Shown one piece after another: positions 1-64,000 of a stretch of DNA of 64,000 nucleotides. Position numbers and translations under genes: made by a program. Origin of the DNA: Succinispira mobilis DSM 6222. Its GTDB lineage: Bacteria > Bacillota > Negativicutes > Acidaminococcales > Succinispiraceae. Below the pieces are notes generated by a model. It ran no database searches. It saw nothing but the letters and a program-made list of their open reading frames with translations, and was not told where the DNA came from. Every line of letters starts with the position of its first letter. Position 1 is the first letter of the stretch. The stretch lies in the NCBI RefSeq assembly GCF_000384135.1, contig NZ_KB913028.1, positions 1,577,351 through 1,641,350 on the forward strand, in the 5' to 3' direction.

Positions 1-477
1 AGGTCCAAGGAAGGAATATGTAATAAAAAATAACGCGACTAAAATCATCGGCCAACCAACAACGCGTCTAGTTGCCTCAATCAGAAGAATTATTCCTATT
101 AATCCCACCAGTAAATCTGTACTAGTGTTAATTCCCGCTCGAGTAACCAGCTCATTGTAAAAAACTATTATATATATTGGTGTAGCCGTTGCAATTAATC
201 CCAGAATTAAATCTACGGGGTGCAAAGTTGTTCTAGACCAAGAACTACGTCCTGGATATAGTAAATATATTAATAATAGACCAAACGCCAAATGAACTGC
301 TCTTTGCAAATGCGCATCAAGCACACCAAATACTGCAGTATAGATTTGAAAACCTGAAAATAATACACAAATGGCCATAATTAACTTACCCATCGTGCCT
401 TGATAATTTCGCGAACCTGCTTCTTTATCAAATTTTTCCAAGACTTCTTCGGCAGATAATTCTTTATATTCGCTCAT
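1..477 (-). CDS. TRAP transporter fused permease, N-terminal part (cut by window edge)
   Basis: This gene starts at an ATG complementary to 475-477, behind a perfect AAAGGAGGT site, and runs off the left end, so only the first 159 codons are visible. The protein opens with a soluble stretch (MSEYKELSAEEVLEKFDKE) and continues into hydrophobic segments, including a helix ending in LLIYLLYP and one with LLVGLIGIILLIEATRRVVG. This is the pattern of the fused DctQ-DctM permease of TAXI-type TRAP transporters, which drive solute uptake with an ion gradient. It is the third gene of the operon with the binding protein and DUF1850 gene just upstream. The substrate cannot be told. The family call is fairly safe because of the neighbours. 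Confidence 0.85.
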   Translation of the reverse strand, partial: MSEYKELSAEEVLEKFDKEAGSRNYQGTMGKLIMAICVLFSGFQIYTAVFGVLDAHLQRAVHLAFGLLLIYLLYPGRSSWSRTTLHPVDLILGLIATATPIYIIVFYNELVTRAGINTSTDLLVGLIGIILLIEATRRVVGWPMILVALFFITYSFLGP

Positions 478-489
478 AATTTACCTCCT

Positions 490-1035
490 TTAAAAGTTAC
501 TTATAAAAATTTTATACCTAGGCAATACATTTATTTCTAACAGGCTTCCTGCTGGATATATCTTATATAGCTCTAGTGTTTCGTTTTTAGTTTTTAATTC
601 AACTTTTGCCTCTTGTCCCGTCCAAACTTTTACAAGGGGAAAAGTTCTTTGCAAAAGCAACTGCATGCGCCCATCCGGCATTATTTTTAATTTGCCATCA
701 GTTGCCAAGAATGGTAATCCTACGCCATAAGAACTAAATCTAGTTTCATATAACAAAAATCCTTGTTCTTGCACCTGAAAAAATTCCTCGACCAAAGTTT
801 TCTGCACAGAATGAGTGTAGCTCAAATACCATTTCCCATCAGGAATATTCACAATTCGGTCTTGTATATTGCTATTTTTCGCCTGAATTACCAACACTTT
901 TTCAGTTTCATACCACAAAAAAATACTTACTAAAACTATAAGTATCCCAAATAAAAGCAGTCTTTTTTTTCGGCTACCAAAAAATACAGGGCCAGTAAAC
1001 TGACCCTGAACAGTATTTTTCCTCTCAAACAACAA
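490..1035 (-). CDS. DUF1850 family protein of a TAXI-TRAP operon
   Basis: A 181-residue protein with one hydrophobic helix (about residues 25-42, LLLFGILIVLVSIFLWY) followed by a domain with the WYLSYTHSVQKT stretch typical of DUF1850. DUF1850 proteins are regularly encoded between TAXI binding proteins and fused TRAP permeases, as here; their role is not established. The start is a TTG at 1035, two bases after the stop of the binding-protein gene, with AAGGA about nine bases upstream inside that gene. No later in-frame ATG, GTG or TTG precedes the membrane helix, so TTG is the only usual start. A terminator-like hairpin lies within the first 20 codons. Confidence 0.8.
   Translation of the reverse strand: MLFERKNTVQGQFTGPVFFGSRKKRLLLFGILIVLVSIFLWYETEKVLVIQAKNSNIQDRIVNIPDGKWYLSYTHSVQKTLVEEFFQVQEQGFLLYETRFSSYGVGLPFLATDGKLKIMPDGRMQLLLQRTFPLVKVWTGQEAKVELKTKNETLELYKIYPAGSLLEINVLPRYKIFISNF
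979..1008 (-). terminator. Terminator-like hairpin inside the 5' end of the DUF1850 gene
   Basis: Read on the minus strand, CAGGGTCAG (1008-1000), loop TTTA, CTGGCCCTG (995-987) forms a 9-bp stem with one G-T pair, followed by TA and a run of six T (984-979). It sits about 30 bases after the stop of the binding-protein gene but inside the DUF1850 reading frame. It could end part of the transcripts after the binding-protein gene and so make binding protein in excess over permease, an arrangement common in binding-protein operons. The attenuation role is inference. Confidence 0.6.
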
Positions 1036-1037
1036 TT

Positions 1038-2012
1038 TTATTTTTCCTTGAAGTATTTATCAGCACCAGCAGCCATTGGTAAAGACATACCCTCTGTTGC
1101 AGTTGCTTTGGAAATATTTTTTGCTATAGCATGAGATGATTTTAATCTATCAGTGTTCGTATATAGGGCTTTAGCAATATTATAGCTTAGATCATCAGAC
1201 ATTTTATCTGTAGCCACTAACATTGCTTTAACAGCAACAGTATTGATGTCTTGTTCTTGACCTGGATATGTTTTGGCTGGAATAACTTGTTTAGTATAGA
1301 AAGGATATTTTTTAATAAGTCCATCTGCTTGTTGAGCATCTACACTCAATAGTGCTACAGGATTTTGGGTAGAGATATCTTGAATGGCTGCAGTTGGTAT
1401 ACCAGCAGTTACAAAGGCGATATCTACATTACCATCTTTCAAAGCACCAGCAGCTTCAGCAAAAGATAGATATTGTACTTTAATATCAGAATATGTTATG
1501 CCATTAGCTTCTAAAACCTGACGAGCATTAGCTTCTACCCCACTGCCCGCAGCACCAACGGCCACTCTTTTACCTTTAGCCTCAGATAATTTTTTGATAC
1601 CTGATTTTTGAAGAGTTATTATCTGTACTGTTTCTGGATATAAAGTTGCAATCCCCTTAAGGTTTGCCACTTTTTTGTCTTTAAACATTTCTGTTCCGTT
1701 CAAAGCATAATAAGCAATATCATTTTGGACAAAAGCTAAATCAACTTTACCCGTAGATAATAAGTTAACATTGGCAACAGAAGCACCAGTACTTTGAGCA
1801 CTAGCATTAACTCCTGGAATATTTTTATTCAATATTTCTGCCATCGCACCACCTATTGGGTAATAAGTTCCTGCTGTACCACCTGTGGCAATATTAACAA
1901 ATTGTTGTTTTGCAGCTGGTTTTTGATCTGCTTTTTTATCTCCACCACAACCAGCAACAAGACCAGATACTAAAACCCCAGTAACTAATAAAGCCGTAAG
2001 TTTTTTGTTCAT
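1038..2012 (-). CDS. TAXI family TRAP transporter solute-binding protein
   Basis: A periplasmic or lipid-anchored binding protein of 324 residues. The signal peptide ends in a lipobox (LVAGC, Cys about residue 22), followed by a low-complexity linker rich in Lys, Gln and Ala. The mature part starts with FVNIATGGTAGTYYPIGGA, the hallmark of the TAXI (TRAP-associated extracytoplasmic immunogenic) family. I place the start at the ATG complementary to 2010-2012 because AGGGGG lies about nine bases upstream; the longer frame starts on a TTG inside this ribosome site. It is the first gene of an operon with DUF1850 and permease genes and has its own promoter. Glutamate, glutamine and C4-dicarboxylates are among known TAXI ligands, but the ligand here is unknown. 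Confidence 0.93.
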   Translation of the reverse strand: MNKKLTALLVTGVLVSGLVAGCGGDKKADQKPAAKQQFVNIATGGTAGTYYPIGGAMAEILNKNIPGVNASAQSTGASVANVNLLSTGKVDLAFVQNDIAYYALNGTEMFKDKKVANLKGIATLYPETVQIITLQKSGIKKLSEAKGKRVAVGAAGSGVEANARQVLEANGITYSDIKVQYLSFAEAAGALKDGNVDIAFVTAGIPTAAIQDISTQNPVALLSVDAQQADGLIKKYPFYTKQVIPAKTYPGQEQDINTVAVKAMLVATDKMSDDLSYNIAKALYTNTDRLKSSHAIAKNISKATATEGMSLPMAAGADKYFKEK

Positions 2013-2064
2013 ACAAATAAACCCCCTCAAAAAATTTTTATGGAATATACTTTCTATGCTTCCG

Positions 2065-2092
2065 ATTATATCATAGTTTTGAATTTTTACAA
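2065..2092 (-). promoter_or_regulatory. Sigma-A-like promoter of the TRAP operon
   Basis: On the minus strand TTGTAA (2092-2087), a 16-base spacer and TATAAT (2070-2065) lie about 55 bases before the ATG of the binding-protein gene. The -10 hexamer is perfect. Confidence 0.6.
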
Positions 2093-2336
2093 AGAGTGTA
2101 TTGTATACTTTACGCTTTAATTTACCTGCTTTTCAAACTATTCTTGCTTAAGCCTATGTTCTTTTTTTTATCCAAAAGTAAACATTTCTCGCTTTTTCAA
2201 GGGTTTTTAAATTTATTATTGTTACAAATAAATTTAATATTTTCACCAATGTTTATTTTTGTCTTTATGTTTTTCGTTTCTCATTATTGGCACTATTTAA
2301 AATTTTACAATAAAAGCGGTATTTCCCTTGTTGCAA

Positions 2337-2365
2337 TTGTTTTTATGTAACAATAAATATATAAT
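2337..2365 (+). promoter_or_regulatory. Sigma-A-like promoter of the mocR gene
   Basis: TTGTTT (2337-2342), a 17-base spacer and TATAAT (2360-2365) lie about 30 bases before the mocR ATG. TTGTT and AACAA flank this region as a loose inverted repeat (2328-2353), possibly a binding site for the regulator itself, which is only inference. The rest of the 2093-2393 gap is very AT-rich. The open frame there (2096-2350) looks like chance. Confidence 0.55.
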
Positions 2366-2393
2366 GAAAAAAACAATTGAAGGAGCCCCTACT

Positions 2394-3764
2394 ATGAATT
2401 ATATAATTTTAAATAAATCTGCTAAAACTCCAATTTATTTACAACTTTATAACTATTTTGTTCAAGAAATATCCACAGGCAAAATCAAACCATTTAGTAA
2501 ATTACCTTCAATAAGAAAATTATCCTTAAATTTGGCCATTAGTAAAACTACTGTGCAAAACGCTTACGATCAACTCTTAGCCGAAGGTTATATCTGTAAT
2601 CATTCACGTTCACATTATTCGGTCTGTGATTTTTATAAAGAACCACTTATAATGAATGCACCTGAAAAACCCCGCATCATTTCTCTAGATAAAATCGTGT
2701 ATGATTTTTCCAGTGGTGACGTGCCTGCAAACAGCTTTAATTTTAATGTTTGGCGGAAATATCTAAATTCTATCTTGCGTACTCCTGAGATTTTATTTGA
2801 TAATTTTAATAATGCTGGGGAGTTAACCTTGCGTCAGCAACTTACTTCATATTTAAAAGATTCTCGGGGCATTAATGCTAAGCCTGAACAAATAATAATC
2901 GGCGCGGGAATCCAGTCTCTATTATTCATCGTCTGCCAATTATTACATCCTGAATATACCAACATAACTTTTGAAAAACCTGGTTTTGTTTTAGCCCAGC
3001 AAATTTTTCAAAATATAGGCTATAATTTAAATTTTATTGAAGCAAATCAGCAAACATTTACTAGTAAAAATTTACCATTAAGAAAAAAAAGTTTAATCTA
3101 TCTCACACCCTCAAACCAATTTCCAACTGGCTTTATTATGCCCATTAATCAGAGGCTTGATTTATTATCTTGGGCCAATAATCATGGTAATTTTATCATT
3201 GAAGATGACTATGAAAGTGAGTTTAAGTACTATGGAAAACCAATACCTGCTCTCAAAGCACTAGACCAAGCTGATAATGTAATATACCTCGGTTCACTAT
3301 CTAAGATTATTCCTGCAGCTATTCGTATTAGCTATTTAGTTTTACCAGAATGTCTGTTGGCAAGTTATAATCAAAGGCAACCGTACTTTAAACAAACAGC
3401 TAGCAGCCTTGAACAACTTACCTTAGCAAAATTTATTGAAAATGGCGATTTCTATCGACAAATTAGGCGTTTGCGTAAAATTTATTTTGAAAAAAGTACT
3501 ACCTTTTTTAACCTTCTACATAGTATTTTTTCAGATAAAATTATTTTCGAAAAAAAACATCATGGTATCAATGTGCTTGTTAGCGTAAAAACTAACTACA
3601 CTGCTCAACAATTATATGAATTAGCTTTAAAAGTTAATTGTAAAATAAAAATTATCGAAGATTATAATTCGGATTTCCCCACAATTCTCCTTTATTTTAA
3701 TAAAATCTCAAATAATGACTTAGAGTTAGCTTTACGGAAGCTTTATGCTGCTTGGTTTAGTTAA
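2394..3764 (+). CDS. MocR-type regulator (GntR HTH plus PLP aminotransferase-like domain)
   Basis: A 456-residue transcription factor. Residues about 10-75 form a GntR-type winged helix (PIYLQLYNYF, then SKTTVQNAYDQLLAEGYI). The rest is a fold-type I aminotransferase domain with IIEDDYESEF and the PLP-lysine motif GSLSK. Such proteins usually bind PLP or an amino-containing ligand and control nearby metabolic genes. I chose ATG 2394 because AAGGAG lies eight bases upstream; the longer frame has no ribosome site. It is co-directional with the hydrogenase operon 100 bases downstream, but classic MocR targets are amino-acid, vitamin B6 or GABA genes, so a link to the hydrogenase is unproven. The target is unknown. 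Confidence 0.9.
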   Translation: MNYIILNKSAKTPIYLQLYNYFVQEISTGKIKPFSKLPSIRKLSLNLAISKTTVQNAYDQLLAEGYICNHSRSHYSVCDFYKEPLIMNAPEKPRIISLDKIVYDFSSGDVPANSFNFNVWRKYLNSILRTPEILFDNFNNAGELTLRQQLTSYLKDSRGINAKPEQIIIGAGIQSLLFIVCQLLHPEYTNITFEKPGFVLAQQIFQNIGYNLNFIEANQQTFTSKNLPLRKKSLIYLTPSNQFPTGFIMPINQRLDLLSWANNHGNFIIEDDYESEFKYYGKPIPALKALDQADNVIYLGSLSKIIPAAIRISYLVLPECLLASYNQRQPYFKQTASSLEQLTLAKFIENGDFYRQIRRLRKIYFEKSTTFFNLLHSIFSDKIIFEKKHHGINVLVSVKTNYTAQQLYELALKVNCKIKIIEDYNSDFPTILLYFNKISNNDLELALRKLYAAWFS

Positions 3765-3790
3765 AGTTTTTCTATTTAGTTTAATCTAAC

Positions 3791-3819
3791 TTTAAAAATT
3801 AAAAAAAGTGTGCTAGAAT
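3791..3819 (+). promoter_or_regulatory. Possible promoter of the hydrogenase operon
   Basis: TAGAAT (3814-3819) is preceded at 17 bases by TTTAAA (3791-3796), a poor -35. It is the best sigma-A-like match between mocR and the first hydrogenase gene and would give a leader of about 40 bases. A CTATAG/TTATAG repeat (3831-3852) follows the -10 element and might be an operator. Confidence 0.35.
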
Positions 3820-3866
3820 ATAGGGGTTTTCTATAGCCAAAAAATTTATAGCAAAGGTGTTTAAAT

Positions 3867-5849
3867 ATGTACATAAGAATTTTGTTTTTTTTAACAATAA
3901 CTTTATATTTCTTGGGTATAAGTACCGTGTTTTTGCCTAGTCATAATCGAATTAAAGGACATAGACTTGGCTGTTTTTTAGCTGGACTAGCAAGTTTTTT
4001 GTTAATAATAATTGGAAGTTCGCTACTTATAGGTGCAACCGATAATATCTCTTTATTTAATTTGGAAAATACTTTTTTTAAACTAGAATTAGATAAACTC
4101 AACTCTTTTTTTATAGTGATCCTCGGTTTGGTTGGCACAATAACCAGCATCTACGCTTATAGCTATGGTCTTAGCTATAAAAATGATAAATTGAAGATTT
4201 TGACTGCAGAATATAATCTCTTTCTGCTTACTATGTGCCTAGTTCTTGTAGCCTATAATGCTTTAGCATTCCTAGTTGTTTGGGAATTTATGGCCATTGC
4301 CTCTTTTCTTTTGGTGAATCATGAACAATATAATCGTGTTACCTGGCAAGCAGCCTATCAATATATTTTAATGACTAACTTAGGTACTGCCTTTATTGTC
4401 GGTGCCTTTTTCCTTTTATCTGTTAATAACTTTACAAGTTTAGATTTTTCCGTTTTCCAAGAAAATCAATTTAATTCCCAAAATAACAGCCTCATATTTT
4501 TCTTATCATTAATTGGTTTTGCTACTAAAGCTGGCCTAGTCCCGCTACATGTTTGGCTTCCGAAAGCTCATCCAGTTGCGCCTACACATGTTTCTGCACT
4601 AATGTCCGCTGTAATGTTGAAGATGGCTGTTTATGGATTCTTAAGATTTATTCTAGATTTTTTAGGTACACCTGATTTTTCTTGGGGGATTGCTACTTTA
4701 TTTTTAGGGTTAATTAGCGCCTTAGTCGGAGCCTTATACCTCCAGGTTGAAACCGACATAAAAAAACTTTTAGCTTATTCTAGCATTGAACATTTAGGAA
4801 TTATTTTTTCTGCAATTGGCGCTGGTTTAATTTTTAGTTATGATCAAAATTTATATTGGGCGAGTATTTGCTATCTAGCAGCAATTGTCCATAGTTTCAA
4901 TCATGCTATTATAAAAACAACACTGTTTTTAGTTGCTGGTTGTATTATTCACAGTACCCATACTCGTAATATTGAACACATGGGTGGTTTATTGCGATTT
5001 TTACCTGTAACTAGTAAATGTGCCTTAGTTGCCAGCATGAGTATTTGCGCGTTACCCTTTACTGCTGGATTTTTAGGCGAATGGCTATTACTAATAGGTT
5101 TAGTGAAACTGCCAATAATTGTGCATAGCCATAATATTCAACTCCTGATAATTCTAAGTATAATTATGTTTGGTTTAACAAGTGCATTGGCTTTAGCAGG
5201 TTTTGTACGTTTCTTTGCAATTATTTTTCTAGGCAAATTACGTTCCAATCTTATTCAAAAAAACCTCCACGAATCTGGCAAAAGCATGTTATTAGCTATT
5301 AGCATTCCTAGTATTATTTGTCTACTTAGTGGTTTTTTCTCCAGTAGTTTACTAGATTTTGCAAGTAACATCTTACCACTTAAGTTAGAGCTATCACCAT
5401 ATTTTTCACTAATTACATTAAATAGCACCTCTAGTTTCAATCCTCTTATTTTAACTATTATCCTGGTAACATTAATTGGGGTACTATATTATTCTTTAAA
5501 AACTTCTCCCACGAAGCAAGTTCAAGAAGTTTGGAGCTGTGGCATTCATCCTAATCAGCGTATGCAATATTCTGCAACTGGCTTTTCCGAGCCCATTCGC
5601 AGAGTTTTCTCATTCTTTCTTAAACCAGAACAGCGTTTTTCATATTTGTTGACTAATGGTCATAATAAAAAAATGCTCTTTAAAACCGATATTCATTATG
5701 TTATTACCGAAAAAATTTATGAACCTTTACAAAGATTGCTAGTGAGAATTGCTGGTCTTCTACGGAGAATTCAAGCTGGTGGGGTTCAGCTTTATATTAG
5801 TTATGTTTTAATAGCCTTAATCTTTGTATTATTATATGGAGCGAGGTAG
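3867..5849 (+). CDS. hyfB: Hydrogenase-4 membrane subunit B-like (NuoL/M/N antiporter family)
   Basis: A 660-residue polytopic membrane protein of the Mrp antiporter/NuoL-M-N family. The ion-channel signatures are present: the Glu-bearing helix VVWEFMAIASF (about 135), ATKAGLVPLHVWLPKAHP (about 220-238) with APTHVSALMS, and KKLLAYSSIEHLGI (about 298). The C-terminal part carries an extra region with WSCGIHPNQRMQYSATGFSEP, typical of HyfB/HycC. It would translocate protons or sodium when the hydrogenase module transfers electrons. This is the first gene of a tight six-gene operon (five-base gap to the next). The start ATG has AAGGTG upstream. Confidence 0.92.
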   Translation: MYIRILFFLTITLYFLGISTVFLPSHNRIKGHRLGCFLAGLASFLLIIIGSSLLIGATDNISLFNLENTFFKLELDKLNSFFIVILGLVGTITSIYAYSYGLSYKNDKLKILTAEYNLFLLTMCLVLVAYNALAFLVVWEFMAIASFLLVNHEQYNRVTWQAAYQYILMTNLGTAFIVGAFFLLSVNNFTSLDFSVFQENQFNSQNNSLIFFLSLIGFATKAGLVPLHVWLPKAHPVAPTHVSALMSAVMLKMAVYGFLRFILDFLGTPDFSWGIATLFLGLISALVGALYLQVETDIKKLLAYSSIEHLGIIFSAIGAGLIFSYDQNLYWASICYLAAIVHSFNHAIIKTTLFLVAGCIIHSTHTRNIEHMGGLLRFLPVTSKCALVASMSICALPFTAGFLGEWLLLIGLVKLPIIVHSHNIQLLIILSIIMFGLTSALALAGFVRFFAIIFLGKLRSNLIQKNLHESGKSMLLAISIPSIICLLSGFFSSSLLDFASNILPLKLELSPYFSLITLNSTSSFNPLILTIILVTLIGVLYYSLKTSPTKQVQEVWSCGIHPNQRMQYSATGFSEPIRRVFSFFLKPEQRFSYLLTNGHNKKMLFKTDIHYVITEKIYEPLQRLLVRIAGLLRRIQAGGVQLYISYVLIALIFVLLYGAR

Positions 5850-5854
5850 TTTAT

Positions 5855-6736
5855 ATGCCAGAATTTTTACCTTCTTTTATCCAAGCATTCTTCATTATAG
5901 CTTTAGCACCTTTAAGTATAGGTATTACCAAAAAAACTAAAGCTTTATTACAAAATCGTTTCGGTGCTAGTATTCTCCAACCTTACTTTGATTTATTCAA
6001 ATGGTGGCATAAAGAAATAATATATTCTCCTATTGCCACTTACGTGTTTACTTTTGCACCCATAATATTTTTAGCCACAACAATAATTGCAACCCTCCTT
6101 TTATCTAATCAGTTTATCATTTGGAATGTTGGCGATGTTTTCGTATTATTATATTTTTTAGCCGCTGGTCGTTTTTTCATGACGATTGCTGCTTTAGATA
6201 CTGCTACCACTTTCGGAGGCATGGGGGCATCTCGTGAAGTATACTTGGCAACACTTATTGAGCCAGTAATGCTCTTAGCTGTTCTAAGTGTTTTTAAAAC
6301 TACTGATACTAGTCTTTTAGCTAATATTTCTGTTTTTAGCGCTACGCAACCAATAAATATTTCTACAACACTTGCTATGTTAGGTTTTTTCATGTTGCTT
6401 TTGGCTGAAAACGGCAGAATTCCAATTGATAATCCTGATACTCATTTAGAATTAACAATGATTCACGAAGGCATGACTATCGAATATTCTGGCCGCTTAC
6501 TCGTCTTTATCCATATCGCAGCCTATACTAAGCAATTGCTGTTTTGTATTCTCTTTGCTAATTTGTTTTTTGTTGGAACTTTACCTGTTATGCTGAAAAT
6601 TTTCTTAACTTTAATTTTGCTGGGAATCAGTGAAACTTTAAATAATAAGATGCGCCTATTCAGAATTCCTAATTATATAGTTATTGCCGGAATTTTAATT
6701 ATTCTATCTTTAATTTCTCATAAAACTATTTTATAA
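5855..6736 (+). CDS. hyfC: Hydrogenase-4 subunit C-like (NuoH/HycD family)
   Basis: A 293-residue membrane protein homologous to complex I NuoH and to HycD/HyfC, which docks the hydrophilic hydrogenase module to the membrane arm. Family landmarks are KTKALLQNRFGASILQPYFD near residue 30, FGGMGASREVYLA near 120 and the loop NGRIPIDNPDTHLELTMIHE near 185-205. It follows the hyfB-like gene by five bases, with GAGG in the end of that gene as ribosome site. Length and landmarks look complete. Confidence 0.93.
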   Translation: MPEFLPSFIQAFFIIALAPLSIGITKKTKALLQNRFGASILQPYFDLFKWWHKEIIYSPIATYVFTFAPIIFLATTIIATLLLSNQFIIWNVGDVFVLLYFLAAGRFFMTIAALDTATTFGGMGASREVYLATLIEPVMLLAVLSVFKTTDTSLLANISVFSATQPINISTTLAMLGFFMLLLAENGRIPIDNPDTHLELTMIHEGMTIEYSGRLLVFIHIAAYTKQLLFCILFANLFFVGTLPVMLKIFLTLILLGISETLNNKMRLFRIPNYIVIAGILIILSLISHKTIL

Positions 6737-6751
6737 AGGAGAGTTAAGCTA

Positions 6752-7381
6752 GTGGATATTTTAGTAATAATACTTCTGTTTGTTGCCTTTTATCAAACCA
6801 GAGTAATGCATCTTAAACGAGCTGTACAACTCATGGCTTTACAATCGGCCTTATTGACAATTTTCTGCTTATCTATTGCCTTTGCCAATACCAATAATGA
6901 ACATAGCTACATTGCTAGTTTTTTAACCTTTCTGGTAAAAGTACTCCTTATCCCAGCAAGTCTTTTACATATAACAAGTCGTTTAAAAAATGAATACGAA
7001 TTGGCAACCGACAAAAAAGTCCACTATTCATCTATCGCTTGTGCAATTTTCGTTGTTCTTTCTTATAATATTGTTGACCATCTTTTGCCACTTAGTGAAG
7101 CTCGTGATATCATCGCTTCTTCTTTAGTTTTAATTTTTACGGGCTTGATAATTATAATCATGCGTAGCCAGGCTATAATGCAGATCATTGGTCTAATAAC
7201 CATGGAAAACGGCATATATTTATTGGGTATGAGTATGACAGCTGGTTTACCTTTAATAATTGAACTAGGTATTTTCTTAGATGTTCTTATCGCGGTTGTG
7301 GTGTTAGTTATTTTAACCCATCGTTTGCGTTTATCTTTTAAAACTACCGATACCGACGTTCTTAGAAAGTTGCGAGGTTAG
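6752..7381 (+). CDS. hyfE: Hydrogenase-4 subunit E-like membrane protein (NuoK-like)
   Basis: A 209-residue, strongly hydrophobic protein of the HyfE family, related in its C-terminal half to NuoK (MENGIYLLGMSMT). It starts on GTG 6752 after AAAGGAGAG. It belongs to the membrane arm of the hydrogenase complex and lies 15 bases after hyfC and 3 bases before hyfF. The call rests on size, hydrophobicity, the NuoK-like stretch and its fixed place between hyfC and hyfF. Confidence 0.87.
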   Translation: MDILVIILLFVAFYQTRVMHLKRAVQLMALQSALLTIFCLSIAFANTNNEHSYIASFLTFLVKVLLIPASLLHITSRLKNEYELATDKKVHYSSIACAIFVVLSYNIVDHLLPLSEARDIIASSLVLIFTGLIIIIMRSQAIMQIIGLITMENGIYLLGMSMTAGLPLIIELGIFLDVLIAVVVLVILTHRLRLSFKTTDTDVLRKLRG

Positions 7382-7384
7382 AAT

Positions 7385-8851
7385 ATGCATTATTTAATAT
7401 ATCTAATGATTTTTTTACCACTTTGTTCAGCTTGTTTATGCTTTTATCCTTTAATAACTGAACAGCAAACCAAATATCTATCTCGTGCAACCAGTATTGC
7501 TAATTTTATAATCTGGCTACTACTTTATAAATTCATTCAAGATATTCAAATTTTTTCCAATAATTTTTTTCGCCTAGATGCCCTTAGCATTTGGTTTTTA
7601 CTTGTTCTAGTGATAATGTATATTTTAGTTTGTTTTGTTTCCGATACATATTTACAGCGTGAACGCCAACAATATACTAATAACCTAAATTACATTAATA
7701 AATATTACTCACTGCTACATGTATTTATAGCCATAATGTTTCTTGTCTTAATTTTAGATAATTTAGGTCTTATGTGGGTATGTATCGAAGCCACAACTTT
7801 AGTCTCAGCACTACTTGTTGCTTTCAAATTCACTCGACTAGCAGTTGAAGCAGCTTGGAAATATGTTATGGTCTGTACTGTAGGAATATGCTTAGCTCTT
7901 CTTGGTACAATAATTTTATATTATGCTCAACTTAACTCCCTTGGTCAAGATAATGCCCTTAGCTGGAGTTGGTTAATGGCCAATGCTGTAGCACTCGATA
8001 AAAATATTGTTAAATTCGCGTTTTTCTTTATTTTTATTGGGTATGCAACTAAGTTAGGCTTAGCACCTATGCACACTTGGCTTCCAGATGCCTACAGTCA
8101 AGCGCCTTCTCCCATTAGTGGCCTACTATCTGGTGGGTTGTCAACTTGCGTAGTTTATGTATTGATTAAAAATCTAATGATAATTAAGCTATGCATCGAT
8201 TTTCATCTCATCAATAATATTCTAATATTTTTTGGGATACTTTCAATTGCCATTGCCTTGCCATTTTTATTAGTGCAACGAGAATTAAAGCGCCTTTTAG
8301 CTTATTCCAGTGTCGAAAACATGGGACTTATTGCTATTGCCTTGGGTTTAAACTCTCCATTAGCTGCTACTGGGCTCTTAATGCATATTTTGAACCATGC
8401 GCTTATTAAATTCAATCTATTTTATTTAGCCAGTCGCATAATTCATGATTTTAACACTAATAATATGATGCGCATTCATGGTATGCTTTTAGCATCTCCA
8501 GCTTTAGCTAGATCTCTATTAATTGCAACAATTGCAATTGCTGGAATGCCTCCTTTTGGGATGTTTTTTAGTAAAATGTATATTATTCAAGCTCTATTTG
8601 TCGATAAATTTAACTACACAGCCTTAGTTCTACTAGTTTTGTTAGTAGGTATATTTTTAGGTTTCTTTTATCATATAATGCGGATGCTCTGTGACCGTAG
8701 TAAAAATCATAATTTGCCTGAATTTAAAGGTGAGGATAAAAACATCATTTATTTTTCTCTGTTTTTATCTGTTTTAACTTGCATTTTTCTAACTGATTTT
8801 GCCGGCCCACTTTTACAACAAGCTACTGCGATCCTGGGAGGTATGAAATAA
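7385..8851 (+). CDS. hyfF: Hydrogenase-4 subunit F-like (NuoN/M antiporter family)
   Basis: A 488-residue polytopic protein, the second antiporter-type subunit of the complex. Visible signatures are the Glu-bearing helix NLGLMWVCIEATTLVSAL (about 126-143), ATKLGLAPMHTWLPDAYSQ (about 222-240) and KRLLAYSSVENMGL (about 305). With HyfB it gives two potential ion channels, as in Hyf rather than the single-channel Hyc complex. Its stop codon directly abuts the start of the large-subunit gene. Confidence 0.92.
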   Translation: MHYLIYLMIFLPLCSACLCFYPLITEQQTKYLSRATSIANFIIWLLLYKFIQDIQIFSNNFFRLDALSIWFLLVLVIMYILVCFVSDTYLQRERQQYTNNLNYINKYYSLLHVFIAIMFLVLILDNLGLMWVCIEATTLVSALLVAFKFTRLAVEAAWKYVMVCTVGICLALLGTIILYYAQLNSLGQDNALSWSWLMANAVALDKNIVKFAFFFIFIGYATKLGLAPMHTWLPDAYSQAPSPISGLLSGGLSTCVVYVLIKNLMIIKLCIDFHLINNILIFFGILSIAIALPFLLVQRELKRLLAYSSVENMGLIAIALGLNSPLAATGLLMHILNHALIKFNLFYLASRIIHDFNTNNMMRIHGMLLASPALARSLLIATIAIAGMPPFGMFFSKMYIIQALFVDKFNYTALVLLVLLVGIFLGFFYHIMRMLCDRSKNHNLPEFKGEDKNIIYFSLFLSVLTCIFLTDFAGPLLQQATAILGGMK

Positions 8852-10369
8852 ATGCTTAAAGAAATTAAAACAACTGAATTGAGAGCCTATGCTAATAGCT
8901 ACTATCGTCAGGGTAAAAATAAACTTCTCGCTATGTTTGGCGCAGATGAACAGTTGTTAAATGGTTATTTCGCTATTTACTGTGTTTTTCAAAATAATAG
9001 TACCTCAAATCCTAGTATAAATATCTTAAAAGCCTGTTTCCCCGAAAACAGTGATTTGACTTACCCTTCTTTAACACCTTTAATTCCTGCTGCTAATTGG
9101 TATGAACGTGAGATGTCCGATATGTTTGGTTTCATTGCCTTAGAACACCCTGACTTGCGACCATTAGTATTACATGAAAACTATCCAGAAAAAACCTACC
9201 CACTCCGTAAAAAATTTGCCGCTAACACCAAATTAAAACATAAGCCACAAGTTTTTAATTATCCCAAAGTTGAAGGCGAAGGGGTATTTGAGGTCCCAGT
9301 CGGTCCTATCCATGCTGGAATTATCGAACCAGGGCATTTTATTTTTAGCCAAGCCGGAGAAACCGTACTAAATTTAGAAGCAAAATTGTTTTTCACCCAT
9401 CGCGGCATTGAAAAAAACCTAGAGGGGCTATCGCCTGTCCAAGCTCTATATCTAGTTGAACGTATTTGCGGAGCTTGTGCTGTTTCTCATGCCCTTTCTT
9501 TCACTCAAGCTATCGAAAATTTAGGCGAGCACAAAGTTTCAAAGCGTGCCCAATTATTTCGTGTTTTCATAGCTGAATTGGAAAGGATCTATAATCACAT
9601 TGGTGATACGGGTAATATTTGCGCCGGAATAGGCTTTGCCCCAATAATTAGTCACTGTTCTCGCTTGAAAGAATATATTATGCGTATTAACGAAGATATT
9701 TCAGGTAATCGATTTTTACGTGGTGCTATTATCATTGGTGGTGTAAATAAAGATATCTCGGTACTTAAAGTCCGAGAAATTATCAGTGTTCTCAATGATA
9801 TTGAACGCGAATACCTAAGTATGGTTGATTCAATGTATAAGCAACAAGAGTTTGTAAATAGAGTAAGTACCACCGGAATAGTCCCCAATCATCTTGCTAA
9901 AGAGGGAGCATTTTCTGGTATTGCTGCTCGTGCTACTGGAATTTTAAGTGATACCCGCAAAGATTTCCCTTATCTAGTTTATGACGAATTAAATTTTAAA
10001 ATTATTACTGAGCAAACGGGTGATGTTGATGCTCGAATCAAAGTTCGAATTGCAGAAGTGCAAGAGAGCCTCAAAATTTTAAGACAAATAACACCCCTTT
10101 TAGATCAAGTAGATGACCAACCGCTTTTTACGGAAATCGGCGCTTTAAAAACAAACACTCTTAGCATCGGTATGAGCGAATCAGCTCGAGGCAATAACCT
10201 GCATGCGCTAATTATTGATAGCCAGCAAAATATTTATCGTACCTTTGTTCGTTCTGCTTCCTACTCCAATTGGCCAGCATTACCAATAGCCGCACCCAAC
10301 AATATTATTCCCGACTTTCCTTTAATCAATAAAAGTTTTGAATTATGCTATGCCTGCTTAGACAGATAG
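8852..10369 (+). CDS. hyfG: [NiFe] hydrogenase large subunit fused to a NuoC-like domain
   Basis: A 505-residue group 4 hydrogenase catalytic subunit. Residues 1-150 are NuoC-like (NWYEREMSDMFGF, then YPEKTYPLRKKF). Residues 150-505 are NuoD/large-subunit-like (GPIHAGIIEPGHFIFSQAGE). Both Ni-Fe cysteine pairs are present: RICGACAVSH (Cys206, Cys209) and the C-terminal LCYACLDR (Cys499, Cys502), so it should be a true hydrogenase and not a Ni-free Ehr or complex I protein. Two oddities stand out. The protein ends at the Arg after which HycE-type precursors are cut, so no C-terminal extension is encoded. The usual Asp-Pro before the third cysteine is Glu-Leu. The partner is probably ferredoxin; no formate dehydrogenase gene is nearby. 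Confidence 0.93.
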   Translation: MLKEIKTTELRAYANSYYRQGKNKLLAMFGADEQLLNGYFAIYCVFQNNSTSNPSINILKACFPENSDLTYPSLTPLIPAANWYEREMSDMFGFIALEHPDLRPLVLHENYPEKTYPLRKKFAANTKLKHKPQVFNYPKVEGEGVFEVPVGPIHAGIIEPGHFIFSQAGETVLNLEAKLFFTHRGIEKNLEGLSPVQALYLVERICGACAVSHALSFTQAIENLGEHKVSKRAQLFRVFIAELERIYNHIGDTGNICAGIGFAPIISHCSRLKEYIMRINEDISGNRFLRGAIIIGGVNKDISVLKVREIISVLNDIEREYLSMVDSMYKQQEFVNRVSTTGIVPNHLAKEGAFSGIAARATGILSDTRKDFPYLVYDELNFKIITEQTGDVDARIKVRIAEVQESLKILRQITPLLDQVDDQPLFTEIGALKTNTLSIGMSESARGNNLHALIIDSQQNIYRTFVRSASYSNWPALPIAAPNNIIPDFPLINKSFELCYACLDR

Positions 10370-10378
10370 GAGTAGAAA

Positions 10379-11116
10379 ATGTTTAATTTATTAAATAAAA
10401 TCTTTAAAACAGGAATCGTGAGCGAAAAACTTGAAACAAATGTTCATTCCCAATTTGCACGTGGAACACGAAAAATCATGCCTAAAATTTGCAATAAAAA
10501 TTGTCAAACTTGCATTAACGCTTGTCCAGTTCAGGCAATATCATTTTTAAAAGAAGAGCTACAAATAGACTATCGGCGCTGTTTATTTTGTGGTCACTGT
10601 ATTGATGTATGTCCAGAGAATTTTCTAGCTAGTACATCTGAACCACCGCCAATTATTTCGGCTTCAGGTGAAACACTCGAGATAGCCACAACTATTAAAG
10701 CTAAACTAGGACATTCTCTCCATGTGCGTCATCTAGATGCTGGTTCTTGCAATGCTTGTGATTTTGAAATGGGTGCTTTACATAATCCGTTTTACGACAT
10801 TAGTCGTTACGGTATTGAATTTGTTGCTTCCCCAAGACATGCAGATTTATTGATGGTTACGGGAATGGTAACACGCAATTTACTGCAGGCTGTAGAAATG
10901 ACTTACCAGGCGATGCCCAAACCCAGTCTAGTAATGGCCGTCGGCGCTTGTGCCTGTGGTGGAAACACCTATGGCAAAAGTTATGCTCAAATTGGTAGCG
11001 TAGCTGAAGTTTTGCCAGTGGACATCTTCTTAACAGGTTGCCCACCAACTCCTAAAATGATGTCTTATGCTTTAATCCATGCCAGTGAACTATTGGCACT
11101 AAAATTAAAAAAATAA
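10379..11116 (+). CDS. Fused ferredoxin (HyfH-like) and [NiFe] hydrogenase small subunit (HyfI-like)
   Basis: A 245-residue electron-transfer subunit made by fusion of two genes that are separate in E. coli. Residues 34-80 hold two [4Fe-4S] motifs: an atypically spaced one (Cys38, 42, 45, 49; first gap three residues instead of two) and a canonical CLFCGHCIDVCP (68-79). Residues about 110-240 are NuoB/HyfI-like, with the ligands of the proximal cluster (Cys124 and Cys127 in GSCNACDFEM, Cys191 or Cys193 in GACACGG, Cys221 in GCPPTP). It carries electrons from a ferredoxin-like donor to the large subunit. It is the last gene of the operon, followed by a terminator. No hyp maturation genes are in the window. 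Confidence 0.92.
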   Translation: MFNLLNKIFKTGIVSEKLETNVHSQFARGTRKIMPKICNKNCQTCINACPVQAISFLKEELQIDYRRCLFCGHCIDVCPENFLASTSEPPPIISASGETLEIATTIKAKLGHSLHVRHLDAGSCNACDFEMGALHNPFYDISRYGIEFVASPRHADLLMVTGMVTRNLLQAVEMTYQAMPKPSLVMAVGACACGGNTYGKSYAQIGSVAEVLPVDIFLTGCPPTPKMMSYALIHASELLALKLKK

Positions 11117-11119
11117 AAA

Positions 11120-11158
11120 CTAAATGAGCTACCTATTAGTATAGGGTAGCTCATTTAG
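11120..11158. terminator. Bidirectional terminator between hydrogenase operon and lysA
   Basis: CTAAATGAGCTACC (11120-11133) is perfectly repeated in inverse at 11145-11158, a 14-bp stem. The minus-strand side is followed by TTTTTATTTTTTT, a strong tail for lysA. The plus side has a weaker AATTTTATATT tail for the hydrogenase operon. Confidence 0.85.
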
Positions 11159-11180
11159 CAATTTTATATTATAATAGACT

Positions 11181-12440
11181 TTAATTTTTAAAAGTATCCA
11201 AAATATCAAAAGTTGCAAAGTAGTCTTTAGGAGTTTCTGCACGACGAATCAGGTCAAAACTTCCATCAGCTTTTAAAAGCACCTCAGCCGAACGCAACTT
11301 TCCATTATAGTTATAACCCATAGCATAACCATGAGCGCCAGTATCATGAATAACTACTAAATCGCCAATTTCTGTTTTCGGCAACATTCTATCTATGGCG
11401 AATTTATCGTTATTTTCACATAGCCCCCCAGTAACATCATACTTGTGATCACACGGCTGATCTTCTTTGCCCATAATTGTGATATGATGATATGAACCGT
11501 ACATAGCAGGTCGCATTAAGTTTGCTGCACAAGCATCTAAGCCGATATAGTCCTTATGTGTTTCTTTTTTATGCAAAACTGTAGAAACCAAACAACCATA
11601 AGGTCCTAACATGAATCTTCCTAGCTCTGTGAAAATCTTCACATCGTCCATACCTGCAGGAATTAGCACCTCTTCGTAGGCTTTACGTACCCCTTCGCCA
11701 ATTTGCATAATATCGGTTGCTTGTTGTTCTGGTTTATAGGGAATACCTACTCCACCAGATAAATTTATAAATGTTATTTTAGCTCCTGTTTCTTCCTTCA
11801 ACTCCACAGCTACTTCAAATAAAATTTTAGCTAAAGCTGGATAATATTCATTGGCAACTGTATTACTAGCTAAAAAAGCATGTAGGCCAAATTCTTTTAC
11901 TCCTTTGTTTACTAAAATTTTAAAACCCTCAGTTAGTTGTTCTCTAGTAAAACCATACTTTGCTTCTCCTGGAGTATCCATAACATTGTTTTTAATTTTA
12001 AAATCGCCGCCTGGATTATAACGACAACTAATTATTTCTGGAATCCCAGCGACCTGTTCGAGAAAATCGATATGCGTAATGTCATCTAAATTAATAGTGG
12101 CATTAAGCTTACGTGCTAAAACAAAATCCTCTGCTGGAGTTACGTTAGAAGAAAACATAATATCAGTACCTGAATATCCAAGTTTTTCTGACATCATTAA
12201 CTCCGTTAAAGAAGAACAATCAACCCCACAACCTTCTTCTTTTAAAATATTAATTAACACTGGATTTGGTGTCGCTTTTACAGCAAAATATTCTTTAAAC
12301 CCTTTATTCCAGGCAAATGCTTTATTTAATTTTCGAGCATTTTCTCTTATTGCCTGTTCATCATATAAATGAAAAGGAGTAGGTATTTGGGCAGTAATCT
12401 CTTTTAACTTTTCTAAGCTTACAAATGGTTTTTTACTCAT
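11181..12440 (-). CDS. lysA: Diaminopimelate decarboxylase
   Basis: A 419-residue fold-type III PLP enzyme that would decarboxylate meso-diaminopimelate to lysine, the last step of lysine synthesis. The N-terminal barrel has the PLP lysine in FAVKATPNP (about residue 53), NLSGGVGIPY for phosphate binding and FTELGRFMLG. The C-terminal barrel has DACAANLMRPAMYG and GGLCENNDKFA. It is about the usual family length. Ddh at 24157 may supply the substrate, so both ends of the short dehydrogenase route are in the window. No lysine riboswitch is visible before the gene. An ornithine or other amino-acid decarboxylase of the same family is a less likely alternative. Confidence 0.85.
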   Translation of the reverse strand: MSKKPFVSLEKLKEITAQIPTPFHLYDEQAIRENARKLNKAFAWNKGFKEYFAVKATPNPVLINILKEEGCGVDCSSLTELMMSEKLGYSGTDIMFSSNVTPAEDFVLARKLNATINLDDITHIDFLEQVAGIPEIISCRYNPGGDFKIKNNVMDTPGEAKYGFTREQLTEGFKILVNKGVKEFGLHAFLASNTVANEYYPALAKILFEVAVELKEETGAKITFINLSGGVGIPYKPEQQATDIMQIGEGVRKAYEEVLIPAGMDDVKIFTELGRFMLGPYGCLVSTVLHKKETHKDYIGLDACAANLMRPAMYGSYHHITIMGKEDQPCDHKYDVTGGLCENNDKFAIDRMLPKTEIGDLVVIHDTGAHGYAMGYNYNGKLRSAEVLLKADGSFDLIRRAETPKDYFATFDILDTFKN

Positions 12441-12485
12441 GTACTAACCTCCACTTTTATCTAGACATTTGGTTTGACTAACTAT

Positions 12486-12514
12486 ATTTTATCATAAAGG
12501 AGCGAATATCTCAA
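12486..12514 (-). promoter_or_regulatory. Sigma-A-like promoter of lysA
   Basis: On the minus strand TTGAGA (12514-12509), a 17-base spacer and TAAAAT (12491-12486) precede lysA by about 45 bases. The -35 element touches the start codon of the divergent permease gene, so the two transcription units overlap at their 5' ends. Confidence 0.55.
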
Positions 12515-13536
12515 TGAATACTAAACACACTTTGTTACAGTTTTTGCAAAAAAAAGACATAAATCCATCTAGTAATTTATATTTTGTACAAGCAACTTCC
12601 GCAATGGCTCAAGGTTTGTTTTGTTCGCTCTTAATTGGCTTAATTTTATCTACAATTGGTCAAAAATTTAATTTTCCTTTTTTAATAGAAGTTGGTAAAT
12701 TTAGCATGAGTATGTTAGGAGCATGTATCGGTGCAAGTATTGCCTATACATTAAAAGCTCCTCCCCTGGTAATCTTTTCTTGTATCATCACAGGTTTTAT
12801 TGGCAATAAACTTGGCGGTGCTGTAGGCGCCTATATTGCGGCACTTATTAGTTGCGAACTTGGAAAATTGGTTTCTCGTTCCACAAAACTTGATATCATC
12901 GTTACTCCTTTCACTACAATAATCAGCGGTGCCTTAATTGCTACTTTAATTGCCCCGAGTATTGATCGCATAATGAAACTTTGCGGTTTTATAATTATGC
13001 AAGCAACTGAGTTGCATCCTTTTTTGATGGGAATTATCGTTTCCGCTGTTATGGGTATTATTCTTACTTTGCCAATATCTAGTGCGGCCCTGAGCATTAT
13101 GCTCGATTTAGGCGGTTTAGCAGGTGGTGCGGCTACTGTTGGTTGTGCTAGTCAAATGATTGGTTTTGCTGTTGCCAGTTATCGTGAAAATAAATTTGCT
13201 GGCTTAATTTCTCAAGGTTTAGGAACCTCAATGCTACAAATAGGCAACATAGCTAAAAATCCTTATATTTGGCTACCACCAACACTTACTAGTATGATCC
13301 TCGGTCCTTTAGCAACCTTATTATTTAAAATGCAAAACTTGCCAGCTGGTTCTGGAATGGGTACTAGTGGATTAGTCGGCCAATTTACAACAATTGCTGT
13401 TATGGGGCATAGCAATGAAGTTTTGCTGAAAATTTCACTCTTACACTTTATATTTCCAGCAATTTTATCATTTTTAATTTCAGAGCTCATGCGTAAATAC
13501 AAATTTATTAACTATGGCGACCAAAAATTAGATTAA
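12514..13536 (+). CDS. Stand-alone PTS EIIC-type (EIIC_2 family) permease
   Basis: A 340-residue membrane protein with around nine hydrophobic segments and glycine-rich loops (SMLGACIGASIAYTLKAP, GGLAGGAATVGCASQMIGF, LPAGSGMGTSGLVG). These match the EIIC_2 family of phosphotransferase-type permeases. No EIIA, EIIB, HPr or regulator gene lies near it, and members of this family often occur alone, so whether it phosphorylates its substrate is unclear. ATG 12514 has AAAGGAG about 12 bases upstream. The substrate is unknown. Confidence 0.75.
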   Translation: MNTKHTLLQFLQKKDINPSSNLYFVQATSAMAQGLFCSLLIGLILSTIGQKFNFPFLIEVGKFSMSMLGACIGASIAYTLKAPPLVIFSCIITGFIGNKLGGAVGAYIAALISCELGKLVSRSTKLDIIVTPFTTIISGALIATLIAPSIDRIMKLCGFIIMQATELHPFLMGIIVSAVMGIILTLPISSAALSIMLDLGGLAGGAATVGCASQMIGFAVASYRENKFAGLISQGLGTSMLQIGNIAKNPYIWLPPTLTSMILGPLATLLFKMQNLPAGSGMGTSGLVGQFTTIAVMGHSNEVLLKISLLHFIFPAILSFLISELMRKYKFINYGDQKLD

Positions 13537-13574
13537 GGTTAAATAAAAGTTTGCTTTAAATTTTTTTTTTCGTT

Positions 13575-13615
13575 AAAATTAGGTATATGATTGGACAAAT
13601 CATATACCTAATTTT
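13575..13615 (+). terminator. Perfect 18-bp hairpin between permease and thioesterase genes
   Basis: AAAATTAGGTATATGATT (13575-13592), loop GGACA, then its exact inverse complement (13598-13615), preceded by a long T run (13559-13570) and followed by ATTTG. The stem has A/T-rich ends like a bidirectional terminator. It lies seven bases before the thioesterase ribosome site, so it could also act as a leader structure. Confidence 0.65.
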
Positions 13616-13637
13616 ATTTGTAAAGGATGTGCATCGT

Positions 13638-14108
13638 ATGCAAAAATCAGCAGCTGAATCTATCTTAATTATTAGCGAAGTCATGATGCCTAGCCAAGCT
13701 AACGTCGCAGGAAATATTCATGGTGGCGAAATAATCAAACTTATGGACTCTACAGCCTATGCCACAGCACGGCGCTATGCACGTTCAAATGTGGTAACAG
13801 CTCGAGTAGATGAACTGGAATTTCATTTACCGATATTTATTGGTGATTTGGTGATATGCACTGGCAAAGTAATTTTTGCCGGCAACTCATCAATGGAAAT
13901 CGCCGTAACAGTTGAAGTTGAAGATTTAGAACACGAGGGACGTCAGCGAGCCTTAAGTGCTTTCTTTACTATGGTTGCTTTGGATAAAAAGGGACGACCT
14001 AACAAAGTTCCTGAGTTGATTTTAACTAGTGACGAAGACAAACTCGCCTTTGAACAAGGTCAATTGCGTTACGAATCTTACAAAACTAAAAAAAGACAAA
14101 AAAAATAG
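13638..14108 (+). CDS. Acyl-CoA thioesterase (hotdog fold, YciA-like)
   Basis: A 156-residue hotdog-fold protein that would hydrolyse acyl-CoA thioesters in the cytoplasm. Key region GNIHGGEIIKLMDSTAYA (about 26-43) holds the His-Gly-Gly and Asp typical of the YciA/BACH group. RVDELEFHLPIFIGDLV follows. ATG 13638 is chosen because AAAGGA lies ten bases upstream; a longer frame starts inside the hairpin at 13575-13615. The C-terminus is a basic tail (KTKKRQKK). The substrate chain length cannot be read from sequence. Confidence 0.85.
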   Translation: MQKSAAESILIISEVMMPSQANVAGNIHGGEIIKLMDSTAYATARRYARSNVVTARVDELEFHLPIFIGDLVICTGKVIFAGNSSMEIAVTVEVEDLEHEGRQRALSAFFTMVALDKKGRPNKVPELILTSDEDKLAFEQGQLRYESYKTKKRQKK

Positions 14109-14195
14109 GCTACTAGTATCCTTATTACAAGAAAAATGCAAGACTAAATATTCAATTTAGCTTGTATATTCTTGTAATAAAATAATTAGTAGCCT
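14105..14195. repeat. 91-base nested inverted repeat after the thioesterase gene
   Basis: Three nested pairings are visible: TAGGCTACTA (14105-14114) with TAGTAGCCTA (14186-14195); ATTACAAGAA with TTCTTGTAAT inside; and CTAAAT with ATTTAG around a five-base loop. The outer left arm overlaps the stop codon of the thioesterase gene. On the minus strand a T8 run follows the outer arm; on the plus strand there is no immediate T run. It may be an RNase III-type processing hairpin, a terminator read from the right, or a small non-autonomous repeat. No second copy was noticed. Confidence 0.6.
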
Positions 14196-14236
14196 ATAAT
14201 TAGTACTAAAGTATTTTTTATAAAGGAGGCATTACT

Positions 14237-16474
14237 ATTATTAGTCGTTTACTTAACAATAAATCGCAACTTTATAAAAAACTGCTTTTCGCAATTATTA
14301 TTTCTCTACCTCTTTTATATATTGCTTTACAAATAAATAACACGCTCGTTCATAATTCAGAAAAAAATCTTAAAGAGATTTTCGCTAGAGCTAATACTTT
14401 AATTAATATTAAATTAGACAATAATTTACAACAATTGAATATTTTTGCTCAAGATATCCAGTCAATAAATAGTCTTAACAGGCAGCAACAATTATTATTG
14501 TTGCAAAATATTCTCAAAAACTCTGAGTTTTCACAACTTGGTTATGCCGACAACAATGGTCTTGCTTTGATTTCTAACGGCTTAACTTTTAACATTGCCG
14601 ACCGTGATTACTTCAAATTATCAATAATTGGTAAACACACAATTACGGATTTAGATAATAATCGATTCAATATTCCTGGAAAAGTAGTAGTCTTTGCAGT
14701 TCCGGTTCACAACAAAGAAGGTAATTATATTCAAGGTATCTTACTGGGAGTTTATGATATTGAGAAACTTTTAGATACTATATCATTGAATTTTTTTGAT
14801 AAAAACATTCATATTCATGTATTAAAAAAAGATTTATATGCTAGCTATGAGTTACTACATAAAGAACTTTTCAGTGTTCCTGATTCAATAGTTACAGAAA
14901 AATTATTTGCAAATTCCAGTTTTCAAAATTATCTTCATTCTACTAGTTCTAAAGAAGCTATTTTTGAAATTTTTGCCAATCGCGAACGAAATTTTGTGGC
15001 TATATCTCCGGTTAATTCAAAAAAAGTCACTAATTTAAATTGGTATACTTTTGCAATTTTTCCTAAATCAACAGTTTTTAAGCACGCTAATGCTGCTATA
15101 AGCCAAATTGTATTTTTGATAATTATTTTTTCGGTAGCTTTTACAATTTTCTTTTTCTATGTGCTCAAGGTGAAAAAATACAACAAACTTAAATTAGAGA
15201 AATTAGCCTATCAAGATGAGTTAACTAAATTAAATAACTACAATGGTTTTCTAGCAAACGGAAACTATTTAGTAGAAAATTCGCTCTACAAAATAGTTGT
15301 TATTTATTTCGATATAAATAATTTTAAATTAATTAATGGAATTTTTAGCTATGACTATGGAAATGATTTGTTAAAAATAATCGCTCAAACTTTAAAAGAT
15401 ACTTTTAAACAAGATACGGTATTAGCTCGATTGTCCATGGATCATTTTGCGGTAATTAGTCGTTATGCCAATAAAGAGCAAATTTTTGATATCCTAGAGC
15501 ATTTTTTGAGCTTAATAAACCATAAATACACTGGCAAGTACTCTATAAAGTTATCTATTGGCGTATATTTTAACCCTAGCAATCATAAGCCTAATATCTT
15601 AAACATGTTGAATAAAGCTAATTTAGCTCGAAAATATGTTAAAAATCAAGAATACCTGCCTTATGCAATGTTCGATAAGGACATTGAACAGAATTTAATT
15701 GAACGAACCTGGTTGGTTGATGAGTTAAAATTGGCTATCGAAGCGCAATCTTTTGAAGTTTACTATCAACCAAAATTCGACTTAAAAAATGGCAAAGCCG
15801 TTTCAACAGAAGCTTTAATCCGCTGGAATCATCCCCAAAAAGGATTTATTAATCCAGCAGTATTCATTCCCCTTTCAGAAGAAAGACAAATAACGCCTGC
15901 AATAACTAAAATTGTTTTAACTAAAGTTTGTAAAAATATCCTAGAATTGCGCCAAGAAAACTTGCCTGTATTAACTTGTGCTGTAAATTTTTCTCAAATT
16001 GATTTTTATAGCCCAAATCTCAGCCAAAATATTTCAGAAATTCTCACGGCCTACAACATTGTTCCAGAGTTATTAGAAATTGAAATTACTGAAACCGCAA
16101 TATTTAGCGATTATCAATACATGGAAAGTATCTTAAAGGAATTAAAAAAACTTGGATTATCAATAGCAATTGATGATTTTGGCAGTGGTTATTCTTCAAT
16201 CGCTAATTTAAGTGCGCTTACGGTCGATATCATTAAAATTGATCGATCAATTTTGGTAAATGCCTTTAAGGATGATAAGAGTATGAGCATTCTAAATTCT
16301 ATCATAAAATTAGCTCAAGACATCCAATTGCAAATAGTCTGCGAGGGCGTTGAAACAGAAGCGCAACTCGAGCTTTTAAAAACTTTGAACTGCGACTATG
16401 CCCAAGGTTATATTTATTCCAAACCATTATCCTTTTCAGAATACAAGCTATTTTTACAACAAATTTACGCTTAA
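14237..16474 (+). CDS. dCache-GGDEF-EAL membrane protein, likely c-di-GMP phosphodiesterase; apparent AUU start
   Basis: About 745 residues: an N-terminal membrane helix (about 18-34), an extracellular dCache-like sensor, a second helix (IVFLIIIFSVAFTIFFFYV, about 292-312), a GGDEF domain and an EAL domain. The GGDEF site reads LSMDHF and should be inactive. The EAL site is intact: EALIRW (Glu525), the Asn in NFSQIDF, EITETA, DDFGSGYSS (Asp646-Asp647), IKIDRS, EGVETEAQ and AQGYIYSKP. So it likely degrades c-di-GMP. The open frame continues upstream of the first TTG (14435) through a full membrane helix to a perfect AAAGGAGG (14222-14229), but no ATG, GTG or TTG lies there. ATT at 14237 has ideal spacing, so AUU initiation (or a mutated start) is inferred. 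Confidence 0.82.
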   Translation: MISRLLNNKSQLYKKLLFAIIISLPLLYIALQINNTLVHNSEKNLKEIFARANTLINIKLDNNLQQLNIFAQDIQSINSLNRQQQLLLLQNILKNSEFSQLGYADNNGLALISNGLTFNIADRDYFKLSIIGKHTITDLDNNRFNIPGKVVVFAVPVHNKEGNYIQGILLGVYDIEKLLDTISLNFFDKNIHIHVLKKDLYASYELLHKELFSVPDSIVTEKLFANSSFQNYLHSTSSKEAIFEIFANRERNFVAISPVNSKKVTNLNWYTFAIFPKSTVFKHANAAISQIVFLIIIFSVAFTIFFFYVLKVKKYNKLKLEKLAYQDELTKLNNYNGFLANGNYLVENSLYKIVVIYFDINNFKLINGIFSYDYGNDLLKIIAQTLKDTFKQDTVLARLSMDHFAVISRYANKEQIFDILEHFLSLINHKYTGKYSIKLSIGVYFNPSNHKPNILNMLNKANLARKYVKNQEYLPYAMFDKDIEQNLIERTWLVDELKLAIEAQSFEVYYQPKFDLKNGKAVSTEALIRWNHPQKGFINPAVFIPLSEERQITPAITKIVLTKVCKNILELRQENLPVLTCAVNFSQIDFYSPNLSQNISEILTAYNIVPELLEIEITETAIFSDYQYMESILKELKKLGLSIAIDDFGSGYSSIANLSALTVDIIKIDRSILVNAFKDDKSMSILNSIIKLAQDIQLQIVCEGVETEAQLELLKTLNCDYAQGYIYSKPLSFSEYKLFLQQIYA

Positions 16475-16516
16475 CCTAATCTCAGCAGATTTAACTTTGG
16501 AGCTGGAGGTCTATTA

Positions 16517-18709
16517 ATGAATAATAATAGCAACCTAAAAACTATTGCTGCGGCTATTCTTTCTTGTTTGTTGTTTTTTTCAATGTATTATATGCATTCT
16601 ATAAAAACTTCACTCACTCAAGAATCTGCCTCTTACTTTGTTGAACTCCTAGACAAAACCGCTAAACTTATAAAAATCAAGGCAGATGCAAATTTTCAAA
16701 TTTTGCGCACAATTGTACCTGAAGCTTCAAAACTCGATAAATTATCACTTAATGACCGCCTTTATTTTCTAAATTCGAAGCTAGAAAACTCACCATTTAA
16801 AAAATTAGCATATGCTGACAATACTGGCATGGCGTTATTAAGTTCTGGCGAAAATTTAGATATTATTACCACAAATTTCTATCAAACCAGCTTTTATAAA
16901 CACGAAAATTGCATAGAAAACGAGCATGGCGATATTGTTTTTAGCATTCCAGTTTTTAACTCAAATAAAATAGTCACAGGCGTTTTATACGCTATTGTGC
17001 CTAGTGTAGAATTCTTTGAAGACAGCACTAATACCTTATTAGGTATCAACGATAAAGTAAACTCATATGTTCTCAATAATACTACTTTAAATATGCATTT
17101 TCTTACGAAAGAATTGGATAGTTCTTTCTTCGAAAAGGTTAAGCATAACCATATCGAAAAAATAATTCCTATTTTCTCTAATAACAATATTCGTCTAACA
17201 GAATTCTTCTCTGACCACCAAAAATATATTTTTGCCAACACCTCAATTCAAAGTCCTGAAAATAATCTAAATTGGAGTTTAATAACAATTTTACCTAGTT
17301 CTGTTTTGGCAGTAGCTGCAACTCAAACTATTGCGCTAATTTCGCTTTTATTATTTTTATTGTTGCTAATTTTCATCGGTACAATTGCCTATATTCTAAA
17401 TATGCAAACTCAAAACAAACACAATCTAGAAAAAATAGCATATATTGACAGTCTCTGTTCAATTTATAATAACAATGGACTAATCTTTTATGGCGAGAAA
17501 AAAATTAGACTTTGGCAAATAAATATTGCAGTTATTTATTTAGATATAGACAATTTTAAAATGATCAACAATGTATTTGGCTATGATTATGGTGATCAGT
17601 TACTAAAAACATTTAGTTTAATCTTAAAAAAATGTTTTAAATCGCATTCAATAAGTGCACGCCTTTCTATGGACCATTTTGCGATAATTGTCCACTATTC
17701 TAACAAGATAGCTTTTTTTAAAACCCTGAATAAATTTATTACTACCATTAAAAACAATTATGCCCATAAACATCTTTTAAAACTTTCTCTAGGGCTCTAT
17801 TTCCCAGTTGATCATACAAGCGAAACTATAAGTAATATGCTAAATAAAGCTAATATTGCTAGACAAAAAGTGAAAAACAAAGATCGTCTGCCTTATTTTA
17901 TTTATAACTCAAAGTTAGAACAAGATTTATACTACAAAACATGGCTCCTGGCTGAACTAAAAGCTGCCTTAAAAAACAAAACGCTAGAATTATTTTATCA
18001 ACCTCAATATGATCTGAAAAATTTTAAGCTCAACGCGGCTGAAGCAATTCTAGTTTGGAATCATTCCGAAAGAGGTTTTATTCCGCAAAGCGTATTTTTT
18101 AAAATCGCTGCCGACAACCAGTTGCGAACCGACTTAACTAGTATAATGCTAGAGAAAATATGCATCGATATGCATAGCTGTAAACTACAAAATTTACCCC
18201 TCCAAAAAATCACCCTAACTCTCTCTAAATTTGATTTCTATCAAGAAAATTTAGTAACTAATTTCACAGAAACTATAGGAAAATACAAGCTCGATTTTTG
18301 CTTATTTGAAATAGCAATCGAAGAGACTATCTTGGTTAACAATTATACAAAAATAGAACCGCATTTGCTAAAATTAAGGGATTTAGGTATTAGTATTGCC
18401 ATTGACAATTTTGGTACGGGCTATTCATCTTTCTCTACTCTCGGGACCTTAGCCGTTGATGTAATAAAAATCGACCACTCTATTGTGATTAATTCAATAG
18501 ATAAAAGCAAACAAGTAAATATAATTAAAGCTATTGTTGCTTTGGCTAAAAATATTAATTTAAAAACTGTAGCTACTGGAATTTCAACTCAAGAACAGCT
18601 GGATATTTTGGTTGAGCTCCAGTGTGATGCAGCCCAAGGATTACTTTTCTCCAAACCTCTAGCACTTGTTGACTATTTTAAATTGTTAGCGTATATAAAA
18701 GAAGATTAA
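16517..18709 (+). CDS. dCache-GGDEF-EAL paralogue with degenerate active sites
   Basis: A 730-residue tandem paralogue of the preceding gene, with the same order of helix, sensor, helix, GGDEF and EAL. ATG 16517 follows GGAGG. The GGDEF motif is again LSMDHF. The EAL domain has lost key residues: EAL-x-R has become EAILVW (no Arg, about 509), the Asn-containing strand is LTLSKFDF, DDFG has become DNFG (Asn631), and EGVET has become TGIST (Thr687). Metal binding and catalysis should therefore be gone. It may sense c-di-GMP, or regulate its active neighbour by heterodimerisation. The frame is intact and ends within a terminator, so it is not an obvious pseudogene. Confidence 0.85.
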   Translation: MNNNSNLKTIAAAILSCLLFFSMYYMHSIKTSLTQESASYFVELLDKTAKLIKIKADANFQILRTIVPEASKLDKLSLNDRLYFLNSKLENSPFKKLAYADNTGMALLSSGENLDIITTNFYQTSFYKHENCIENEHGDIVFSIPVFNSNKIVTGVLYAIVPSVEFFEDSTNTLLGINDKVNSYVLNNTTLNMHFLTKELDSSFFEKVKHNHIEKIIPIFSNNNIRLTEFFSDHQKYIFANTSIQSPENNLNWSLITILPSSVLAVAATQTIALISLLLFLLLLIFIGTIAYILNMQTQNKHNLEKIAYIDSLCSIYNNNGLIFYGEKKIRLWQINIAVIYLDIDNFKMINNVFGYDYGDQLLKTFSLILKKCFKSHSISARLSMDHFAIIVHYSNKIAFFKTLNKFITTIKNNYAHKHLLKLSLGLYFPVDHTSETISNMLNKANIARQKVKNKDRLPYFIYNSKLEQDLYYKTWLLAELKAALKNKTLELFYQPQYDLKNFKLNAAEAILVWNHSERGFIPQSVFFKIAADNQLRTDLTSIMLEKICIDMHSCKLQNLPLQKITLTLSKFDFYQENLVTNFTETIGKYKLDFCLFEIAIEETILVNNYTKIEPHLLKLRDLGISIAIDNFGTGYSSFSTLGTLAVDVIKIDHSIVINSIDKSKQVNIIKAIVALAKNINLKTVATGISTQEQLDILVELQCDAAQGLLFSKPLALVDYFKLLAYIKED

Positions 18710-18748
18710 TTTAGGTGATTTGCTCACTAAAATTAATCTTCTTTTTTG
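18700..18748 (+). terminator. Terminator of the tandem EAL genes
   Basis: AGAAGATTAATTTAGGTGA (18700-18718) pairs with TCACTAAAATTAATCTTCT (18724-18742) with one bulge, followed by TTTTTG. The stop codon of the second EAL gene lies inside the left arm. Confidence 0.85.
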
Positions 18749-18749
18749 T

Positions 18750-18755
18750 TATACT
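18750..18755 (+). promoter_or_regulatory. Possible extended -10 promoter before the FeS membrane protein
   Basis: TG-T-TATACT (18747-18755) is an extended -10 match directly after the terminator; no good -35 is seen because the terminator occupies that place. It would give a leader of about 85 bases with no recognised structure. Confidence 0.3.
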
Positions 18756-18848
18756 TGGTAAGTAAAAGGCATCAGGACTGTATTATGGTTAGTTTTGTAA
18801 ACAAATACAAATTCTGATTTCCAAAACTTATTATCTGCGGGGGTTAAT

Positions 18849-19466
18849 ATGAGAAAAATTTTAGCTGTGTTTTTTGTTTTATTTTTGTTTTTGGCTTCAT
18901 TGTACCCAGTAATAGGAATTTTCGCTCTTATTTGTATGTTAGCTCCACCTATATTTGCTGTATTTTCAGGCCGCTTTTGGTGTGGTAATTTTTGTCCTCG
19001 TGGAGCTTTTTTAGATTTGTTTTTAAAAAAATATTCGCGCCATCAAACTCCACCTAAATTTTTAAAAGAAAATAGTTTTAGAATTTTCTTTTTTCTTATT
19101 TTAATGTCTTTATTTACTTTACAGCTATTTTCTGTACCCAATAGCTTGGAGTCTTTAGGGTTGGTTTTCATTAAAGTTATTTTTTTAACTTCTTTGCTCG
19201 GAATTATTCTAGGTTTGTATTACATTCCTAGAACTTGGTGCATGTTTTGTCCAATGGGGAGTTTAAGTAAATTTTTGTCACTTTCTAGAACACAAAATTT
19301 GTTTGTCAAAAAAAATTGTATTGACTGTAAAAAATGTTCTAAAGTGTGCCCACTCCACCTGCAACCTTATCTAGACAAAGGTACTTTTTTTCAAAATTCC
19401 GACTGTTTAAAGTGTGGCAAATGTATATCAAACTGTCCGGTAAATGCTCTCAGTTTTGAGAAATAG
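18849..19466 (+). CDS. NapH/YccM-like 4Fe-4S membrane protein
   Basis: A 205-residue inner-membrane ferredoxin. It has helices at about 4-38, 78-95 and 105-125, two membrane-edge motifs of the NapH type (FWCGNFCPRGAF, about 42-53, and TWCMFCPMGS, about 132-141), and a C-terminal pair of [4Fe-4S] motifs (CIDCKKCSKVCP, about 160-171, and CLKCGKCISNCP). Such proteins pass electrons between the membrane and periplasmic or cytoplasmic redox enzymes. It lies directly upstream of the hydG unit but is separated from it by a strong promoter and leader, so a role in hydrogen metabolism is only suggested. The start has GCGGGGG upstream. Confidence 0.85.
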   Translation: MRKILAVFFVLFLFLASLYPVIGIFALICMLAPPIFAVFSGRFWCGNFCPRGAFLDLFLKKYSRHQTPPKFLKENSFRIFFFLILMSLFTLQLFSVPNSLESLGLVFIKVIFLTSLLGIILGLYYIPRTWCMFCPMGSLSKFLSLSRTQNLFVKKNCIDCKKCSKVCPLHLQPYLDKGTFFQNSDCLKCGKCISNCPVNALSFEK

Positions 19467-19492
19467 TCTTGCTAAATAAATATAGTATGAGT

Positions 19493-19521
19493 TTTACATT
19501 AATTATTTTTTATGTTATAAT
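19493..19521 (+). promoter_or_regulatory. Strong promoter of the TM1266-hydG unit
   Basis: TTTACA (19493-19498), a 17-base spacer and TATAAT (19516-19521) with an extended TG at 19513-19514. Transcription should begin near 19528, leaving a leader of about 170 bases. Confidence 0.75.
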
Positions 19522-19527
19522 CGATTT

Positions 19528-19696
19528 GTAATTTTATACTTTGTTCTAAACCTAAAGGTCATCTGACGGGGCAGAAATCTTTTTATAATTCTGAATCTAA
19601 GGGCTTATACCTAAAGATAAAGATGCTACATATAAAATATATTCTGCCTTTATACCTGTTTAGGTTAAAGGCTTTTATTTTTTTCAAGGAGGACTT
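19528..19696 (+). promoter_or_regulatory. Structured leader RNA, candidate riboswitch or attenuator, of hydG unit
   Basis: Two alternative folds can be drawn. Fold A nests AACCTAAA (19549-19556) with TTTAGGTT (19659-19666), and inside it GGCAGAA (19570-19576) with TTCTGCC (19642-19648), and inside that ATCTTT with AAAGAT around a central region. Fold B is the terminator at 19646-19684, whose two arms each use bases needed for fold A. This mutually exclusive layout is that of a transcriptional riboswitch or protein-controlled attenuator. It does not match the consensus of TPP, cobalamin, SAM, FMN, THF, Moco, NiCo, purine, lysine or T-box leaders as I know them. The ligand or factor is unknown. 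Confidence 0.65.
19646..19684 (+). terminator. Intrinsic terminator within the hydG leader
   Basis: GCCTTTA (19646-19652), bulged T, ACCT, loop GTTT, AGGT, TAAAGGC (19666-19672) form an 11-bp stem, followed by TTTTATTTTTTT. It ends just before the AAGGAGG of the TM1266-like gene, so it would block expression of the downstream genes when formed. Confidence 0.85.
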
Positions 19697-19942
19697 ATGC
19701 AAGAACGTATAGCTCTAATAGGTATAATTGTCGAAGCACCTGAAAATGTCGAGTTGTTAAACCAAATATTACACAATTATAACGAATATATAATTGGGCG
19801 TATGGGTATTCCCTACCCTAAAAAATCACTTTGTATAATTAGTGTAATAGTCGATGCCCCTAATAATATTATCAGTGCTCTAACAGGCAAAATAGGTATG
19901 ATTCCTGGGTTAAGCGTAAAAACAGTTTACTCTAAAAATTAA
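19697..19942 (+). CDS. TM1266-like iron-only hydrogenase system regulator (ACT-like)
   Basis: An 81-residue ferredoxin-fold/ACT-like protein of the TM1266 family, which is named as a putative iron-only hydrogenase system regulator because it is encoded next to HydG or other Hyd maturation genes. The protein opens with RIALIGIIVEAPENVELLNQ and has two similar beta-alpha-beta halves. It carries no helix-turn-helix. ATG 19697 follows AAGGAGG. HydG begins 16 bases downstream. Its biochemical role is not established; small-molecule sensing is suggested by the fold. Confidence 0.85.
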   Translation: MQERIALIGIIVEAPENVELLNQILHNYNEYIIGRMGIPYPKKSLCIISVIVDAPNNIISALTGKIGMIPGLSVKTVYSKN

Positions 19943-19958
19943 GGATGGTGATTGCAAG

Positions 19959-21377
19959 ATGTCTACTTACAATAGTAAGTCGCCGATAGCAACAGAATTT
20001 ATTGATGATCAAGAAATTCTTGAAACCCTAAAGTTCGCCCAAGAAAATAAAAATAATTCCGTTTTATTAAATAAAATTTTAGAAAAGGCAGCTTTATATC
20101 ATGGTCTTGACTATCGCGAAGCTGCTGTTTTATTGGAAACTAATGATGAAAATATTCTTGAGAGAATTTTTGATTTAGCCCGTGAAATAAAAGACAAGAT
20201 TTATGGGCAAAGAATTGTAATGTTTGCACCTCTATATTTATCTAATTATTGCGTAAATAGTTGCCGTTATTGCCCTTATCATAGTAAAAACAAGAACATT
20301 GCCCGCAAAAAACTTACTCAAGCAGAAATTGCTAAAGAAATAATTGCCTTACAAGACATGGGACACAAGCGTTTAGCTTTAGAGACAGGTGAACATCCTG
20401 AATATGCACCTATTGAATACATCTTAGAAAGTATTAAAACTATCTATAGTGTGAAACATAAAAACGGTGCAATTCGCAGAGTCAATGTTAATATTGCTGC
20501 CACTACCATAGAAAATTATAAAAAATTAAAAGAAGCAGGTATTGGTACTTATATTCTCTTTCAAGAAACTTATCACAAACCAACTTATGAGTATTTACAT
20601 CCCCATGGTCCTAAACACGATTACGCTTATCATACCGAAGCAATGGATCGAGCTATGCAAGCAGGAATTGATGATGTTGGCATTGGCGTATTGTTTGGAC
20701 TAAATTTATACCGTTATGATTTTGTTGGCTTGTTGATGCATGCTAAACATCTTGAAGACAGCTTTGGTGTAGGACCACATACTATCAGTGTGCCACGCAT
20801 TAGACCAGCCGATGATGTTGATCTTAAGGAATATTCCAATGCTATAAGCGATGCCACCTTTAAGAAAATAGTTGCTATTCTCCGTTTAGCAGTTCCTTAT
20901 ACGGGGATTATTGTTTCTACCCGGGAATCCAAAGAATCACGTCAAGAAGTCTTAGACGTTGGTGTTTCACAAGTTAGTGCTGCCTCCTGCACCAGCGTTG
21001 GTGGTTATGCAGAAAAAGAGCTAGAAAACTCTTCGCAATTTGAAGTAAATGATGAACGTAGCTTAGATGAAATTGTTAACTGGCTATTAGAACTTGGCTA
21101 TATCCCAAGTTTTTGCACTGCCTGTTATCGTGAGGGTCGTACTGGTGACCGCTTTATGCAGCTTGCCAAAAGTGGCCAGATATCTAATTGTTGTCAACCA
21201 AACGCTCTTATGACCTTAAAAGAATATCTCGAAGATTACGCATCAACCGAAACTGCCCTAAAAGGGGAAGCTCTTATTACCCAGGAAATAGAGCGAATTA
21301 CAAATCCTAAGGTTAAAGAAATCGCTCGAAATTATTTACAACAACTTCATGATGGAAAGCGCGACTTTAGATTTTAA
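19959..21377 (+). CDS. hydG: [FeFe] hydrogenase H-cluster radical SAM maturase HydG
   Basis: A 472-residue radical SAM enzyme that cleaves tyrosine to p-cresol and dehydroglycine and yields the CO and CN ligands of the H-cluster. The SAM cluster motif is Cys98-x3-Cys102-x2-Cys105 (CVNSCRYC). The C-terminal cluster motif is Cys386-x2-Cys389-x22-Cys412, which separates HydG from the tyrosine lyase ThiH. Length and motifs are complete. It is co-transcribed with the TM1266-like gene behind a structured leader and ends at a terminator. HydE, HydF and the [FeFe] hydrogenase itself are not in the window and must lie elsewhere if the pathway works. Confidence 0.95.
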   Translation: MSTYNSKSPIATEFIDDQEILETLKFAQENKNNSVLLNKILEKAALYHGLDYREAAVLLETNDENILERIFDLAREIKDKIYGQRIVMFAPLYLSNYCVNSCRYCPYHSKNKNIARKKLTQAEIAKEIIALQDMGHKRLALETGEHPEYAPIEYILESIKTIYSVKHKNGAIRRVNVNIAATTIENYKKLKEAGIGTYILFQETYHKPTYEYLHPHGPKHDYAYHTEAMDRAMQAGIDDVGIGVLFGLNLYRYDFVGLLMHAKHLEDSFGVGPHTISVPRIRPADDVDLKEYSNAISDATFKKIVAILRLAVPYTGIIVSTRESKESRQEVLDVGVSQVSAASCTSVGGYAEKELENSSQFEVNDERSLDEIVNWLLELGYIPSFCTACYREGRTGDRFMQLAKSGQISNCCQPNALMTLKEYLEDYASTETALKGEALITQEIERITNPKVKEIARNYLQQLHDGKRDFRF

Positions 21378-21400
21378 ACAAATTACCCTTTATTTATTTG

Positions 21401-21439
21401 CCGATTAATGTTAACATTACATTAATCGGTATTTATTTT
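21401..21439 (+). terminator. Terminator after hydG
   Basis: CCGATTAATGT (21401-21411) pairs perfectly with ACATTAATCGG (21419-21429) around a 7-base loop, followed by TATTTATTTTA. Confidence 0.8.
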
Positions 21440-21451
21440 AGGAGTGTTACT

Positions 21452-23089
21452 ATGTTATTTAAATACAAGAAAATAATTTTAATTGTTTTGGCAACAATTT
21501 TCTCCATTGTTATCGCTATTAATATTATCAGCGCAAAATCTGTATCTATAGTCCGCGATTTGGCTGCAAATCAAAAAACTCTCCAAGGCAAATTATCGCT
21601 CACTGATGTAGAAGCTTCTTGGTCTGGTAATATTGTTTTTAAAAATATCCTTTGGGTAGCTCCTAATGGGACAACTGTCGCCCAAATACCGCGGGTAATT
21701 GTAAATTTTAATTTGCTCGATGGACTTAGCGGTAAAATTGGTGTTAATTCGATTAAAGACATTACTGTTGAAAACGCTGTTTTCAACTTGACTTATACGC
21801 ATAAGCTGGGATTAGATATTGTTCAGTTAATAAATTTTGAAAATCTTGAAAAAGATGATAAAACAAAAAAAACCAGCACTAATCGCGAGCCTTTTGCTGG
21901 TAAATTTACTGTAAAAAAGAGTAATTTAAATTTAAATTTTGAAGATAAACAGTTTAAATTCAATGAGTTAAATTTCTTTGCTGACTTAACTAAAAACCCG
22001 CTTCTATTAGCAAAGCTTGAGATCAAAGAAAAAGATACCCATTTTGATATTGATTTTAACTTTACCCCTGAAAAAACAACCATTAAAGGTACCGCTAAAA
22101 ATATTGTCGCCACTGACGTAATGGCGGTCTTACCACCTATTGGTAACATTAAAATAGTTAGTGGGAAAATACCTTCAACTAATTTTATAGCTGAACGACA
22201 ACAAAAGATTTGGCAACTCACAATGCAAGGCAATGTAGAAAATTTATCTGGCTCAGCCCTCGATTATAAACTCGATTCGATAAATGGTAGCTTTAATTTA
22301 AATAATCAATCACTGAAACTCAATAATTTTAACCTTAATTTAGAAAATCAAGCAATTAAATTAGATGGTCAAGTGAATTTACAACCAACGCCCGCTTATG
22401 ATCTAGTTGCAAATGCACCAAATTTTTATATTTCCGCTCTAAGCCCAAGCTTAGCTATTAGTGAATCGGTAGCTATTGCTGCTAAAATAAGTGGGGCCTT
22501 AGACGCTCCTAAAGTGGATGGAACTTTTAGCCTAGCAAGTGTTACATTTGAGCCGCTTACCTTGACTAATGTTCACGGTAATTTTAATTACTTTAACACC
22601 GTTTTAAATATCACTAATACGCAAGCTCAAGCTTTTAATGGAGTAGTCTATGCTGCTGGTAATATTTATTTAGTTCCCAAAACCTTTAGTTTTAATGTAT
22701 CAGGTGAAAACCTCGACAGCACTCAAGCTACTGGAACACAAATAAAAGGGCCCTTACAATTTTCCTTAACCACTTCTAGAACAGCAGAAGCTAGCTCTGC
22801 TAATGCCCAAGGAAGCTTTGCAATTTATGATGGCGATTTTGCAGGAATTCCTTTTAATTCCTTACAAGGAGACTTCACTCGCGCTAATGAGAAAATGAAT
22901 TTCTCTAATATTATTATTAAAACTTTTGCTGGCACTTTTAATTCAAGTGCTATACAAGATGCTGCTGGTAAAATTAAGTTTAACAAATTAGATTTAGTTT
23001 TTCAAAAAAATGATTTTTCCGAACAAAAAGAAGCTTTAAAAGCTGAAATAAATACTAAGTTAAAAAATAAATTAAAATCAATCTTCTAA
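21452..23089 (+). CDS. AsmA-like envelope protein
   Basis: A 545-residue protein with one N-terminal membrane anchor (KKIILIVLATIFSIVIAINI) and a long, beta-rich extracytoplasmic part with repeated AsmA-type stretches (LQGKLSLTDVEASWSG near 46; AKISGALDAPKVDGTFSLAS near 345). AsmA/TamB/DUF748-type proteins of diderm bacteria span the periplasm and are linked to lipid or outer-membrane homeostasis; this one supports a two-membrane envelope. ATG 21452 follows AGGAG; a longer frame starts inside the hydG terminator and is rejected. No operon partner is seen. The exact role is unknown. Confidence 0.75.
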   Translation: MLFKYKKIILIVLATIFSIVIAINIISAKSVSIVRDLAANQKTLQGKLSLTDVEASWSGNIVFKNILWVAPNGTTVAQIPRVIVNFNLLDGLSGKIGVNSIKDITVENAVFNLTYTHKLGLDIVQLINFENLEKDDKTKKTSTNREPFAGKFTVKKSNLNLNFEDKQFKFNELNFFADLTKNPLLLAKLEIKEKDTHFDIDFNFTPEKTTIKGTAKNIVATDVMAVLPPIGNIKIVSGKIPSTNFIAERQQKIWQLTMQGNVENLSGSALDYKLDSINGSFNLNNQSLKLNNFNLNLENQAIKLDGQVNLQPTPAYDLVANAPNFYISALSPSLAISESVAIAAKISGALDAPKVDGTFSLASVTFEPLTLTNVHGNFNYFNTVLNITNTQAQAFNGVVYAAGNIYLVPKTFSFNVSGENLDSTQATGTQIKGPLQFSLTTSRTAEASSANAQGSFAIYDGDFAGIPFNSLQGDFTRANEKMNFSNIIIKTFAGTFNSSAIQDAAGKIKFNKLDLVFQKNDFSEQKEALKAEINTKLKNKLKSIF

Positions 23090-23114
23090 ATGAGTATTTT
23101 TATATAAGTCTTTG

Positions 23115-23160
23115 AAGACTTGCTCCCTGTTATGCTACTAGCAGAGAGCTTGTCTTTTTG
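23115..23160 (+). terminator. Terminator after the AsmA-like gene
   Basis: AAGAC-TT-GCTC-C-CTGT pairs with GCAG-A-GAGC-TT-GTCTT (arms 23115-23130 and 23141-23156) with symmetric internal mismatches, followed by TTTGTTTTG. Confidence 0.7.
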
Positions 23161-23196
23161 TTTTGTTGAATTGATTTTATAATTTGAGGAGTTCTT

Positions 23197-24090
23197 ATGA
23201 AAAATAATATTTCAAAATCACTTGCAACCTTATTAGTTTTAACCGCTTCTATTGCTTATGGAACGCTTTCTACCACTATAAAGTTGGCTTATAAAGCCGG
23301 CTTTACTGTAGGCGAAATGGTTTTTGGTCAAATTTTCTTAGCTTTCCTTTTTATGTTTTGTTTTGCACTTATTAAAGATTATAAATTTCTTGGTAGTATA
23401 AAGCCCAAAACTATTTTAATTTTAATTGGAGCTGGCAGTATCTCTAGTTTAACAACTATTTTCTATAATCTCTGCCTGCAATATATCTCCGCTTCTTTAG
23501 CTATAATTTTACTGTTTCAATTTACTTGGATAGGCATTTTATTAGACTATATTTTCAACAAAGTAAAACCTAGTAGATTACGCATAATTGCTTTATTAAT
23601 AATTTTACTAGGAACCTATTTTGCCTTAAATATTAGTTATCAAGCTTTGGCTGTTAATCCTTTAGGCATAATATTTGGCTTAGCCTCAGCTTTTAGCTAC
23701 TCTTTTTTTATCTACTTCAGTGGAAATTTAGCCACAAATATTCCGATAATATATAAGAATTCAATTATGCTCTCTGGCTCATTGATAATTTCCTTAGTTT
23801 TTTTTCCGCCAATATTTCTTTTCACTCCTAGTGTCATACCGATTTCATTTTACCTATATTCTTCTTATCTAGCCGTTTTGGGTATGGTCTTGCCATTTTA
23901 TTTTTTTTCTAAAGGCGTACCTATCATCGGTACCACTTCAGCTACTTTAATCGGAGCCTTAGAGCTGCCAACCGTATTAATTGGAGCCACATTAATTTTA
24001 GGTGAAAAGATAGTTTTACATCAAATTATTGGAATTTGTCTAATTATTTTAGGAATTTTTATTTCTACTCGAACTAAAATTTCCACGTGA
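23197..24090 (+). CDS. EamA/DMT family exporter
   Basis: A 297-residue protein with ten hydrophobic segments in two EamA repeats, the layout of drug/metabolite transporters such as amino-acid or metabolite exporters. Landmarks are TASIAYGTLSTTIKLAYKAG at the start and SATLIGALELPTVLIGATLI in the last third. ATG 23197 has GAGGAG upstream. It lies just before ddh, which has its own promoter, so a link to diaminopimelate or lysine export is only a guess. The substrate is unknown. Confidence 0.85.
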   Translation: MKNNISKSLATLLVLTASIAYGTLSTTIKLAYKAGFTVGEMVFGQIFLAFLFMFCFALIKDYKFLGSIKPKTILILIGAGSISSLTTIFYNLCLQYISASLAIILLFQFTWIGILLDYIFNKVKPSRLRIIALLIILLGTYFALNISYQALAVNPLGIIFGLASAFSYSFFIYFSGNLATNIPIIYKNSIMLSGSLIISLVFFPPIFLFTPSVIPISFYLYSSYLAVLGMVLPFYFFSKGVPIIGTTSATLIGALELPTVLIGATLILGEKIVLHQIIGICLIILGIFISTRTKIST

Positions 24091-24116
24091 CAAAGTTTAA
24101 TCTAGTAAGTTATAAT
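24087..24116 (+). promoter_or_regulatory. Sigma-A-like promoter of ddh
   Basis: GTGACA (24087-24092), an 18-base spacer and TATAAT (24111-24116). The -35 overlaps the stop codon of the exporter gene. The leader to the ddh ATG would be about 35 bases with AGGAGG before the start. Confidence 0.6.
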
Positions 24117-24156
24117 TAACCTTGTTATTAAAATACGAACTTAGGAGGCTATAGAA

Positions 24157-25134
24157 ATGACAAAAAAATTTAATGTTGCTATTGTAGGTTATGGTAATGT
24201 AGGACGCGGTGCTGAACAAGCTTTACTTAATACTCCTGACATGGAACTGGTAGCTGTAATTTCGCGCCGTACAAATATCGCTGTGGCCTCAAAGGTGCCA
24301 GTATTATCCTTTAATGATGTACTTAATTGGCAAGATAAAATTGATGTACTTTTACTCTGTGGCGGCTCAGCTACTGATCTAATTGAACAAACCCCATTTT
24401 TCACACGCTATTTTAATACTGTAGATAGTTTTGACACGCATGCTCGAATTCCTGAGCATTTCGCCAATGTTGACAATGTGGCTAAGGCTAATGGAAAAAC
24501 AAGTATTATTTCAGTAGGTTGGGATCCTGGTTTATTTTCTCTAAATAGAGTTATTGCCGAAAGTATTCTACCCAATGGTCAAGACTATACTTTTTGGGGC
24601 CCTGGTGTAAGCCAAGGTCATTCTGATGCTATCCGCCGCATTCCTGGAGTAATTGATGCTAAACAATATACTTTACCGGTAGAGAGTGTTATTAATGAAA
24701 TCCGCTCTGGCCATTGCCCAAAGTTATCTACTAGAGAAAAACATCATCGTGACTGTTACGTAGTCGCTGAAGAAAATGCTGACTTAGAATATATTGCAAA
24801 AACCATCAAGGAAATGCCTAATTATTTTTCTGATTATGATACTACAGTTAATTTTTTAGATCAAGCAACCTTTAATCTTGAGCATAATCGCATGCCTCAT
24901 GGTGGTTTTGTTTTTCGCAGTGGATCTACTAGTTCCGAGCACAGACATGTAATTGAATTTTGCCTAAAACTAGATAGCAATCCCGAATTTACTGCAAGTG
25001 CCATGGTGGCTTATGCTCGCGCCGCTTACAGACAAAATGCAGCTGGAAATCATGGAGCTTTAACTGTTTTTGATATTCCACCTAAAGATATTTCTCTATT
25101 TGGTAACGAATTTCTTAGAAAAAATCATCTATAA
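24157..25134 (+). CDS. ddh: meso-Diaminopimelate D-dehydrogenase
   Basis: A 325-residue NADPH-dependent enzyme that forms meso-diaminopimelate directly from tetrahydrodipicolinate and ammonia, a one-step branch of lysine and peptidoglycan precursor synthesis. It has the nucleotide-binding GYGNVGRGAEQAL (about 11-23), SRRTN for the NADPH phosphate, and the substrate-binding stretches VDSFDTHARIPEH, GWDPGLFSLNR and GPGVSQGHSDA. The length is that of characterised Ddh enzymes. It is expressed as a single gene and flanked by its own promoter and terminator. lysA at 11181 uses its product. Confidence 0.93.
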   Translation: MTKKFNVAIVGYGNVGRGAEQALLNTPDMELVAVISRRTNIAVASKVPVLSFNDVLNWQDKIDVLLLCGGSATDLIEQTPFFTRYFNTVDSFDTHARIPEHFANVDNVAKANGKTSIISVGWDPGLFSLNRVIAESILPNGQDYTFWGPGVSQGHSDAIRRIPGVIDAKQYTLPVESVINEIRSGHCPKLSTREKHHRDCYVVAEENADLEYIAKTIKEMPNYFSDYDTTVNFLDQATFNLEHNRMPHGGFVFRSGSTSSEHRHVIEFCLKLDSNPEFTASAMVAYARAAYRQNAAGNHGALTVFDIPPKDISLFGNEFLRKNHL

Positions 25135-25144
25135 ATATTATGTT

Positions 25145-25182
25145 AAAAAAACTGTTTCTCTTGCAAAGAGGAGCAGTTTTTT
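25145..25182 (+). terminator. Terminator after ddh
   Basis: AAAAAACTG-TTT-CTCTT-GC-AAGAG-GAG-CAGTTTTTT forms a two-part stem (25145-25182) with a symmetric internal loop and a built-in T run. Bases 25183-25359 hold nothing I can support. Confidence 0.8.
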
Positions 25183-25359
25183 CGCGTACTCGCCACCACC
25201 ACCTAGATTTACTTTAGTTTTCAGCGCAGCTTATCATGATTTTATATTTTTTATTAATTAACTATTTAACACTACTTAAACATAGTCAATTCAATTTATA
25301 TTTTAGGAACACTATTTTTATGAAATTTATAATTTTTATAAGTCCGTGATCCCGTGATA

Positions 25360-25412
25360 AAAATAGGGTGCCTCAAAATAGATTTTAAAACCTATTTGAG
25401 GCACCCTATTTT
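25360..25412 (-). terminator. Terminator of the yjiH-yjiG pair
   Basis: A 21-bp stem with a single bulge (25360-25381 with 25392-25412) lies 14 bases after the stop of the yjiG-like gene. Read on the minus strand it ends in TATTTTTATC. Confidence 0.85.
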
Positions 25413-25425
25413 CTAACATATAATT

Positions 25426-25926
25426 TTAAGGAGTTACTATCTTCATAATAAACATAGCTACTCCAGCATTTAAAACTGAGATACCTATTAATATTGGATA
25501 ATGTTTAGCGGCTACACCTGCTGTACCTAGTAACCGACCAACATATTGAATTTTAGAACCAAGTAAATATATTGCTGGAATAATTATTGTAATATGCGTG
25601 CCATTAATTGCCCCACTATTAAATAAAGCCATAGCCACACCTACTGCCCCACCCATAGACATTAATGCGCTAAGCAAAACCATAATTGCTTCACCGGGTA
25701 ATCCCCAAATTGCCATAACCGGAGCAAATACCTTCCCGGCTAGAGTCAACAAACCTGTAACATTTAAAATTTTAATACAAACATACGCCATAAGTACATT
25801 AGGGATAATATTATCTATAGCTACGTCCCAGCCTTTACGAGCCCCACGCACAAATATATCCATTAATGAAGGAGCAGCTTGTTTAATAATAACTTCTTCT
25901 GTATTTTTTTCTTTAGTATCAGCCAT
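25426..25926 (-). CDS. YjiG-like nucleoside-recognition/Gate domain membrane protein
   Basis: A 166-residue membrane protein with about four helices and the Gate-type stretch LPGEAIMVLLSALMSMGGAVG (about 93-113, abbreviated in function as LPGEAI plus SMGGAVG). It resembles E. coli YjiG, and with the YjiH-like protein encoded two bases upstream it probably forms one two-part transporter. In E. coli the yjiH-yjiG pair lies next to isoaspartyl dipeptidase; here an M20 hydrolase is divergent. The substrate is unknown, with amino-acid or peptide derivatives likely from context only. Confidence 0.78.
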   Translation of the reverse strand: MADTKEKNTEEVIIKQAAPSLMDIFVRGARKGWDVAIDNIIPNVLMAYVCIKILNVTGLLTLAGKVFAPVMAIWGLPGEAIMVLLSALMSMGGAVGVAMALFNSGAINGTHITIIIPAIYLLGSKIQYVGRLLGTAGVAAKHYPILIGISVLNAGVAMFIMKIVTP

Positions 25927-25928
25927 TA

Positions 25929-26582
25929 TTAATTCCCCTCCTTACAAAACCTATTTACATAGAGGCGCATAATATTAGCCCCAAAAATCTTCATCAAAAA
26001 CAAAACTGCTAAAGGCAAAGCAATTGGTACAGTTAAAAAGCCAAATAAAGCTGAACCAGAAGCCAAATAATTGGTAATTAAGCCACCAGCTGTAAATTGA
26101 AATGCCGAAAAAATCAAGCGTTCATTGTCGGTTATAAGTCCTTCATTATACAAAGCCTTAGTCATACCTGCGCCAGCATCAGTACTTTGCAAACTAGATA
26201 CTAAAGCAATACCACAAACACCTGGGATACCTAGGATTGGTTTTAAAATCGGCGTCATTAATTTTTGTGCCGCTTTTAGCCCACCATAGTGTTCTACAAC
26301 TTCTATCAGTCCTAAAGCCAACATTACCCCTGGTGCTAAACCAAAAGCAAATAAAAATCCATCACGAGCCCCATTACCACCTTGTCCTGAAAATGTAGCT
26401 TTTGCTGCATCTTTCATTGTTCCAAACTTACCATTTAAAGTATCAAAGTCAAAAATATTTAAACCATGACCAGCCTTTGCAAACAATCCTGAGAAAATTG
26501 CAATGGCAATAAATAGTACAATATAACCTGATACAGGCACTTTATTTACTGCCGTTTTCAAGTCATCTTTAAGATTATCCAT
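25929..26582 (-). CDS. YjiH-like nucleoside-recognition/Gate domain membrane protein
   Basis: A 217-residue membrane protein, partner of the YjiG-like protein. Features are an N-terminal helix (about 16-34), a Gate segment with GLAPGVMLALGLIEVVEHYGG, and STDAGAGMTKALYNEGLIT, which resembles the substrate region of Gate-domain transporters. ATG 26582 lies behind GGGGGTGG, with a good promoter upstream. The stop codon lies two bases before the next start, so translation of the pair is probably coupled. Spore-maturation SpmA/SpmB proteins share the fold but the pattern here fits YjiH better. Confidence 0.78.
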   Translation of the reverse strand: MDNLKDDLKTAVNKVPVSGYIVLFIAIAIFSGLFAKAGHGLNIFDFDTLNGKFGTMKDAAKATFSGQGGNGARDGFLFAFGLAPGVMLALGLIEVVEHYGGLKAAQKLMTPILKPILGIPGVCGIALVSSLQSTDAGAGMTKALYNEGLITDNERLIFSAFQFTAGGLITNYLASGSALFGFLTVPIALPLAVLFLMKIFGANIMRLYVNRFCKEGN

Positions 26583-26631
26583 TTTTCCACCCCCATATAT
26601 TTATTGGTTACACTATTTACCAATATCTCAT

Positions 26632-26661
26632 ATTATAACAAAATAATATTGTATTTTTCAA
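26632..26661 (-). promoter_or_regulatory. Promoter of the yjiH-yjiG pair
   Basis: On the minus strand TTGAAA (26661-26656), an 18-base spacer and TATAAT (26637-26632), about 50 bases before the yjiH-like ATG. Confidence 0.6.
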
Positions 26662-26782
26662 GTGTTAACACAAGTATACAAAAAACCTCGTAAGTCCTAG
26701 AGTTTTCCAAGCTTAAATGTAATATTAATATTTTTGATAAATACATTGGATATTGTTTTTTTAATCTTTTAAGTTTTGTAAC

Positions 26783-26811
26783 TTGACTTTTTTTTTGTTA
26801 AAATATACAAT
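26783..26811 (+). promoter_or_regulatory. Promoter of the M20 hydrolase gene
   Basis: TTGACT (26783-26788), a 17-base spacer and TACAAT (26806-26811), about 40 bases before the ATG at 26852. Confidence 0.65.
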
Positions 26812-26851
26812 CAAGTAAACATTATAAACTTATAAGAAAAGAGGTCATTAT

Positions 26852-27943
26852 ATGAACGTCAAGGAAATTTATAATTTACTCCATAGTATGCCTGAAGAAG
26901 GTATGCAGGAATTTAAAACTTCAGAATATCTCGCTAAACAGCTTGAGATTTTAGGCTATAAAGTAACACGTAATATCGGCATAACTGGAGTAGTTGGCAC
27001 CTATAACACCGGTGTTCCTGGTCCCACACTGGCTATTCGTGCTGATATGGATGCCCTTAAACATCTTATTAGTGGTGAAATAAAATTCATTCACTCTTGT
27101 GGTCATGATGCCCATGCGGCTATGGTTTTAGTTGCTGCTAGCCGTCTAATAAATAACGTCAAAAAGGGAACACTGAAAATAGTATTTCAACCTGGTGAAG
27201 AAACACTTCTTGGAGCTCAAGCCATGATTAAAGATGGTTTACTTGAGGACATTGATATTATGCTAGGATTACATTTACGGCCAATTCAAGATGCTAGTAT
27301 GGGACAGGCCTCGCCTGGAGTATACCATGCCGCTAGTGCTGTGTTAGACGTAACAATTCAAGGGTTAACCGCTCATGGTGCCCGTCCTCATTTAGGGATT
27401 AATGCCATCGATGCTGCCGCACTTGCCATACTTGCCGTAAATTCAATTCGCACCAATCCTATTATTGCTTGTTCTGCCAAGGTTACAGCTATTAACGCTG
27501 GTGGCGCTGCAAGTAATGCTATTCCTAATAAAGCGACGTTGGTATTAGACGTACGTGCTCAAACTAATGCTGCTATGCAAGACTTACAAGCCAAAATTAA
27601 AGCTGCCATAACGGCAGCGGCTGCAACTATCGGTGCTACTGCAGAAGTTACAATTCGTGGTGAAGTTCCTGCTGCCGAGCTTGATGATACCTTGACTAAC
27701 GAAGTTGCTGAAGTTATTGAGGAAGTTTTAGGTGCAGAAAATTTAATTCCTCGTTTACAAAATCCTGGGGGCGAAGATTTTCACTATTTTGCCGTAAAGA
27801 AACCAGGCTTGAAAGCAGCCTATTTCGGATTAGGCTGTGATTTAAAACCAGGCTTACATGATCCTAATATGGACTTTAATAAAGATGCTTTAGAAAACGG
27901 CGTAAATATTCTTACAAAAATGGTCTTGAAAAAACTTGGCTAA
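26852..27943 (+). CDS. M20D family amidohydrolase/carboxypeptidase
   Basis: A 363-residue di-metal hydrolase of the M20D group (N-acyl-amino-acid amidohydrolases, indole-acetyl or hippurate hydrolases, N-acetyl-diaminopimelate deacetylase relatives). Visible motifs are RADMDAL (about 65), HSCGHDAHAAM with a Cys and His pair as metal ligands (about 91-101), FQPGEET (about 118), GLHLRP and, near the C-terminus, GGEDFHYF. The lid domain lies between about 165 and 275. ATG 26852 has AAGAGG upstream. The substrate cannot be told. The divergent YjiGH transporter may import it or export a product. Confidence 0.88.
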   Translation: MNVKEIYNLLHSMPEEGMQEFKTSEYLAKQLEILGYKVTRNIGITGVVGTYNTGVPGPTLAIRADMDALKHLISGEIKFIHSCGHDAHAAMVLVAASRLINNVKKGTLKIVFQPGEETLLGAQAMIKDGLLEDIDIMLGLHLRPIQDASMGQASPGVYHAASAVLDVTIQGLTAHGARPHLGINAIDAAALAILAVNSIRTNPIIACSAKVTAINAGGAASNAIPNKATLVLDVRAQTNAAMQDLQAKIKAAITAAAATIGATAEVTIRGEVPAAELDDTLTNEVAEVIEEVLGAENLIPRLQNPGGEDFHYFAVKKPGLKAAYFGLGCDLKPGLHDPNMDFNKDALENGVNILTKMVLKKLG

Positions 27944-27987
27944 AAATATAATTACCTATTTTGTTTTCTTAATTTCTTGACTACATA

Positions 27988-28038
27988 AAACATGTTGTGT
28001 TTTGCAGCAAACTTCTGCATAGCACAGCATGTTTTTTT
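27988..28038 (+). terminator. Terminator after the M20 gene
   Basis: AAACATG-TTGTG (27988-27999) pairs with CACAG-CATGTTT (about 28023-28034), and GCAG with CTGC inside. A run of T follows. Confidence 0.7.
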
Positions 28039-28155
28039 TAAATGGGTGCTCCAATATAATAGTGTAATATGCGAAAAATTTTGGCTCTATAATATAAAAT
28101 TTTCTGCATGTCCCAACATATTTTTCAGAAAAAATTCTGCTTAAAAATACCAAAA

Positions 28156-28187
28156 CTGGATTAAGAACTTTTACATTCTTAATCCAG
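28156..28187 (-). terminator. Terminator after aspS
   Basis: CTGGATTAAGAA (28156-28167) and TTCTTAATCCAG (28176-28187) form a perfect 12-bp stem. On the minus strand TTTTGGTATTTTT follows. It closes the long gene array at its 3' end. Bases 28039-28155 hold nothing I can support. Confidence 0.75.
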
Positions 28188-28241
28188 CCTAATTATCAAT
28201 ATTTAATTTATGTAGCAAATCACTTTACAAGCAAGCTAGTA

Positions 28242-30032
28242 TTATTTACTACTTGGTAGTACTCTTGTTCTAATATGTAATTCTTGAAGTTGTTTTTCTG
28301 CTACTTCTGAAGGAGCTTGAGTCATAACACAAGTCGCACTTTGTGTTTTAGGGAAAGCAATTACATCCCTAATTGAACTTCTTTGAGCCATAAGCATAAT
28401 TAAACGATCTAACCCAAAAGCAATTCCACCATGTGGCGGGGTGCCATATTCAAAAGCATCTAACAAGAAACCAAATTTTTGTTTAGCTTCTTCATCAGTT
28501 AAGCCAATAGCTTTAAAAATTTTCTCTTGGATATCACGACGATAAATCCGAATACTGCCGCCACCAATTTCTGTACCATTTAACACTAAATCGTAAGCCT
28601 TAGCGCGAATATCACCAAGATTACCATTGTCTAATAGGTGCAAGTCTTGATCTCGAGGTGAAGTGAATGGATGATGCATCGCTACATAACGCTTGTTCTC
28701 TTCATCATATTCAAACATTGGGAAATCAACAACCCATAAGAAGGCTAATTTATCAGGGTCAATTAAATTTAAACGTTTTGCCATTTCTAAACGCAAATTA
28801 CCTAAAGCTGCTGCTACTACCGCTGGTTTATCAGCTACGAACATAATTAAATCGCCTTCTTCAGCTTGGGCAGTTGCTTTAATTTTTTCTAAGTGCGCTT
28901 CACTGAAAAACTTAGCAATTGGTGATTTGATGCCTTCTGGAGTTACCATCATCCAAGCCAAACCTTTTGCGCCATAAATTTTAACAAAATCTACTAAAGC
29001 ATCTACTTCTCTACGGGCAATATTGCTATAGCCTTTTACATTAATTGCTTTTACTTGACCGTTTTCTTCCAAAGCTGCATTAAACACTTTGAAATCTGAA
29101 TTAGCTACTGCCTCTGACATATCTATTAGCTTCATATCAAAGCGAATATCCGGTTTATCAGAACCATAATAATTCATTGCCTCATCATAAGTAATTCTAT
29201 GGAAGTTTTCGGTTAATTCTAGTTGCATTGCGTTATTGAAAATATATTTCGTCAAACCTTCCATATAAGAAACAACATCTTCTAATTCCACAAAAGACAT
29301 TTCCACGTCCAATTGTGTAAATTCTGGTTGACGGTCTGCTCTTAAATCTTCATCACGGAAGCAACGTACTATTTGGAAATATTTTTCATAACCAGATACC
29401 ATCAATAATTGTTTAAAAATTTGAGGTGATTGTGGTAATGCATAAAATTTACCAGCATTAACGCGACTAGGAACTAAATAATCACGTGCTCCTTCTGGCG
29501 TACTTTTTGTTAGCATAGGTGTCTCAATTTCTAAAAATCCTGCTGAATCCAAGAAATCGCGCATATATTTAGTAACTTTATGACGCAAAATTAAGTTTTT
29601 TTGCATTTCTGGACGCCGTAAATCTAAATATCTATATCTCAACCTTACTGTCTCATCTACATCAATATTATCTTGAATATAAAATGGTGGTGTTTTAGCA
29701 GCATTCAAAACTTGTAATTCCTTCGCGATTAACTCAACTTCACCAGTAGCAATATTAGCATTTATTGTATTTTCAGAACGTGCCCTTAGTACCCCTTTAA
29801 TTTTTACAACATACTCACTCCGTAAACTTTCAGCAACTGCAAAGTCGCCGCCAATTTCTGCTGGCGAAAAAACTACTTGCAACACGCCTGAACGATCGCG
29901 TACATCTGCAAAAATCAAACCACCGTGGTCACGTCTTTTAGCTATCCAACCAGCAATTGTAACTATTGTTTCAGGTTGAACATCTGTCAATCTAAATTCG
30001 CCACAATGATGGATTTCGTTAAGTTTTAACAT
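28242..30032 (-). CDS. aspS: Aspartyl-tRNA synthetase
   Basis: A 596-residue class II synthetase that charges tRNA(Asp), and perhaps tRNA(Asn) if non-discriminating. It has an N-terminal OB-fold anticodon domain (about 1-105), motif 2 [18 protein letters not shown] (about 218), a GAD-type insertion (about 290-400) and motif 3 [15 protein letters not shown] (about 535). The bacterial-type length is complete. It overlaps the end of hisS by seven bases, the usual hisS-aspS pair of Firmicutes. Confidence 0.97.
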
Positions 30033-31300
30033 TCTTTATCCACTCCTAATTTACTTAATAACATGTTTAAATCTTGATTTTTTATAGAAACTTGCTCACT
30101 AGTGAGCATATTTTTATAACTATAAGTTTGTTCTTGTAGTTCTTGTTCGGCAATTATTATTACATGTTTAGCCTGTAATTTATTAGCAGCTTTCATTTGC
30201 GCCTTCATTGAGCGATTAGCAAAATCTATTTCACAACTTAAAGCATACTTACGTAATTTTACTGCTAATTTAATTGCTTCTTGATTAGCTTCTTCCCCTG
30301 TTGCAACAATATATACATCTACTGTACTAGCTAGCTCTTTTATTAGATTTTGCTTTTGCAAAGCTAATAAAATTCGCTCAATTCCCATCGCAAAACCAAT
30401 TGCCGGCGTAGGATTTCCACCACATTCGGAAATTAAACCATCATAACGGCCCCCACCACAAACGGCACTTTGTGCTCCTAATGGCAAATATTGTATTTCA
30501 AAAGCAGTTTTTGTATAGTAATCTAAGCCTCGAACTAAGTTATTATCTAATTTATATTTAATTCCTAATGCCGCCAAGTAATTTTGCAACTTTCCAAACT
30601 GTGTTGTGCATTCTTCACATAAGCATTCCTTAAGTGTTGGTACGCCCACACTTAATTGTTTGCATTTATCGATCTTGCAATCTAAAATCCGCAGTGGATT
30701 TTGTTCATAACGACTTTGACAATCTTTGCAAAGTTCTCCTAAGTTCTCTTGAAAAAAAGCTTGTAGTTTTTCTTTATAAACAGGGCGACACTTTGGACAA
30801 CCAACAGAGTTTATTAACACATTTAAATCAGTTAAACCAAGTTCTTGTAAAAGATTGACTGCTAGAGCAATAACCTCTGCATCAATTAAAGGATTTTCCG
30901 AGCCAATAGCTTCGATGCCGAACTGGTGAAATTGTCTAAACCGCCCAGCTTGAGGACGATCATAGCGAAACATTGGGCCTATATAAAACAACTTGTTTAA
31001 ATAGTTATCTGCATACAATTTGTTTTCTAAATAAGCGCGCACCACTGAAGCCGTATTTTCTGGGCGCAAGGTAATACTTCGACCCCCGCGGTCTTCAAAA
31101 GTATACATTTCTTTGGATACAATATCTGTCGTATTGCCAATACCGCGCAAAAACAATTCTGTATGCTCAAAAATCGGGGTGCGAATTTCTTTATAATTAT
31201 AACGCAGACAAATATCTCTAATTAAGCTTTCTATTTGTTGCCAATTAGCTGTAACACTTGGTAATATATCACTAGTCCCTCTAGGGGCTGTAGTTAACAT
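30026..31300 (-). CDS. hisS: Histidyl-tRNA synthetase
   Basis: A class II synthetase of about 424 residues. Visible are PRGTSDILP at the N-terminus, [33 protein letters not shown] (motif 2), [11 protein letters not shown] and GGRYDGLI (histidine-binding), and a C-terminal anticodon domain. A cysteine-rich insertion (CPKC, CKDC, CKIDKC, CEEC; about 175-240) probably binds zinc. I prefer the ATG at 31300 (MLTTAPRG), which has GGAG 11 bases upstream; an ATG at 31309 overlapping the hemZ stop is possible but sits only two bases from the ribosome site. Confidence 0.95.
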
Positions 31301-31308
31301 CTCAATCA

Positions 31309-32772
31309 TCACTCCTGTTTTTTGATAGCATTTCTAAAAAGTTGCTCACGCTTTGTTAACAAATTTTCAATTTCGCTTATATAAGTTTCAACATTCTTTG
31401 GCATGAAAAAAGTTGTTATTTTCCCATTGTCTGAAATAATTTTAGTAGTTGCTGAAGGCCCAATTCCTAATACGGTAAATTTTTCACTCATAATCATTGC
31501 ATTATAGACACATTCATAGCCTTTAATTGCATAGCCGATATTTTCTAAATTACCCAAAATATAATGTTGTCTATATAAATAGTACGCTTCTTGGTTAAGC
31601 TTTTGCATAAAATCACTAGCTAAAATAGCCATCTGGCTTAAAGTATTAACTTGATAGTATCTACCAACATCTTGAAATAACTCAGTTCCCTTTTTAAACG
31701 CCAACGTATGAATTGTAATATTATGTGGTTTAAACTCCTTTAACTGTGATAAAGTAAACCTTACATCTTCTATATTTTCCTGTGGCAACCCTAAAATTAT
31801 ATCTGCATTAATTGTCCATTCTGGATAATTAGTCTTAACATAATAATACCACTTATAAAATTCTGACAAACTATGTTGCCTTCCAATTAGCTTTAAAGTT
31901 TTTTCATTTAAAGTTTGGGGATTCAAACTTATTCTATTAATTCCTAAAACATGCATTTGTTCTAATTTTAATTTGCTTAAACTGTCAACTCTACCAGCCT
32001 CAAAAGTAAATTCACGTTTTACAGTTCGAGGAAAATAGCGCTTCAATATGTCAACAAATTTCCTAAAGTGTGTTTCTGAAAAACTTGTCGGAGTTCCCCC
32101 GCCAATATACAAACAAGCCACATTTAAGTTATACTCATTTGTTAATTGTAACACATTTTGTATATCTTGTTCAATTGTCTGTAGAAATATTTCTATAGTT
32201 TCAGCTTGATTTGGGAGTAAACTGCTAGGAAAAGAACAGTAGCTGCACTTAGTATTACAATATGGTATGCCAATATAGATAGAAATATCCTGCTTACCAT
32301 AACCAGCAAGCAGGTGATTCTGAGCTCTCGCTACTTCAATTGCTAGTGTAGCTTTTTCCGCTGTTAGTGCGTAGTTATCTATTAGATAACTACGCACTAA
32401 TTCAGGCTCTTGAAATTTTTTTAATAATTTACTAACTAGTTTTAAGGGACGTACACCTCGTAAAATACCCCAAGCAATTTTTCTTGCCGGGAATATTTGT
32501 CGAAATGCTAAAAACAAGCTCAATTTAACTTGTTGCTTGTGCTTATGTTCTGGAATTTCTAACAAATCAATATTTTTCGCAAACAGCACTTCCCCAGCTG
32601 ATAAAATTGTTAATTCTACTGCACCTAATCTTTTTTTAAGTTTAATAATATATTTAACCGTTAACAGATCTGCTGAATATTTTAAAGCATAAAGTTCAGC
32701 TATGTCTGCAACTAACTTTAATGGTTGGGTAAAATCAGTCAAGTTTTCTAAAAAATATTTATTTTTCTCCAT
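31309..32772 (-). CDS. hemZ: HemZ-like radical SAM coproporphyrinogen dehydrogenase
   Basis: A radical SAM protein of about 487 residues in the HemN/HemZ family. The N-terminal domain (about 1-155) contains RKIAWGILRGVRPLKL, typical of HemZ. The radical SAM core starts with YIGIPYCNTKCSYCSFPSS (Cys-x3-Cys-x2-Cys), followed by CLYIGGGTPTSFSE. It may oxidise coproporphyrinogen III without oxygen, or serve another HemN-like role. The start is uncertain: ATG 32772 lies within the fur end, and a TTG at 32796 is possible. It overlaps fur by 14 bases, suggesting coupled translation and a link to iron and heme. Confidence 0.85.
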   Translation of the reverse strand: MEKNKYFLENLTDFTQPLKLVADIAELYALKYSADLLTVKYIIKLKKRLGAVELTILSAGEVLFAKNIDLLEIPEHKHKQQVKLSLFLAFRQIFPARKIAWGILRGVRPLKLVSKLLKKFQEPELVRSYLIDNYALTAEKATLAIEVARAQNHLLAGYGKQDISIYIGIPYCNTKCSYCSFPSSLLPNQAETIEIFLQTIEQDIQNVLQLTNEYNLNVACLYIGGGTPTSFSETHFRKFVDILKRYFPRTVKREFTFEAGRVDSLSKLKLEQMHVLGINRISLNPQTLNEKTLKLIGRQHSLSEFYKWYYYVKTNYPEWTINADIILGLPQENIEDVRFTLSQLKEFKPHNITIHTLAFKKGTELFQDVGRYYQVNTLSQMAILASDFMQKLNQEAYYLYRQHYILGNLENIGYAIKGYECVYNAMIMSEKFTVLGIGPSATTKIISDNGKITTFFMPKNVETYISEIENLLTKREQLFRNAIKKQE

Positions 32773-33211
32773 CTTGGCACTCTCGACAATATCCAAAAAA
32801 TTTTACTTGGTGATCTGTTATTTTGAAATTATGTACCTCTTGGATGCTTTTTTCCAAAGCTTCTAATAAGGTATCCTTAAATTCAGTAACAGCGCCACAT
32901 TTTCCACAAATCAGATGATGGTGATGATGAATTTCCTGTAATTGGCGAAATTCATATCGAGTACGTCCATCACCAAAATCTATTTTATGTAGTATCGCAA
33001 TTTTTTCAAGCATATCCAAAGTTCGATATATAGTAGTTAAACCAATATCAACATTTTTATTTAGTAATAGTTTATAAACATCTTCTACACTTAAATGTTC
33101 TTCCGGGTGTTCCTCAAATACCTCGAGTACCACTGCCCTTTGTCTAGTTAGTTTATAATTTTCTGCTTTTAATTTATCACGTATTTCATCCATTCTACTC
33201 ATTTCAGCCAA
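32759..33211 (-). CDS. fur: Fur family metal-responsive repressor
   Basis: A 150-residue Fur-family regulator. It has a winged helix (KLTRQRAVVLEVFEEHPEEH, then TIYRTLDMLEKIAI), the hinge metal site with five His (EIHHHHHLICGKCG, about 93-106), CGKC and CREC cysteine pairs for structural zinc, and a C-terminal dimer domain. Fur, PerR and Zur cannot be separated with certainty; the PerR-specific pattern is not obvious. The start is a TTG at 33211 with AGAGGGTGA properly spaced; ATG 33202 is an alternative. It overlaps hemZ and lies four bases from the permease gene. Confidence 0.9.
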   Translation of the reverse strand: MAEMSRMDEIRDKLKAENYKLTRQRAVVLEVFEEHPEEHLSVEDVYKLLLNKNVDIGLTTIYRTLDMLEKIAILHKIDFGDGRTRYEFRQLQEIHHHHHLICGKCGAVTEFKDTLLEALEKSIQEVHNFKITDHQVKFFGYCRECQDGEK

Positions 33212-33215
33212 AAAA

Positions 33216-34262
33216 TCACCCTCTACTTACAAAAAATATATGCTTAAAAGAAATTTTCAAAAAGGCTGTAACTGGTACAGCAAAAACCATTCCTAAAATA
33301 CCAAATAACTTTGCACCTACCAATAAGCTGAAAATAATCATTGTAGGATGCAATTTTATGGCATTGCCCATAACTTTAGGAATAATGATGTTACTATCAA
33401 TTTGATTAAATATTAGATAGAAACAAACTACACTCGCTATCATATCTGGCATATGAATAACTGTTAGAATAATGGCCGGAACAACCGCTAAAATTGGTCC
33501 AATTATTGGCAATGCTTCTGCAAAAGCAGCTAACAAGCCTAATACTAATGGATAATCGATATCAATCATAAAAGCATACGCAGTTATAACCGTTCCCGCA
33601 ATAAGGCTTAATTTTGCTAAACCACGTACGTAGGCAGACATTGCATTTTGTACTTCATAAAAATATTCTTCACATTTTTCTTGATATTGTAATGGTAAAA
33701 TACTCAAAAAATTATCTCTTATTTTTCTGCCATCTTTAATAAAATAAAAGGTTAATACCGGAACAATTATTATTTGCAGAGCATTAGACAGAAACTCAAA
33801 AATTGCCTTAATAGTGTTATGTATAAAATTTGCTATGTACATTTCAGCTTGATTAATAGTTTGGTTAAGCATTGAATTAATATTATCTGGTAGTAATAAT
33901 TGTAATTGCAATAAATTTTCTCGGATATTGCCTGCCAGTTGTGGTAAACTCAATGATAATTTATCAATTTCTGCAAGCAACGGAAAAATTATAAAAACTA
34001 AAGATATGATAAAAAAGCCACTCGCTAAAATAAATGCTAAAATAATTGCTAAAAATCTAGGTAACGGAAATTTATTAGGTCCTATTTTTATTCTACCTAA
34101 TTGCTCTACAAAAGGATTTAAAACAAAAGCCAAAGCAATAGAAATAATCAAAGATACCCAAAATTCCATAGTAACATAGATACTAATTGCAACAATTAAC
34201 ACCAAAAATATTTTTAGCCAAAAGTTTCTTAGTTGAAGAAAGTTATCTGGTAGCGTTTTCAT
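33216..34262 (-). CDS. AI-2E family transporter (PerM-like)
   Basis: A 348-residue membrane protein with seven or eight helices and family landmarks (ALAFVLNPFVEQLGR near 55; YVRGLAKLSLIAGTVITAY in the middle; ALPIIGPILAVVPAIIL and NAIKLHPTMIIFSLLVGAKL near the end). The family includes AI-2 exporters and sodium/proton antiporters, so the substrate is open. ATG 34262 overlaps the stop of the MBL gene (TAATG), which decides the start over a longer frame. Confidence 0.88.
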   Translation of the reverse strand: MKTLPDNFLQLRNFWLKIFLVLIVAISIYVTMEFWVSLIISIALAFVLNPFVEQLGRIKIGPNKFPLPRFLAIILAFILASGFFIISLVFIIFPLLAEIDKLSLSLPQLAGNIRENLLQLQLLLPDNINSMLNQTINQAEMYIANFIHNTIKAIFEFLSNALQIIIVPVLTFYFIKDGRKIRDNFLSILPLQYQEKCEEYFYEVQNAMSAYVRGLAKLSLIAGTVITAYAFMIDIDYPLVLGLLAAFAEALPIIGPILAVVPAIILTVIHMPDMIASVVCFYLIFNQIDSNIIIPKVMGNAIKLHPTMIIFSLLVGAKLFGILGMVFAVPVTAFLKISFKHIFFVSRG

Positions 34263-34882
34263 TATTGCAAAAATGGGTTCATGCGTTTTTCCCAAGCAAC
34301 ATCTGTGCTCGGTCCATGCCCTGGATACAATTTAGTATTTTCTGGCAAAGTTAAAATTTTAGTTTTCAAATTAGAGATCAAAGATTTATAAGAACCGCCC
34401 GGAAGATCCGTTCTACCGATAGATTCTAAAAATATACTATCACCCACAAACACATGCTCACCTATTTTAAAGCTACACCCACCTTTTGTATGTCCTGGAA
34501 TTGTCAATACTTGAATTTCTAAACCTGCTATGTTCAATAATTGTCCGTCCGCTAGATTTTCTTCTGCCTCTTTAAATATTCGATCAGCCCCAATAAAAGA
34601 TGATAAATTTTGCTTGGCATTCGTAAGCATTGGTGCATCATCAGCATGTATATAAACTTTAGCCAAACAAGCTTCACGAACCTTGTCTAGTGCTGAAATA
34701 TGATCAGCATGTCCATGAGTCAACAAAATTGCCACTACCTTTAGTTCATTTTTTTTAATAAAATTAATGATTTTATTCGCCTCTGCACCAGGGTCTATTA
34801 AAATAGCTTGCTTATCTTGTAAATTCTCAATAATATAGCAATTGGCTTGTAAATCTCCCACTGGTATTGTGTGTATTTTCAT
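34262..34882 (-). CDS. MBL-fold metallo-hydrolase (glyoxalase II-like)
   Basis: A 206-residue metallo-beta-lactamase-fold enzyme. Metal ligands are in THGHADH (about 55-61), PGHTKGGCSF (about 129), VGDSIF (about 148) and YPGHGPST (about 187). The short length without a C-terminal substrate domain fits YcbL-type hydroxyacylglutathione hydrolase-like proteins of unknown substrate. It follows dtd in the dense array and is translationally coupled to the permease gene. The ribosome site is GAGGG before ATG 34882. Confidence 0.88.
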   Translation of the reverse strand: MKIHTIPVGDLQANCYIIENLQDKQAILIDPGAEANKIINFIKKNELKVVAILLTHGHADHISALDKVREACLAKVYIHADDAPMLTNAKQNLSSFIGADRIFKEAEENLADGQLLNIAGLEIQVLTIPGHTKGGCSFKIGEHVFVGDSIFLESIGRTDLPGGSYKSLISNLKTKILTLPENTKLYPGHGPSTDVAWEKRMNPFLQ

Positions 34883-34904
34883 ATATTTTTTTCCCTCACT
34901 GTTT

Positions 34905-35354
34905 CTAATAGTTTTTTTTACTGTCTAATAAAATTGTAACTGGTCCATGATTTTTTATATCTACTAACATTTCTGCCTGAAATTGTCCACCAAAAGTTTT
35001 TATCTGCTGTTGCATGCATAATTCAATAAAATCATTGTATAAACTTAGAGCAATTTCTGGTTTTGCAGCATTATCGAAACTTGGCCTGCGACCTTTTCTA
35101 CAGTCTGCTAGTAAGGTGAATTGTGATACCACAAGTAATTCACCCTGTATATCTTTTAAAGACAAATTCATTTTATAATTTTGATCTTCAAAAATTCTTA
35201 AATTAACTATTTTTTCGACTAAATATTTAACATCCACAATGCTATCCATGCTTTCTACACCAAGAAAAACCAATAGACCTGCTCCTATACTCGAAATTTC
35301 TTGACCTTCAACTTTAACGCTAGCACTCTGAACTCTTTGTAATACTGCTTTCAA
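34905..35354 (-). CDS. dtd: D-aminoacyl-tRNA deacylase
   Basis: A 149-residue proofreading enzyme that removes D-amino acids (and glycine) from tRNA. The two signature motifs are [17 protein letters not shown] (about 79-95) and [11 protein letters not shown] (about 135), the latter with the cross-subunit Gly-Pro pair. It starts on TTG 35354 after CAGGGGG. It lies four bases after the relA/spoT gene, the usual relA-dtd order in Firmicutes. Length and motifs are complete. Confidence 0.95.
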
Positions 35355-35358
35355 TAAT

Positions 35359-37584
35359 CTAACCCCCTGATGTTAAATACCTATACACACTATAAACATT
35401 TTTAACTCTTCTCATTTTTGCCATTATATATTCCAAATGATCTAAGCTACTTACCTCTAAACCTAATGTTATAGTGGCACTTTTATTTTTTTCGTCAACT
35501 TTTGCGGTGACAGAAGTTATGCTAACCTTAGATTCCGAGGCAACCATCATTATATTGGCCATAACACCTGTATTATTATTAGAATTAATTTGAATTGCTA
35601 CCCTATATTTACTATCTGATGTACCAATATCCCAAGCAACTTCAATAAGTCTTTCATATTCATCTGGATTATTAGCAATATTTTTACAATCAATAATGTG
35701 TACTGACACACCGCGGCCTCTAGTTATATAACCTACAATTTGATCCCCCGGTACAGGATTACAACATTTAGCTAGTCGCACTAATAAACCAGACTCACCT
35801 TTAACCAAAATCCCCTTGCCCTTACCAACTTTTTCACTGCTACCTTTTGTCTTTAATTCTGCAAGCATTTTAGACATATCACCGTTTGTAGTTGCTTTTT
35901 CTTCTTGTTTATATAATTCAATTAACCTAGTCATTACTGCTTGAACAGTAACGCCGCCATAACCTAAAGCTGCCAAAAGATTGTCATCTCCTGCCACAGT
36001 TATTTTCTGCGCTACACTTTTTAATCTATCTGGTTTCAGAAAACTTTTACTGTCATAACCTAAACGCTTAACTTCACGTTCTAATAATTCTTTTCCTTTA
36101 GCAATATTATCATCTCGGCATTCACGCTTAAACCACTGCCTTATTTTGTTTTTACTTTCTGATGCACGGGCAATATTTAACCAGTCTCTACTCGGTCCAT
36201 TAGCTTGTTTAGACGTTATAATTTCTACAATATCGCCATTAGAAAGCTTATATTCCAAGGGAACTATTCTTCCATTTACTTTAGCTCCAATACACCGATT
36301 ACCGACATCTGTGTGAATGCGATAAGCAAAATCAATAGGAACTGAACCCATTGGCAAATCAATAACATCACCGCGCGGTGTAAAAACAAAAACCTCATCG
36401 GCAAAAACGTCTAGTTTTACAGAATCCACAAATTCTCTTGGATCTTTCATATCTTGATGCCACTCTAGTAGCTGCCTAAGCCAGGAAAGTTTTTCATCAA
36501 ACCCAGAATTTCCACCTTTACTTTCCTTATAACGCCAATGTGCGGCAATTCCATATTCTGATATTCTATGCATTTCAAAAGTTCTTATTTGAATTTCCAG
36601 TGGTTGTCCGAAAGAGGTCATTACTGTAGTATGCAGAGACTGATACATATTAGATTTAGGCACAGCAACATAATCTTTGAATCTCCCTGGAATAGGGCGC
36701 CATAGAGAATGTACTACCCCTATTGCTCCATAGCAATCCTTTACAGTATTAACCAATACTCTTATTGCCAGCAAATCAAAAATTTCATTTAGTTCCTTAT
36801 GACTTTTTAGCATTTTTTTGTGTATACTAAAAAAATTTTTAGGTCGTCCTTGAATTTCACACTCAACCCCGACTGCTAACAGTGCTTCTTTTAATTCTTT
36901 TACGGAATTAGCTATAAGCTCCTCACGTTCTCTTCTTTTCTGCTTAACCTGTTCTACAAGATCATAGTATTTTTCCGGTTCCATATATCTAAAAGACAAA
37001 TCTTCTAATTCCCATTTTATACTATAAATTCCTAAACGATGTGCTAATGGCGCAAAAATCTCTAATGTTTCTTTGGAAATACTCCTTTGTTTCATGGGAT
37101 TCATAAACTTCAAGGTTCGCATATTATGCAAACGATCCGCAAGTTTTATCAATACTACCCTTATATCCTTAGCCATCGCCAAAAACATTTTTCTGTAGTT
37201 TTCCATCTGTTGCTCTTCTTTAGAAATATACTCAATTTTGTTTAACTTAGTTACTCCATCAACCAACATAGCAACAGTATTACCGAATAATTCTTTAATA
37301 TTGTCAATAGCCACAGGAGTATCTTCTACAACATCATGCAAAAAAGCTGCTGCGATAGTTTCTTCATCTAATTGCAAATCTGCTAAAATTTTACATACTC
37401 CTAATGGATGAGTTATATACTCTTCACCAGAAACTCGTTTTTGACCTTGATGCGATTTTTCGGCAAAAAAATAGGCCTTTTTGGCAAACTCAAATTGTTG
37501 TTCCCCTAAATATGATTTTAGCAATGTAAATAATTCATCTTTAATTGTTTCTGGCACCACTTTTTTCTCAGCTTCTTCGCCCAT
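35359..37584 (-). CDS. relA: Bifunctional (p)ppGpp synthetase/hydrolase RelA/SpoT
   Basis: A Rel-type protein of about 741 residues that makes and degrades (p)ppGpp. The order is an HD hydrolase domain (HDVVEDT near 83; [10 protein letters not shown] near 152), a synthetase domain ([15 protein letters not shown] near 318), a TGS domain ([17 protein letters not shown] near 400), a helical/zinc-finger region ([20 protein letters not shown] near 640) and an ACT domain. The HD pair and synthetase loop look intact, so both activities are likely. ATG 37584 has AAGGAG nine bases upstream and is preferred over a start 24 bases earlier. Confidence 0.96.
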
Positions 37585-37615
37585 AAATCTATTCTCCTTC
37601 AATTCCACACAATTG

Positions 37616-39922
37616 CTAAAACAAATCCGAAATATTAGTTGCCTTTAGTTTTTGCAAAAACTCCTGTTTTAATTTATTATCAATATGTCGTTTTTGGAAA
37701 ATCTTAGAATTATTCAGTTCTTTCTTTTCTTTTTCACAACTATTTTTCAAACTAAAACAATCTCCACTACACTCTAGTAAATTTATTTCTTGCAAGATAG
37801 ACAAATAATCAAAATCAAATTCTTGAAACCAGTTTTTGTTTTGCAAAACACTTAATAGTATTCTATCAGAAAGCTGTAGTTCTTGTCTTAATAATATAAA
37901 AAATTTTTTCATTTTTTCACGATCTATATATTCTTCTTCTAGTCGTAACAAAGCTTTATCAATTTCAACAAAAGAAAAACCTAATATAATTTCTAATTCT
38001 AAGCACTTGCTTATTTTTTTTTGAAAATTCTCCCATTCTTCTTTTAGAGGTAGATCTAGGATAAGCAATTTTTTATAAAAACAATCATACTTAGTTAAAT
38101 CAGTTATGACATTATCAAACTTTGTCAACGTTAAAGCTTTTTTACTATATATACAGGTTGTTTCTTGCTCGCTTTCATTTACTAGTTCGTTCAAATCAAA
38201 TTTCTCCATTCTCAAATCTATCCAAGAAACCTGCTTTTTTAAATCTTTTATGGTAATTTGAATTGGGTCTATCCAATCTGTAATACTTAAATTAAACACC
38301 ATATTAACACTGTCATTTACTTGTAACCACGAAAATTTTCTTGCTTCTCTCCAAAAAACAGCATTTTTAAATATCGAGTTTTTAACAAAACTTAAGTTTA
38401 TACTCTTGCCATCTTGAAATGATCTTTTATTTAATAGTTTTAATCCATATATTGCAAAGCTAGGTTTGGGATTCCCCTCACCAAAAGGCTCTAATTTTTC
38501 TAGTTCGTCCATAACTTGCTTCGTCAGTTCCGAAAAATCAGAGACTAGTGCATCGATTTTTACAGTTGGTACAAAGTCTCCTTGCAACAAAGTATTCTGT
38601 ACATAAGTTTCGAATCGTTCTGAAAAAGCTGGCAAATCCTTCTCCCTTAGACTTAATCCAGCGGCTTGATGATGTCCCCCAAAATTTAAAAACAACTCTT
38701 TCATACTGGCTAAAGCCTTATGGAGATCTAGAGCCCTAATACTTCTCCCCGATCCTTTAGCAATACCCTGCTCGTCTACACTAAAAATAATTGTTGGTAA
38801 ATAATATTTTTCTACTAACCTCGAGGCCACAATTCCAATAACACCCGCATTCCAATTTTTACCAGCTAATACAATCGTTTTCTCAGGTGGTTTTTCTGCT
38901 AGCATTTTTAAAGCTTCATCCAAAATTTCTTGCTCAATATTTTGTCTTAATTCATTTTCATTATTAAGAAATTCTGCAATTTCTTTCGCTTCATGTTCTT
39001 TATCAGTTGTCAATAATTTTACTGCCAACTGTGCATTTCCTAATCTTCCAGCTGCATTTAACCTCGGGGCCAAAATAAATCCAATTTTTCCCGCATCTAT
39101 TTTTTTCCCTGCCAATTTACTAACAATAATTAACTCTTTCAAACCCAAAATATTAGTAGTTCCTAAAGCTTTCAATCCTTGTTTAACTAAAACACGATTT
39201 TCATCTTGTAATTCCACAATATCTGCCACTGTAGCTAATGCTACTAATTCTAGCAAGTCATTATAATAAACTTCAAAATCATTTTTTTCTATTTGCCAAA
39301 TTGCCTGACAAAGTTTATAAGCTACACCTACCCCAGCTAACTTTTTAAATGGGTATTTACAATCAAGCTTTGCAGGATTAATTATAGCAAATGCTTCTGG
39401 TAATTTTTCCGGTGGTTGATGATGATCTGTAATAATAACATCAATTTTTTCTTTAATTTTTTCTATTTCAAAATAATTACTGATTCCACAATCAACTGTT
39501 ACAATTAATTTTGCTCCTAATGAGCAGATGTTTTCTAGTGCCGTTATATTTAGCCCATAGCCTTCTGTTTTTCTATCGGGGATATAATAACTTATATCTT
39601 TCGCTCCCAAGTTTCTTAAAAAGCGATACATTAAGGCTGTCGAACAAATTCCGTCTACATCATAATCTCCATAAATCACTATTTTTTCGTTTATTTCTAT
39701 CGCTTTTAAAATTCGCTTTGCCGCTTTTTCACAATCAGTCAATAGTAACGGACTGTAGTACCTAGTTTGATCTTGCAAAAATTCCTCTATTGCTTCTAAA
39801 CTAGTGACACCACGATTAACAAGAATCTGAGCTGTTAACGTTGATATCCCCGCAGCCTTAGCTATTTCCAAAACTTCATTTTTTTTATTTTTCTCTACTA
39901 CTATCCATTTTTTATCTTCCAA
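37616..39922 (-). CDS. recJ: Single-strand-specific exonuclease RecJ
   Basis: A 768-residue 5'-3' ssDNA exonuclease used in recombination and mismatch repair. DHH-domain motifs are IYGDYDVDGICSTALMYR (about 80-97), IVTVDCGIS, ITDHHQPP (about 157) and GVGVAYKLCQ. The DHHA1 domain has NWNAGVIGIVASRL and FGGHHQAAGLSLR (about 428), followed by an OB-like domain and a C-terminal extension of about 200 residues with low similarity, as in many Firmicutes. It starts on TTG 39922 with GAGGGA upstream. Confidence 0.95.
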   Translation of the reverse strand: MEDKKWIVVEKNKKNEVLEIAKAAGISTLTAQILVNRGVTSLEAIEEFLQDQTRYYSPLLLTDCEKAAKRILKAIEINEKIVIYGDYDVDGICSTALMYRFLRNLGAKDISYYIPDRKTEGYGLNITALENICSLGAKLIVTVDCGISNYFEIEKIKEKIDVIITDHHQPPEKLPEAFAIINPAKLDCKYPFKKLAGVGVAYKLCQAIWQIEKNDFEVYYNDLLELVALATVADIVELQDENRVLVKQGLKALGTTNILGLKELIIVSKLAGKKIDAGKIGFILAPRLNAAGRLGNAQLAVKLLTTDKEHEAKEIAEFLNNENELRQNIEQEILDEALKMLAEKPPEKTIVLAGKNWNAGVIGIVASRLVEKYYLPTIIFSVDEQGIAKGSGRSIRALDLHKALASMKELFLNFGGHHQAAGLSLREKDLPAFSERFETYVQNTLLQGDFVPTVKIDALVSDFSELTKQVMDELEKLEPFGEGNPKPSFAIYGLKLLNKRSFQDGKSINLSFVKNSIFKNAVFWREARKFSWLQVNDSVNMVFNLSITDWIDPIQITIKDLKKQVSWIDLRMEKFDLNELVNESEQETTCIYSKKALTLTKFDNVITDLTKYDCFYKKLLILDLPLKEEWENFQKKISKCLELEIILGFSFVEIDKALLRLEEEYIDREKMKKFFILLRQELQLSDRILLSVLQNKNWFQEFDFDYLSILQEINLLECSGDCFSLKNSCEKEKKELNNSKIFQKRHIDNKLKQEFLQKLKATNISDLF

Positions 39923-39992
39923 TCGAATTCCCTCATTTGCAAAATCAAATGCCTTAATTATACCATAAAATCAAGGTTTATTTGCAATTTAC

Positions 39993-40313
39993 TCAAACCT
40001 CATCCTCTTTAATTACTGCTTCACCAGTTGTAGCGTTTTTTGTATTAATCTGAGCTTCTAATAAAATTATTTTTTCTTGCAATTCATTTATTTCTCGTTC
40101 TTGCTTGCGTAGTTGCCAAAAGTTTTTCAACTTAAAATACATTGTAAATAACATTGCCACCAAAAATCCTAAACAAATACTACCTAAAATCACTAACACC
40201 AAGGACGTTTCGAATTCCCAAAAAAACATTCGCACCCAAACCGCAACCGCATTTTGAATTGCAAATGCCGCTGCCAAAAAACTAATTAACATTGCTAAAA
40301 TTATATATATCAT
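39993..40313 (-). CDS. LapA-domain (DUF1049) membrane protein
   Basis: A protein of about 106 residues with two membrane helices (MIYIILAMLISFLAAAFAIQ and LVILGSICLGFLVAMLF) and a C-terminal coiled coil (about 65-95), matching the LapA domain. In E. coli LapA takes part in LPS regulation with LapB; here no LapB neighbour is seen and the link to LPS is only family-based. ATG 40313 has GAGGTGA at good spacing. A GTG start nine bases earlier would fall in that ribosome site. Confidence 0.82.
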   Translation of the reverse strand: MIYIILAMLISFLAAAFAIQNAVAVWVRMFFWEFETSLVLVILGSICLGFLVAMLFTMYFKLKNFWQLRKQEREINELQEKIILLEAQINTKNATTGEAVIKEDEV

Positions 40314-40329
40314 TAGCCTCACCTCAACA

Positions 40330-40872
40330 TTATTTTAACGCATAATATACTAATTGCATAGCAACCAATAACTCGCCGCGCTCATCTACATTTACAGAAT
40401 GTAACTTTATATTCATAATCCCTTGTGTTTGAGTGATTTTTAGCCAATTTAGCCAAGAAAAATAAGAACCCCGTGCTTTACATTCCGTGATATATTCGCC
40501 TTTTTCTTCAATTTGATAAACAGGATTAAGACTCTCGACTTGTAAATTTTCTTTTTTCAAAGAATTATTAATTTCAGTAATAATTTGCACTTGATCTAAC
40601 TCATTGGGTAAAATTGTTTCTAGCATTGCTAATTTTTCGCGTTCTGCTTTTATTAAATCTTCATATGCGGCTTTTGAGATATTATATACCTGTAAGTTGT
40701 TATATTTATCTATATAAGCCATTTTTTCAATCTGACACAAACGATTTTCTTCTTGAATTGGTTCAACAATAAATTTTCCAAATATAAGTGTAAACAAACA
40801 ACTCGCTAAAAGCATATAAGCGAGTCTATTTTTTTCTATCATTTTTTCCCATATTTGTCTTAGATTTTTCAT
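40330..40872 (-). CDS. PilO-like type IV pilus assembly protein
   Basis: A 180-residue protein with a short cytoplasmic start, one membrane helix (about 17-36), a coiled-coil segment (about 38-90) and a small C-terminal alpha/beta domain, the layout of PilO. No strong motif is visible, so the call rests on topology, size and position after the pilM-pilN fusion. It starts on ATG 40872 with GGGAGTGAG upstream and overlaps the end of the fusion gene by 47 bases. Confidence 0.72.
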   Translation of the reverse strand: MKNLRQIWEKMIEKNRLAYMLLASCLFTLIFGKFIVEPIQEENRLCQIEKMAYIDKYNNLQVYNISKAAYEDLIKAEREKLAMLETILPNELDQVQIITEINNSLKKENLQVESLNPVYQIEEKGEYITECKARGSYFSWLNWLKITQTQGIMNIKLHSVNVDERGELLVAMQLVYYALK

Positions 40873-42394
40873 TTCTCACTCCCGTAAAAATAAATTTAAT
40901 TTTTGCTTGAATTACTTGATTTTGTTCAATTGATTGTATTTTTGTTTTTTTAGTAACATTTTCTTTCTCTAGATTTCCGAGATAATTACTTAAAATAGCA
41001 ATATCTGGTGCTTCTATCGTCAATAAATACTGATTATCAGTGTCTTGAACCAAAGAAATAATTTTTACCGTATCCGGGGTAAAATACCCCAAGTGTAAAA
41101 AAATTTTATACCAATCATTTCGTTTATCAACGTGTTTTTCAATTATCTCCGCTCTTTGCTCATAATTTTTCTTTACAGTAGCCAAAGTTTGAGCACGTTT
41201 TTCCCATATCCCTACTTCTAGTTGAGTCTCTGTTATTTTCTTGAATTCCTCATAATTTTTATGCCGCTCCCAGCAACTACAAAAAGTCGCAAATACACAA
41301 ACTAATAAAGTTACTATAATCACGCCTTTTTCCAACCAAGACAATGGTAATTTATTAACGGGAATTAAATTAAACCGCTCAATTTTACTAGTTTCTGAGA
41401 CTAACGACAAAGAACAGTTAAATTGATTTTCTAAAATGCTTTTTTCGCATAATTCATCTTGCTCTATCATTTCAATTTTTTCCCAAGGATTTAGGAGCGT
41501 TATTTTTAACCCTGTCTGTTTCTCTAAAACTTCTTCTTCAACTATTAATTTTGCTAGCTCGCCATAAACAGTAATTTCAGTAAGCGAAGTTCTATCAACT
41601 TCTTTCGCTACCAACTCTAGTAAGCTACATATTTCTTGTGCTAGTTGTTTTGCCAAAAACAACTTATCGAATGGAGCACCTTCTCTTTCAAACCCTTTGT
41701 TAACGAAAAATTCACTTCCAGTTCTACTATTCATATCCGCTGTTATGGTCACGCTCTTTTGTTCTAAGGGCAGAGAATCTTTAATAATCGAAATCGTAAA
41801 TTCACAAGTATTAATCTCCAATAAAACAAAGTCTTTCTTTTCACTGGAGATTAAACTAATTACTGCAAAAATATCTATTATTACTAAGTGTAATTCCAAT
41901 TTAGCAGATTTTACACTTTGCCTTAACTTGTCTACTATATTTTTTTCTACCGCCCAAAAAAGTACTTTTTTTTGTTCTTCATCTTCTGTTACTTTTTCAT
42001 CGAGCACCAAATAATCGTAATAATAATTATCTATTGTTTTAGGTAAATATTCTACTAAATCCCATTTAATCGCTGCCTTAAGCTCTTGATTATTTAACTT
42101 TGGAAAAACAAGTTTATGGAAAATACTTTCTCGACAACTGATGCTTATATATATTTTTTGTTTTTTGCTAGGTATTTTTTTTAACTGTTTCTGCAAAATT
42201 TCTATCCATAAATCCAAAATTATTTCGTTTTTATCTACCTTGTTATTCTTCATAACAGGTATTATCTGATAATTTTGTACAGCAATCTTTTCGTCCTTTG
42301 TTATCGTTAGATTAATGATTTTAACAGAGACTTCATTTAATTCAATAGCTGTAATAGTTTTTGGGACCCTAAAAATATTTTTAACAAAAAACAT
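40826..42394 (-). CDS. PilM-PilN fusion, type IV pilus assembly platform
   Basis: A protein of about 522 residues. Residues about 8-330 are PilM-like (actin-fold ATPase relative), with TAIELNEVSVKIINLTI, ELKAAIKWDLVEYLPKTID, FVLLEINTCEFTISI and NRTSLTEITVYGE-type strands. Residues about 345-510 are PilN-like, with RFNLIPVNKLPLSWL just before one membrane helix (about 360-378), then a coiled coil and a ferredoxin-like domain. In most bacteria these are two genes and the short cytoplasmic tail of PilN binds PilM; here the two are covalently joined. The start is uncertain between ATG 42394 and GTG 42400. Confidence 0.85.
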   Translation of the reverse strand: MFFVKNIFRVPKTITAIELNEVSVKIINLTITKDEKIAVQNYQIIPVMKNNKVDKNEIILDLWIEILQKQLKKIPSKKQKIYISISCRESIFHKLVFPKLNNQELKAAIKWDLVEYLPKTIDNYYYDYLVLDEKVTEDEEQKKVLFWAVEKNIVDKLRQSVKSAKLELHLVIIDIFAVISLISSEKKDFVLLEINTCEFTISIIKDSLPLEQKSVTITADMNSRTGSEFFVNKGFEREGAPFDKLFLAKQLAQEICSLLELVAKEVDRTSLTEITVYGELAKLIVEEEVLEKQTGLKITLLNPWEKIEMIEQDELCEKSILENQFNCSLSLVSETSKIERFNLIPVNKLPLSWLEKGVIIVTLLVCVFATFCSCWERHKNYEEFKKITETQLEVGIWEKRAQTLATVKKNYEQRAEIIEKHVDKRNDWYKIFLHLGYFTPDTVKIISLVQDTDNQYLLTIEAPDIAILSNYLGNLEKENVTKKTKIQSIEQNQVIQAKIKFIFTGVRNEKSKTNMGKNDRKK

Positions 42395-42410
42395 TTCCAC
42401 CCGCCTTCTT

Positions 42411-43103
42411 TTAAGAAAAAATTTCTTGATAACAAACTATAATTTCTGCACCCCAATAAAAACTAATTAGGCTTGCGACAGATAAAAATGGTGCAAAAGG
42501 AATATTTTTCTTCATATTATTGACATCCCGCACTAAATAATAAACTCCTACTATGCCCGCTAGCATAAATGCTATTATTATACATAAAATAATCAAAGGA
42601 AACCCTAGCCAAAGACCTAAAATAGTATTTAAATAAACATCACCACTACCCATTCCACCTAAAAAACCAAAATAAATAAAACCCATAACTAACAATCCTA
42701 CTAGGCTACCATAAACATGAATTTCTAAAATTACCTTACTATTCAACAAATAACTTATACATAAAATAAATTCTAGCAATATACTTTCTGTATAAATCAC
42801 TTGTTTTTTTAAATCAATAATACTAATCGACATCAATCCTAAAATAAAATTTCCTAAGAGAATTTGTGCGTTATAGATTTCCTTAGTGTTGTTTAAACAT
42901 ATTTTTCCCACCACAAAAATAATAAAACCAGCAAATATTTTCAGCAATAAATTTTTTGTTATTTTATTCTTCCCCATGAAAATACTTTTTGTTTCTTGAA
43001 ATTGCATTTTTATCACTTGCTGCCAGCTAACTTCATTCATCCATCTTTCAAAACAACCTATCCAAAAAACACCTATTAATACTAGCATAATATTATCGTT
43101 CAA
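42411..43103 (-). CDS. Prepilin peptidase lacking the N-terminal methylase domain
   Basis: A 230-residue polytopic membrane aspartyl protease of the PilD/GspO type. The catalytic aspartates are Asp97 (SISIIDLKKQVIY) and Asp155 in the GxGD motif (GGMGSGDVYLN). The N-terminal cysteine-containing methyltransferase domain of classic PilD is missing, so it should cut prepilins without N-methylating them, unless another enzyme does this. It starts on TTG 43103 after GGAGGGG and lies 11 bases before the pilM-pilN gene. Confidence 0.85.
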   Translation of the reverse strand: MNDNIMLVLIGVFWIGCFERWMNEVSWQQVIKMQFQETKSIFMGKNKITKNLLLKIFAGFIIFVVGKICLNNTKEIYNAQILLGNFILGLMSISIIDLKKQVIYTESILLEFILCISYLLNSKVILEIHVYGSLVGLLVMGFIYFGFLGGMGSGDVYLNTILGLWLGFPLIILCIIIAFMLAGIVGVYYLVRDVNNMKKNIPFAPFLSVASLISFYWGAEIIVCYQEIFS

Positions 43104-43122
43104 TATTTTCCCCTCCCTAAAA

Positions 43123-44172
43123 TTACAAGCCCAAGAGATTTTTCAATAATTCTGGTTTATCAGTTCGCGACAAAACCTCCATTAAATCTACTTTATTCTG
43201 TTCATACAGTTTCTGCAATGATTTTTCCATACTATGCATTCCTTCCGTAGTAGTTGTTTGAATAAAAGAATTAATTTGCTCCACCTTTCCCGACCTTATT
43301 AGATTTTTAATTGCGGTGTTTATAATAACCATTTCTGTTGCTAAGATCAGCCTCCCCTCTTTTCCTTTGAAAAGTTTTTGTGCTACAATTGCCGATAAAA
43401 CAAGTGATAATTGCAGTTTTATTTGTGCTTGCTGGGCACTTGGAAAAATATCAATAATACGATTAATTGTTTGCGGAGCATCATTAGTGTGTAAGCTAGT
43501 CAAAACTAAATGCCCTGTTTCAGCGGCCATAAGGGCTGTTTTTATTGTCTCTAAATCACGTAATTCCCCAACCAAAATCACATCCGGATCTTCTCTCAAA
43601 GCTGCTTTTAAGCCGCTAGCAAATGTTTTCGTATCTACATATACTTCTCTTTGAGAGACCAAACTATTTTTGTTTCTATGTATATACTCTATTGGATCTT
43701 CTAATGTAATAATGTGTTTCTTACAATTTACGTTTATGAAGTCTATAATTGCAGCTAGTGTTGTACTTTTCCCTGAACTAGTAGGACCAGTTACTACTAT
43801 CAATCCTTTCTCATTTAAAGATATTTTTTCTAAAATTAATGGCAAGCCTAATTCTCTAAAATTAGGTATATGCTTATGCAAAAGTCTAATTGCTAATGCA
43901 AGACTACTATGATTTTTGTACATATTTATTCTCAAACGAATATTTTCTTGTGATTCCCACGAGAAGTCAACTTCTCCATTTTTCTCTAAAATCTTTTTTT
44001 TAGCTTCATCAAGTAATTGTGAACAAATCTCCTTGAAATATTGTTCCCCAACAATCTCTTCCTTTAAAAATACAATCTCACCTAAAATTCTTAAAGTCAA
44101 AGGAGCATTGGCCATAATATGTATATCTGAAGCTTGATGTTCGCGAGCTATTTCGATCAATCTATTCATCAT
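43123..44172 (-). CDS. pilT: Pilus retraction ATPase PilT
   Basis: A 349-residue secretion-type hexameric ATPase that depolymerises type IV pili. It has HQASDIHIMANAPLTLRI at the N-terminus, Walker A GPTSSGKSTTLA (about 129-140), the Asp box, Walker B ALREDPDVILVGELRD (about 190-205) and the His box AAETGHLVLTSLHTND. The length matches PilT and not PilB. A second ATG lies directly after the first. It sits between pilB and the prepilin peptidase in the same operon. Confidence 0.92.
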   Translation of the reverse strand: MMNRLIEIAREHQASDIHIMANAPLTLRILGEIVFLKEEIVGEQYFKEICSQLLDEAKKKILEKNGEVDFSWESQENIRLRINMYKNHSSLALAIRLLHKHIPNFRELGLPLILEKISLNEKGLIVVTGPTSSGKSTTLAAIIDFINVNCKKHIITLEDPIEYIHRNKNSLVSQREVYVDTKTFASGLKAALREDPDVILVGELRDLETIKTALMAAETGHLVLTSLHTNDAPQTINRIIDIFPSAQQAQIKLQLSLVLSAIVAQKLFKGKEGRLILATEMVIINTAIKNLIRSGKVEQINSFIQTTTTEGMHSMEKSLQKLYEQNKVDLMEVLSRTDKPELLKNLLGL

Positions 44173-44179
44173 TAATCAC

Positions 44180-45397
44180 CTAATCTATTATATTGTAAGC
44201 AACTCTCTGTAGTTCTGCAAAAGTTGTTTGTCCTGTTAATACCTTTTTAATTCCATCCTGTAATAATTCACAGTACTCATTTTTTTTAATAAGCTCATCT
44301 AATTCAGCTTTACTTTTACCTTGAACAATTGCTTCTCTTAAATCTGGGGTAATTTTTAAAACTTCTTGAATAGCTAGTCTACCTGAATAGCCTGTAAAAT
44401 TACAATCAATGCACCCAGACCCTTTTAGTAAATTTATATCTTCAAAGTTTTTCAACTGTGAACCTCTTAGGTCGATAATTGATTGCAATTCAAGTTTACT
44501 TGGATAGTAGCGCGTTGCACATTGCGGACAAACTTTTCTCACTAACCTTTGAGACACAACTCCAATTAAAGAAGCAGCCAACAAATAATTTTCAATACCC
44601 ATATCTGCAAGTCGTGGAATAGCTCCTAACGCATTATTAGTATGTAAAGTACTCAACACTAAATGTCCAGTAAGTGCAGCTCTTACAGCTATACTAGCCG
44701 TTTCTGTATCTCTTATTTCCCCAACTAAAATTATATCTGGATCCTGTCGCAAAATTCCTCTCAGTCCATTTGCAAAGTCTAGACCAGCCTTTTGATTAAC
44801 TTGAACTTGATTAATGTTAGGCAAATAGTATTCTACTGGATCTTCAATTGTAACTATATTTTTATCGATAGTATTTATTTCTGAAAGCGCCGAATATAAA
44901 GTTGTAGTTTTCCCCGATCCAGTAGGCCCTGTAAGCAAAATCATTCCATAAGAATTACTATATAATTCCTTAAATATAAGTTTATTGCAAGTACTTAAAG
45001 CCAAGCTTTCAATGTCTAAAGGCTGCTTTTGTTGATCTAGTAGTCTTAAAACAACTTTTTCTCCCATTATTGTCGGTAATGTAGCAACTCTGATATCTAA
45101 GTTGGGCTTATCTTTAAGTTTCAATCTACCATCTTGTGGCAATCTTTTTTCAGCTATATCTAAATTAGACATAATTTTAATGTGGGAAACAAGTTGCGCT
45201 TGCAAATTCAAAGGCAAACAAATTATTTCTTTTAAAATTCCATCCAAACGATATCGCACCCGCAAATTATTTGTAGTACTTTCTAAATGGATATCACTGG
45301 CCGCTAGATTAACAGCTTTTGTTATTATTTGTTCAAATAAATCTACTACTGAAGTGATTCCCGTAGAACCTAAATCCTCTTTTATCAAAATAATCAT
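44180..45397 (-). CDS. pilB: Short PilB/GspE-type pilus assembly ATPase
   Basis: A 405-residue assembly ATPase. Visible are AASDIHLESTTNNLRVRYR (about 32-50), Walker A GPTGSGKTTTLYSAL (Lys163), Walker B ILRQDPDIILVGEIRD, the His box TGHLVLSTLHTNN and the tetracysteine zinc motif (CPQCATRY and, later, GCIDC), which marks assembly ATPases. The usual N-terminal T2SSE/MshEN domain of about 150 residues is absent, so the protein is shorter than classic PilB. It is the first gene of the minus-strand pilus operon. The ribosome site (AGAAAAGAAG) is poor. Confidence 0.9.
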   Translation of the reverse strand: MIILIKEDLGSTGITSVVDLFEQIITKAVNLAASDIHLESTTNNLRVRYRLDGILKEIICLPLNLQAQLVSHIKIMSNLDIAEKRLPQDGRLKLKDKPNLDIRVATLPTIMGEKVVLRLLDQQKQPLDIESLALSTCNKLIFKELYSNSYGMILLTGPTGSGKTTTLYSALSEINTIDKNIVTIEDPVEYYLPNINQVQVNQKAGLDFANGLRGILRQDPDIILVGEIRDTETASIAVRAALTGHLVLSTLHTNNALGAIPRLADMGIENYLLAASLIGVVSQRLVRKVCPQCATRYYPSKLELQSIIDLRGSQLKNFEDINLLKGSGCIDCNFTGYSGRLAIQEVLKITPDLREAIVQGKSKAELDELIKKNEYCELLQDGIKKVLTGQTTFAELQRVAYNIID

Positions 45398-45426
45398 CTT
45401 CTTTTCTATTTTTTCACAAAAAAAAC

Positions 45427-45455
45427 TGAAAATATTGTATAATTAACTATATAAT
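45427..45455 (+). promoter_or_regulatory. Possible promoter of the pilP-secretin pair
   Basis: TGAAAA (45427-45432), a 17-base spacer and TATAAT (45450-45455). A second TATAAT lies at 45438-45443. The 98-base divergent region must serve both pilus operons. Confidence 0.4.
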
Positions 45456-45495
45456 ATTTTCATTATTTTTACAAATTTATTTGGAAGTGATGTAA

Positions 45496-45978
45496 TTGTT
45501 AGAAAAAATCAAAATTATTTGTTCGCCCCAAAACTGTTTAGTCTTAATTTTTCTGTTCTTTTTAATTTTAGCCTATGCTAATCTTTTTACTAAAACTGAG
45601 CCCCCCGTCAATAACGAACTTTCGCCACCGCAACAACTCCCCTTAATTTCTCTGCAAATTCTAAATAAATTATATCCTCAAGAAAATAGCACAATTACAA
45701 AAAAATTAAAAAATCCTTTTTTGACAAAACAGTTTAAAGAAAATGATAGTGCTGAGAAAAAATATACTTCTGCCGATAAAAAAATACTATTTCATTTACA
45801 AGGCACCATAATAAATCAACAAGAAAAACTAGCTATAATTTCGATAAATAATACCGTTGCAGCCTATCGCCAAAATGATTTTGTTGCAGGCTATACTATT
45901 AAAGAAATTGCTGCAAACTCAGTTACTATTTTCAATCAAAATAGCCAAAACTTAGAAATTCTAAACTTAAAGGACTGA
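45496..45978 (+). CDS. PilP/GspC-like inner-membrane pilus protein
   Basis: A 160-residue protein with one N-terminal membrane helix (CLVLIFLFFLILAYANLF, about 15-32), a proline-rich linker and a small beta-rich C-terminal domain (LFHLQGTIINQQEKLAIISI, then AAYRQNDFVAGYTIKEI). This is the homology-region layout of GspC/PilP, which links the inner-membrane platform to the secretin. The call leans on its place six bases before the secretin gene. It starts on TTG 45496 after GGAAGTGATG. Confidence 0.72.
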   Translation: MLEKIKIICSPQNCLVLIFLFFLILAYANLFTKTEPPVNNELSPPQQLPLISLQILNKLYPQENSTITKKLKNPFLTKQFKENDSAEKKYTSADKKILFHLQGTIINQQEKLAIISINNTVAAYRQNDFVAGYTIKEIAANSVTIFNQNSQNLEILNLKD

Positions 45979-45983
45979 ATTTT

Positions 45984-47171
45984 ATGGAGATTTTACGCAA
46001 TTCTTTGCTTATCTTATCTTTAATATTTTGCTCTAATTTTTTTATTTGTTATCCCTGTAATGCCCAAGAGAAAACACTTAACCTAAATTTAGAAAATGCT
46101 GATTTGCGAACTGTCCTAATTTCTATAGCCAAAACAAGCAATATTAATTTAATTTTAGACAATTCCATAAGCGGTTCGATAAGCCTCCACTTGCAAAATA
46201 TTGAAGCTGAGACAGCATTGAAACTAATAAGTAATGCTGCTGGTTATAATTGGCAGCATTACAATTCTAATATTCTAATAAGCAAAAATATCAATAGTAG
46301 CCAAAATTTAAACAATCTTTCAATAATAAAATTAAAATATCTCAATGCAAAGGAATGCCAAACTATTCTAAAGCCTCTTTTAGGCGAAACAAAGATTAGT
46401 ATCGATTCTACGGCCAACTGCTTAATTTTCTCGGGTAATCAAACAGCACAGAGTAATATTAAGCTACTTTTAACACAATTAGATATTCCTAGCAAACAAA
46501 TTTCTTTAGATGTAAAAATAATCGCTGTAAACAAAGAGCACACTGAAGTTTTGGGCGTGCAGTGGCTTTGGTCCGAACTACCAGCAACTACAAATAGCAG
46601 CAATAACGATCACAGCTCTGAACAAAGTTTACCAGGCAAACTAAAACTCTCCTCAACACAAGGCCTTAATTATCAGGCAACTTTAGATGCTCAAATAAAT
46701 AGTGGTCAAGCAAAAATTCTAGCTAATCCTAAAATAACAACTCTACCTGGTCGCGAAGCTAAAATATTTATTGGCGATCATATTCCTGTGGTAACTGAAA
46801 AAAATAATAATGGTACAACAACTCAAAATACCGAATATATTGACGCTGGAATTAAGTTAATCTACACAGCGTATATTAATTCCGACGATTATATTACTGC
46901 TTCTGTTCACACTGAAGTTAGCACCCCTACCTTGATTGCCAGTTTAAGAAACTATAAAATAAGTACTCGCCAAGCCAATACAACTGTAAGATTAAAAAAT
47001 GGCGAAACACTTGTAATTGCGGGTTTAATCGGGCAAGAAGATTTGCAAAAAATAACTAAGATTCCTCTTTTGAGTAATATCCCCTTTTTTGGCAACCTTT
47101 TCAAACATCAAGAACAACATAAACAATCTACTGAAGTTATAATATTCATAACTTCAAAAATATTGGACTAA
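45984..47171 (+). CDS. Secretin (PilQ/GspD-type outer-membrane channel)
   Basis: A 395-residue secretin with a signal peptide (cut near CNAQ, about 28), one STN/N0-like domain (LNLENADLRTVLISIAKTSNINL), one N1-type domain (LKYLNAKECQTILKPLL, about 118) and the C-terminal secretin core with VLGVQWLW, LANPKITTLPGREAKIFIGD, VRLKNGETLVIAGL and PLLSNIPFFGNLF. It forms the outer-membrane pore for pili or DNA uptake, direct evidence of an outer membrane. It is short because it has few periplasmic domains. No pilotin gene is seen nearby. Confidence 0.92.
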   Translation: MEILRNSLLILSLIFCSNFFICYPCNAQEKTLNLNLENADLRTVLISIAKTSNINLILDNSISGSISLHLQNIEAETALKLISNAAGYNWQHYNSNILISKNINSSQNLNNLSIIKLKYLNAKECQTILKPLLGETKISIDSTANCLIFSGNQTAQSNIKLLLTQLDIPSKQISLDVKIIAVNKEHTEVLGVQWLWSELPATTNSSNNDHSSEQSLPGKLKLSSTQGLNYQATLDAQINSGQAKILANPKITTLPGREAKIFIGDHIPVVTEKNNNGTTTQNTEYIDAGIKLIYTAYINSDDYITASVHTEVSTPTLIASLRNYKISTRQANTTVRLKNGETLVIAGLIGQEDLQKITKIPLLSNIPFFGNLFKHQEQHKQSTEVIIFITSKILD

Positions 47172-47231
47172 AAACGCTAAACGGCGCTATTCCCACCTTA
47201 AACAAGGTAAAAACAGCGCCGTTTAGCGTTT
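47172..47231. terminator. Bidirectional terminator between secretin and efp genes
   Basis: A perfect 17-bp stem, AAACGCTAAACGGCGCT (47172-47188) with its inverse at 47215-47231, has a second small stem (ACCTT/AAGGT) in the loop. It separates two convergent genes and has A/T runs on both sides. Confidence 0.88.
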
Positions 47232-47239
47232 AATTTAAT

Positions 47240-47797
47240 TTAAGCACGTTCAATATAGTCGCCAGTTCTAGTATCTATTCTTAATACATCACCGACATTT
47301 ATAAACAAAGGAACTTTCACAACATAACCAGTGTCCATAGTAGCCAATTTAGAGCCACCCGTAGCCGTATCCCCTCTGATTCCAGGATCTGTTTCAGCAA
47401 CAACTAATTCTACAGCATTAGGCAAATCCACACCAATAATTTTATCTTGATATACCATTACACCAATCTTATTATTTTCTTTAATAAAAGACATTGCATT
47501 TCCCAAAGTTTCTTTATCAAGTTCACTTTGATCAAATGTTTCTAAATCCATGAAAACATACATGCCTTCATTTTCATATAAATATTCCATTTCACGGCGG
47601 TCAATATGTGCTTTAGGCATTCTTTCACCAGGATTAAAAGTTCTTTCTACAACAGCACCACTACAAAGATTACGCATTTTCACACGCACAAAAGCTGCGC
47701 CTTTACCTGGTTTTACATGTTGGAAATCAATAACTTGCCAAGCATCGCCATCAATCGTAACCGTAGTTCCAGTTCTAAATTCATTAGTTGTTATCAT
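47240..47797 (-). CDS. efp: Translation elongation factor P
   Basis: A 185-residue EF-P, which relieves ribosome stalling at proline stretches. It has an N-terminal KOW-like domain with HVKPGKGAAFVRVKMRN, where the loop lysine (about 32) sits at the usual modification site, and two OB domains (EYLYENEGMYVFMD; LFINVGDVLRIDTRTGDYIER). Full length. It follows the M24 peptidase gene as in many Firmicutes (pepP-efp) and ends at a bidirectional terminator. Confidence 0.97.
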   Translation of the reverse strand: MITTNEFRTGTTVTIDGDAWQVIDFQHVKPGKGAAFVRVKMRNLCSGAVVERTFNPGERMPKAHIDRREMEYLYENEGMYVFMDLETFDQSELDKETLGNAMSFIKENNKIGVMVYQDKIIGVDLPNAVELVVAETDPGIRGDTATGGSKLATMDTGYVVKVPLFINVGDVLRIDTRTGDYIERA

Positions 47798-47820
47798 TTT
47801 GAAACCTCCACCTTAAATTT

Positions 47821-48873
47821 CTAATATATTTCCAACAGCTGTTTTTCTGTAGCTGTTAAAATATCTTTACCGTTTTTAGTCACAACAATTAAGTCTTCAA
47901 TTCTAACACCGCCAAAACCTGGAAGATATATCCCTGGTTCTACCGTTATTACCATGTTTTCTTGTAAAACAACATTGGTATTCCCCGCTGCAATCCTTGG
48001 TTCTTCATGGATTTGTAAACCTACACCATGTCCAGTACTATGTCCGAAAAATTGTCCATAGCCTGCTTGAATAATTTCTTCGCGGGCTGCAAAATCAACT
48101 TCTGCTGCAGTTATTCCTGTTTTCACTTTATCTAATGCTTTAAGTTGGGCCGTTAACACTATTTGATATATTTCTCTTTGTCTATTACTGGCTTTTCCCA
48201 TAACTACTGTTCTAGTAATATCAGAATGATATCCTTGACAAACAGCCCCAAAATCAATAGTAACAAAATCACCAGTGCTTAAAGTTCTTACCCCTGGTTT
48301 AGCATGCGGCTTACTAGAATTTTCTCCAGAAGCAACTATTGTTTCAAAAGCCAACTTTTCCGAGCCTAAAGTTCGCATATAATACTCTAATAATGCTGCC
48401 ACTTCAATTTCGCTCATACCAACTTGCAAATTTTTTGTCAATCTTGTAAAGGCTTGATCAGCAATCATCGCTGCTTTTTTAATACATTCTATTTCTTGTT
48501 TAGATTTAATTATTCTGAAATTATCTAAATCAACTAAACTCCATGACACCCGTGGCAAAACTTGGCGATATTTTTCCATTTGTCTTGCCGTTACATACTC
48601 AGCTTCAACTGCTATCTTGTCCATTGTATTCAAATGTTTTTTCATAAATTCCGTTAAAGTTTCATCACCTGAAATCTGAATTTCAGCTTCTATTTTGAGC
48701 TCTGAACGAATCTGCTCTTGGTAGCGAAAATCAGTAAATATCACTACTCGGTCTTCTAAAATCAGCAAAGTAGCGTTAGAACCAGTAAAACCAGTGAAGT
48801 ATCTAATATTGGTAAGATTAGTCACTAACAATGCTTGATATGAATTGTTTTTAAGATATTCTTGTAAAATCAT
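47821..48873 (-). CDS. Xaa-Pro peptidase, M24 family
   Basis: A 350-residue di-metal aminopeptidase or dipeptidase acting on X-Pro peptides. An N-terminal creatinase-like domain is followed by the pita-bread domain with metal ligands in VTIDFGAVCQGYHSDITRT (two Asp, about 208-226), GHSTGHGVGLQIHEEP (His) and TVEPGIYLPGFGGVRIEDL (two Glu). Its place before efp suits a proline-related role. PepP and PepQ forms cannot be told apart with certainty. ATG 48873 has GAAGG upstream. Confidence 0.92.
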   Translation of the reverse strand: MILQEYLKNNSYQALLVTNLTNIRYFTGFTGSNATLLILEDRVVIFTDFRYQEQIRSELKIEAEIQISGDETLTEFMKKHLNTMDKIAVEAEYVTARQMEKYRQVLPRVSWSLVDLDNFRIIKSKQEIECIKKAAMIADQAFTRLTKNLQVGMSEIEVAALLEYYMRTLGSEKLAFETIVASGENSSKPHAKPGVRTLSTGDFVTIDFGAVCQGYHSDITRTVVMGKASNRQREIYQIVLTAQLKALDKVKTGITAAEVDFAAREEIIQAGYGQFFGHSTGHGVGLQIHEEPRIAAGNTNVVLQENMVITVEPGIYLPGFGGVRIEDLIVVTKNGKDILTATEKQLLEIY

Positions 48874-48938
48874 TTTTCAACCTTCTTTTTTGGAAAATGA
48901 ACAGACTTTAAAATTTTAACATATTTTATTGCTTTTTA

Positions 48939-49148
48939 CTATAATATTTCTATTTGAAAAGGTAGATTTTGCAAAATTTTTTCTGCTTGCTCATATAAAT
49001 CCGAAGTTGTTCGTATTAATATTTCACCAGCCCTACTATCTATAGTGCTAACTAAACCAACATGTTCATAGCCTTCAAATATCCAACCTGTAAATCCAAT
49101 TTTTTCTTTAGGCACAATTGCCCTAATCAAGCACTGTTCTTTAGACAT
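48939..49148 (-). CDS. DUF4911 family protein
   Basis: A 69-residue soluble protein matching DUF4911 (IRAIVPKEKIGFTGWIFEGYEHVGLVST, split here as VPKEKIGF and EGYEHVGLVST). It overlaps the end of the U32 gene by eight bases and has GGAGG before its ATG. Such small proteins are regularly encoded beside U32 proteins; its function is unknown. The predicted fold is alpha/beta, with no cysteine motif. Confidence 0.75.
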   Translation of the reverse strand: MSKEQCLIRAIVPKEKIGFTGWIFEGYEHVGLVSTIDSRAGEILIRTTSDLYEQAEKILQNLPFQIEIL

Positions 49149-50373
49149 TAATTTTCCTCCGTACTAAAGAATTTTCAGCTACAAATTGCAGATATGGTAC
49201 ACTGATAATTTGTCTAGGATGAGGCGCAACACTTATTTCTTGTCCTTTATCATCTTGCATATCTACTAAAACCAAAGAAAGAAGTTTGCCATTTGGTTGC
49301 AAAATCTCTAGTTCTTCCCCACTTTTAATATTGTTACGCTGTTCAATATATAGTCGCTTAGCAAGAGCATCATATTTAACCGTTAAACCAACAAAGTCGT
49401 GTGTTTGCTGATAGCTCGAAGTAGTATATACTTGTGAATTTTCATCAGTTTTTCCCGTCATAAATCCCTGTGTATAACTTCTATGCGAAACTTTAGCTAA
49501 TTCTTCTAACCATTTTTCTTGAACTATATAGTTTTCTGGAGCCGCAAAATAACTGTCTATCGCTTGACGGTATACACTTACTACACTAGCAACATAATGC
49601 ATACTTTTCATTCTTCCTTCAATTTTAAAACTATCTACGCCGGCTTTAATTAACTCGGGCACATAATTAATCAAACATAAGTCTTTAGAATTGAAAATAT
49701 AAGTACCGCGCTCATCTTCCAAAACTGGGAAATGCTCATTAGGACGATTTTCTTCTACTAGGCTGTATTTCCAGCGACAAGCTTGCACACAAGCCCCTTT
49801 GTTTGCATCTCGACCAGCCATATAATTACTTAGCAAGCACCGCCCTGAATGGGAAATGCACATCGCCCCATGAACAAAAACCTCTAATTCCATTTTTGTT
49901 TTATCTTTTATTTCTGCAATTTCTGTTAGCCCTAGTTCTCTTGCTAAAACAACCCTATCAGCCCCTAATTTTTGCCACATTTCTACAGCTGACCAATTAC
50001 TAGTATTGGCTTGTGTACTAACATGCAAAGACATTTGCGGAACTGTATTTTTCGCAATATTCCAAACACCCAAATCAGAGATTATTAAAGCGTCAACTTT
50101 TAGCTCTTGTAATTCCAATAAATATTCGGGCAAGTTTATTAAATCTTCATTATGAGGGACTATATTAACAGTAACATATATTTTTTTATTTAAAGAATGT
50201 GCATATTCAATCATTTCTCGCATTGTTTCTTTGTCAAAATTTGAAGCAAAAGCTCTCAAGCCAAAGTTTGTTCCGCCAAGATATAAAGCATCAGCACCAT
50301 AAAGTAAAGCCATTTTTCCCTTTTCCAAACTGCCTGCTGGCGCTAATAGCTCTGGTTTTTGCATTATTCGCAT
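49141..50373 (-). CDS. U32 family protein (TrhP-type tRNA hydroxylation factor or peptidase)
   Basis: A 410-residue U32-family protein. It starts with PELLAPAGSLEKGKMALLYG and contains VFVHGAMCISHSGRCLLSNY followed by KGACVQACRW, giving four conserved cysteines. In other bacteria members of this family make 5-hydroxyuridine in tRNA (TrhP/YrrN-YrrO) or hydroxylate rRNA, and some were first called collagenases. ATG 50373 has AAAGGAG ten bases upstream and is preferred over an ATG nine bases later. The neighbourhood ireB-ruvX-DUF1292-mltG-U32 is the Firmicutes one, supporting the tRNA role. Confidence 0.88.
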   Translation of the reverse strand: MRIMQKPELLAPAGSLEKGKMALLYGADALYLGGTNFGLRAFASNFDKETMREMIEYAHSLNKKIYVTVNIVPHNEDLINLPEYLLELQELKVDALIISDLGVWNIAKNTVPQMSLHVSTQANTSNWSAVEMWQKLGADRVVLARELGLTEIAEIKDKTKMELEVFVHGAMCISHSGRCLLSNYMAGRDANKGACVQACRWKYSLVEENRPNEHFPVLEDERGTYIFNSKDLCLINYVPELIKAGVDSFKIEGRMKSMHYVASVVSVYRQAIDSYFAAPENYIVQEKWLEELAKVSHRSYTQGFMTGKTDENSQVYTTSSYQQTHDFVGLTVKYDALAKRLYIEQRNNIKSGEELEILQPNGKLLSLVLVDMQDDKGQEISVAPHPRQIISVPYLQFVAENSLVRRKINV

Positions 50374-50414
50374 TCTAATAATTCTCCTTTAAATTTCTAT
50401 CATTACTTTCAAAA

Positions 50415-51401
50415 TCATTTGATCGCTCTCAAGTGATCTTCGTAGTTGGTGCTAAAAGTATGCTTGCCACCTGAACTAACTACAAAATACAAGTATTCCG
50501 TTTTTTCCGGATCTAAGGCAGCTAAAATTGAAGGCATGCCTGGATTAGCTATTGGTCCTGGTGGCAACCCGCTATTAATATAAGTATTATAAGGGGACTG
50601 AATTTTAGTATCAGCAATACTTAATTCTTCCTTTGGATATCCCAAAATATATTGAATAGTAGCACAAGACTGCAAAGGCATCTCTTGTTTTATTCTATTT
50701 TCAAATACACTAGCCACTACTTTGCGTTCTTCTGCTACTTGCGCTTCTTTCTCAACTAAAGACGCTAAAATAATTAAGCGTTGGATATCCATCTTCTTTA
50801 CTTTTAACTTTTCTCGAATTTCCTTATTGATTTTTCTATCAAACTCATCCACCAACAATTTTAAAATTTCCGCTTCTTTCATCTCTACACCAATATAGTA
50901 TGTTGCTGGGTATAAAAAACCCTCAGATTTGAATTTTATATTAGCGTTTTTTGTCTGCATATATTCATAAGGAGCATAATTTTGAGCAAGTTTTAAAAAT
51001 ACATCTTTCTTTCCCAGTCCTTCTTGTTCTATTAATTCTGCAATTTGAGTAACATTATAGCCCTCAGGAATTGTTAATTTTGTATAAAAAACACTACCTT
51101 TACCCAAAATTTCTACTATTTCTTGTTCTGACATTCCAACTTTAAATTGATAAGACCCAGCTTGTAAAGATTTTTCTAAATTCTTCATCTTCGCAATTTT
51201 GGTAAAAGAATTTTCTTTCGGCAAAAGACCTTGTTTTATCAACAAATTCATAATATCGTTAGTATTCATGCCACTTTTTACATTAACCATCACTGTAGCA
51301 CCTTGATTGGGCAAATCTGCAACTTTACTTTTACTGCATCCCCAAATAAAAAAACTACAAATCAGTATTAACACTATAAATAGAAGTTTCTTCGTATTCA
51401 T
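50415..51401 (-). CDS. mltG: Endolytic murein transglycosylase MltG
   Basis: A protein of about 328 residues that cuts nascent glycan strands and thereby ends their elongation. The N-terminal helix ends in FFIWGC, a possible lipobox, so it may be a lipoprotein. A LysM-like segment (about 45-90) is followed by the YceG core with LTIPEGYNVTQIAELIE, the catalytic Glu in LASLVEKEAQVAEE (about 214-227) and YNTYINSGLPPGPIANPG. ATG 51401 follows a GAGTG site; an ATG 21 bases earlier has no ribosome site. Confidence 0.93.
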   Translation of the reverse strand: MNTKKLLFIVLILICSFFIWGCSKSKVADLPNQGATVMVNVKSGMNTNDIMNLLIKQGLLPKENSFTKIAKMKNLEKSLQAGSYQFKVGMSEQEIVEILGKGSVFYTKLTIPEGYNVTQIAELIEQEGLGKKDVFLKLAQNYAPYEYMQTKNANIKFKSEGFLYPATYYIGVEMKEAEILKLLVDEFDRKINKEIREKLKVKKMDIQRLIILASLVEKEAQVAEERKVVASVFENRIKQEMPLQSCATIQYILGYPKEELSIADTKIQSPYNTYINSGLPPGPIANPGMPSILAALDPEKTEYLYFVVSSGGKHTFSTNYEDHLRAIK

Positions 51402-51443
51402 ATTTTCACTCACTTTTAACATTTCTGTAGATTTTTAGAACAA

Positions 51444-51466
51444 AAAAAAGCCTTACGGCTTTTTTT
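51444..51466. terminator. Terminator between DUF1292 and mltG genes
   Basis: AAAAAAGCC-TTAC-GGCTTTTTTT forms a short stem with long A and T tracts. It would act in both directions; for the minus-strand genes it follows the DUF1292 stop by about 40 bases. Confidence 0.75.
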
Positions 51467-51504
51467 CTTATAATTAACTAACCCGCCTAGGATTCACACA
51501 AAAT

Positions 51505-51825
51505 TTATTCTTGTTCTTCCCAAAGTTTTTCATAGGCTTCTTGTGCCTTTTCAAATTCTTCTTCTGATGGGTCACAATATACTTCTTCACCATTTTCATC
51601 AATAACTATTTTCGCAATTATAGCTTCATCTTCTTCAGCTTCACAATCACACTCTTCATGTTCACAAGTTTGCAATGGAACCAAAATCGCATATTTATCT
51701 TCGCCTACAGCAAAAATTTCTTCCTCAACATAGTAAAATTCATTGCCTTCTTCGTCTGTTATAACAACCACATCTTGGTCTTGCATTTCCATTTCATCCA
51801 CAACGCTATCTTTATTGTCTGACAT
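51505..51825 (-). CDS. DUF1292 acidic protein (YrzB-like)
   Basis: A 106-residue, extremely acidic protein of the DUF1292 family (VVITDEEGNEFYYVEEEIF; DKYAILVPLQ; DENGEEVYCDPSEEEFEKAQ). It has an uncommon cysteine cluster (CEHEECDCE, about 54-62). Its place between ruvX and mltG matches yrzB in Bacillus. The function is unknown. ATG 51825 has AGAGGTG upstream, and a terminator follows. Confidence 0.85.
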   Translation of the reverse strand: MSDNKDSVVDEMEMQDQDVVVITDEEGNEFYYVEEEIFAVGEDKYAILVPLQTCEHEECDCEAEEDEAIIAKIVIDENGEEVYCDPSEEEFEKAQEAYEKLWEEQE

Positions 51826-51926
51826 CGTACACCTCTTCTATCTTTTTTTTGCAGAATACCTAAGTTCTCTACTTGAGTTCATTGTATATTATAAAAAAAT
51901 TACTGTCAATAAAACATTTTAAAGTT

Positions 51927-52340
51927 TTAAAGTTGCCTATCCAAATAACCTTGTAAAATTATTACAGCTGCCATTTTGTCGATAACTTTTTTTCTTTTAT
52001 CACGTCTTACATCAGAGCTTATTAAAATTTTTTGTGCTTCCATAGTCGATAAGCGTTCATCCCAATAGTGGTACTTAATTTGTGGGAATGCGTTTTTTAG
52101 TAGCTCAGTAAATTTTTCTACTATTACACAACGTTCCCCAATACTACCATTCATATTTTTGGGATAACCTACCACAATTTCACTGACATCATACTCTGAT
52201 ATTAATTCTGCTAAACGAGCTAAATCTTTCACATTGCCAACACGGCGAATTACTTCTATACCTTGGGCAATCATTTTTGTAGCATCGCTTATCGCAATCC
52301 CAATAGTACGATCGCCAACGTCTAAAGCCATTATCTTCAA
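51927..52340 (-). CDS. ruvX: RuvX/YqgF Holliday-junction resolvase-like nuclease
   Basis: A protein of about 137 residues with an RNase H-like fold. It has IMALDVGDRTIGIAISD at the N-terminus (first acidic residue), VVGYPKNMNGSIG (about 60) and WDERLSTMEAQKIL (about 98) with the remaining catalytic acids. Homologues act in rRNA 5'-end maturation or junction cleavage. The TTG at 52340 is chosen because AGAGGGGG lies seven bases upstream; the following ATG is too far from it. It overlaps nothing and follows ireB by 26 bases. Confidence 0.92.
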   Translation of the reverse strand: MKIMALDVGDRTIGIAISDATKMIAQGIEVIRRVGNVKDLARLAELISEYDVSEIVVGYPKNMNGSIGERCVIVEKFTELLKNAFPQIKYHYWDERLSTMEAQKILISSDVRRDKRKKVIDKMAAVIILQGYLDRQL

Positions 52341-52366
52341 ATACTTTCCCCCTCTAAAATTGCTGG

Positions 52367-52612
52367 TCAATCTTTTAGATAATCTTTTAACAAGTCTTCT
52401 AAAATTTCATAACGCTCGACTTCCCGTAGTTTTGTTCGCGCATCTTTATAACTAGTTATATAAGTTGGGTCGCCAGATAATAAGTATCCTGCTAATTGAT
52501 CTACAGGATTGTAACCTTTCTCTTGCATAGAACGGGCAACTTCAATCATTATCTCTTTTACTTCTTTTTTATTTTTATCATGCCTAAACATCATTGTTTC
52601 TTGTATATTCAA
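52367..52612 (-). CDS. ireB: IreB family regulatory phosphoprotein (UPF0297)
   Basis: An 81-residue protein of the UPF0297/IreB family (SMQEKGYNPVDQLAGYLLSG, then DPTYITSYKDARTKLREVER). In Enterococcus IreB is phosphorylated by the Ser/Thr kinase IreK and affects antibiotic tolerance. The start is a TTG at 52612 because AAAGGAG sits eight bases upstream; two ATG codons follow six codons later, and the longer open frame upstream has no coding look. It heads the Firmicutes operon ireB-ruvX. Confidence 0.9.
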   Translation of the reverse strand: MNIQETMMFRHDKNKKEVKEIMIEVARSMQEKGYNPVDQLAGYLLSGDPTYITSYKDARTKLREVERYEILEDLLKDYLKD

Positions 52613-52714
52613 TGTCTCCACTCCTTTACAATCCACTTGCTTGTAGTTTATCACAAATTTTAAAAATTCTCTACAAAATATTTGCACATCCAGCGTTTTT
52701 TTCTTATTGAGAGA

Positions 52715-52744
52715 TTGACTATTGCCCGCAATTATTGCTATAAT
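52715..52744 (+). promoter_or_regulatory. Promoter of the ileS T-box transcript
   Basis: TTGACT (52715-52720), an 18-base spacer and TATAAT (52739-52744) with an extended TG at 52736-52737. Transcription should start near 52751. Confidence 0.75.
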
Positions 52745-52760
52745 AATTGTGTTTTTACAT

Positions 52761-53002
52761 AATGATATCAGCAATGATAGAGACAGTACTTGTAAATCAT
52801 AACTATCCAGCGAATTAGGGGCAGTGTAAGCCTAATTTTTTATCTTACAAGGAAAATCACTCTTGAGCTATAGACTGAGTAATATTTTATTAGGTCTAAT
52901 CGTTTTACATACGTTACAATGTATCAAGTGGCTTATTTCATAAGCTAACAGGGTGGTACCGCGGGTATAAGTCTCGTCCCTATGGGGATGGAGGCTTTTT
53001 TA
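52761..53002 (+). ncRNA. T-box leader (isoleucine) of ileS
   Basis: The leader shows the AGAGACAGTA-type Stem I elements (AGAGA at 52779-52783), a specifier ATC at 52856-52858 within GAAAATCACTC, and the T-box sequence AACAGGGTGGTACCGCG (52948-52964). A terminator follows (GTCTCGTCCC with GGGGATGGAGGC, then a T run, 52971-53002). Uncharged tRNA(Ile) should stabilise the antiterminator and allow ileS transcription. The specifier fits the downstream gene. Confidence 0.92.
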
Positions 53003-53026
53003 TTTTATGGAGGTGTATTTATAATT

Positions 53027-55822
53027 ATGTCTACGGAAAAACTAGATTATAGCAAAACATTAAATTTACCAGTTACTGACTTTCCTATGCGGGCTAATTT
53101 ACCAGAGCGCGAACCGGAAATTTTAAAACACTGGTATGAAAAGCAAGTATATCAAGAAAAACAAGCCCTACATGCTGGTAAAGAAAAATTTGTTTTACAT
53201 GATGGGCCACCATATGCCAATGGTAATATTCATATTGGCACCGCTTTAAATAAAATTTTAAAGGATATTATTGTCAAATATAAGTATGCTCAAGGATTTG
53301 ACACACCCTATGTGCCTGGTTGGGATACGCACGGGATGCCTATTGAACATGCGGCCATCAATAATTTGGGGTTAAATCGTCATGAACTTGATCCTTTAGT
53401 ATTACGCAATGAATGTAAAAATTATGCTTTAAAATGGCTCGATACACAACGCGATGATTTCAAACGCTTAGGCGTTCTCGGTGATTGGGATAATCCTTAT
53501 ATCACGCTTGTGCCTGAATATGAAGCTGAGCAAATTAAAGTTTTTGGCAAAATGGCTAAACAAGGCTATATTTACAAAGGTCTTAAAGCTGTTTATTGGT
53601 GTACTTGTTGTGAAACGGCTTTAGCTGAAGCAGAAATCGAATACGCTGAACAAAAATCGCATGCTTTATTTGTCAAATTCCCTTTAAAAGATGCAAAAGG
53701 CATTTTACCACCTGGATTAAGCGAGAAAAAAGTTTTTGCTGTAATTTGGACAACAACCCCTTGGACTCTACCAGCAAATGTAGCTATTGCTATTAATCCC
53801 GAATTTGAATATAGTTTTGTAGCTTCAGAAGATGGTGAAGAAGTTTATCTTATGGCCAATGAGCTTATTGGGCAAGTTCAAAAAGAGTGTAAAACAACGT
53901 TCACCACAATTTTTAGTATAAAAGGTGATAAACTGGAAAGTATGCTCTTTCAACATCCATTTTTAGAACGTGAATCACCAATTGTTTTTGCTGATTATGT
54001 TACCTTAGATACTGGTACTGGTTGTGTTCACACTGCTCCTGGTCATGGTCAAGAAGACTTTGAAACAGGTATGCGCTATAAGCTACCTGTAATTAGTCCT
54101 GTAGACAAATCAGGTAAATTTACAAAAGAGGCCGGCGATTTTGCCGGGATGTTTGTCTTTGATGCCAACGTACCAATTATTAAACATTTAGCTCAATTAG
54201 GCGTACTATTAGGCAAGGGTACTATTCGTCACCAATATGCACACTGCTGGCGTTGTAAATCGCCAATTATCTATCGTGCTACGGAGCAATGGTTTGCTTC
54301 AGTAGATGGTTTCCGTGACGCAGCTTTAGAGCAAATAACTAAAAAAGTTGAGTGGATTCCCAGTTGGGGTGAAGATCGGATTCGGAATATGGTTGCGGAT
54401 CGTCATGATTGGTGTATTTCCCGTCAAAGAGTGTGGGGAGTTCCAATTCCAATTTTCTACTGTAAAGATTGCCATAAACATTTAATTACAGACGAAACAA
54501 TTACGGCTATTTCTGAGCTTTTCGCTAAAGAAGGTTCCGATGCTTGGTGGTCTAAAACTGCGGCAGAAATTTTACCAGCAGGCACCACTTGCGAATGCGG
54601 TTGTGCAGAGTTCGAAAAAGAAACTGATATCATGGACGTTTGGTTTGATAGTGGTTCTAGCCATAAAGCTGTACTAACTAAACGACCTGAACTTCAATGG
54701 CCAGCTACTTTATATTTAGAAGGCAGTGATCAACATCGTGGTTGGTTCCAATCTTCCTTGCTAACATCTGTAGCTACCGAAGGTGTTGCACCTTACAAAT
54801 CAGTTTTAACTCATGGCTTCGTAGTTGATGGTGAAGGCCGAAAAATGTCTAAATCCATTGGCAATGTTATTTATCCTCAAGAAGTTATTCAAAAATATGG
54901 CGCTGATGTGTTACGTTTGTGGGTGGCATCAGCTGATTATAAAGCAGATATTCGAATTTCTAACGATATTTTAAAACAATTATCAGAAGTTTATCGTAAA
55001 ATTCGCAATACTTTCCGTTATATTCTAGGAAATATTGCTGACTTCAATCCTGATCAAGATGCCGTTGCTTTTGAAGAAATGACCGAACTTGACAGATGGG
55101 CCTTAATGCGACTTGAGCAAGTTAAAACTAAAGTTACTAATGCTTTTAATGAATATGAGTTCCATGTTTTGTACCATACTATTCATAATTTCTGTACAAT
55201 CGACTTATCTTCCTACTACTTAGATATTTTAAAAGATCGACTTTATGCTTCTACGCCAGACAGCCTTGAACGTCGTTCTGCTCAAAGTGCCATGTATGAA
55301 ATTTTAGTGGATTTAGCAGTAATGTTAACCCCCATTATTTCTTTCACTACAGAAGAAATGTGGCAATATTTACCTAAAAAAGCAACCATGCCAGCTACCA
55401 GCATTCAAATGATGCCTTGGCCAGTTGCTAAAGCCGAACGACATGATGTAGCTTTAGAAGAAAAATGGGCAAATTTCATAGAAATTCGCAATGAAATTAC
55501 TAAAGTTTTAGAGGCTGCTCGTCGTGCCAAAACTATTGGTCATTCCTTAGATGCCAAAGTAGTTTTATATGCCACTGGTGAGTCTTATAAATTATTAACT
55601 ACGGTGCAAAATCAATTAGCAAACTTACTTATTGTCTCTCAAGCTAAAGTTTGTGAAGGCACTGATTCTACGGCTACAGCCACAGCTTTAGCTGATTTAC
55701 AAATTAGTGTTCTCGCTGCTACCGGAGAAAAATGCGAACGTTGTTGGATTTATTCCGAAGAAATCGGACAAAATCTAGCACACCCAACGCTATGCCCACG
55801 TTGTGCAAGTGTTGTAAAATAA
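53027..55822 (+). CDS. ileS: Isoleucyl-tRNA synthetase
   Basis: A 931-residue class I synthetase. The HIGH motif is NGNIHIGTALNK (about 67), the editing domain (about 200-400) contains WTTTPWTLPANVAIAI, the KMSKS motif is GRKMSKSIGN (about 605), and a C-terminal zinc site is formed by CERCW and CPRC. ATG 53027 has GGAGGTG upstream; an upstream frame starts inside the T-box terminator and is rejected. It is controlled by the T-box leader. Confidence 0.97.
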   Translation: MSTEKLDYSKTLNLPVTDFPMRANLPEREPEILKHWYEKQVYQEKQALHAGKEKFVLHDGPPYANGNIHIGTALNKILKDIIVKYKYAQGFDTPYVPGWDTHGMPIEHAAINNLGLNRHELDPLVLRNECKNYALKWLDTQRDDFKRLGVLGDWDNPYITLVPEYEAEQIKVFGKMAKQGYIYKGLKAVYWCTCCETALAEAEIEYAEQKSHALFVKFPLKDAKGILPPGLSEKKVFAVIWTTTPWTLPANVAIAINPEFEYSFVASEDGEEVYLMANELIGQVQKECKTTFTTIFSIKGDKLESMLFQHPFLERESPIVFADYVTLDTGTGCVHTAPGHGQEDFETGMRYKLPVISPVDKSGKFTKEAGDFAGMFVFDANVPIIKHLAQLGVLLGKGTIRHQYAHCWRCKSPIIYRATEQWFASVDGFRDAALEQITKKVEWIPSWGEDRIRNMVADRHDWCISRQRVWGVPIPIFYCKDCHKHLITDETITAISELFAKEGSDAWWSKTAAEILPAGTTCECGCAEFEKETDIMDVWFDSGSSHKAVLTKRPELQWPATLYLEGSDQHRGWFQSSLLTSVATEGVAPYKSVLTHGFVVDGEGRKMSKSIGNVIYPQEVIQKYGADVLRLWVASADYKADIRISNDILKQLSEVYRKIRNTFRYILGNIADFNPDQDAVAFEEMTELDRWALMRLEQVKTKVTNAFNEYEFHVLYHTIHNFCTIDLSSYYLDILKDRLYASTPDSLERRSAQSAMYEILVDLAVMLTPIISFTTEEMWQYLPKKATMPATSIQMMPWPVAKAERHDVALEEKWANFIEIRNEITKVLEAARRAKTIGHSLDAKVVLYATGESYKLLTTVQNQLANLLIVSQAKVCEGTDSTATATALADLQISVLAATGEKCERCWIYSEEIGQNLAHPTLCPRCASVVK

Positions 55823-55837
55823 TAATTCAAAAATCAC

Positions 55838-55875
55838 AAAAAAGTTCGGCAGAAACCTTTCTGCCGAACTTTTTT
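55838..55875. terminator. Bidirectional terminator between ileS and proA
   Basis: AAAAAAGTTCGGCAGAA and TTCTGCCGAACTTTTTT form a long stem with a tiny loop between two convergent genes. A and T tracts suit both directions. It overlaps the last bases of proA. Confidence 0.9.
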
Positions 55876-57121
55876 ATCTTATTTGCCCATTTCCATTGAC
55901 TATGTATTTTATACTTGTAAGTTCACTCAAACCCATTGGTCCACGCGCATGCAATTTTTGTGTACTAATTCCTATTTCCGCGCCTAAACCAAATTCAAAT
56001 CCATCGGTAAAGCGTGTTGAAGCATTAACATAAACCACTGCCGCATCAACACGTTTCTGAAATTCTTGTGCATTTTGGTAGTCATTAGTTACTATCGCCT
56101 CTGAATGTTTTGTTCCAAACCGCTCAATATGTTCTATAGCTTCTGCTAGATTCTCTACAATTTTAATTGAAATAATCAAATCCAGATTTTCTGTAGCAAA
56201 ACAAGCATCATCAGCTAATTTTGTTCCTGGAACTTCTATTAGTCCTTGTTCACAAACTTGCACTTTCACATTTTGCTGTTGCAGTTTTGCAACAATTACA
56301 GGTAAAAAGTTTTTCGCAATATTCTTGTGAACTAATAAAGTTTCCATAGAATTGCAAACTGCGGGGCGGGATACTTTTGCATTTATAACAATATTTTCAG
56401 CCATAACTAAGTCCGCACTGGAATCTACGAATACATGGCATACCCCAACCCCTGTTTCAATAACAGGAATAGTGCTATTTTCAATCACAGTCTTTATTAA
56501 TCCAGCACCTCCCCGTGGAATAATTACATCAATATACTCATTTAATTTTAAAAGATAATTTACCGCCTGCCGATCAGTATAAGCAATAAAGGTTATTAAT
56601 TCCTTTGGCAAACCTTTTGTTATTAAACAATTTTGCATAATTTCTACTAGTGCTGTATTAGAATTAATCGCTTCGGATCCACCACGCAAAACTGGCAAAT
56701 TACCTGACTTAAGACACAAAGCAATCGCATCTATCGTAACATTAGGACGTGATTCATAAATAATACCTAAAACTCCCAAAGGAACTCGCACTTTATTAAT
56801 TTGCAAACCATTTGGTAAAGTTTTTCCCGATATAACTTCCCCGATTGGATCAGGCAATTTCATAACCTGCCTTATCCCTGTTGCCATATCCCTAATCCTA
56901 TCCGAAGTTAGCCGTAGTCGGTCTTGCATTGCAACACTAACTCCTTTTTCAGCAGCTTGAATTAAATCGCGTGCATTGGCCTGCAAAATATATTCTATCT
57001 CTAACTCTAATTTGTCAGCCATTGCACCTAATAGTTCATTTTTTTGCAAAGTTGACATATTAGCTAAAATATTAGCCACATTACGTGCTTTTTTCGCTTG
57101 TTGCTTAATTTGTTCTAACAT
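55874..57121 (-). CDS. proA: Gamma-glutamyl phosphate reductase
   Basis: A 415-residue aldehyde-dehydrogenase-fold enzyme that reduces glutamyl 5-phosphate to glutamate semialdehyde with NADPH, the second step of proline synthesis. The catalytic Cys lies in RPAVCNSMETLLVH (about residue 254). Cofactor-binding stretches include VPLGVLGIIYESRPNV and LRGGSEAINSNTA; HARGPMGLSELTSIKY is the family C-terminus. AGGAGG lies before ATG 57121. It is the last gene of obg-proB-proA. Confidence 0.96.
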   Translation of the reverse strand: MLEQIKQQAKKARNVANILANMSTLQKNELLGAMADKLELEIEYILQANARDLIQAAEKGVSVAMQDRLRLTSDRIRDMATGIRQVMKLPDPIGEVISGKTLPNGLQINKVRVPLGVLGIIYESRPNVTIDAIALCLKSGNLPVLRGGSEAINSNTALVEIMQNCLITKGLPKELITFIAYTDRQAVNYLLKLNEYIDVIIPRGGAGLIKTVIENSTIPVIETGVGVCHVFVDSSADLVMAENIVINAKVSRPAVCNSMETLLVHKNIAKNFLPVIVAKLQQQNVKVQVCEQGLIEVPGTKLADDACFATENLDLIISIKIVENLAEAIEHIERFGTKHSEAIVTNDYQNAQEFQKRVDAAVVYVNASTRFTDGFEFGLGAEIGISTQKLHARGPMGLSELTSIKYIVNGNGQIR

Positions 57122-57154
57122 AGAAAACCTCCTGCAACTACTTCATTTTGTTAA

Positions 57155-57179
57155 AGCAGGCCGCAATTTGCGACCTGCT
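57155..57179 (-). terminator. Hairpin between proB and proA
   Basis: AGCAGG-T-CGCA, a short A/T loop, TGCG-G-CCTGCT (minus strand) form a stem with one mismatch. The following TTTAAC is a weak tail, so it may be a partial terminator or an RNA-processing site that sets the proB:proA ratio. Confidence 0.5.
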
Positions 57180-57184
57180 AATTT

Positions 57185-58324
57185 TTAAACTAATATAACC
57201 ATATTATCGCGATGAATTACTTCTTCATAAGCTTTATGACCTAATAATTTTTCCACTTCTGAACTTTTTAACCCTTTTATCATCTCTAATTCTTGAGAAT
57301 TAAAGTTAACCAACCCACGCGCTATCTCTCTACCAAAAACATTATAGATGGGTACGGTAGCACCTATATCAAATTTGGCTTCTACTGAAACTATTCCCGC
57401 AGATAATAAACTTGAACCTCTTTCAATAAGTGCTTTTTCGCACCCTTGATCTACTATTATTTTTCCTTTAAGCCTGGCTCCGAAAGCTAACCAACGCTTA
57501 CGAAATTGCAACTTAGTTTCTTTAGGTAAAAATATAGTACCTAAATCTTCTCCTTGCATTAATTTCGCAATAATATCTTTTTGTTCACCACTAGCAATAA
57601 GCATACTAATCCCTGAATTTACAGCAATTTTAGCCGCCTGAATTTTAGTTGCCATACCGCCTGTCCCAACTGTACTTCCAGCACCACCGGCTGATTTTTC
57701 AATTTCTATTGTTATGTCAGTCACTTCTGCCACCAATTCAGCATCAGGATCTACTTGTGGATTAGCTGTATATAAACCAGCAATATCTGACAGGATAATC
57801 AAAACATCGGCATCAACTATACTGGCTACAATAGCAGATAAAGTATCATTATCGCCAATTTTAATTTCATCAACTGCGACCACATCATTCTCATTAACAA
57901 TAGGAATAACTCCTTGAGCCAACAAAGCCATAAAGGTATTTTTACAATTCGTATAACGTTTTCTATCTACTGCATCAGCTTTAGTTAATAGAATTTGGGC
58001 TACAATCTGTCCATAATCAGCAAAAATCTTCTCGTAAGTATGCATCAAAATACCTTGACCTACGGCAGCCGCTGCCTGTTTTCCCGGAATTGTTTTCGGT
58101 CTCTCGCTTAAGCCTAATCTAGCAACCCCAACCGCAATAGCACCAGAGGAAACTAGTATAACTTCTTTGCCTTGATTTACCAAATCAGCTATTTGCCTGG
58201 CTAAATTTTCTATTTTAGAAAAATTTAATTTTCCTGTCTTATGTGTCAAGGTACTGCTACCAATTTTTATAACAATTCGCTTGGCACTAGATAAGTTTGC
58301 TCGATTTATTAACACACCTACCAC
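57185..58324 (-). CDS. proB: Glutamate 5-kinase
   Basis: A 379-residue kinase that phosphorylates glutamate in the first step of proline synthesis. The amino-acid kinase domain (about 15-260) shows RIVIKIGSSTLT, EVILVSSGAIAVG, VNENDVVAVDEI, FGDNDTLSA-like IGDNDTLSAIVAS and GTGGMATKIQAAK. The C-terminal PUA domain (about 285-370) suggests proline feedback control. The start is uncertain: GTG 58324 is very close to AAGGA, and a GTG nine bases later would have better spacing. Confidence 0.94.
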   Translation of the reverse strand: MVGVLINRANLSSAKRIVIKIGSSTLTHKTGKLNFSKIENLARQIADLVNQGKEVILVSSGAIAVGVARLGLSERPKTIPGKQAAAAVGQGILMHTYEKIFADYGQIVAQILLTKADAVDRKRYTNCKNTFMALLAQGVIPIVNENDVVAVDEIKIGDNDTLSAIVASIVDADVLIILSDIAGLYTANPQVDPDAELVAEVTDITIEIEKSAGGAGSTVGTGGMATKIQAAKIAVNSGISMLIASGEQKDIIAKLMQGEDLGTIFLPKETKLQFRKRWLAFGARLKGKIIVDQGCEKALIERGSSLLSAGIVSVEAKFDIGATVPIYNVFGREIARGLVNFNSQELEMIKGLKSSEVEKLLGHKAYEEVIHRDNMVILV

Positions 58325-58342
58325 AATCCTTCTATTGTTAAT

Positions 58343-59611
58343 TTATGGTCTATATTCAAAAACCATATCTCTAATTCTAACACTATCCCCTTCTTTAACG
58401 CCCTTAGCTTTAAGAGCATCTTCAATTCCCATATTGCGCCAAATCACTTGGAATCTAGTTACAGCTTCTTCATTATCGAAATTAGTCATAGCTACTAAAC
58501 GATCTATAGCTTTACCAACCACTAAGAAATCAGCATCTTCACAGTCCGTTAAAATTTCAAATTTATCGGGGTCTTCTTCTAAGTTTGCAACTACGACATC
58601 TTCTGGTTCTTCCACAAAATTTTCCAACATATGCAAAGCTGCAAACATTGCTTCTTGTAAACCTTCACCTGTTGCTGCTGAAACTGCAAAAACTTGAACC
58701 TCCTTATCTTTGATGTGTTCTTTAAATGCACTTAAATTTTCTAAAGACTCAGGAAGATCCATTTTATTAGCCAAGACAATTTGTTGACGCTGTGCCAATT
58801 TTTGACTATATAAGGCTAATTCTTTATTTATTTTTTCGTAATCTTCAATTGGATCTCGTCCTTCCTGCCCAGACATATCCAATACATGTAATAAAACCTT
58901 CGTTCTTTCAATATGGCGCAAGAAATCATGTCCCAAGCCCACACCTTGGCTAGCCCCTTCAATTAAACCGGGAATATCTGCTAAAACGAAACTCTTTTCG
59001 GCATCTAATCTAACCATCCCTAATACTGGTGTCAAAGTAGTAAAATGATAAGCTGCTATCTCTGGTTTTGCCGAAGAAACCTTAGATATAATACTAGATT
59101 TCCCTACACTAGGGTAGCCAACTAGTCCAACATCAGCAAGCAACTTTAATTCTAGTTGTAACATATGTTCCTCGCCGGGTTCACCTTTTTCTGCAAAAAT
59201 AGGTGCTCGATTTACACTATTAGCAAACTTAGCATTACCACGTCCTCCACGACCACCTTTTGCAATAATACATCTTTGTCCATTTTCTTTTAAATCTGCT
59301 AATATCATTCCGCTTTCAAAATCTTTTACTAAAGTACCCAGGGGAACTTTAATTATTATATCTTCTCCCGCGGCACCATATTTGTTGCTAGTACCACCTT
59401 TTTCGCCATTTTCTGCCACAAACTTTCTCTTATAACGAAAATCTATTAAAGTATTAATATTTTCATCTGCCAAAAAAATTATATTCCCACCTCGGCCACC
59501 ATCGCCGCCACTGGGACCACCTTTCGGGATATACTTTTCTCTTCTAAATCCTGAATGTCCATCACCACCAGTTCCTGCATGCACAAAAATCTTCGCTCTA
59601 TCAATAAACAT
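58343..59611 (-). CDS. obg: GTPase Obg
   Basis: A 422-residue ribosome-associated GTPase. It has the glycine-rich Obg fold (about 1-158, GGPSGGDGGRGGNIIF), a GTPase domain with GYPSVGKSSIISKV (G1), DIPGLIEGASQG (G3) and NKMDL (G4), and a C-terminal OCT domain (about 340-422), present in many but not all Firmicutes. It heads the operon obg-proB-proA, a common Firmicutes arrangement. ATG 59611 follows AAAGGA. Confidence 0.97.
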   Translation of the reverse strand: MFIDRAKIFVHAGTGGDGHSGFRREKYIPKGGPSGGDGGRGGNIIFLADENINTLIDFRYKRKFVAENGEKGGTSNKYGAAGEDIIIKVPLGTLVKDFESGMILADLKENGQRCIIAKGGRGGRGNAKFANSVNRAPIFAEKGEPGEEHMLQLELKLLADVGLVGYPSVGKSSIISKVSSAKPEIAAYHFTTLTPVLGMVRLDAEKSFVLADIPGLIEGASQGVGLGHDFLRHIERTKVLLHVLDMSGQEGRDPIEDYEKINKELALYSQKLAQRQQIVLANKMDLPESLENLSAFKEHIKDKEVQVFAVSAATGEGLQEAMFAALHMLENFVEEPEDVVVANLEEDPDKFEILTDCEDADFLVVGKAIDRLVAMTNFDNEEAVTRFQVIWRNMGIEDALKAKGVKEGDSVRIRDMVFEYRP

Positions 59612-59705
59612 TAAACTACACCTATCCTTTTAATATTAAATTCACACTTTTTAAAAACTAGTTAAATTACCTTAAACTACATTATACCTTAAAAACAGCT
59701 ACAAT

Positions 59706-60926
59706 TCAAAGTTTATATAACATTTTAAAATAAGCTACAATTGTTAAAACAATAGTTAGGGGACAACCAATTTTAAAATATTCCCCAGCCGTTATCTTAA
59801 TATTTTTACCTTTAGCTATTTCCACTACTATTAAATTAGCCATTGAACCAAATAAAGTTAAATTCCCTGCAACTGTTGAAACTAAAGCTAAACTAGTCCA
59901 CCAAATTTCTGTATCGGAACCAGGAATAAAATTTTTCAAAAGTAACACAGCTGGTACATTGCTAACTATATTGGAAAGAACAACTGTTAGTCCAATAAAA
60001 AATATAAAACTATCTTGTAAAGTACTGCTTAAATTCTTTAATAACAATTCTAACAGACCACTTTTTTCAATACTACCAATTATTGCAAACAGTCCAACAA
60101 ACATGATAAGTAAATTAAAATCAATGCCTCGATAAATTTTATTCGGATTAACTCGTCGAGTTAAAAGCAATAAACTCGCCCCCAATAATGTCAATATCAA
60201 TAAATTGTGCCCCAACATATAGCCAACAACAATACCCAGTAAAACAAAACTACTCTTCAGCAATAAATATTTATGATAAAAACAATTACTCGCTTTGTTA
60301 AATACCACTACTTTTTTTAAACTAGCCCGATATTGAAAGGCAATCCAAAAATAACTTAATACTAACCCTAATAACACAATCGGCAATGTTTCAGAGATAT
60401 AAAAGCTAAAAGATATTCCTGATAAACTGGCAACTAAAATATTTTGCGGGTTGCCAATCAAGCTACCTGCACTCCCAATATTTGATGCAATAGCTAGTCC
60501 GATTAAATGTGGTTTTGCTGCTACCCCAAAATTATTGCAAACCATAATAACAATAGGTGTAAACAATAGACATACGATATCATTAATTGCTATTGCTGAT
60601 AAAAAACCTGACATTATAATTACAGCTAGCAATAATTTACGTTCACTATTTATATGCGTATTCAATAAATTTCCAACCAGCTCAAACATTCCTGCCAACC
60701 GTAAATTGGCGACAATCACCATCATACAAAAAAGAATCGTAATAGTTTGAAAGTCCACAAAACTTACCAACTCTAAAAAATCATTAATTTTTGTACATAG
60801 TAAAACGGAAACCGCGATAAGAACACTACCAGTTCTATCAACTCTAAAAAGCGGACTTTTACCTAAAGTGAAAATTATCAAAACGAAAATCATGACCGCT
60901 AAAACAATTAACTGTTCTGATTGCAA
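59706..60926 (-). CDS. Anion permease of the ArsB/NhaD/SLC13 superfamily (YbiR-like)
   Basis: A 406-residue membrane protein with about 11 helices of the ion-transporter superfamily. Signature loops are SAIAINDIVCLLFTPIVI (about 108-125), ASNIGSAGSLIGNPQNILVA (about 148-167) and in the second half VVLSNIVSNVPAVLLLKNF and STVAGNLTLFGSMANLIVVE. The two NxxxxP/GNP-type halves match di-trivalent anion or ArsB-like carriers. It starts on TTG 60926 after AAGGAG. The substrate is unknown; no ars genes are nearby, so arsenite is unlikely. Confidence 0.8.
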   Translation of the reverse strand: MQSEQLIVLAVMIFVLIIFTLGKSPLFRVDRTGSVLIAVSVLLCTKINDFLELVSFVDFQTITILFCMMVIVANLRLAGMFELVGNLLNTHINSERKLLLAVIIMSGFLSAIAINDIVCLLFTPIVIMVCNNFGVAAKPHLIGLAIASNIGSAGSLIGNPQNILVASLSGISFSFYISETLPIVLLGLVLSYFWIAFQYRASLKKVVVFNKASNCFYHKYLLLKSSFVLLGIVVGYMLGHNLLILTLLGASLLLLTRRVNPNKIYRGIDFNLLIMFVGLFAIIGSIEKSGLLELLLKNLSSTLQDSFIFFIGLTVVLSNIVSNVPAVLLLKNFIPGSDTEIWWTSLALVSTVAGNLTLFGSMANLIVVEIAKGKNIKITAGEYFKIGCPLTIVLTIVAYFKMLYKL

Positions 60927-61013
60927 TATTAAAATCTCCTTATTTGCTTTTGCTTATTCAAAAATTTTTTTAAATTTATCTAGCTATTTTATCATCTTCA
61001 CATATAAAAAAAC

Positions 61014-61109
61014 AACAGTGTTTGGCAAGTTTATATAAGTATTTTAAAGTTCCTAAGCAACATCTGCTCTTCTTTAATTAAAATACTTATCCACTTGTCA
61101 AACACTGTT
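61014..61109 (-). terminator. 96-base near-perfect hairpin after the BASS operon
   Basis: AACAGTGTTTGGCAAGT (61014-61030) pairs with ACTTGTCAAACACTGTT (61093-61109) with one mismatch. TAAGTATTTTAA pairs with TTAAAATACTTA inside, for roughly 30 bp in all. On the minus strand it is followed by GTTTTTTTATA, so it can act as terminator of the 60-residue gene. It is much longer than a normal terminator and resembles the 14105-14195 repeat in size and build, but not in sequence. Confidence 0.7.
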
Positions 61110-61118
61110 TAGTTAAAA

Positions 61119-61301
61119 TTAGCTATTTTTTATATTTTTTTCTTTAAAAGATAGACACTGCTGATTCGATAAATTCTTAGTAACCCGACAAGGAATAATC
61201 TTGGATTTAAATCCCATAGCTCGGCAAGCATAAGGCATATTCTTATCCCAAGTTATTTGAAAATATCTACACCGATAGCACAGTTCCAATTTCTTCGCCA
61301 T
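61119..61301 (-). CDS. Small cysteine-rich protein of unknown function
   Basis: A 60-residue protein with five cysteines (8, 11, 26, 38, 49): CYRCRYFQITWDK, PYACRAMGFKSK, PCRV and QQCLSF. The pattern C-x2-C...YFxITWD...PYxCRAxGFKS...CLxF recurs in small conserved proteins I have seen in other anaerobes, sometimes misnamed as DNA glycosylase fragments. Metal or FeS binding is likely from the cysteines, but no function is known. The start ATG lies one base after the stop of the BASS gene, so translation is probably coupled. Confidence 0.7.
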   Translation of the reverse strand: MAKKLELCYRCRYFQITWDKNMPYACRAMGFKSKIIPCRVTKNLSNQQCLSFKEKNIKNS

Positions 61302-61302
61302 T

Positions 61303-62226
61303 TTATTTGTCTCTTTTTGCCCAATAGCCTGCTAACATTGAACCAGAAATATTATGCCAAACACTAAAAATTGCACTAGGCAATGCTGCTAAAGGATTTA
61401 AATGTGCCATCGCTAAAGCTGCACCCAGTCCAGAGTTTTGCATTCCAATTTCAAATGACATTGTTTTACAACGCCGATGATCAAGTGAAAACAAATATTT
61501 AGAAACTAAATAGGCAATAAAATATCCCAATAAATTATGCAAGATTACGCCGATTACGACAACTCCAGCTACAGTAGAGAGTCGCCCAGCACTAGCAGCT
61601 ACTACTGCTGATACAATTGCAATTATCGCCCCAACAGAAACCAATGGTACAGCGTCAATCAAAGCTTCGACATATTTAGCAAATAATTGTCTTAATACTA
61701 CCCCTAAAATAACTGGTATCAAAACAATCTTCACAATATCCACAAATAAAGCCCATGCATTAATGGGAATAAATTTCCCCCCTAATAACAAAAACAAATA
61801 TGGTGTAACAAACGGAGCCAGTAAAGTTGTCACAGAGCTCATCGTAACAGACAAGGCCACATCACCTTTTGCCAAAAATGTCATTACATTTGAAGATGTT
61901 CCGCTGGGAACACAACCAACTAAAATAAAGCCTGCTGCAAGTTCTGGGCTCATATTTAGGCCCATCGCTAAACCAACACCAATTAAAGGCATAATTATAA
62001 ATTGCATTACAACACCAATAAGCACATCTTTGGGACGAGTAAAAACAGCAGAAAAATCTTGTTTTGTCAAAGTCAAGCCCATACCTAACATTACTATCCC
62101 TAGTAATACGGGAATATGTTTGGCTATAGGTTTAAAGGTCGCTGGAAAATAAAATGCCGCAACCGCAAAAACAATAACCAACAAGGCGAAACTTTTGTTT
62201 ATAATTTCAGTTATATTTTTTAACAC
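61303..62226 (-). CDS. Bile acid:sodium symporter (BASS) family transporter
   Basis: A 307-residue membrane protein with nine or ten helices. BASS signatures are GMGLTLTKQDFSAVFTRPKD (about 47-66), GFILVGCVPSGTSSNVMTFL (about 94-113) for sodium and substrate binding, and RRCKTMSFEIGMQNSGLGAA (about 252-271). Bacterial members carry pantoate, keto-acids or other organic anions with sodium rather than bile acids. It starts on GTG 62226 after AGGAGG and forms an operon with the small Cys-rich gene. Confidence 0.9.
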   Translation of the reverse strand: MLKNITEIINKSFALLVIVFAVAAFYFPATFKPIAKHIPVLLGIVMLGMGLTLTKQDFSAVFTRPKDVLIGVVMQFIIMPLIGVGLAMGLNMSPELAAGFILVGCVPSGTSSNVMTFLAKGDVALSVTMSSVTTLLAPFVTPYLFLLLGGKFIPINAWALFVDIVKIVLIPVILGVVLRQLFAKYVEALIDAVPLVSVGAIIAIVSAVVAASAGRLSTVAGVVVIGVILHNLLGYFIAYLVSKYLFSLDHRRCKTMSFEIGMQNSGLGAALAMAHLNPLAALPSAIFSVWHNISGSMLAGYWAKRDK

Positions 62227-62353
62227 GTGCTACTTCCTCCTTATTTTTATATTTTTTTTGTTAATACATTAATAATAATATAATAATTAGAAAAGATAAT
62301 CAAGCGAAAAATATAACACAAGGTTTATTTAAATTTCGGGACTAAAGTCCCTA

Positions 62354-62381
62354 TTGCTAATTTATGTCAGACTGTTATAAT
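62354..62381 (+). promoter_or_regulatory. Promoter of the sodium-decarboxylase genes with a palindrome upstream
   Basis: TTGCTA (62354-62359), a 16-base spacer and TATAAT (62376-62381) with an extended TG at 62373-62374. The perfect palindrome GGGACT-AA-AGTCCC (62338-62351) ends two bases before the -35 and may be an operator. Bases 62227-62337 are AT-rich and hold nothing else I can support. Confidence 0.6.
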
Positions 62382-62387
62382 ACTTAG

Positions 62388-62631
62388 CGGAATTGTTTTT
62401 TTTTAACGCTAAATTCACTGAAAATTCTTTCAATTAAAAAACTAAGTTAATTGTTTTTTTAAGTTAAATAATGCCTTACTTTACTTAAAAAAATTGTTTT
62501 TTATTTGTTTTTTATAAACATGAAAGTTCAGAGGTGATTTTGCAAGGCAAGTTATCTTACAAGGAGGCTGATGCCAAAATAACAATTTTAAGTTATTCAT
62601 TTTAATTTATAATCCAGAGGAGGATTAATTA
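62388..62631 (+). other. Long AT-rich leader with possible upstream open frame
   Basis: About 240 bases lie between the predicted transcription start and the small-subunit gene. Most is A/T-rich without clear stems. Within it, GAGGTGA (62531-62537) precedes a TTG at 62540 that opens a 21-codon frame ending at TAA 62605. A second ribosome-like AAGGAGG (62561-62567) precedes ATG-CCA-AAA-TAA (62571-62582). Either could be a leader peptide, or the AAGGAGG may be a ribosome standby site. Both are unproven. Confidence 0.35.
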
Positions 62632-62763
62632 TGGACGGAGCAGCTACAACTAACCCTTGGTTAATTGCATTAATTAACATGACTATAGTTTTCGCTGTAC
62701 TAGGAATGCTTGGTGTGGTTATCGGATTCATCAACAAAGTGGATCCTACAGCAAAAAGATAAT
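62632..62763 (+). CDS. Small OadG-like (delta/gamma) subunit of a sodium-pumping decarboxylase
   Basis: A 43-residue membrane protein: a short polar start (MDGAATTNP), one helix (about 10-36, LIALINMTIVFAVLGMLGVV) and a charged end (NKVDPTAKR). It matches the small OadG-related subunits, similar to MmdE of Veillonella, which hold decarboxylase complexes together at the membrane. ATG 62632 has GAGGAGGA eight bases upstream, and the beta subunit follows by 47 bases. The longer Ala/Pro-rich C-terminal domain of full OadG or MmdD is absent. Confidence 0.82.
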
Positions 62764-62810
62764 CTCATTAAAGTATCAAATTCACTAACAGTATAAGGAG
62801 ATGTAAAAGA

Positions 62811-63935
62811 ATGGAAGCTTTTTCAATCGCATTAGCGTCAGTTTGGTCTGACAGCGGTTTCACAGCATTTACTGGTGGTAATGCTATCATGGTTGTAGTA
62901 GGGATACTATTACTTTACATGGCAATTGGTAAAGGTTTTGAACCACTATTGTTATCACCAATAGCTTTTGGTTGTATTTTAGGTAATATGCCTAAAACAG
63001 GTTTTACAACTGATCCCGGAGTTATGCAAGTTATTCTTTATGGTATTCAACATGAAATCTTCCCACCACTTATCTTTTTAGGTGTAGGCGCTATGACAGA
63101 CTTTGGTCCATTGATTGCTAATCCTAAAACACTTCTTTTAGGTGCTGCAGCTCAAGCTGGTGTATTCGTTTCTTTAATTGGAGCTATGCTTCTTGGTTTT
63201 AACGTAAAAGAAGCTGCTGCTATCGGTATTATCGGTGGAGCAGACGGCCCAACTGCTATTTATTTAACAATGAAGCTTGCCCCACATTTACTTGGCGCAA
63301 TTGCGGTTGCTGCTTACTCTTATATGTCACTAGTTCCACTTATTCAACCACCTATCATGAAACTTTTCACTAGTGAAGCTGATAGATGTATCGTTATGGA
63401 ACAACTTCGCCCAGTAACTAAATTTGAAAAATTAGTATTCCCTGTAGTCGTAACTATTATCGTAAGTTTGTTGTTACCACCTGTAACTTCTCTTATCGGG
63501 ATGTTAATGCTTGGTAATATATTTAGAGAATCCGGCTGTACACAACGTCTTTCTGAAACATCAGAAAATGCGTTGATTAATATAGTAACAATTTTCTTAG
63601 CAACTGGTACTGGTTTGACAATGGCTGCTGAAACTTTCTTGACTCTTGACACAATTTTAATTATTTGTCTTGGTCTTATTGCTTTCTGTGCTGGTACTGC
63701 AGCAGGTGTTATTTTCGGTCAAATTATGAAAATCGCTTCTGGTGGTAAAGTAAACCCACTTATCGGTTCAGCTGGCGTTTCTGCTGTACCAATGGCAGCG
63801 CGTGTATCTCAAATCGTTGGTCAACAAGCTAATCCTTCAAACTTCCTTTTAATGCATGCTATGGGACCAAACGTAGCTGGGGTTATTGGTACAGCTGTAG
63901 CAGCTGGTACAATGCTTGCAATGCTTAAAGGTTAA
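62811..63935 (+). CDS. Sodium-translocating decarboxylase beta subunit (OadB/MmdB/GcdB)
   Basis: A 374-residue membrane protein that couples decarboxylation of carboxybiotin to sodium export. Family landmarks are [20 protein letters not shown] (about 41-60) and [20 protein letters not shown] (about 94-113). The ion-site loop [15 protein letters not shown] contains the key Asp in the GGADGPT motif (about 141-147). The C-terminal half has [20 protein letters not shown] and [18 protein letters not shown]. Whether the complex acts on methylmalonyl-CoA, glutaconyl-CoA or oxaloacetate depends on an alpha subunit not visible here. Confidence 0.95.
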
Positions 63936-63986
63936 GATTTGTAGTTCAAATTAATTCCTCTAAAATTTACTCATATATTTGGAGGT

Positions 63987-64000
63987 ATGCCGAAAATAGT
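63987..64000 (+). CDS. Possible start of a further decarboxylase gene (cut by window edge)
   Basis: ATG at 63987 would begin MPKIV, directly after GGAGG (63981-63985), a spacing of only one base, so the true start may lie beyond the window. A downstream carboxyltransferase or biotin subunit is expected from context. The sequence is too short to identify it. Confidence 0.3.

Follow-up and report, generated by a model that had tools for sequence, protein, structure and literature searches.

Where translation begins is the question raised by a long EAL-domain gene in the window (the whole 64,000-nucleotide stretch of Succinispira mobilis DNA analysed here). Sequence and ORF inspection place its frame at 14210–16474, behind a stop codon, TAA, at 14207, and the first in-frame ATG, GTG or TTG is a TTG at 14435. 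The sequence-only reading of this locus had reported AAAGGAGG ending at 14229, an ATT at 14237 and, from there to the TTG, a 198-base extension free of ATG, GTG and TTG, all of which we found as described.

Frame, start signals and encoded protein

The features of the gene and its neighbour are as follows.

14222–14229, + strand: Shine–Dalgarno (SD) sequence AAAGGAGG; a match of at least 8 occurs at the best canonical start in 18 of the 353 ORFs of the genome sample described below
14237–14239, + strand: proposed start codon ATT, 7 nt from the SD; alternative in-frame ATT at 14240–14242, spacing 10
14237–16474, + strand: gene for a 745-residue membrane protein with an N-terminal helix, a probable extracytoplasmic dCache-like sensor, a second helix, a degenerate GGDEF domain (SMDHF) and an intact EAL domain (Pfam and alignment)
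14282–14338, + strand: N-terminal membrane helix, hydropathy 2.16, residues 16–34; lost if the start were 14435
14435–14437, + strand: first in-frame canonical codon, TTG, with no SD; residue 67, inside QQLNIF, aligned to DVLNIF of Clostridioides difficile homologues
16517–18709, + strand: paralogue with 37% identity, its ATG standing at spacing 7 from GGAGGT; its EAL domain is degenerate (EAI; T in place of N; DNF in place of DDF; TGIS in place of EGVE)

Because ATT, ATC and ATA make up 83 of the 745 codons of the gene, the ATT at 14237 is weak evidence by itself. No rescue start was found in any frame between 14109 and 14434, where the ATG, GTG or TTG codons at 14136, 14162, 14172 and 14322 open just 1–7 codons. 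The locus thereby shows the arrangement expected of a strong-SD gene initiated on AUU: canonical starts that could serve it are lacking, and the SD stands at a proper distance from an AUU. A 16S rRNA gene was not found in the S. mobilis genome assembly searched, so the usual anti-SD sequence was assumed.

The 198-base segment encodes LLFAIIISLPLLYIALQIN, 66 codons comprising a membrane helix and a stalk, and can be aligned with its counterparts in the neighbouring paralogue and in three C. difficile homologues. Similarity runs across the position of the TTG, and the C. difficile proteins have their ATG start a few residues upstream of the matching helix; judged by this homology, the 66 codons upstream of TTG 14435 are protein-coding. 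A good membrane helix shared with the paralogous neighbour had been noticed in this segment and is confirmed, with a mean hydropathy over 19 residues of 2.16 in the EAL protein and 1.62 at the equivalent place in the paralogue. The AlphaFold model draws residues 11–75 as one helix at low confidence, its N-terminal half being poor (mean pLDDT 67.6, pTM 0.43), and this long helix is only suggestive.

EAL phosphodiesterases carry the catalytic motifs EAL, N, ExxE, DDF and EGVE, and diguanylate cyclases an active-site loop GG(D/E)EF. All the EAL motifs checked are intact in the 745-residue protein (Pfam EAL, 231.7 bits, 1e-68, curated cut-off 31.3), and the paralogue, which lies 42 nt past the EAL gene with its own ATG and SD, fails them; the motifs accordingly support the earlier suggestion that the EAL protein is the sole active one of the pair. 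The loop of the GGDEF domain (65.7 bits, 5.6e-18 in the 745-residue protein) reads SMDHF in both proteins and departs from that of diguanylate cyclases. Pfam dCache_1 was not found in the 745-residue protein at E 0.5 and was found in three of the five aligned members; the label of a probable dCache-like sensor comes from alignment to homologues alone, in a region modelled with low pLDDT, and a search for solved structures related to the sensor half gave none. The likely product, from these comparisons, is a sensor-controlled c-di-GMP phosphodiesterase bound to the membrane, and the likely product of the next gene is a relative without enzymatic activity.

Start signals across the genome

The strength of the signal was compared with chance in a 464-kb sample, made up of the window and 20 further stretches of the genome and containing 353 long non-overlapping ORFs. 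A spacing of 7 is the mode: of the 299 sample ORFs with an SD match of at least 5 at their best canonical start, 63 show it. AAAGGAGG alone is not rare, with four occurrences in the window against 2.39 expected from shuffles. Its 11 sites in the 464 kb include seven that precede canonical starts, and among the remaining four the site of the EAL gene opens a 745-codon frame while the others open at most 29 codons; the rarity lies in the position of AAAGGAGG, not in its presence. Four sample ORFs have a strong SD ahead of the first canonical codon and none at a canonical start, and the EAL gene alone among them has the perfect 8-mer. The other three probably have a different explanation: an AbgT-family transporter frame (L128, 5806–7218, + strand; Pfam 3.6e-144) and a dCache gene (L128, 13198–14601, − strand) each have an RBS and ATG in another frame, and one gene has an ATG a few codons on. 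The transporter frame may have been disrupted naturally, may be subject to phase variation or may reflect an error of assembly.

The whole genome was then scanned for AAAGGAGG-N5-10-ATH and AGGAGGTG-N3-9-ATH, a scan that covers these two SD forms, weaker SDs having been examined in the 464-kb sample alone. It returned 26 matches to the first pattern and seven to the second (33 in all, at 29 distinct sites), raw counts that are not above those of the reversed-pattern controls (26 vs. 36 and 7 vs. 10). Sorting was more informative: 21 matches lead to a canonical start that opens 30 codons or more, nine to short frames only, and three to an ATH frame of at least 30 codons without such a start. 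These three are infC (172 codons), the EAL gene (745 codons) and a 33-codon frame with a TTG at its seventh codon, which leaves infC and the EAL gene as the only long frames without a canonical start in the scan for the two SD forms.

The gene infC is the textbook AUU-start gene, and its recovery is a positive control for the scan; here it has an ATT behind AGGAGGTGAT, the sequence reading AGGAGGTGATTTCTT-ATT. We extended the comparison to 31 infC loci (L116 and L139–L168), that of this genome and the 30 others whose DNA was available, out of 61 genomes searched, 57 of them with a match. The start codon is ATT in 13 of the 31 and ATA in the other 18, each with a GGAGGTGA-type SD ahead, and therefore the ribosomes of this order very probably initiate on AUU or AUA when given a long SD. 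A few infC loci (L146, L147, L148) also show an ATG two codons earlier, almost upon the SD.

Probable initiation on AUU and rival readings

We consider it probable that the full-length membrane c-di-GMP phosphodiesterase starts on AUU 14237 (less likely on AUU 14240), placed there by the SD, because no canonical start serves the frame, the SD is both strong and at the modal spacing, and the N-terminus is conserved among homologues. The AUU start put forward in the sequence-only reading thus stands, reinforced by these three points and by the finding that infC is the sole other such gene in the whole-genome scan.

Pairing between the initiator tRNA and AUU is imperfect, and IF3 discriminates against this codon. 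Initiation at AUU 14237 would then proceed at a low level and be sensitive to IF3: mispairing and IF3 discrimination would hold the protein to a fraction of what AUG would give, roughly one-tenth should the Staphylococcus aureus cases discussed below be a guide, and the degenerate paralogue with its normal ATG would outnumber the active enzyme. By analogy with known cases, we would expect low but real, IF3-sensitive synthesis, and IF3 control of c-di-GMP breakdown is plausible.

Whether the AUU has been selected or is a recent change from ATG, the latter being the low-expression alternative raised in the sequence-only reading, is about evenly balanced. A close orthologue for comparison of the codon was not found: 62 of 150 relative genomes gave a match, and those outside the genome itself were weak (approximately 20–38% identity) and mostly partial, while a search of contigs gave a best full-length match elsewhere of about 31% identity. 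The family to which S. mobilis belongs is represented by one genome. The GGDEF-EAL membrane proteins of C. difficile (L061–L063) are 31–32% identical over their full length and have the same domain order and N-terminal helix, but their start codon is ATG, preceded by a GGGGAGGA-type SD. Selection is favoured by the unusually long SD and by the intact frame and catalytic motifs; the ATG starts of these distant homologues and the broken state of a related dCache/EAL locus speak against it. That the AUU is a selected control element, coupling synthesis of the phosphodiesterase to IF3 activity and growth state and setting the ratio of active enzyme to partner on a shared mRNA at the start codon, is an attractive but doubtful proposition.

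The broken locus bears also on the strongest alternative, a start-loss pseudogene, in which an ATG at 14237 or 14240 has recently mutated, too little protein is made to matter, and the intact frame is a leftover. The other GGDEF/EAL matches in the genome whose 5′ end is included have a canonical codon near the beginning of the frame in all cases but L009 (G000:C1:1142535-1143212), an EAL frame with an internal TAA, whose first canonical codon is at codon 42 and lacks an SD. It adjoins the dCache gene at L128 13198–14601 mentioned above, and the two form a signalling locus in decay, a relative of the one analysed here; because this locus is broken, family members do decay in this genome. A single substitution would be enough to remove the ATG, and in S. 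aureus, according to PMC13009471, citZ of NCTC 8325-lineage strains begins with AUA. Start loss nevertheless seems unlikely to us, given that 745 codons are intact with all checked EAL motifs present, that the strong SD is retained, and that in S. aureus and Yersinia, as those cases are described, translation still begins on an AUU that has a good SD (PMC13009471, PMC10191623). Elsewhere in the genome, L025 holds a GGDEF-like frame containing one TAG and one TAA.

A sequencing or assembly error, with the organism really having ATG and an ordinary gene, is very unlikely. The disruption of the transporter frame at L128 5806–7218 could likewise be an error, but the site in question is not a homopolymer, an error would require a substitution exactly in the start codon, and the genome is a single contig, 98.39% complete and 0.01% contaminated. 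A start at TTG 14435 is scarcely credible: it is the first codon acceptable to standard gene finders, but it has no SD, lies inside the segment conserved among homologues and would shorten the protein by its first membrane helix, leaving the sensor part without its N-terminal anchor.

Known AUU starts and the upstream region

ATG, GTG and TTG are, to our knowledge, the only start codons that standard gene finders allow, so that the annotated N-terminus of such a gene would be cut short and its anchoring misjudged, and we know of few AUU genes besides infC. The EAL gene would join the known genes with AUU or AUA starts (infC, pcnB, and cvfC1 and ccpN of S. aureus). It would resemble infC of the same genome in having an ATT start behind a long SD; infC, however, is feedback-controlled by its own product, whereas the EAL product does not act on initiation and any effect of IF3 would be one-way.

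The pcnB gene of Escherichia coli is a chromosomal gene held low by AUU, as the EAL gene would be, and is cited as limited by this codon with reference to Binns and Masters 2002 (cited in PMC13009471 and PMC9410913), though its product, poly(A) polymerase, is unrelated. Ribosome profiling in S. aureus, as presented in PMC13009471, places starts on AUU at cvfC1 and on AUA at ccpN and infC, all with an extended SD; in poor medium the fusions reported there reached about 10% of what AUG gave, and ccpN up to 30% in rich medium. As proposed for the EAL gene, cvfC1 and ccpN combine a non-canonical start with a long SD, but for their codons PMC13009471 describes both conservation among relatives and detection by ribosome profiling, whereas the AUU of the EAL gene is known from the sequence of one genome. 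In Yersinia pestis, RcsD-Hpt is reported to require an AUU start (PMC10191623); it too belongs to a signalling gene, one that affects biofilm, but by the same account its AUU is an internal start in a frameshifted gene and not the main one. This Yersinia paper was the only one returned by a phrase search of open-licence papers for c-di-GMP together with an AUU start codon, and a phrase search of the same kind found no description of start-codon or IF3 control of a c-di-GMP enzyme. If the AUU start is true, a signalling enzyme held low by its start codon would couple the turnover of a second messenger to the condition of the translation apparatus. Every further AUU gene offers a way of testing how IF3 helps to choose what is translated.

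Two further features lie upstream of the gene.

14109–14195, + strand: long imperfect inverted repeat that separates the thioesterase and EAL genes; fold z-score −7.63, with 0 of 200 shuffles as good (folded 14105–14260)
14172–14200, + strand: promoter-like TTGTAA-17-TATAAT, 10 of 12 matches, the best in the region; its −35-like hexamer lies in the right arm of the hairpin

A search of 13500–18800 for known RNA elements gave none at gathering score, and a search for further copies of the hairpin region returned the region itself in both orientations and weak matches. Promoter-like sites are not above shuffles (14 found vs. 15.2 expected); the one at 14172–14200, if used, would yield a leader of about 30 nt. 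The hairpin is followed by T-rich sequence on the − strand, and the promoter-like site overlaps its right arm.

Follow-up and report, generated by a model that had tools for sequence, protein, structure and literature searches.

A leader RNA with alternative terminator and antiterminator pairings upstream of TM1266-hydG in Succinispira mobilis: a probable divergent member of an apparently undescribed family

The TM1266-hydG Locus and Its Surroundings

The window analysed here is a 64-kb stretch of Succinispira mobilis DSM 6222, and all coordinates given below are positions in this window. It harbours a TM1266 family gene, encoding a putative iron-only hydrogenase system regulator (19697-19942; TIGR03959, 114.2 bits for a cut-off of 60.8; PF21699), followed by hydG, which encodes the H-cluster CO/CN radical SAM maturase (19959-21377; TIGR03955, 872 bits for a cut-off of 312). 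Both genes, like all the leader elements described below, are located on the + strand. The chemistry of [FeFe]-hydrogenase maturation has been well studied, and we know of no regulator tuning hydG or hydE. To our knowledge, TM1266 is a small protein without assigned function. The one solved structure of a TM1266 relative, 2nzc, is that of a hypothetical protein.

A NapH-like membrane ferredoxin gene (18849-19466) lies directly upstream of the TM1266 promoter on the same strand, and its product is a possible redox partner. Further upstream, two adjacent genes (14435-18709) encode proteins of 679 and 730 aa, which their sequences indicate to be putative GGDEF/EAL sensor proteins (c-di-GMP). A T-box leader (RF00230, 52765-52984, + strand, 124.7 bits) is the sole match reaching an Rfam gathering score in the 64-kb window.

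The Leader between the Promoter and TM1266

A leader of about 160 nt follows the promoter. This promoter (19493-19521) is of the sigma-70 type with an extended -10 element (TTTACA-17-TATAAT, 11/12 matches, TG before the -10), and a ribosome-binding site, AAGGAGG, is read in the sequence at 19686-19692. Between them lies an intrinsic terminator, whose stem-loop GCCTTTAtACCTgtttAGGTTAAAGGC (19646-19672; 7+4 bp with one bulge, -11.3 kcal/mol) is followed in the sequence by the U tract TTTTATTTTTTT (19673-19684). It was not listed by a simple terminator scan of the window, presumably because of its bulge.

Two helices share strands with this terminator. In P1, the antiterminator strand GGCAGAA (19570-19576) pairs with UUCUGCC (19642-19648), which overlaps the terminator 5' arm and is found in both the sequence and the folds. 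An outer helix can be formed by AACCUAAA (DNA AACCTAAA; 19549-19556) and UUUAGGUU (DNA TTTAGGTT; 19659-19666), this latter overlapping the terminator 3' arm. The promoter, both helices and the 11-bp terminator with its T run had been located by the initial annotation, and direct reading bears them out. A weak alternative antiterminator strand, AUAAAG (19617-19622), can pair with CUUUAU (19648-19653) for only -0.9 kcal/mol, GGCAGAA/UUCUGCC being stronger; its location is that of the pairing between core tail and terminator arm seen in relatives. A possible 5' hairpin containing AUCUGACGG (19540-19574) tentatively resembles hairpin 1 of the relatives. AUCUGACGG recurs in hairpin 1 of the leader L063, L062 having AUCUGACAG instead, and a hairpin-1 descriptor run on the leaders did not pick up the window hairpin.

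The MFE of 19528-19690 amounts to -32.2 kcal/mol, for a z of -1.47; since 15 of 200 shuffles are equally stable, the single sequence does not prove a structure. When the upstream leader is shuffled, the terminator 3' arm acquires an 8-bp partner in 3.2% of cases; for the 5' arm, a 7-bp partner appears in 12.8% and a duplex as stable as the real one in 2.5%. Since the fold of the single sequence is weak, the case rests on the comparison with relatives.

A Core Hairpin Shared among TM1266 Leaders

For the comparison, Negativicutes supplied loci of both hydG and TM1266, and further TM1266 loci came from a broad set of genomes, the scan for TM1266 leaders covering at least 592 places. Structured elements are present in many TM1266 leaders. 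A core of about 35 nt is shared by TM1266 leaders of Negativicutes, Clostridia and a few other groups and by the hydG leaders of one genus. It forms a ladder, CU-GA-stem B (3-5 bp)-RA-inner stem-loop-RA-stem B'-NRAAGGC, which is followed by a terminator. In this ladder, CU pairs with AG, and the GA/RA steps resemble tandem purine mismatches.

The initial annotation had named the two helices. The conserved part is the core hairpin between them (19590-19623 in the window), which had gone unmentioned. The outer helix (19549-19556/19659-19666) was considered as the conserved part and rejected, having no counterpart in the relatives read. What is conserved in principle is an antiterminator sharing the terminator 5' arm. 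Together with the lack of an Rfam match, this means that the conditions set initially for refuting the annotation mostly turned out in its favour.

The stems of the core vary freely with their pairing kept, as judged from alignment counts. In alignment A9 (18 leaders), 95.7% of the cells are paired and the covariation score is 0.797 versus at most 0.225 for slid structures; in the same way, alignment A7 (37 leaders) gives 91.2% of paired cells and 0.523 versus at most 0.211, some of the stems having been recognised by eye before alignment, some of the leaders having been picked by eye once the pattern had been seen, and each score being set against slid and shuffled partners within one and the same alignment. 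The inner core covaries strongly. A simple core descriptor (score of at least 9), whose tail pattern was relaxed with the window in view and whose allowed tails AAAG and AAGA suit the window, finds the core in 54 of 136 TM1266 leaders; the corresponding rates are 0.4% for shuffles and 1.6% for control stretches located downstream. Furthermore, 10 of 61 leaders have another hairpin with this GA ladder upstream, most often at a distance of 42-46 nt from the core, versus 0.8% of shuffles.

The leaders of the first group, which comprises Sporomusa and others, are near-invariant: their 5' hairpin is accompanied by AUCGUGCUGAUUGCAUGAGGGUUCGUCCCAAAUGAGAAGGCGAGAGAAUAG and by a CCUUGUGCC...GGCACAAGGAUUUUU terminator; the terminator of the Sporomusa sphaeroides TM1266 leader is CACAAGGAUUUUU.

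Other leader types were encountered before TM1266 genes. A divergent TM1266 subfamily (L085, L086, L088, L089, L269, L270, L272, L276-L279) is preceded by a distinct type of leader, GCAAGGG...CCUGCGCANAGGA, upstream of which a UCUGACG-type hairpin is often seen, and some genomes (e.g., G068) carry both TM1266 types. These leaders possibly represent a second class of TM1266 leader RNA. Another type, GGCGGAAGG...UUCUGACGCCGAGCGCGGGAAAA plus a terminator, is found in L066, L069, L096, L097, L228 and L233, all from one genus (g60).

The Window Leader as a Probable Member of the Family

R3, a covariance model made from 18 leaders with the window left out of training, ranks the window hairpin (19584-19633) first in the 64 kb, with 19.8 bits (E 0.0043), the next match reaching 10.9 bits. 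When the search is restricted to the 201 bases of the leader, the E-value is 1.4e-5, and a further 100 kb of this genome gives 12.8 bits at best. Held-out leaders score from 16.9 to 31.5, a range that includes the window. The match contains no non-standard pair. Its ladder (19590-19623) reads UCU-GA-AUCU-AA-GGG-CUUAUA-CCU-AA-AGAU-AA-AGA and consists of UCU/AGA, GA/AA, AUCU/AGAU, AA/AA and GGG/CCU with the loop CUUAUA. Stem B (19595-19598/19615-19618), AUCU/AGAU, differs on both sides from the CGCC/GGCG type. The independently aligned model R2 also ranks the window core first; its stem B and inner stem are one column off on the 3' side, and R2 therefore counts as supporting evidence only.

R1, a covariance model of full leaders of the Sporomusa type (hairpin 1 and core) made with the window left out, has no match in the window at E 10, and the window leader is not of this subtype. 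In a whole-genome search, R3 did not list the window core, which was presumably dropped by the first-look filter, and, over 380 genomes, chance yields matches of 21-26 bits that nearly always fall within reading frames; 9 of 10 low-scoring matches inspected in other genomes fall inside reading frames. Membership of the window thus rests on position plus score. The core is located 106 nt before the TM1266 start codon, and the intrinsic terminator (19646-19684) sits between them.

The window leader diverges from its relatives by AAAG in place of AAGG and by a stem A of only 3 bp. The AAGGC that follows stem B' elsewhere is absent, AAAGAUG being found there; it is common and not universal in the family, as exemplified by the AAGAU of L185, L197 and L261. 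We consider it quite probable that the window leader belongs, as a divergent copy, to a so far apparently undescribed family of cis-regulatory RNAs preceding TM1266 genes, named here the TM1266 leader RNA, and that it acts by a terminator/antiterminator choice.

Association of the RNA with TM1266

The initial annotation had placed the leader before the TM1266-hydG unit. The leader RNA follows TM1266 rather than hydG or any one downstream enzyme. Of 380 Negativicutes genomes, 24 have R1 matches, at 27 places altogether, all of which precede a TM1266 gene or remnant; R1 also matches in Clostridia such as Acetobacterium. The gene located after TM1266 varies: many Negativicutes have hydG there and many Clostridia hydE, a family that contains Megasphaera has a NifH-like gene, and a BtuC/FecCD-type permease or PocR-type sensor gene is found in one locus each. 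In the genus g7, the element lies directly before hydG and TM1266 is found elsewhere in the genome under its own core-bearing leader; this counts as one case because it concerns a single lineage. All 33 genomes with an R1 match or a g7 hydG-leader match carry TM1266, which is present in only 115 of the 380 genomes overall.

In L124, L212 and L221, the leader and TM1266 are followed by a NifH-like reductase gene, that of L124 being below the nifH cut-off. Such neighbours suggest that TM1266 serves low-valent metal-cofactor chemistry beyond the [FeFe] hydrogenase. In L185, one of the two TM1266 leaders with AAGAU tails together with L197, the next gene encodes the BtuC/FecCD-type permease. L127, in genome G044, is a TM1266 remnant consisting of the N-terminal 40 aa with a diverged end, whose leader is still recognisable (64.5 bits); this genome also has an intact TM1266 copy.

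Comparison with Known RNA Classes

At the gathering score, no family of Rfam 15 (4227 families) matches the window leader or 33 relative loci, which agrees with the initial opinion that no known class fits. At E-values up to 10, nothing credible was found for the window leader and that of L047. The highest sub-threshold bit score in the window leader, that of the PyrG leader (RF02371) over 19601-19684, is 21 bits versus a gathering score of 65 and, with an E-value of 2.9, corresponds to chance. We found no paper describing a leader RNA before TM1266, hydG or hydE, and an earlier listing under another name is possible. In a term search, the main texts of the structured-RNA surveys covered do not mention hydrogenases. 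For Sporomusa sphaeroides KIAC, a published dRNA-seq/Term-seq set comprises 47 cis-regulatory 3' ends (PMC12456013).

The TM1266 leaders resemble known terminator-controlled riboswitch classes, as generally understood, by their position in the 5' leader, their compact conserved core and an alternative pairing that overlaps an intrinsic terminator. However, their core, CUGA...RA...RA...AAGGC, and their gene association are unlike those of these classes. T-box leaders (RF00230) share a choice between terminator and antiterminator, but the TM1266 leader has no T-box match.

In attenuation of the PyrR type, an anti-antiterminator hairpin is bound by the product of the operon itself. A comparable system would account for each regulator gene having a single type of leader, as well as for the repeated small hairpins, the conserved bases of the internal loops and the freely changing stems. 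However, TM1266 is, as far as known, unrelated to PyrR and is not known to bind RNA. The TM1266 leader RNA is apparently a new class of terminator-controlled leader RNA, without a new principle.

A Proposed Mechanism

The shared strands found by computation, like the covarying core, the window match and the terminator, outline how such leaders could work. The sensor would be the small hairpin ladder, with its CU/AG pair, GA/RA step, stem B of 3-5 bp, RA/RA step, inner stem and NRAAGG. The terminator 5' arm could pair instead with an antiterminator strand, which in most relatives would be the 3' tail of the core itself (AAGGC with GCCUU). An effector acting on the core would shift the choice between terminator and antiterminator and thus lead either to a stop before TM1266-hydG or to read-through.

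Several observations concern the pairing of tail and terminator arm. In 42 leaders possessing both a core and a clear terminator, the mean duplex energy between the core tail and the 5' arm of the leader's own terminator is -12.2 kcal/mol versus -10.2 +/- 0.33 when the arms are permuted among leaders, and none of 300 permutations is as low. A compensatory change from AAGGC/GCCUU to AAGAU/AUCUU is found in L185 and L197, and an AGAUGC/GCAUCU pairing is readable in L261 and L263. As the AAGG of the tail also belongs to the core, core and antiterminator are mutually exclusive in most members. This predicts that the binding of an effector to the core would give termination (OFF).

In the window, the antiterminator is more probably the upstream strand GGCAGAA. 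The GGCAGAA/UUCUGCC helix occupies the start of the terminator 5' arm and can coexist with the core, which is intact and enclosed by this helix in the MFE fold. As the pairing used by the relatives is weak in the window and GGCAGAA/UUCUGCC does not exclude the core, control could run in either direction there. The initial annotation, supported in part, was right about a structured leader ahead of TM1266-hydG in which terminator and antiterminator exclude each other, and about this leader being a candidate for a riboswitch or attenuator. We infer that cells do make this choice and that an effector directs it; this stop-or-go hairpin probably sets the transcription of genes that build the active site of the [FeFe] hydrogenase.

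Effector and Alternative Explanations

As the effector, we slightly prefer the TM1266 protein, with or without a bound ligand or metal, to a small molecule or ion that the RNA would bind by itself. The protein would bind the core hairpin of its own mRNA, together with the second similar hairpin upstream, and steer termination in the manner of PyrR; this autoregulation has, in our opinion, close to an even chance of being correct. The RNA tracks TM1266 whatever the next gene (hydG, hydE, the NifH-like gene, the BtuC/FecCD-type permease or the PocR-type sensor), every genome with a trusted match has TM1266, and the hydG leaders of g7 occur where a non-adjacent TM1266 has its own core-bearing leader. 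The second GA-ladder hairpin (10 of 61 leaders versus 0.8% of shuffles) points in the same direction, and a small core with freely changing stems fits a protein site. However, we know of no RNA binding by TM1266, and a ligand riboswitch for the TM1266 pathway would give an equal gene association. A true riboswitch, whose core would bind a small molecule or ion of H-cluster or low-valent iron metabolism (e.g., Fe2+, CO, cyanide or a HydG/HydE product), has, in our opinion, somewhat less than an even chance. Its conserved internal-loop core coupled to a terminator would be the usual riboswitch layout, and the genes downstream concern metal cofactors, but this core is small for a metabolite aptamer and near-exclusively tied to one gene of no assigned function.

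Two further explanations were considered. The terminator could be constitutive and partly leaky, with incidental pairings and no regulation, as would agree with the z of -1.5 obtained for the window fold alone and with an outer helix that is near chance; the family-wide covariation and the matched pairing of core tail and terminator make this improbable. Attenuation mediated by ribosomes on a leader peptide would likewise employ a terminator with an alternative pairing. It is very improbable because the leader has no short ORF that possesses a ribosome-binding site and stops before TM1266; the one beginning with ATG at 19623 continues through the terminator into this gene.

Returning to TM1266 as the partner of the RNA, a wider picture may be drawn tentatively, and we would put it at rather less than even: a widespread undescribed RNA class of anaerobes would control genes of H-cluster maturation by attenuation, TM1266 being its RNA-binding and possibly metal- or ligand-sensing partner.

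Significance

A leader RNA conserved before TM1266 predicts which operons are controlled, offers an assay of terminated versus read-through transcripts and gives a hint about the role of TM1266. If the RNA alone has an H-cluster precursor, iron, CO or cyanide as its ligand, this would represent a new class of riboswitch ligand.
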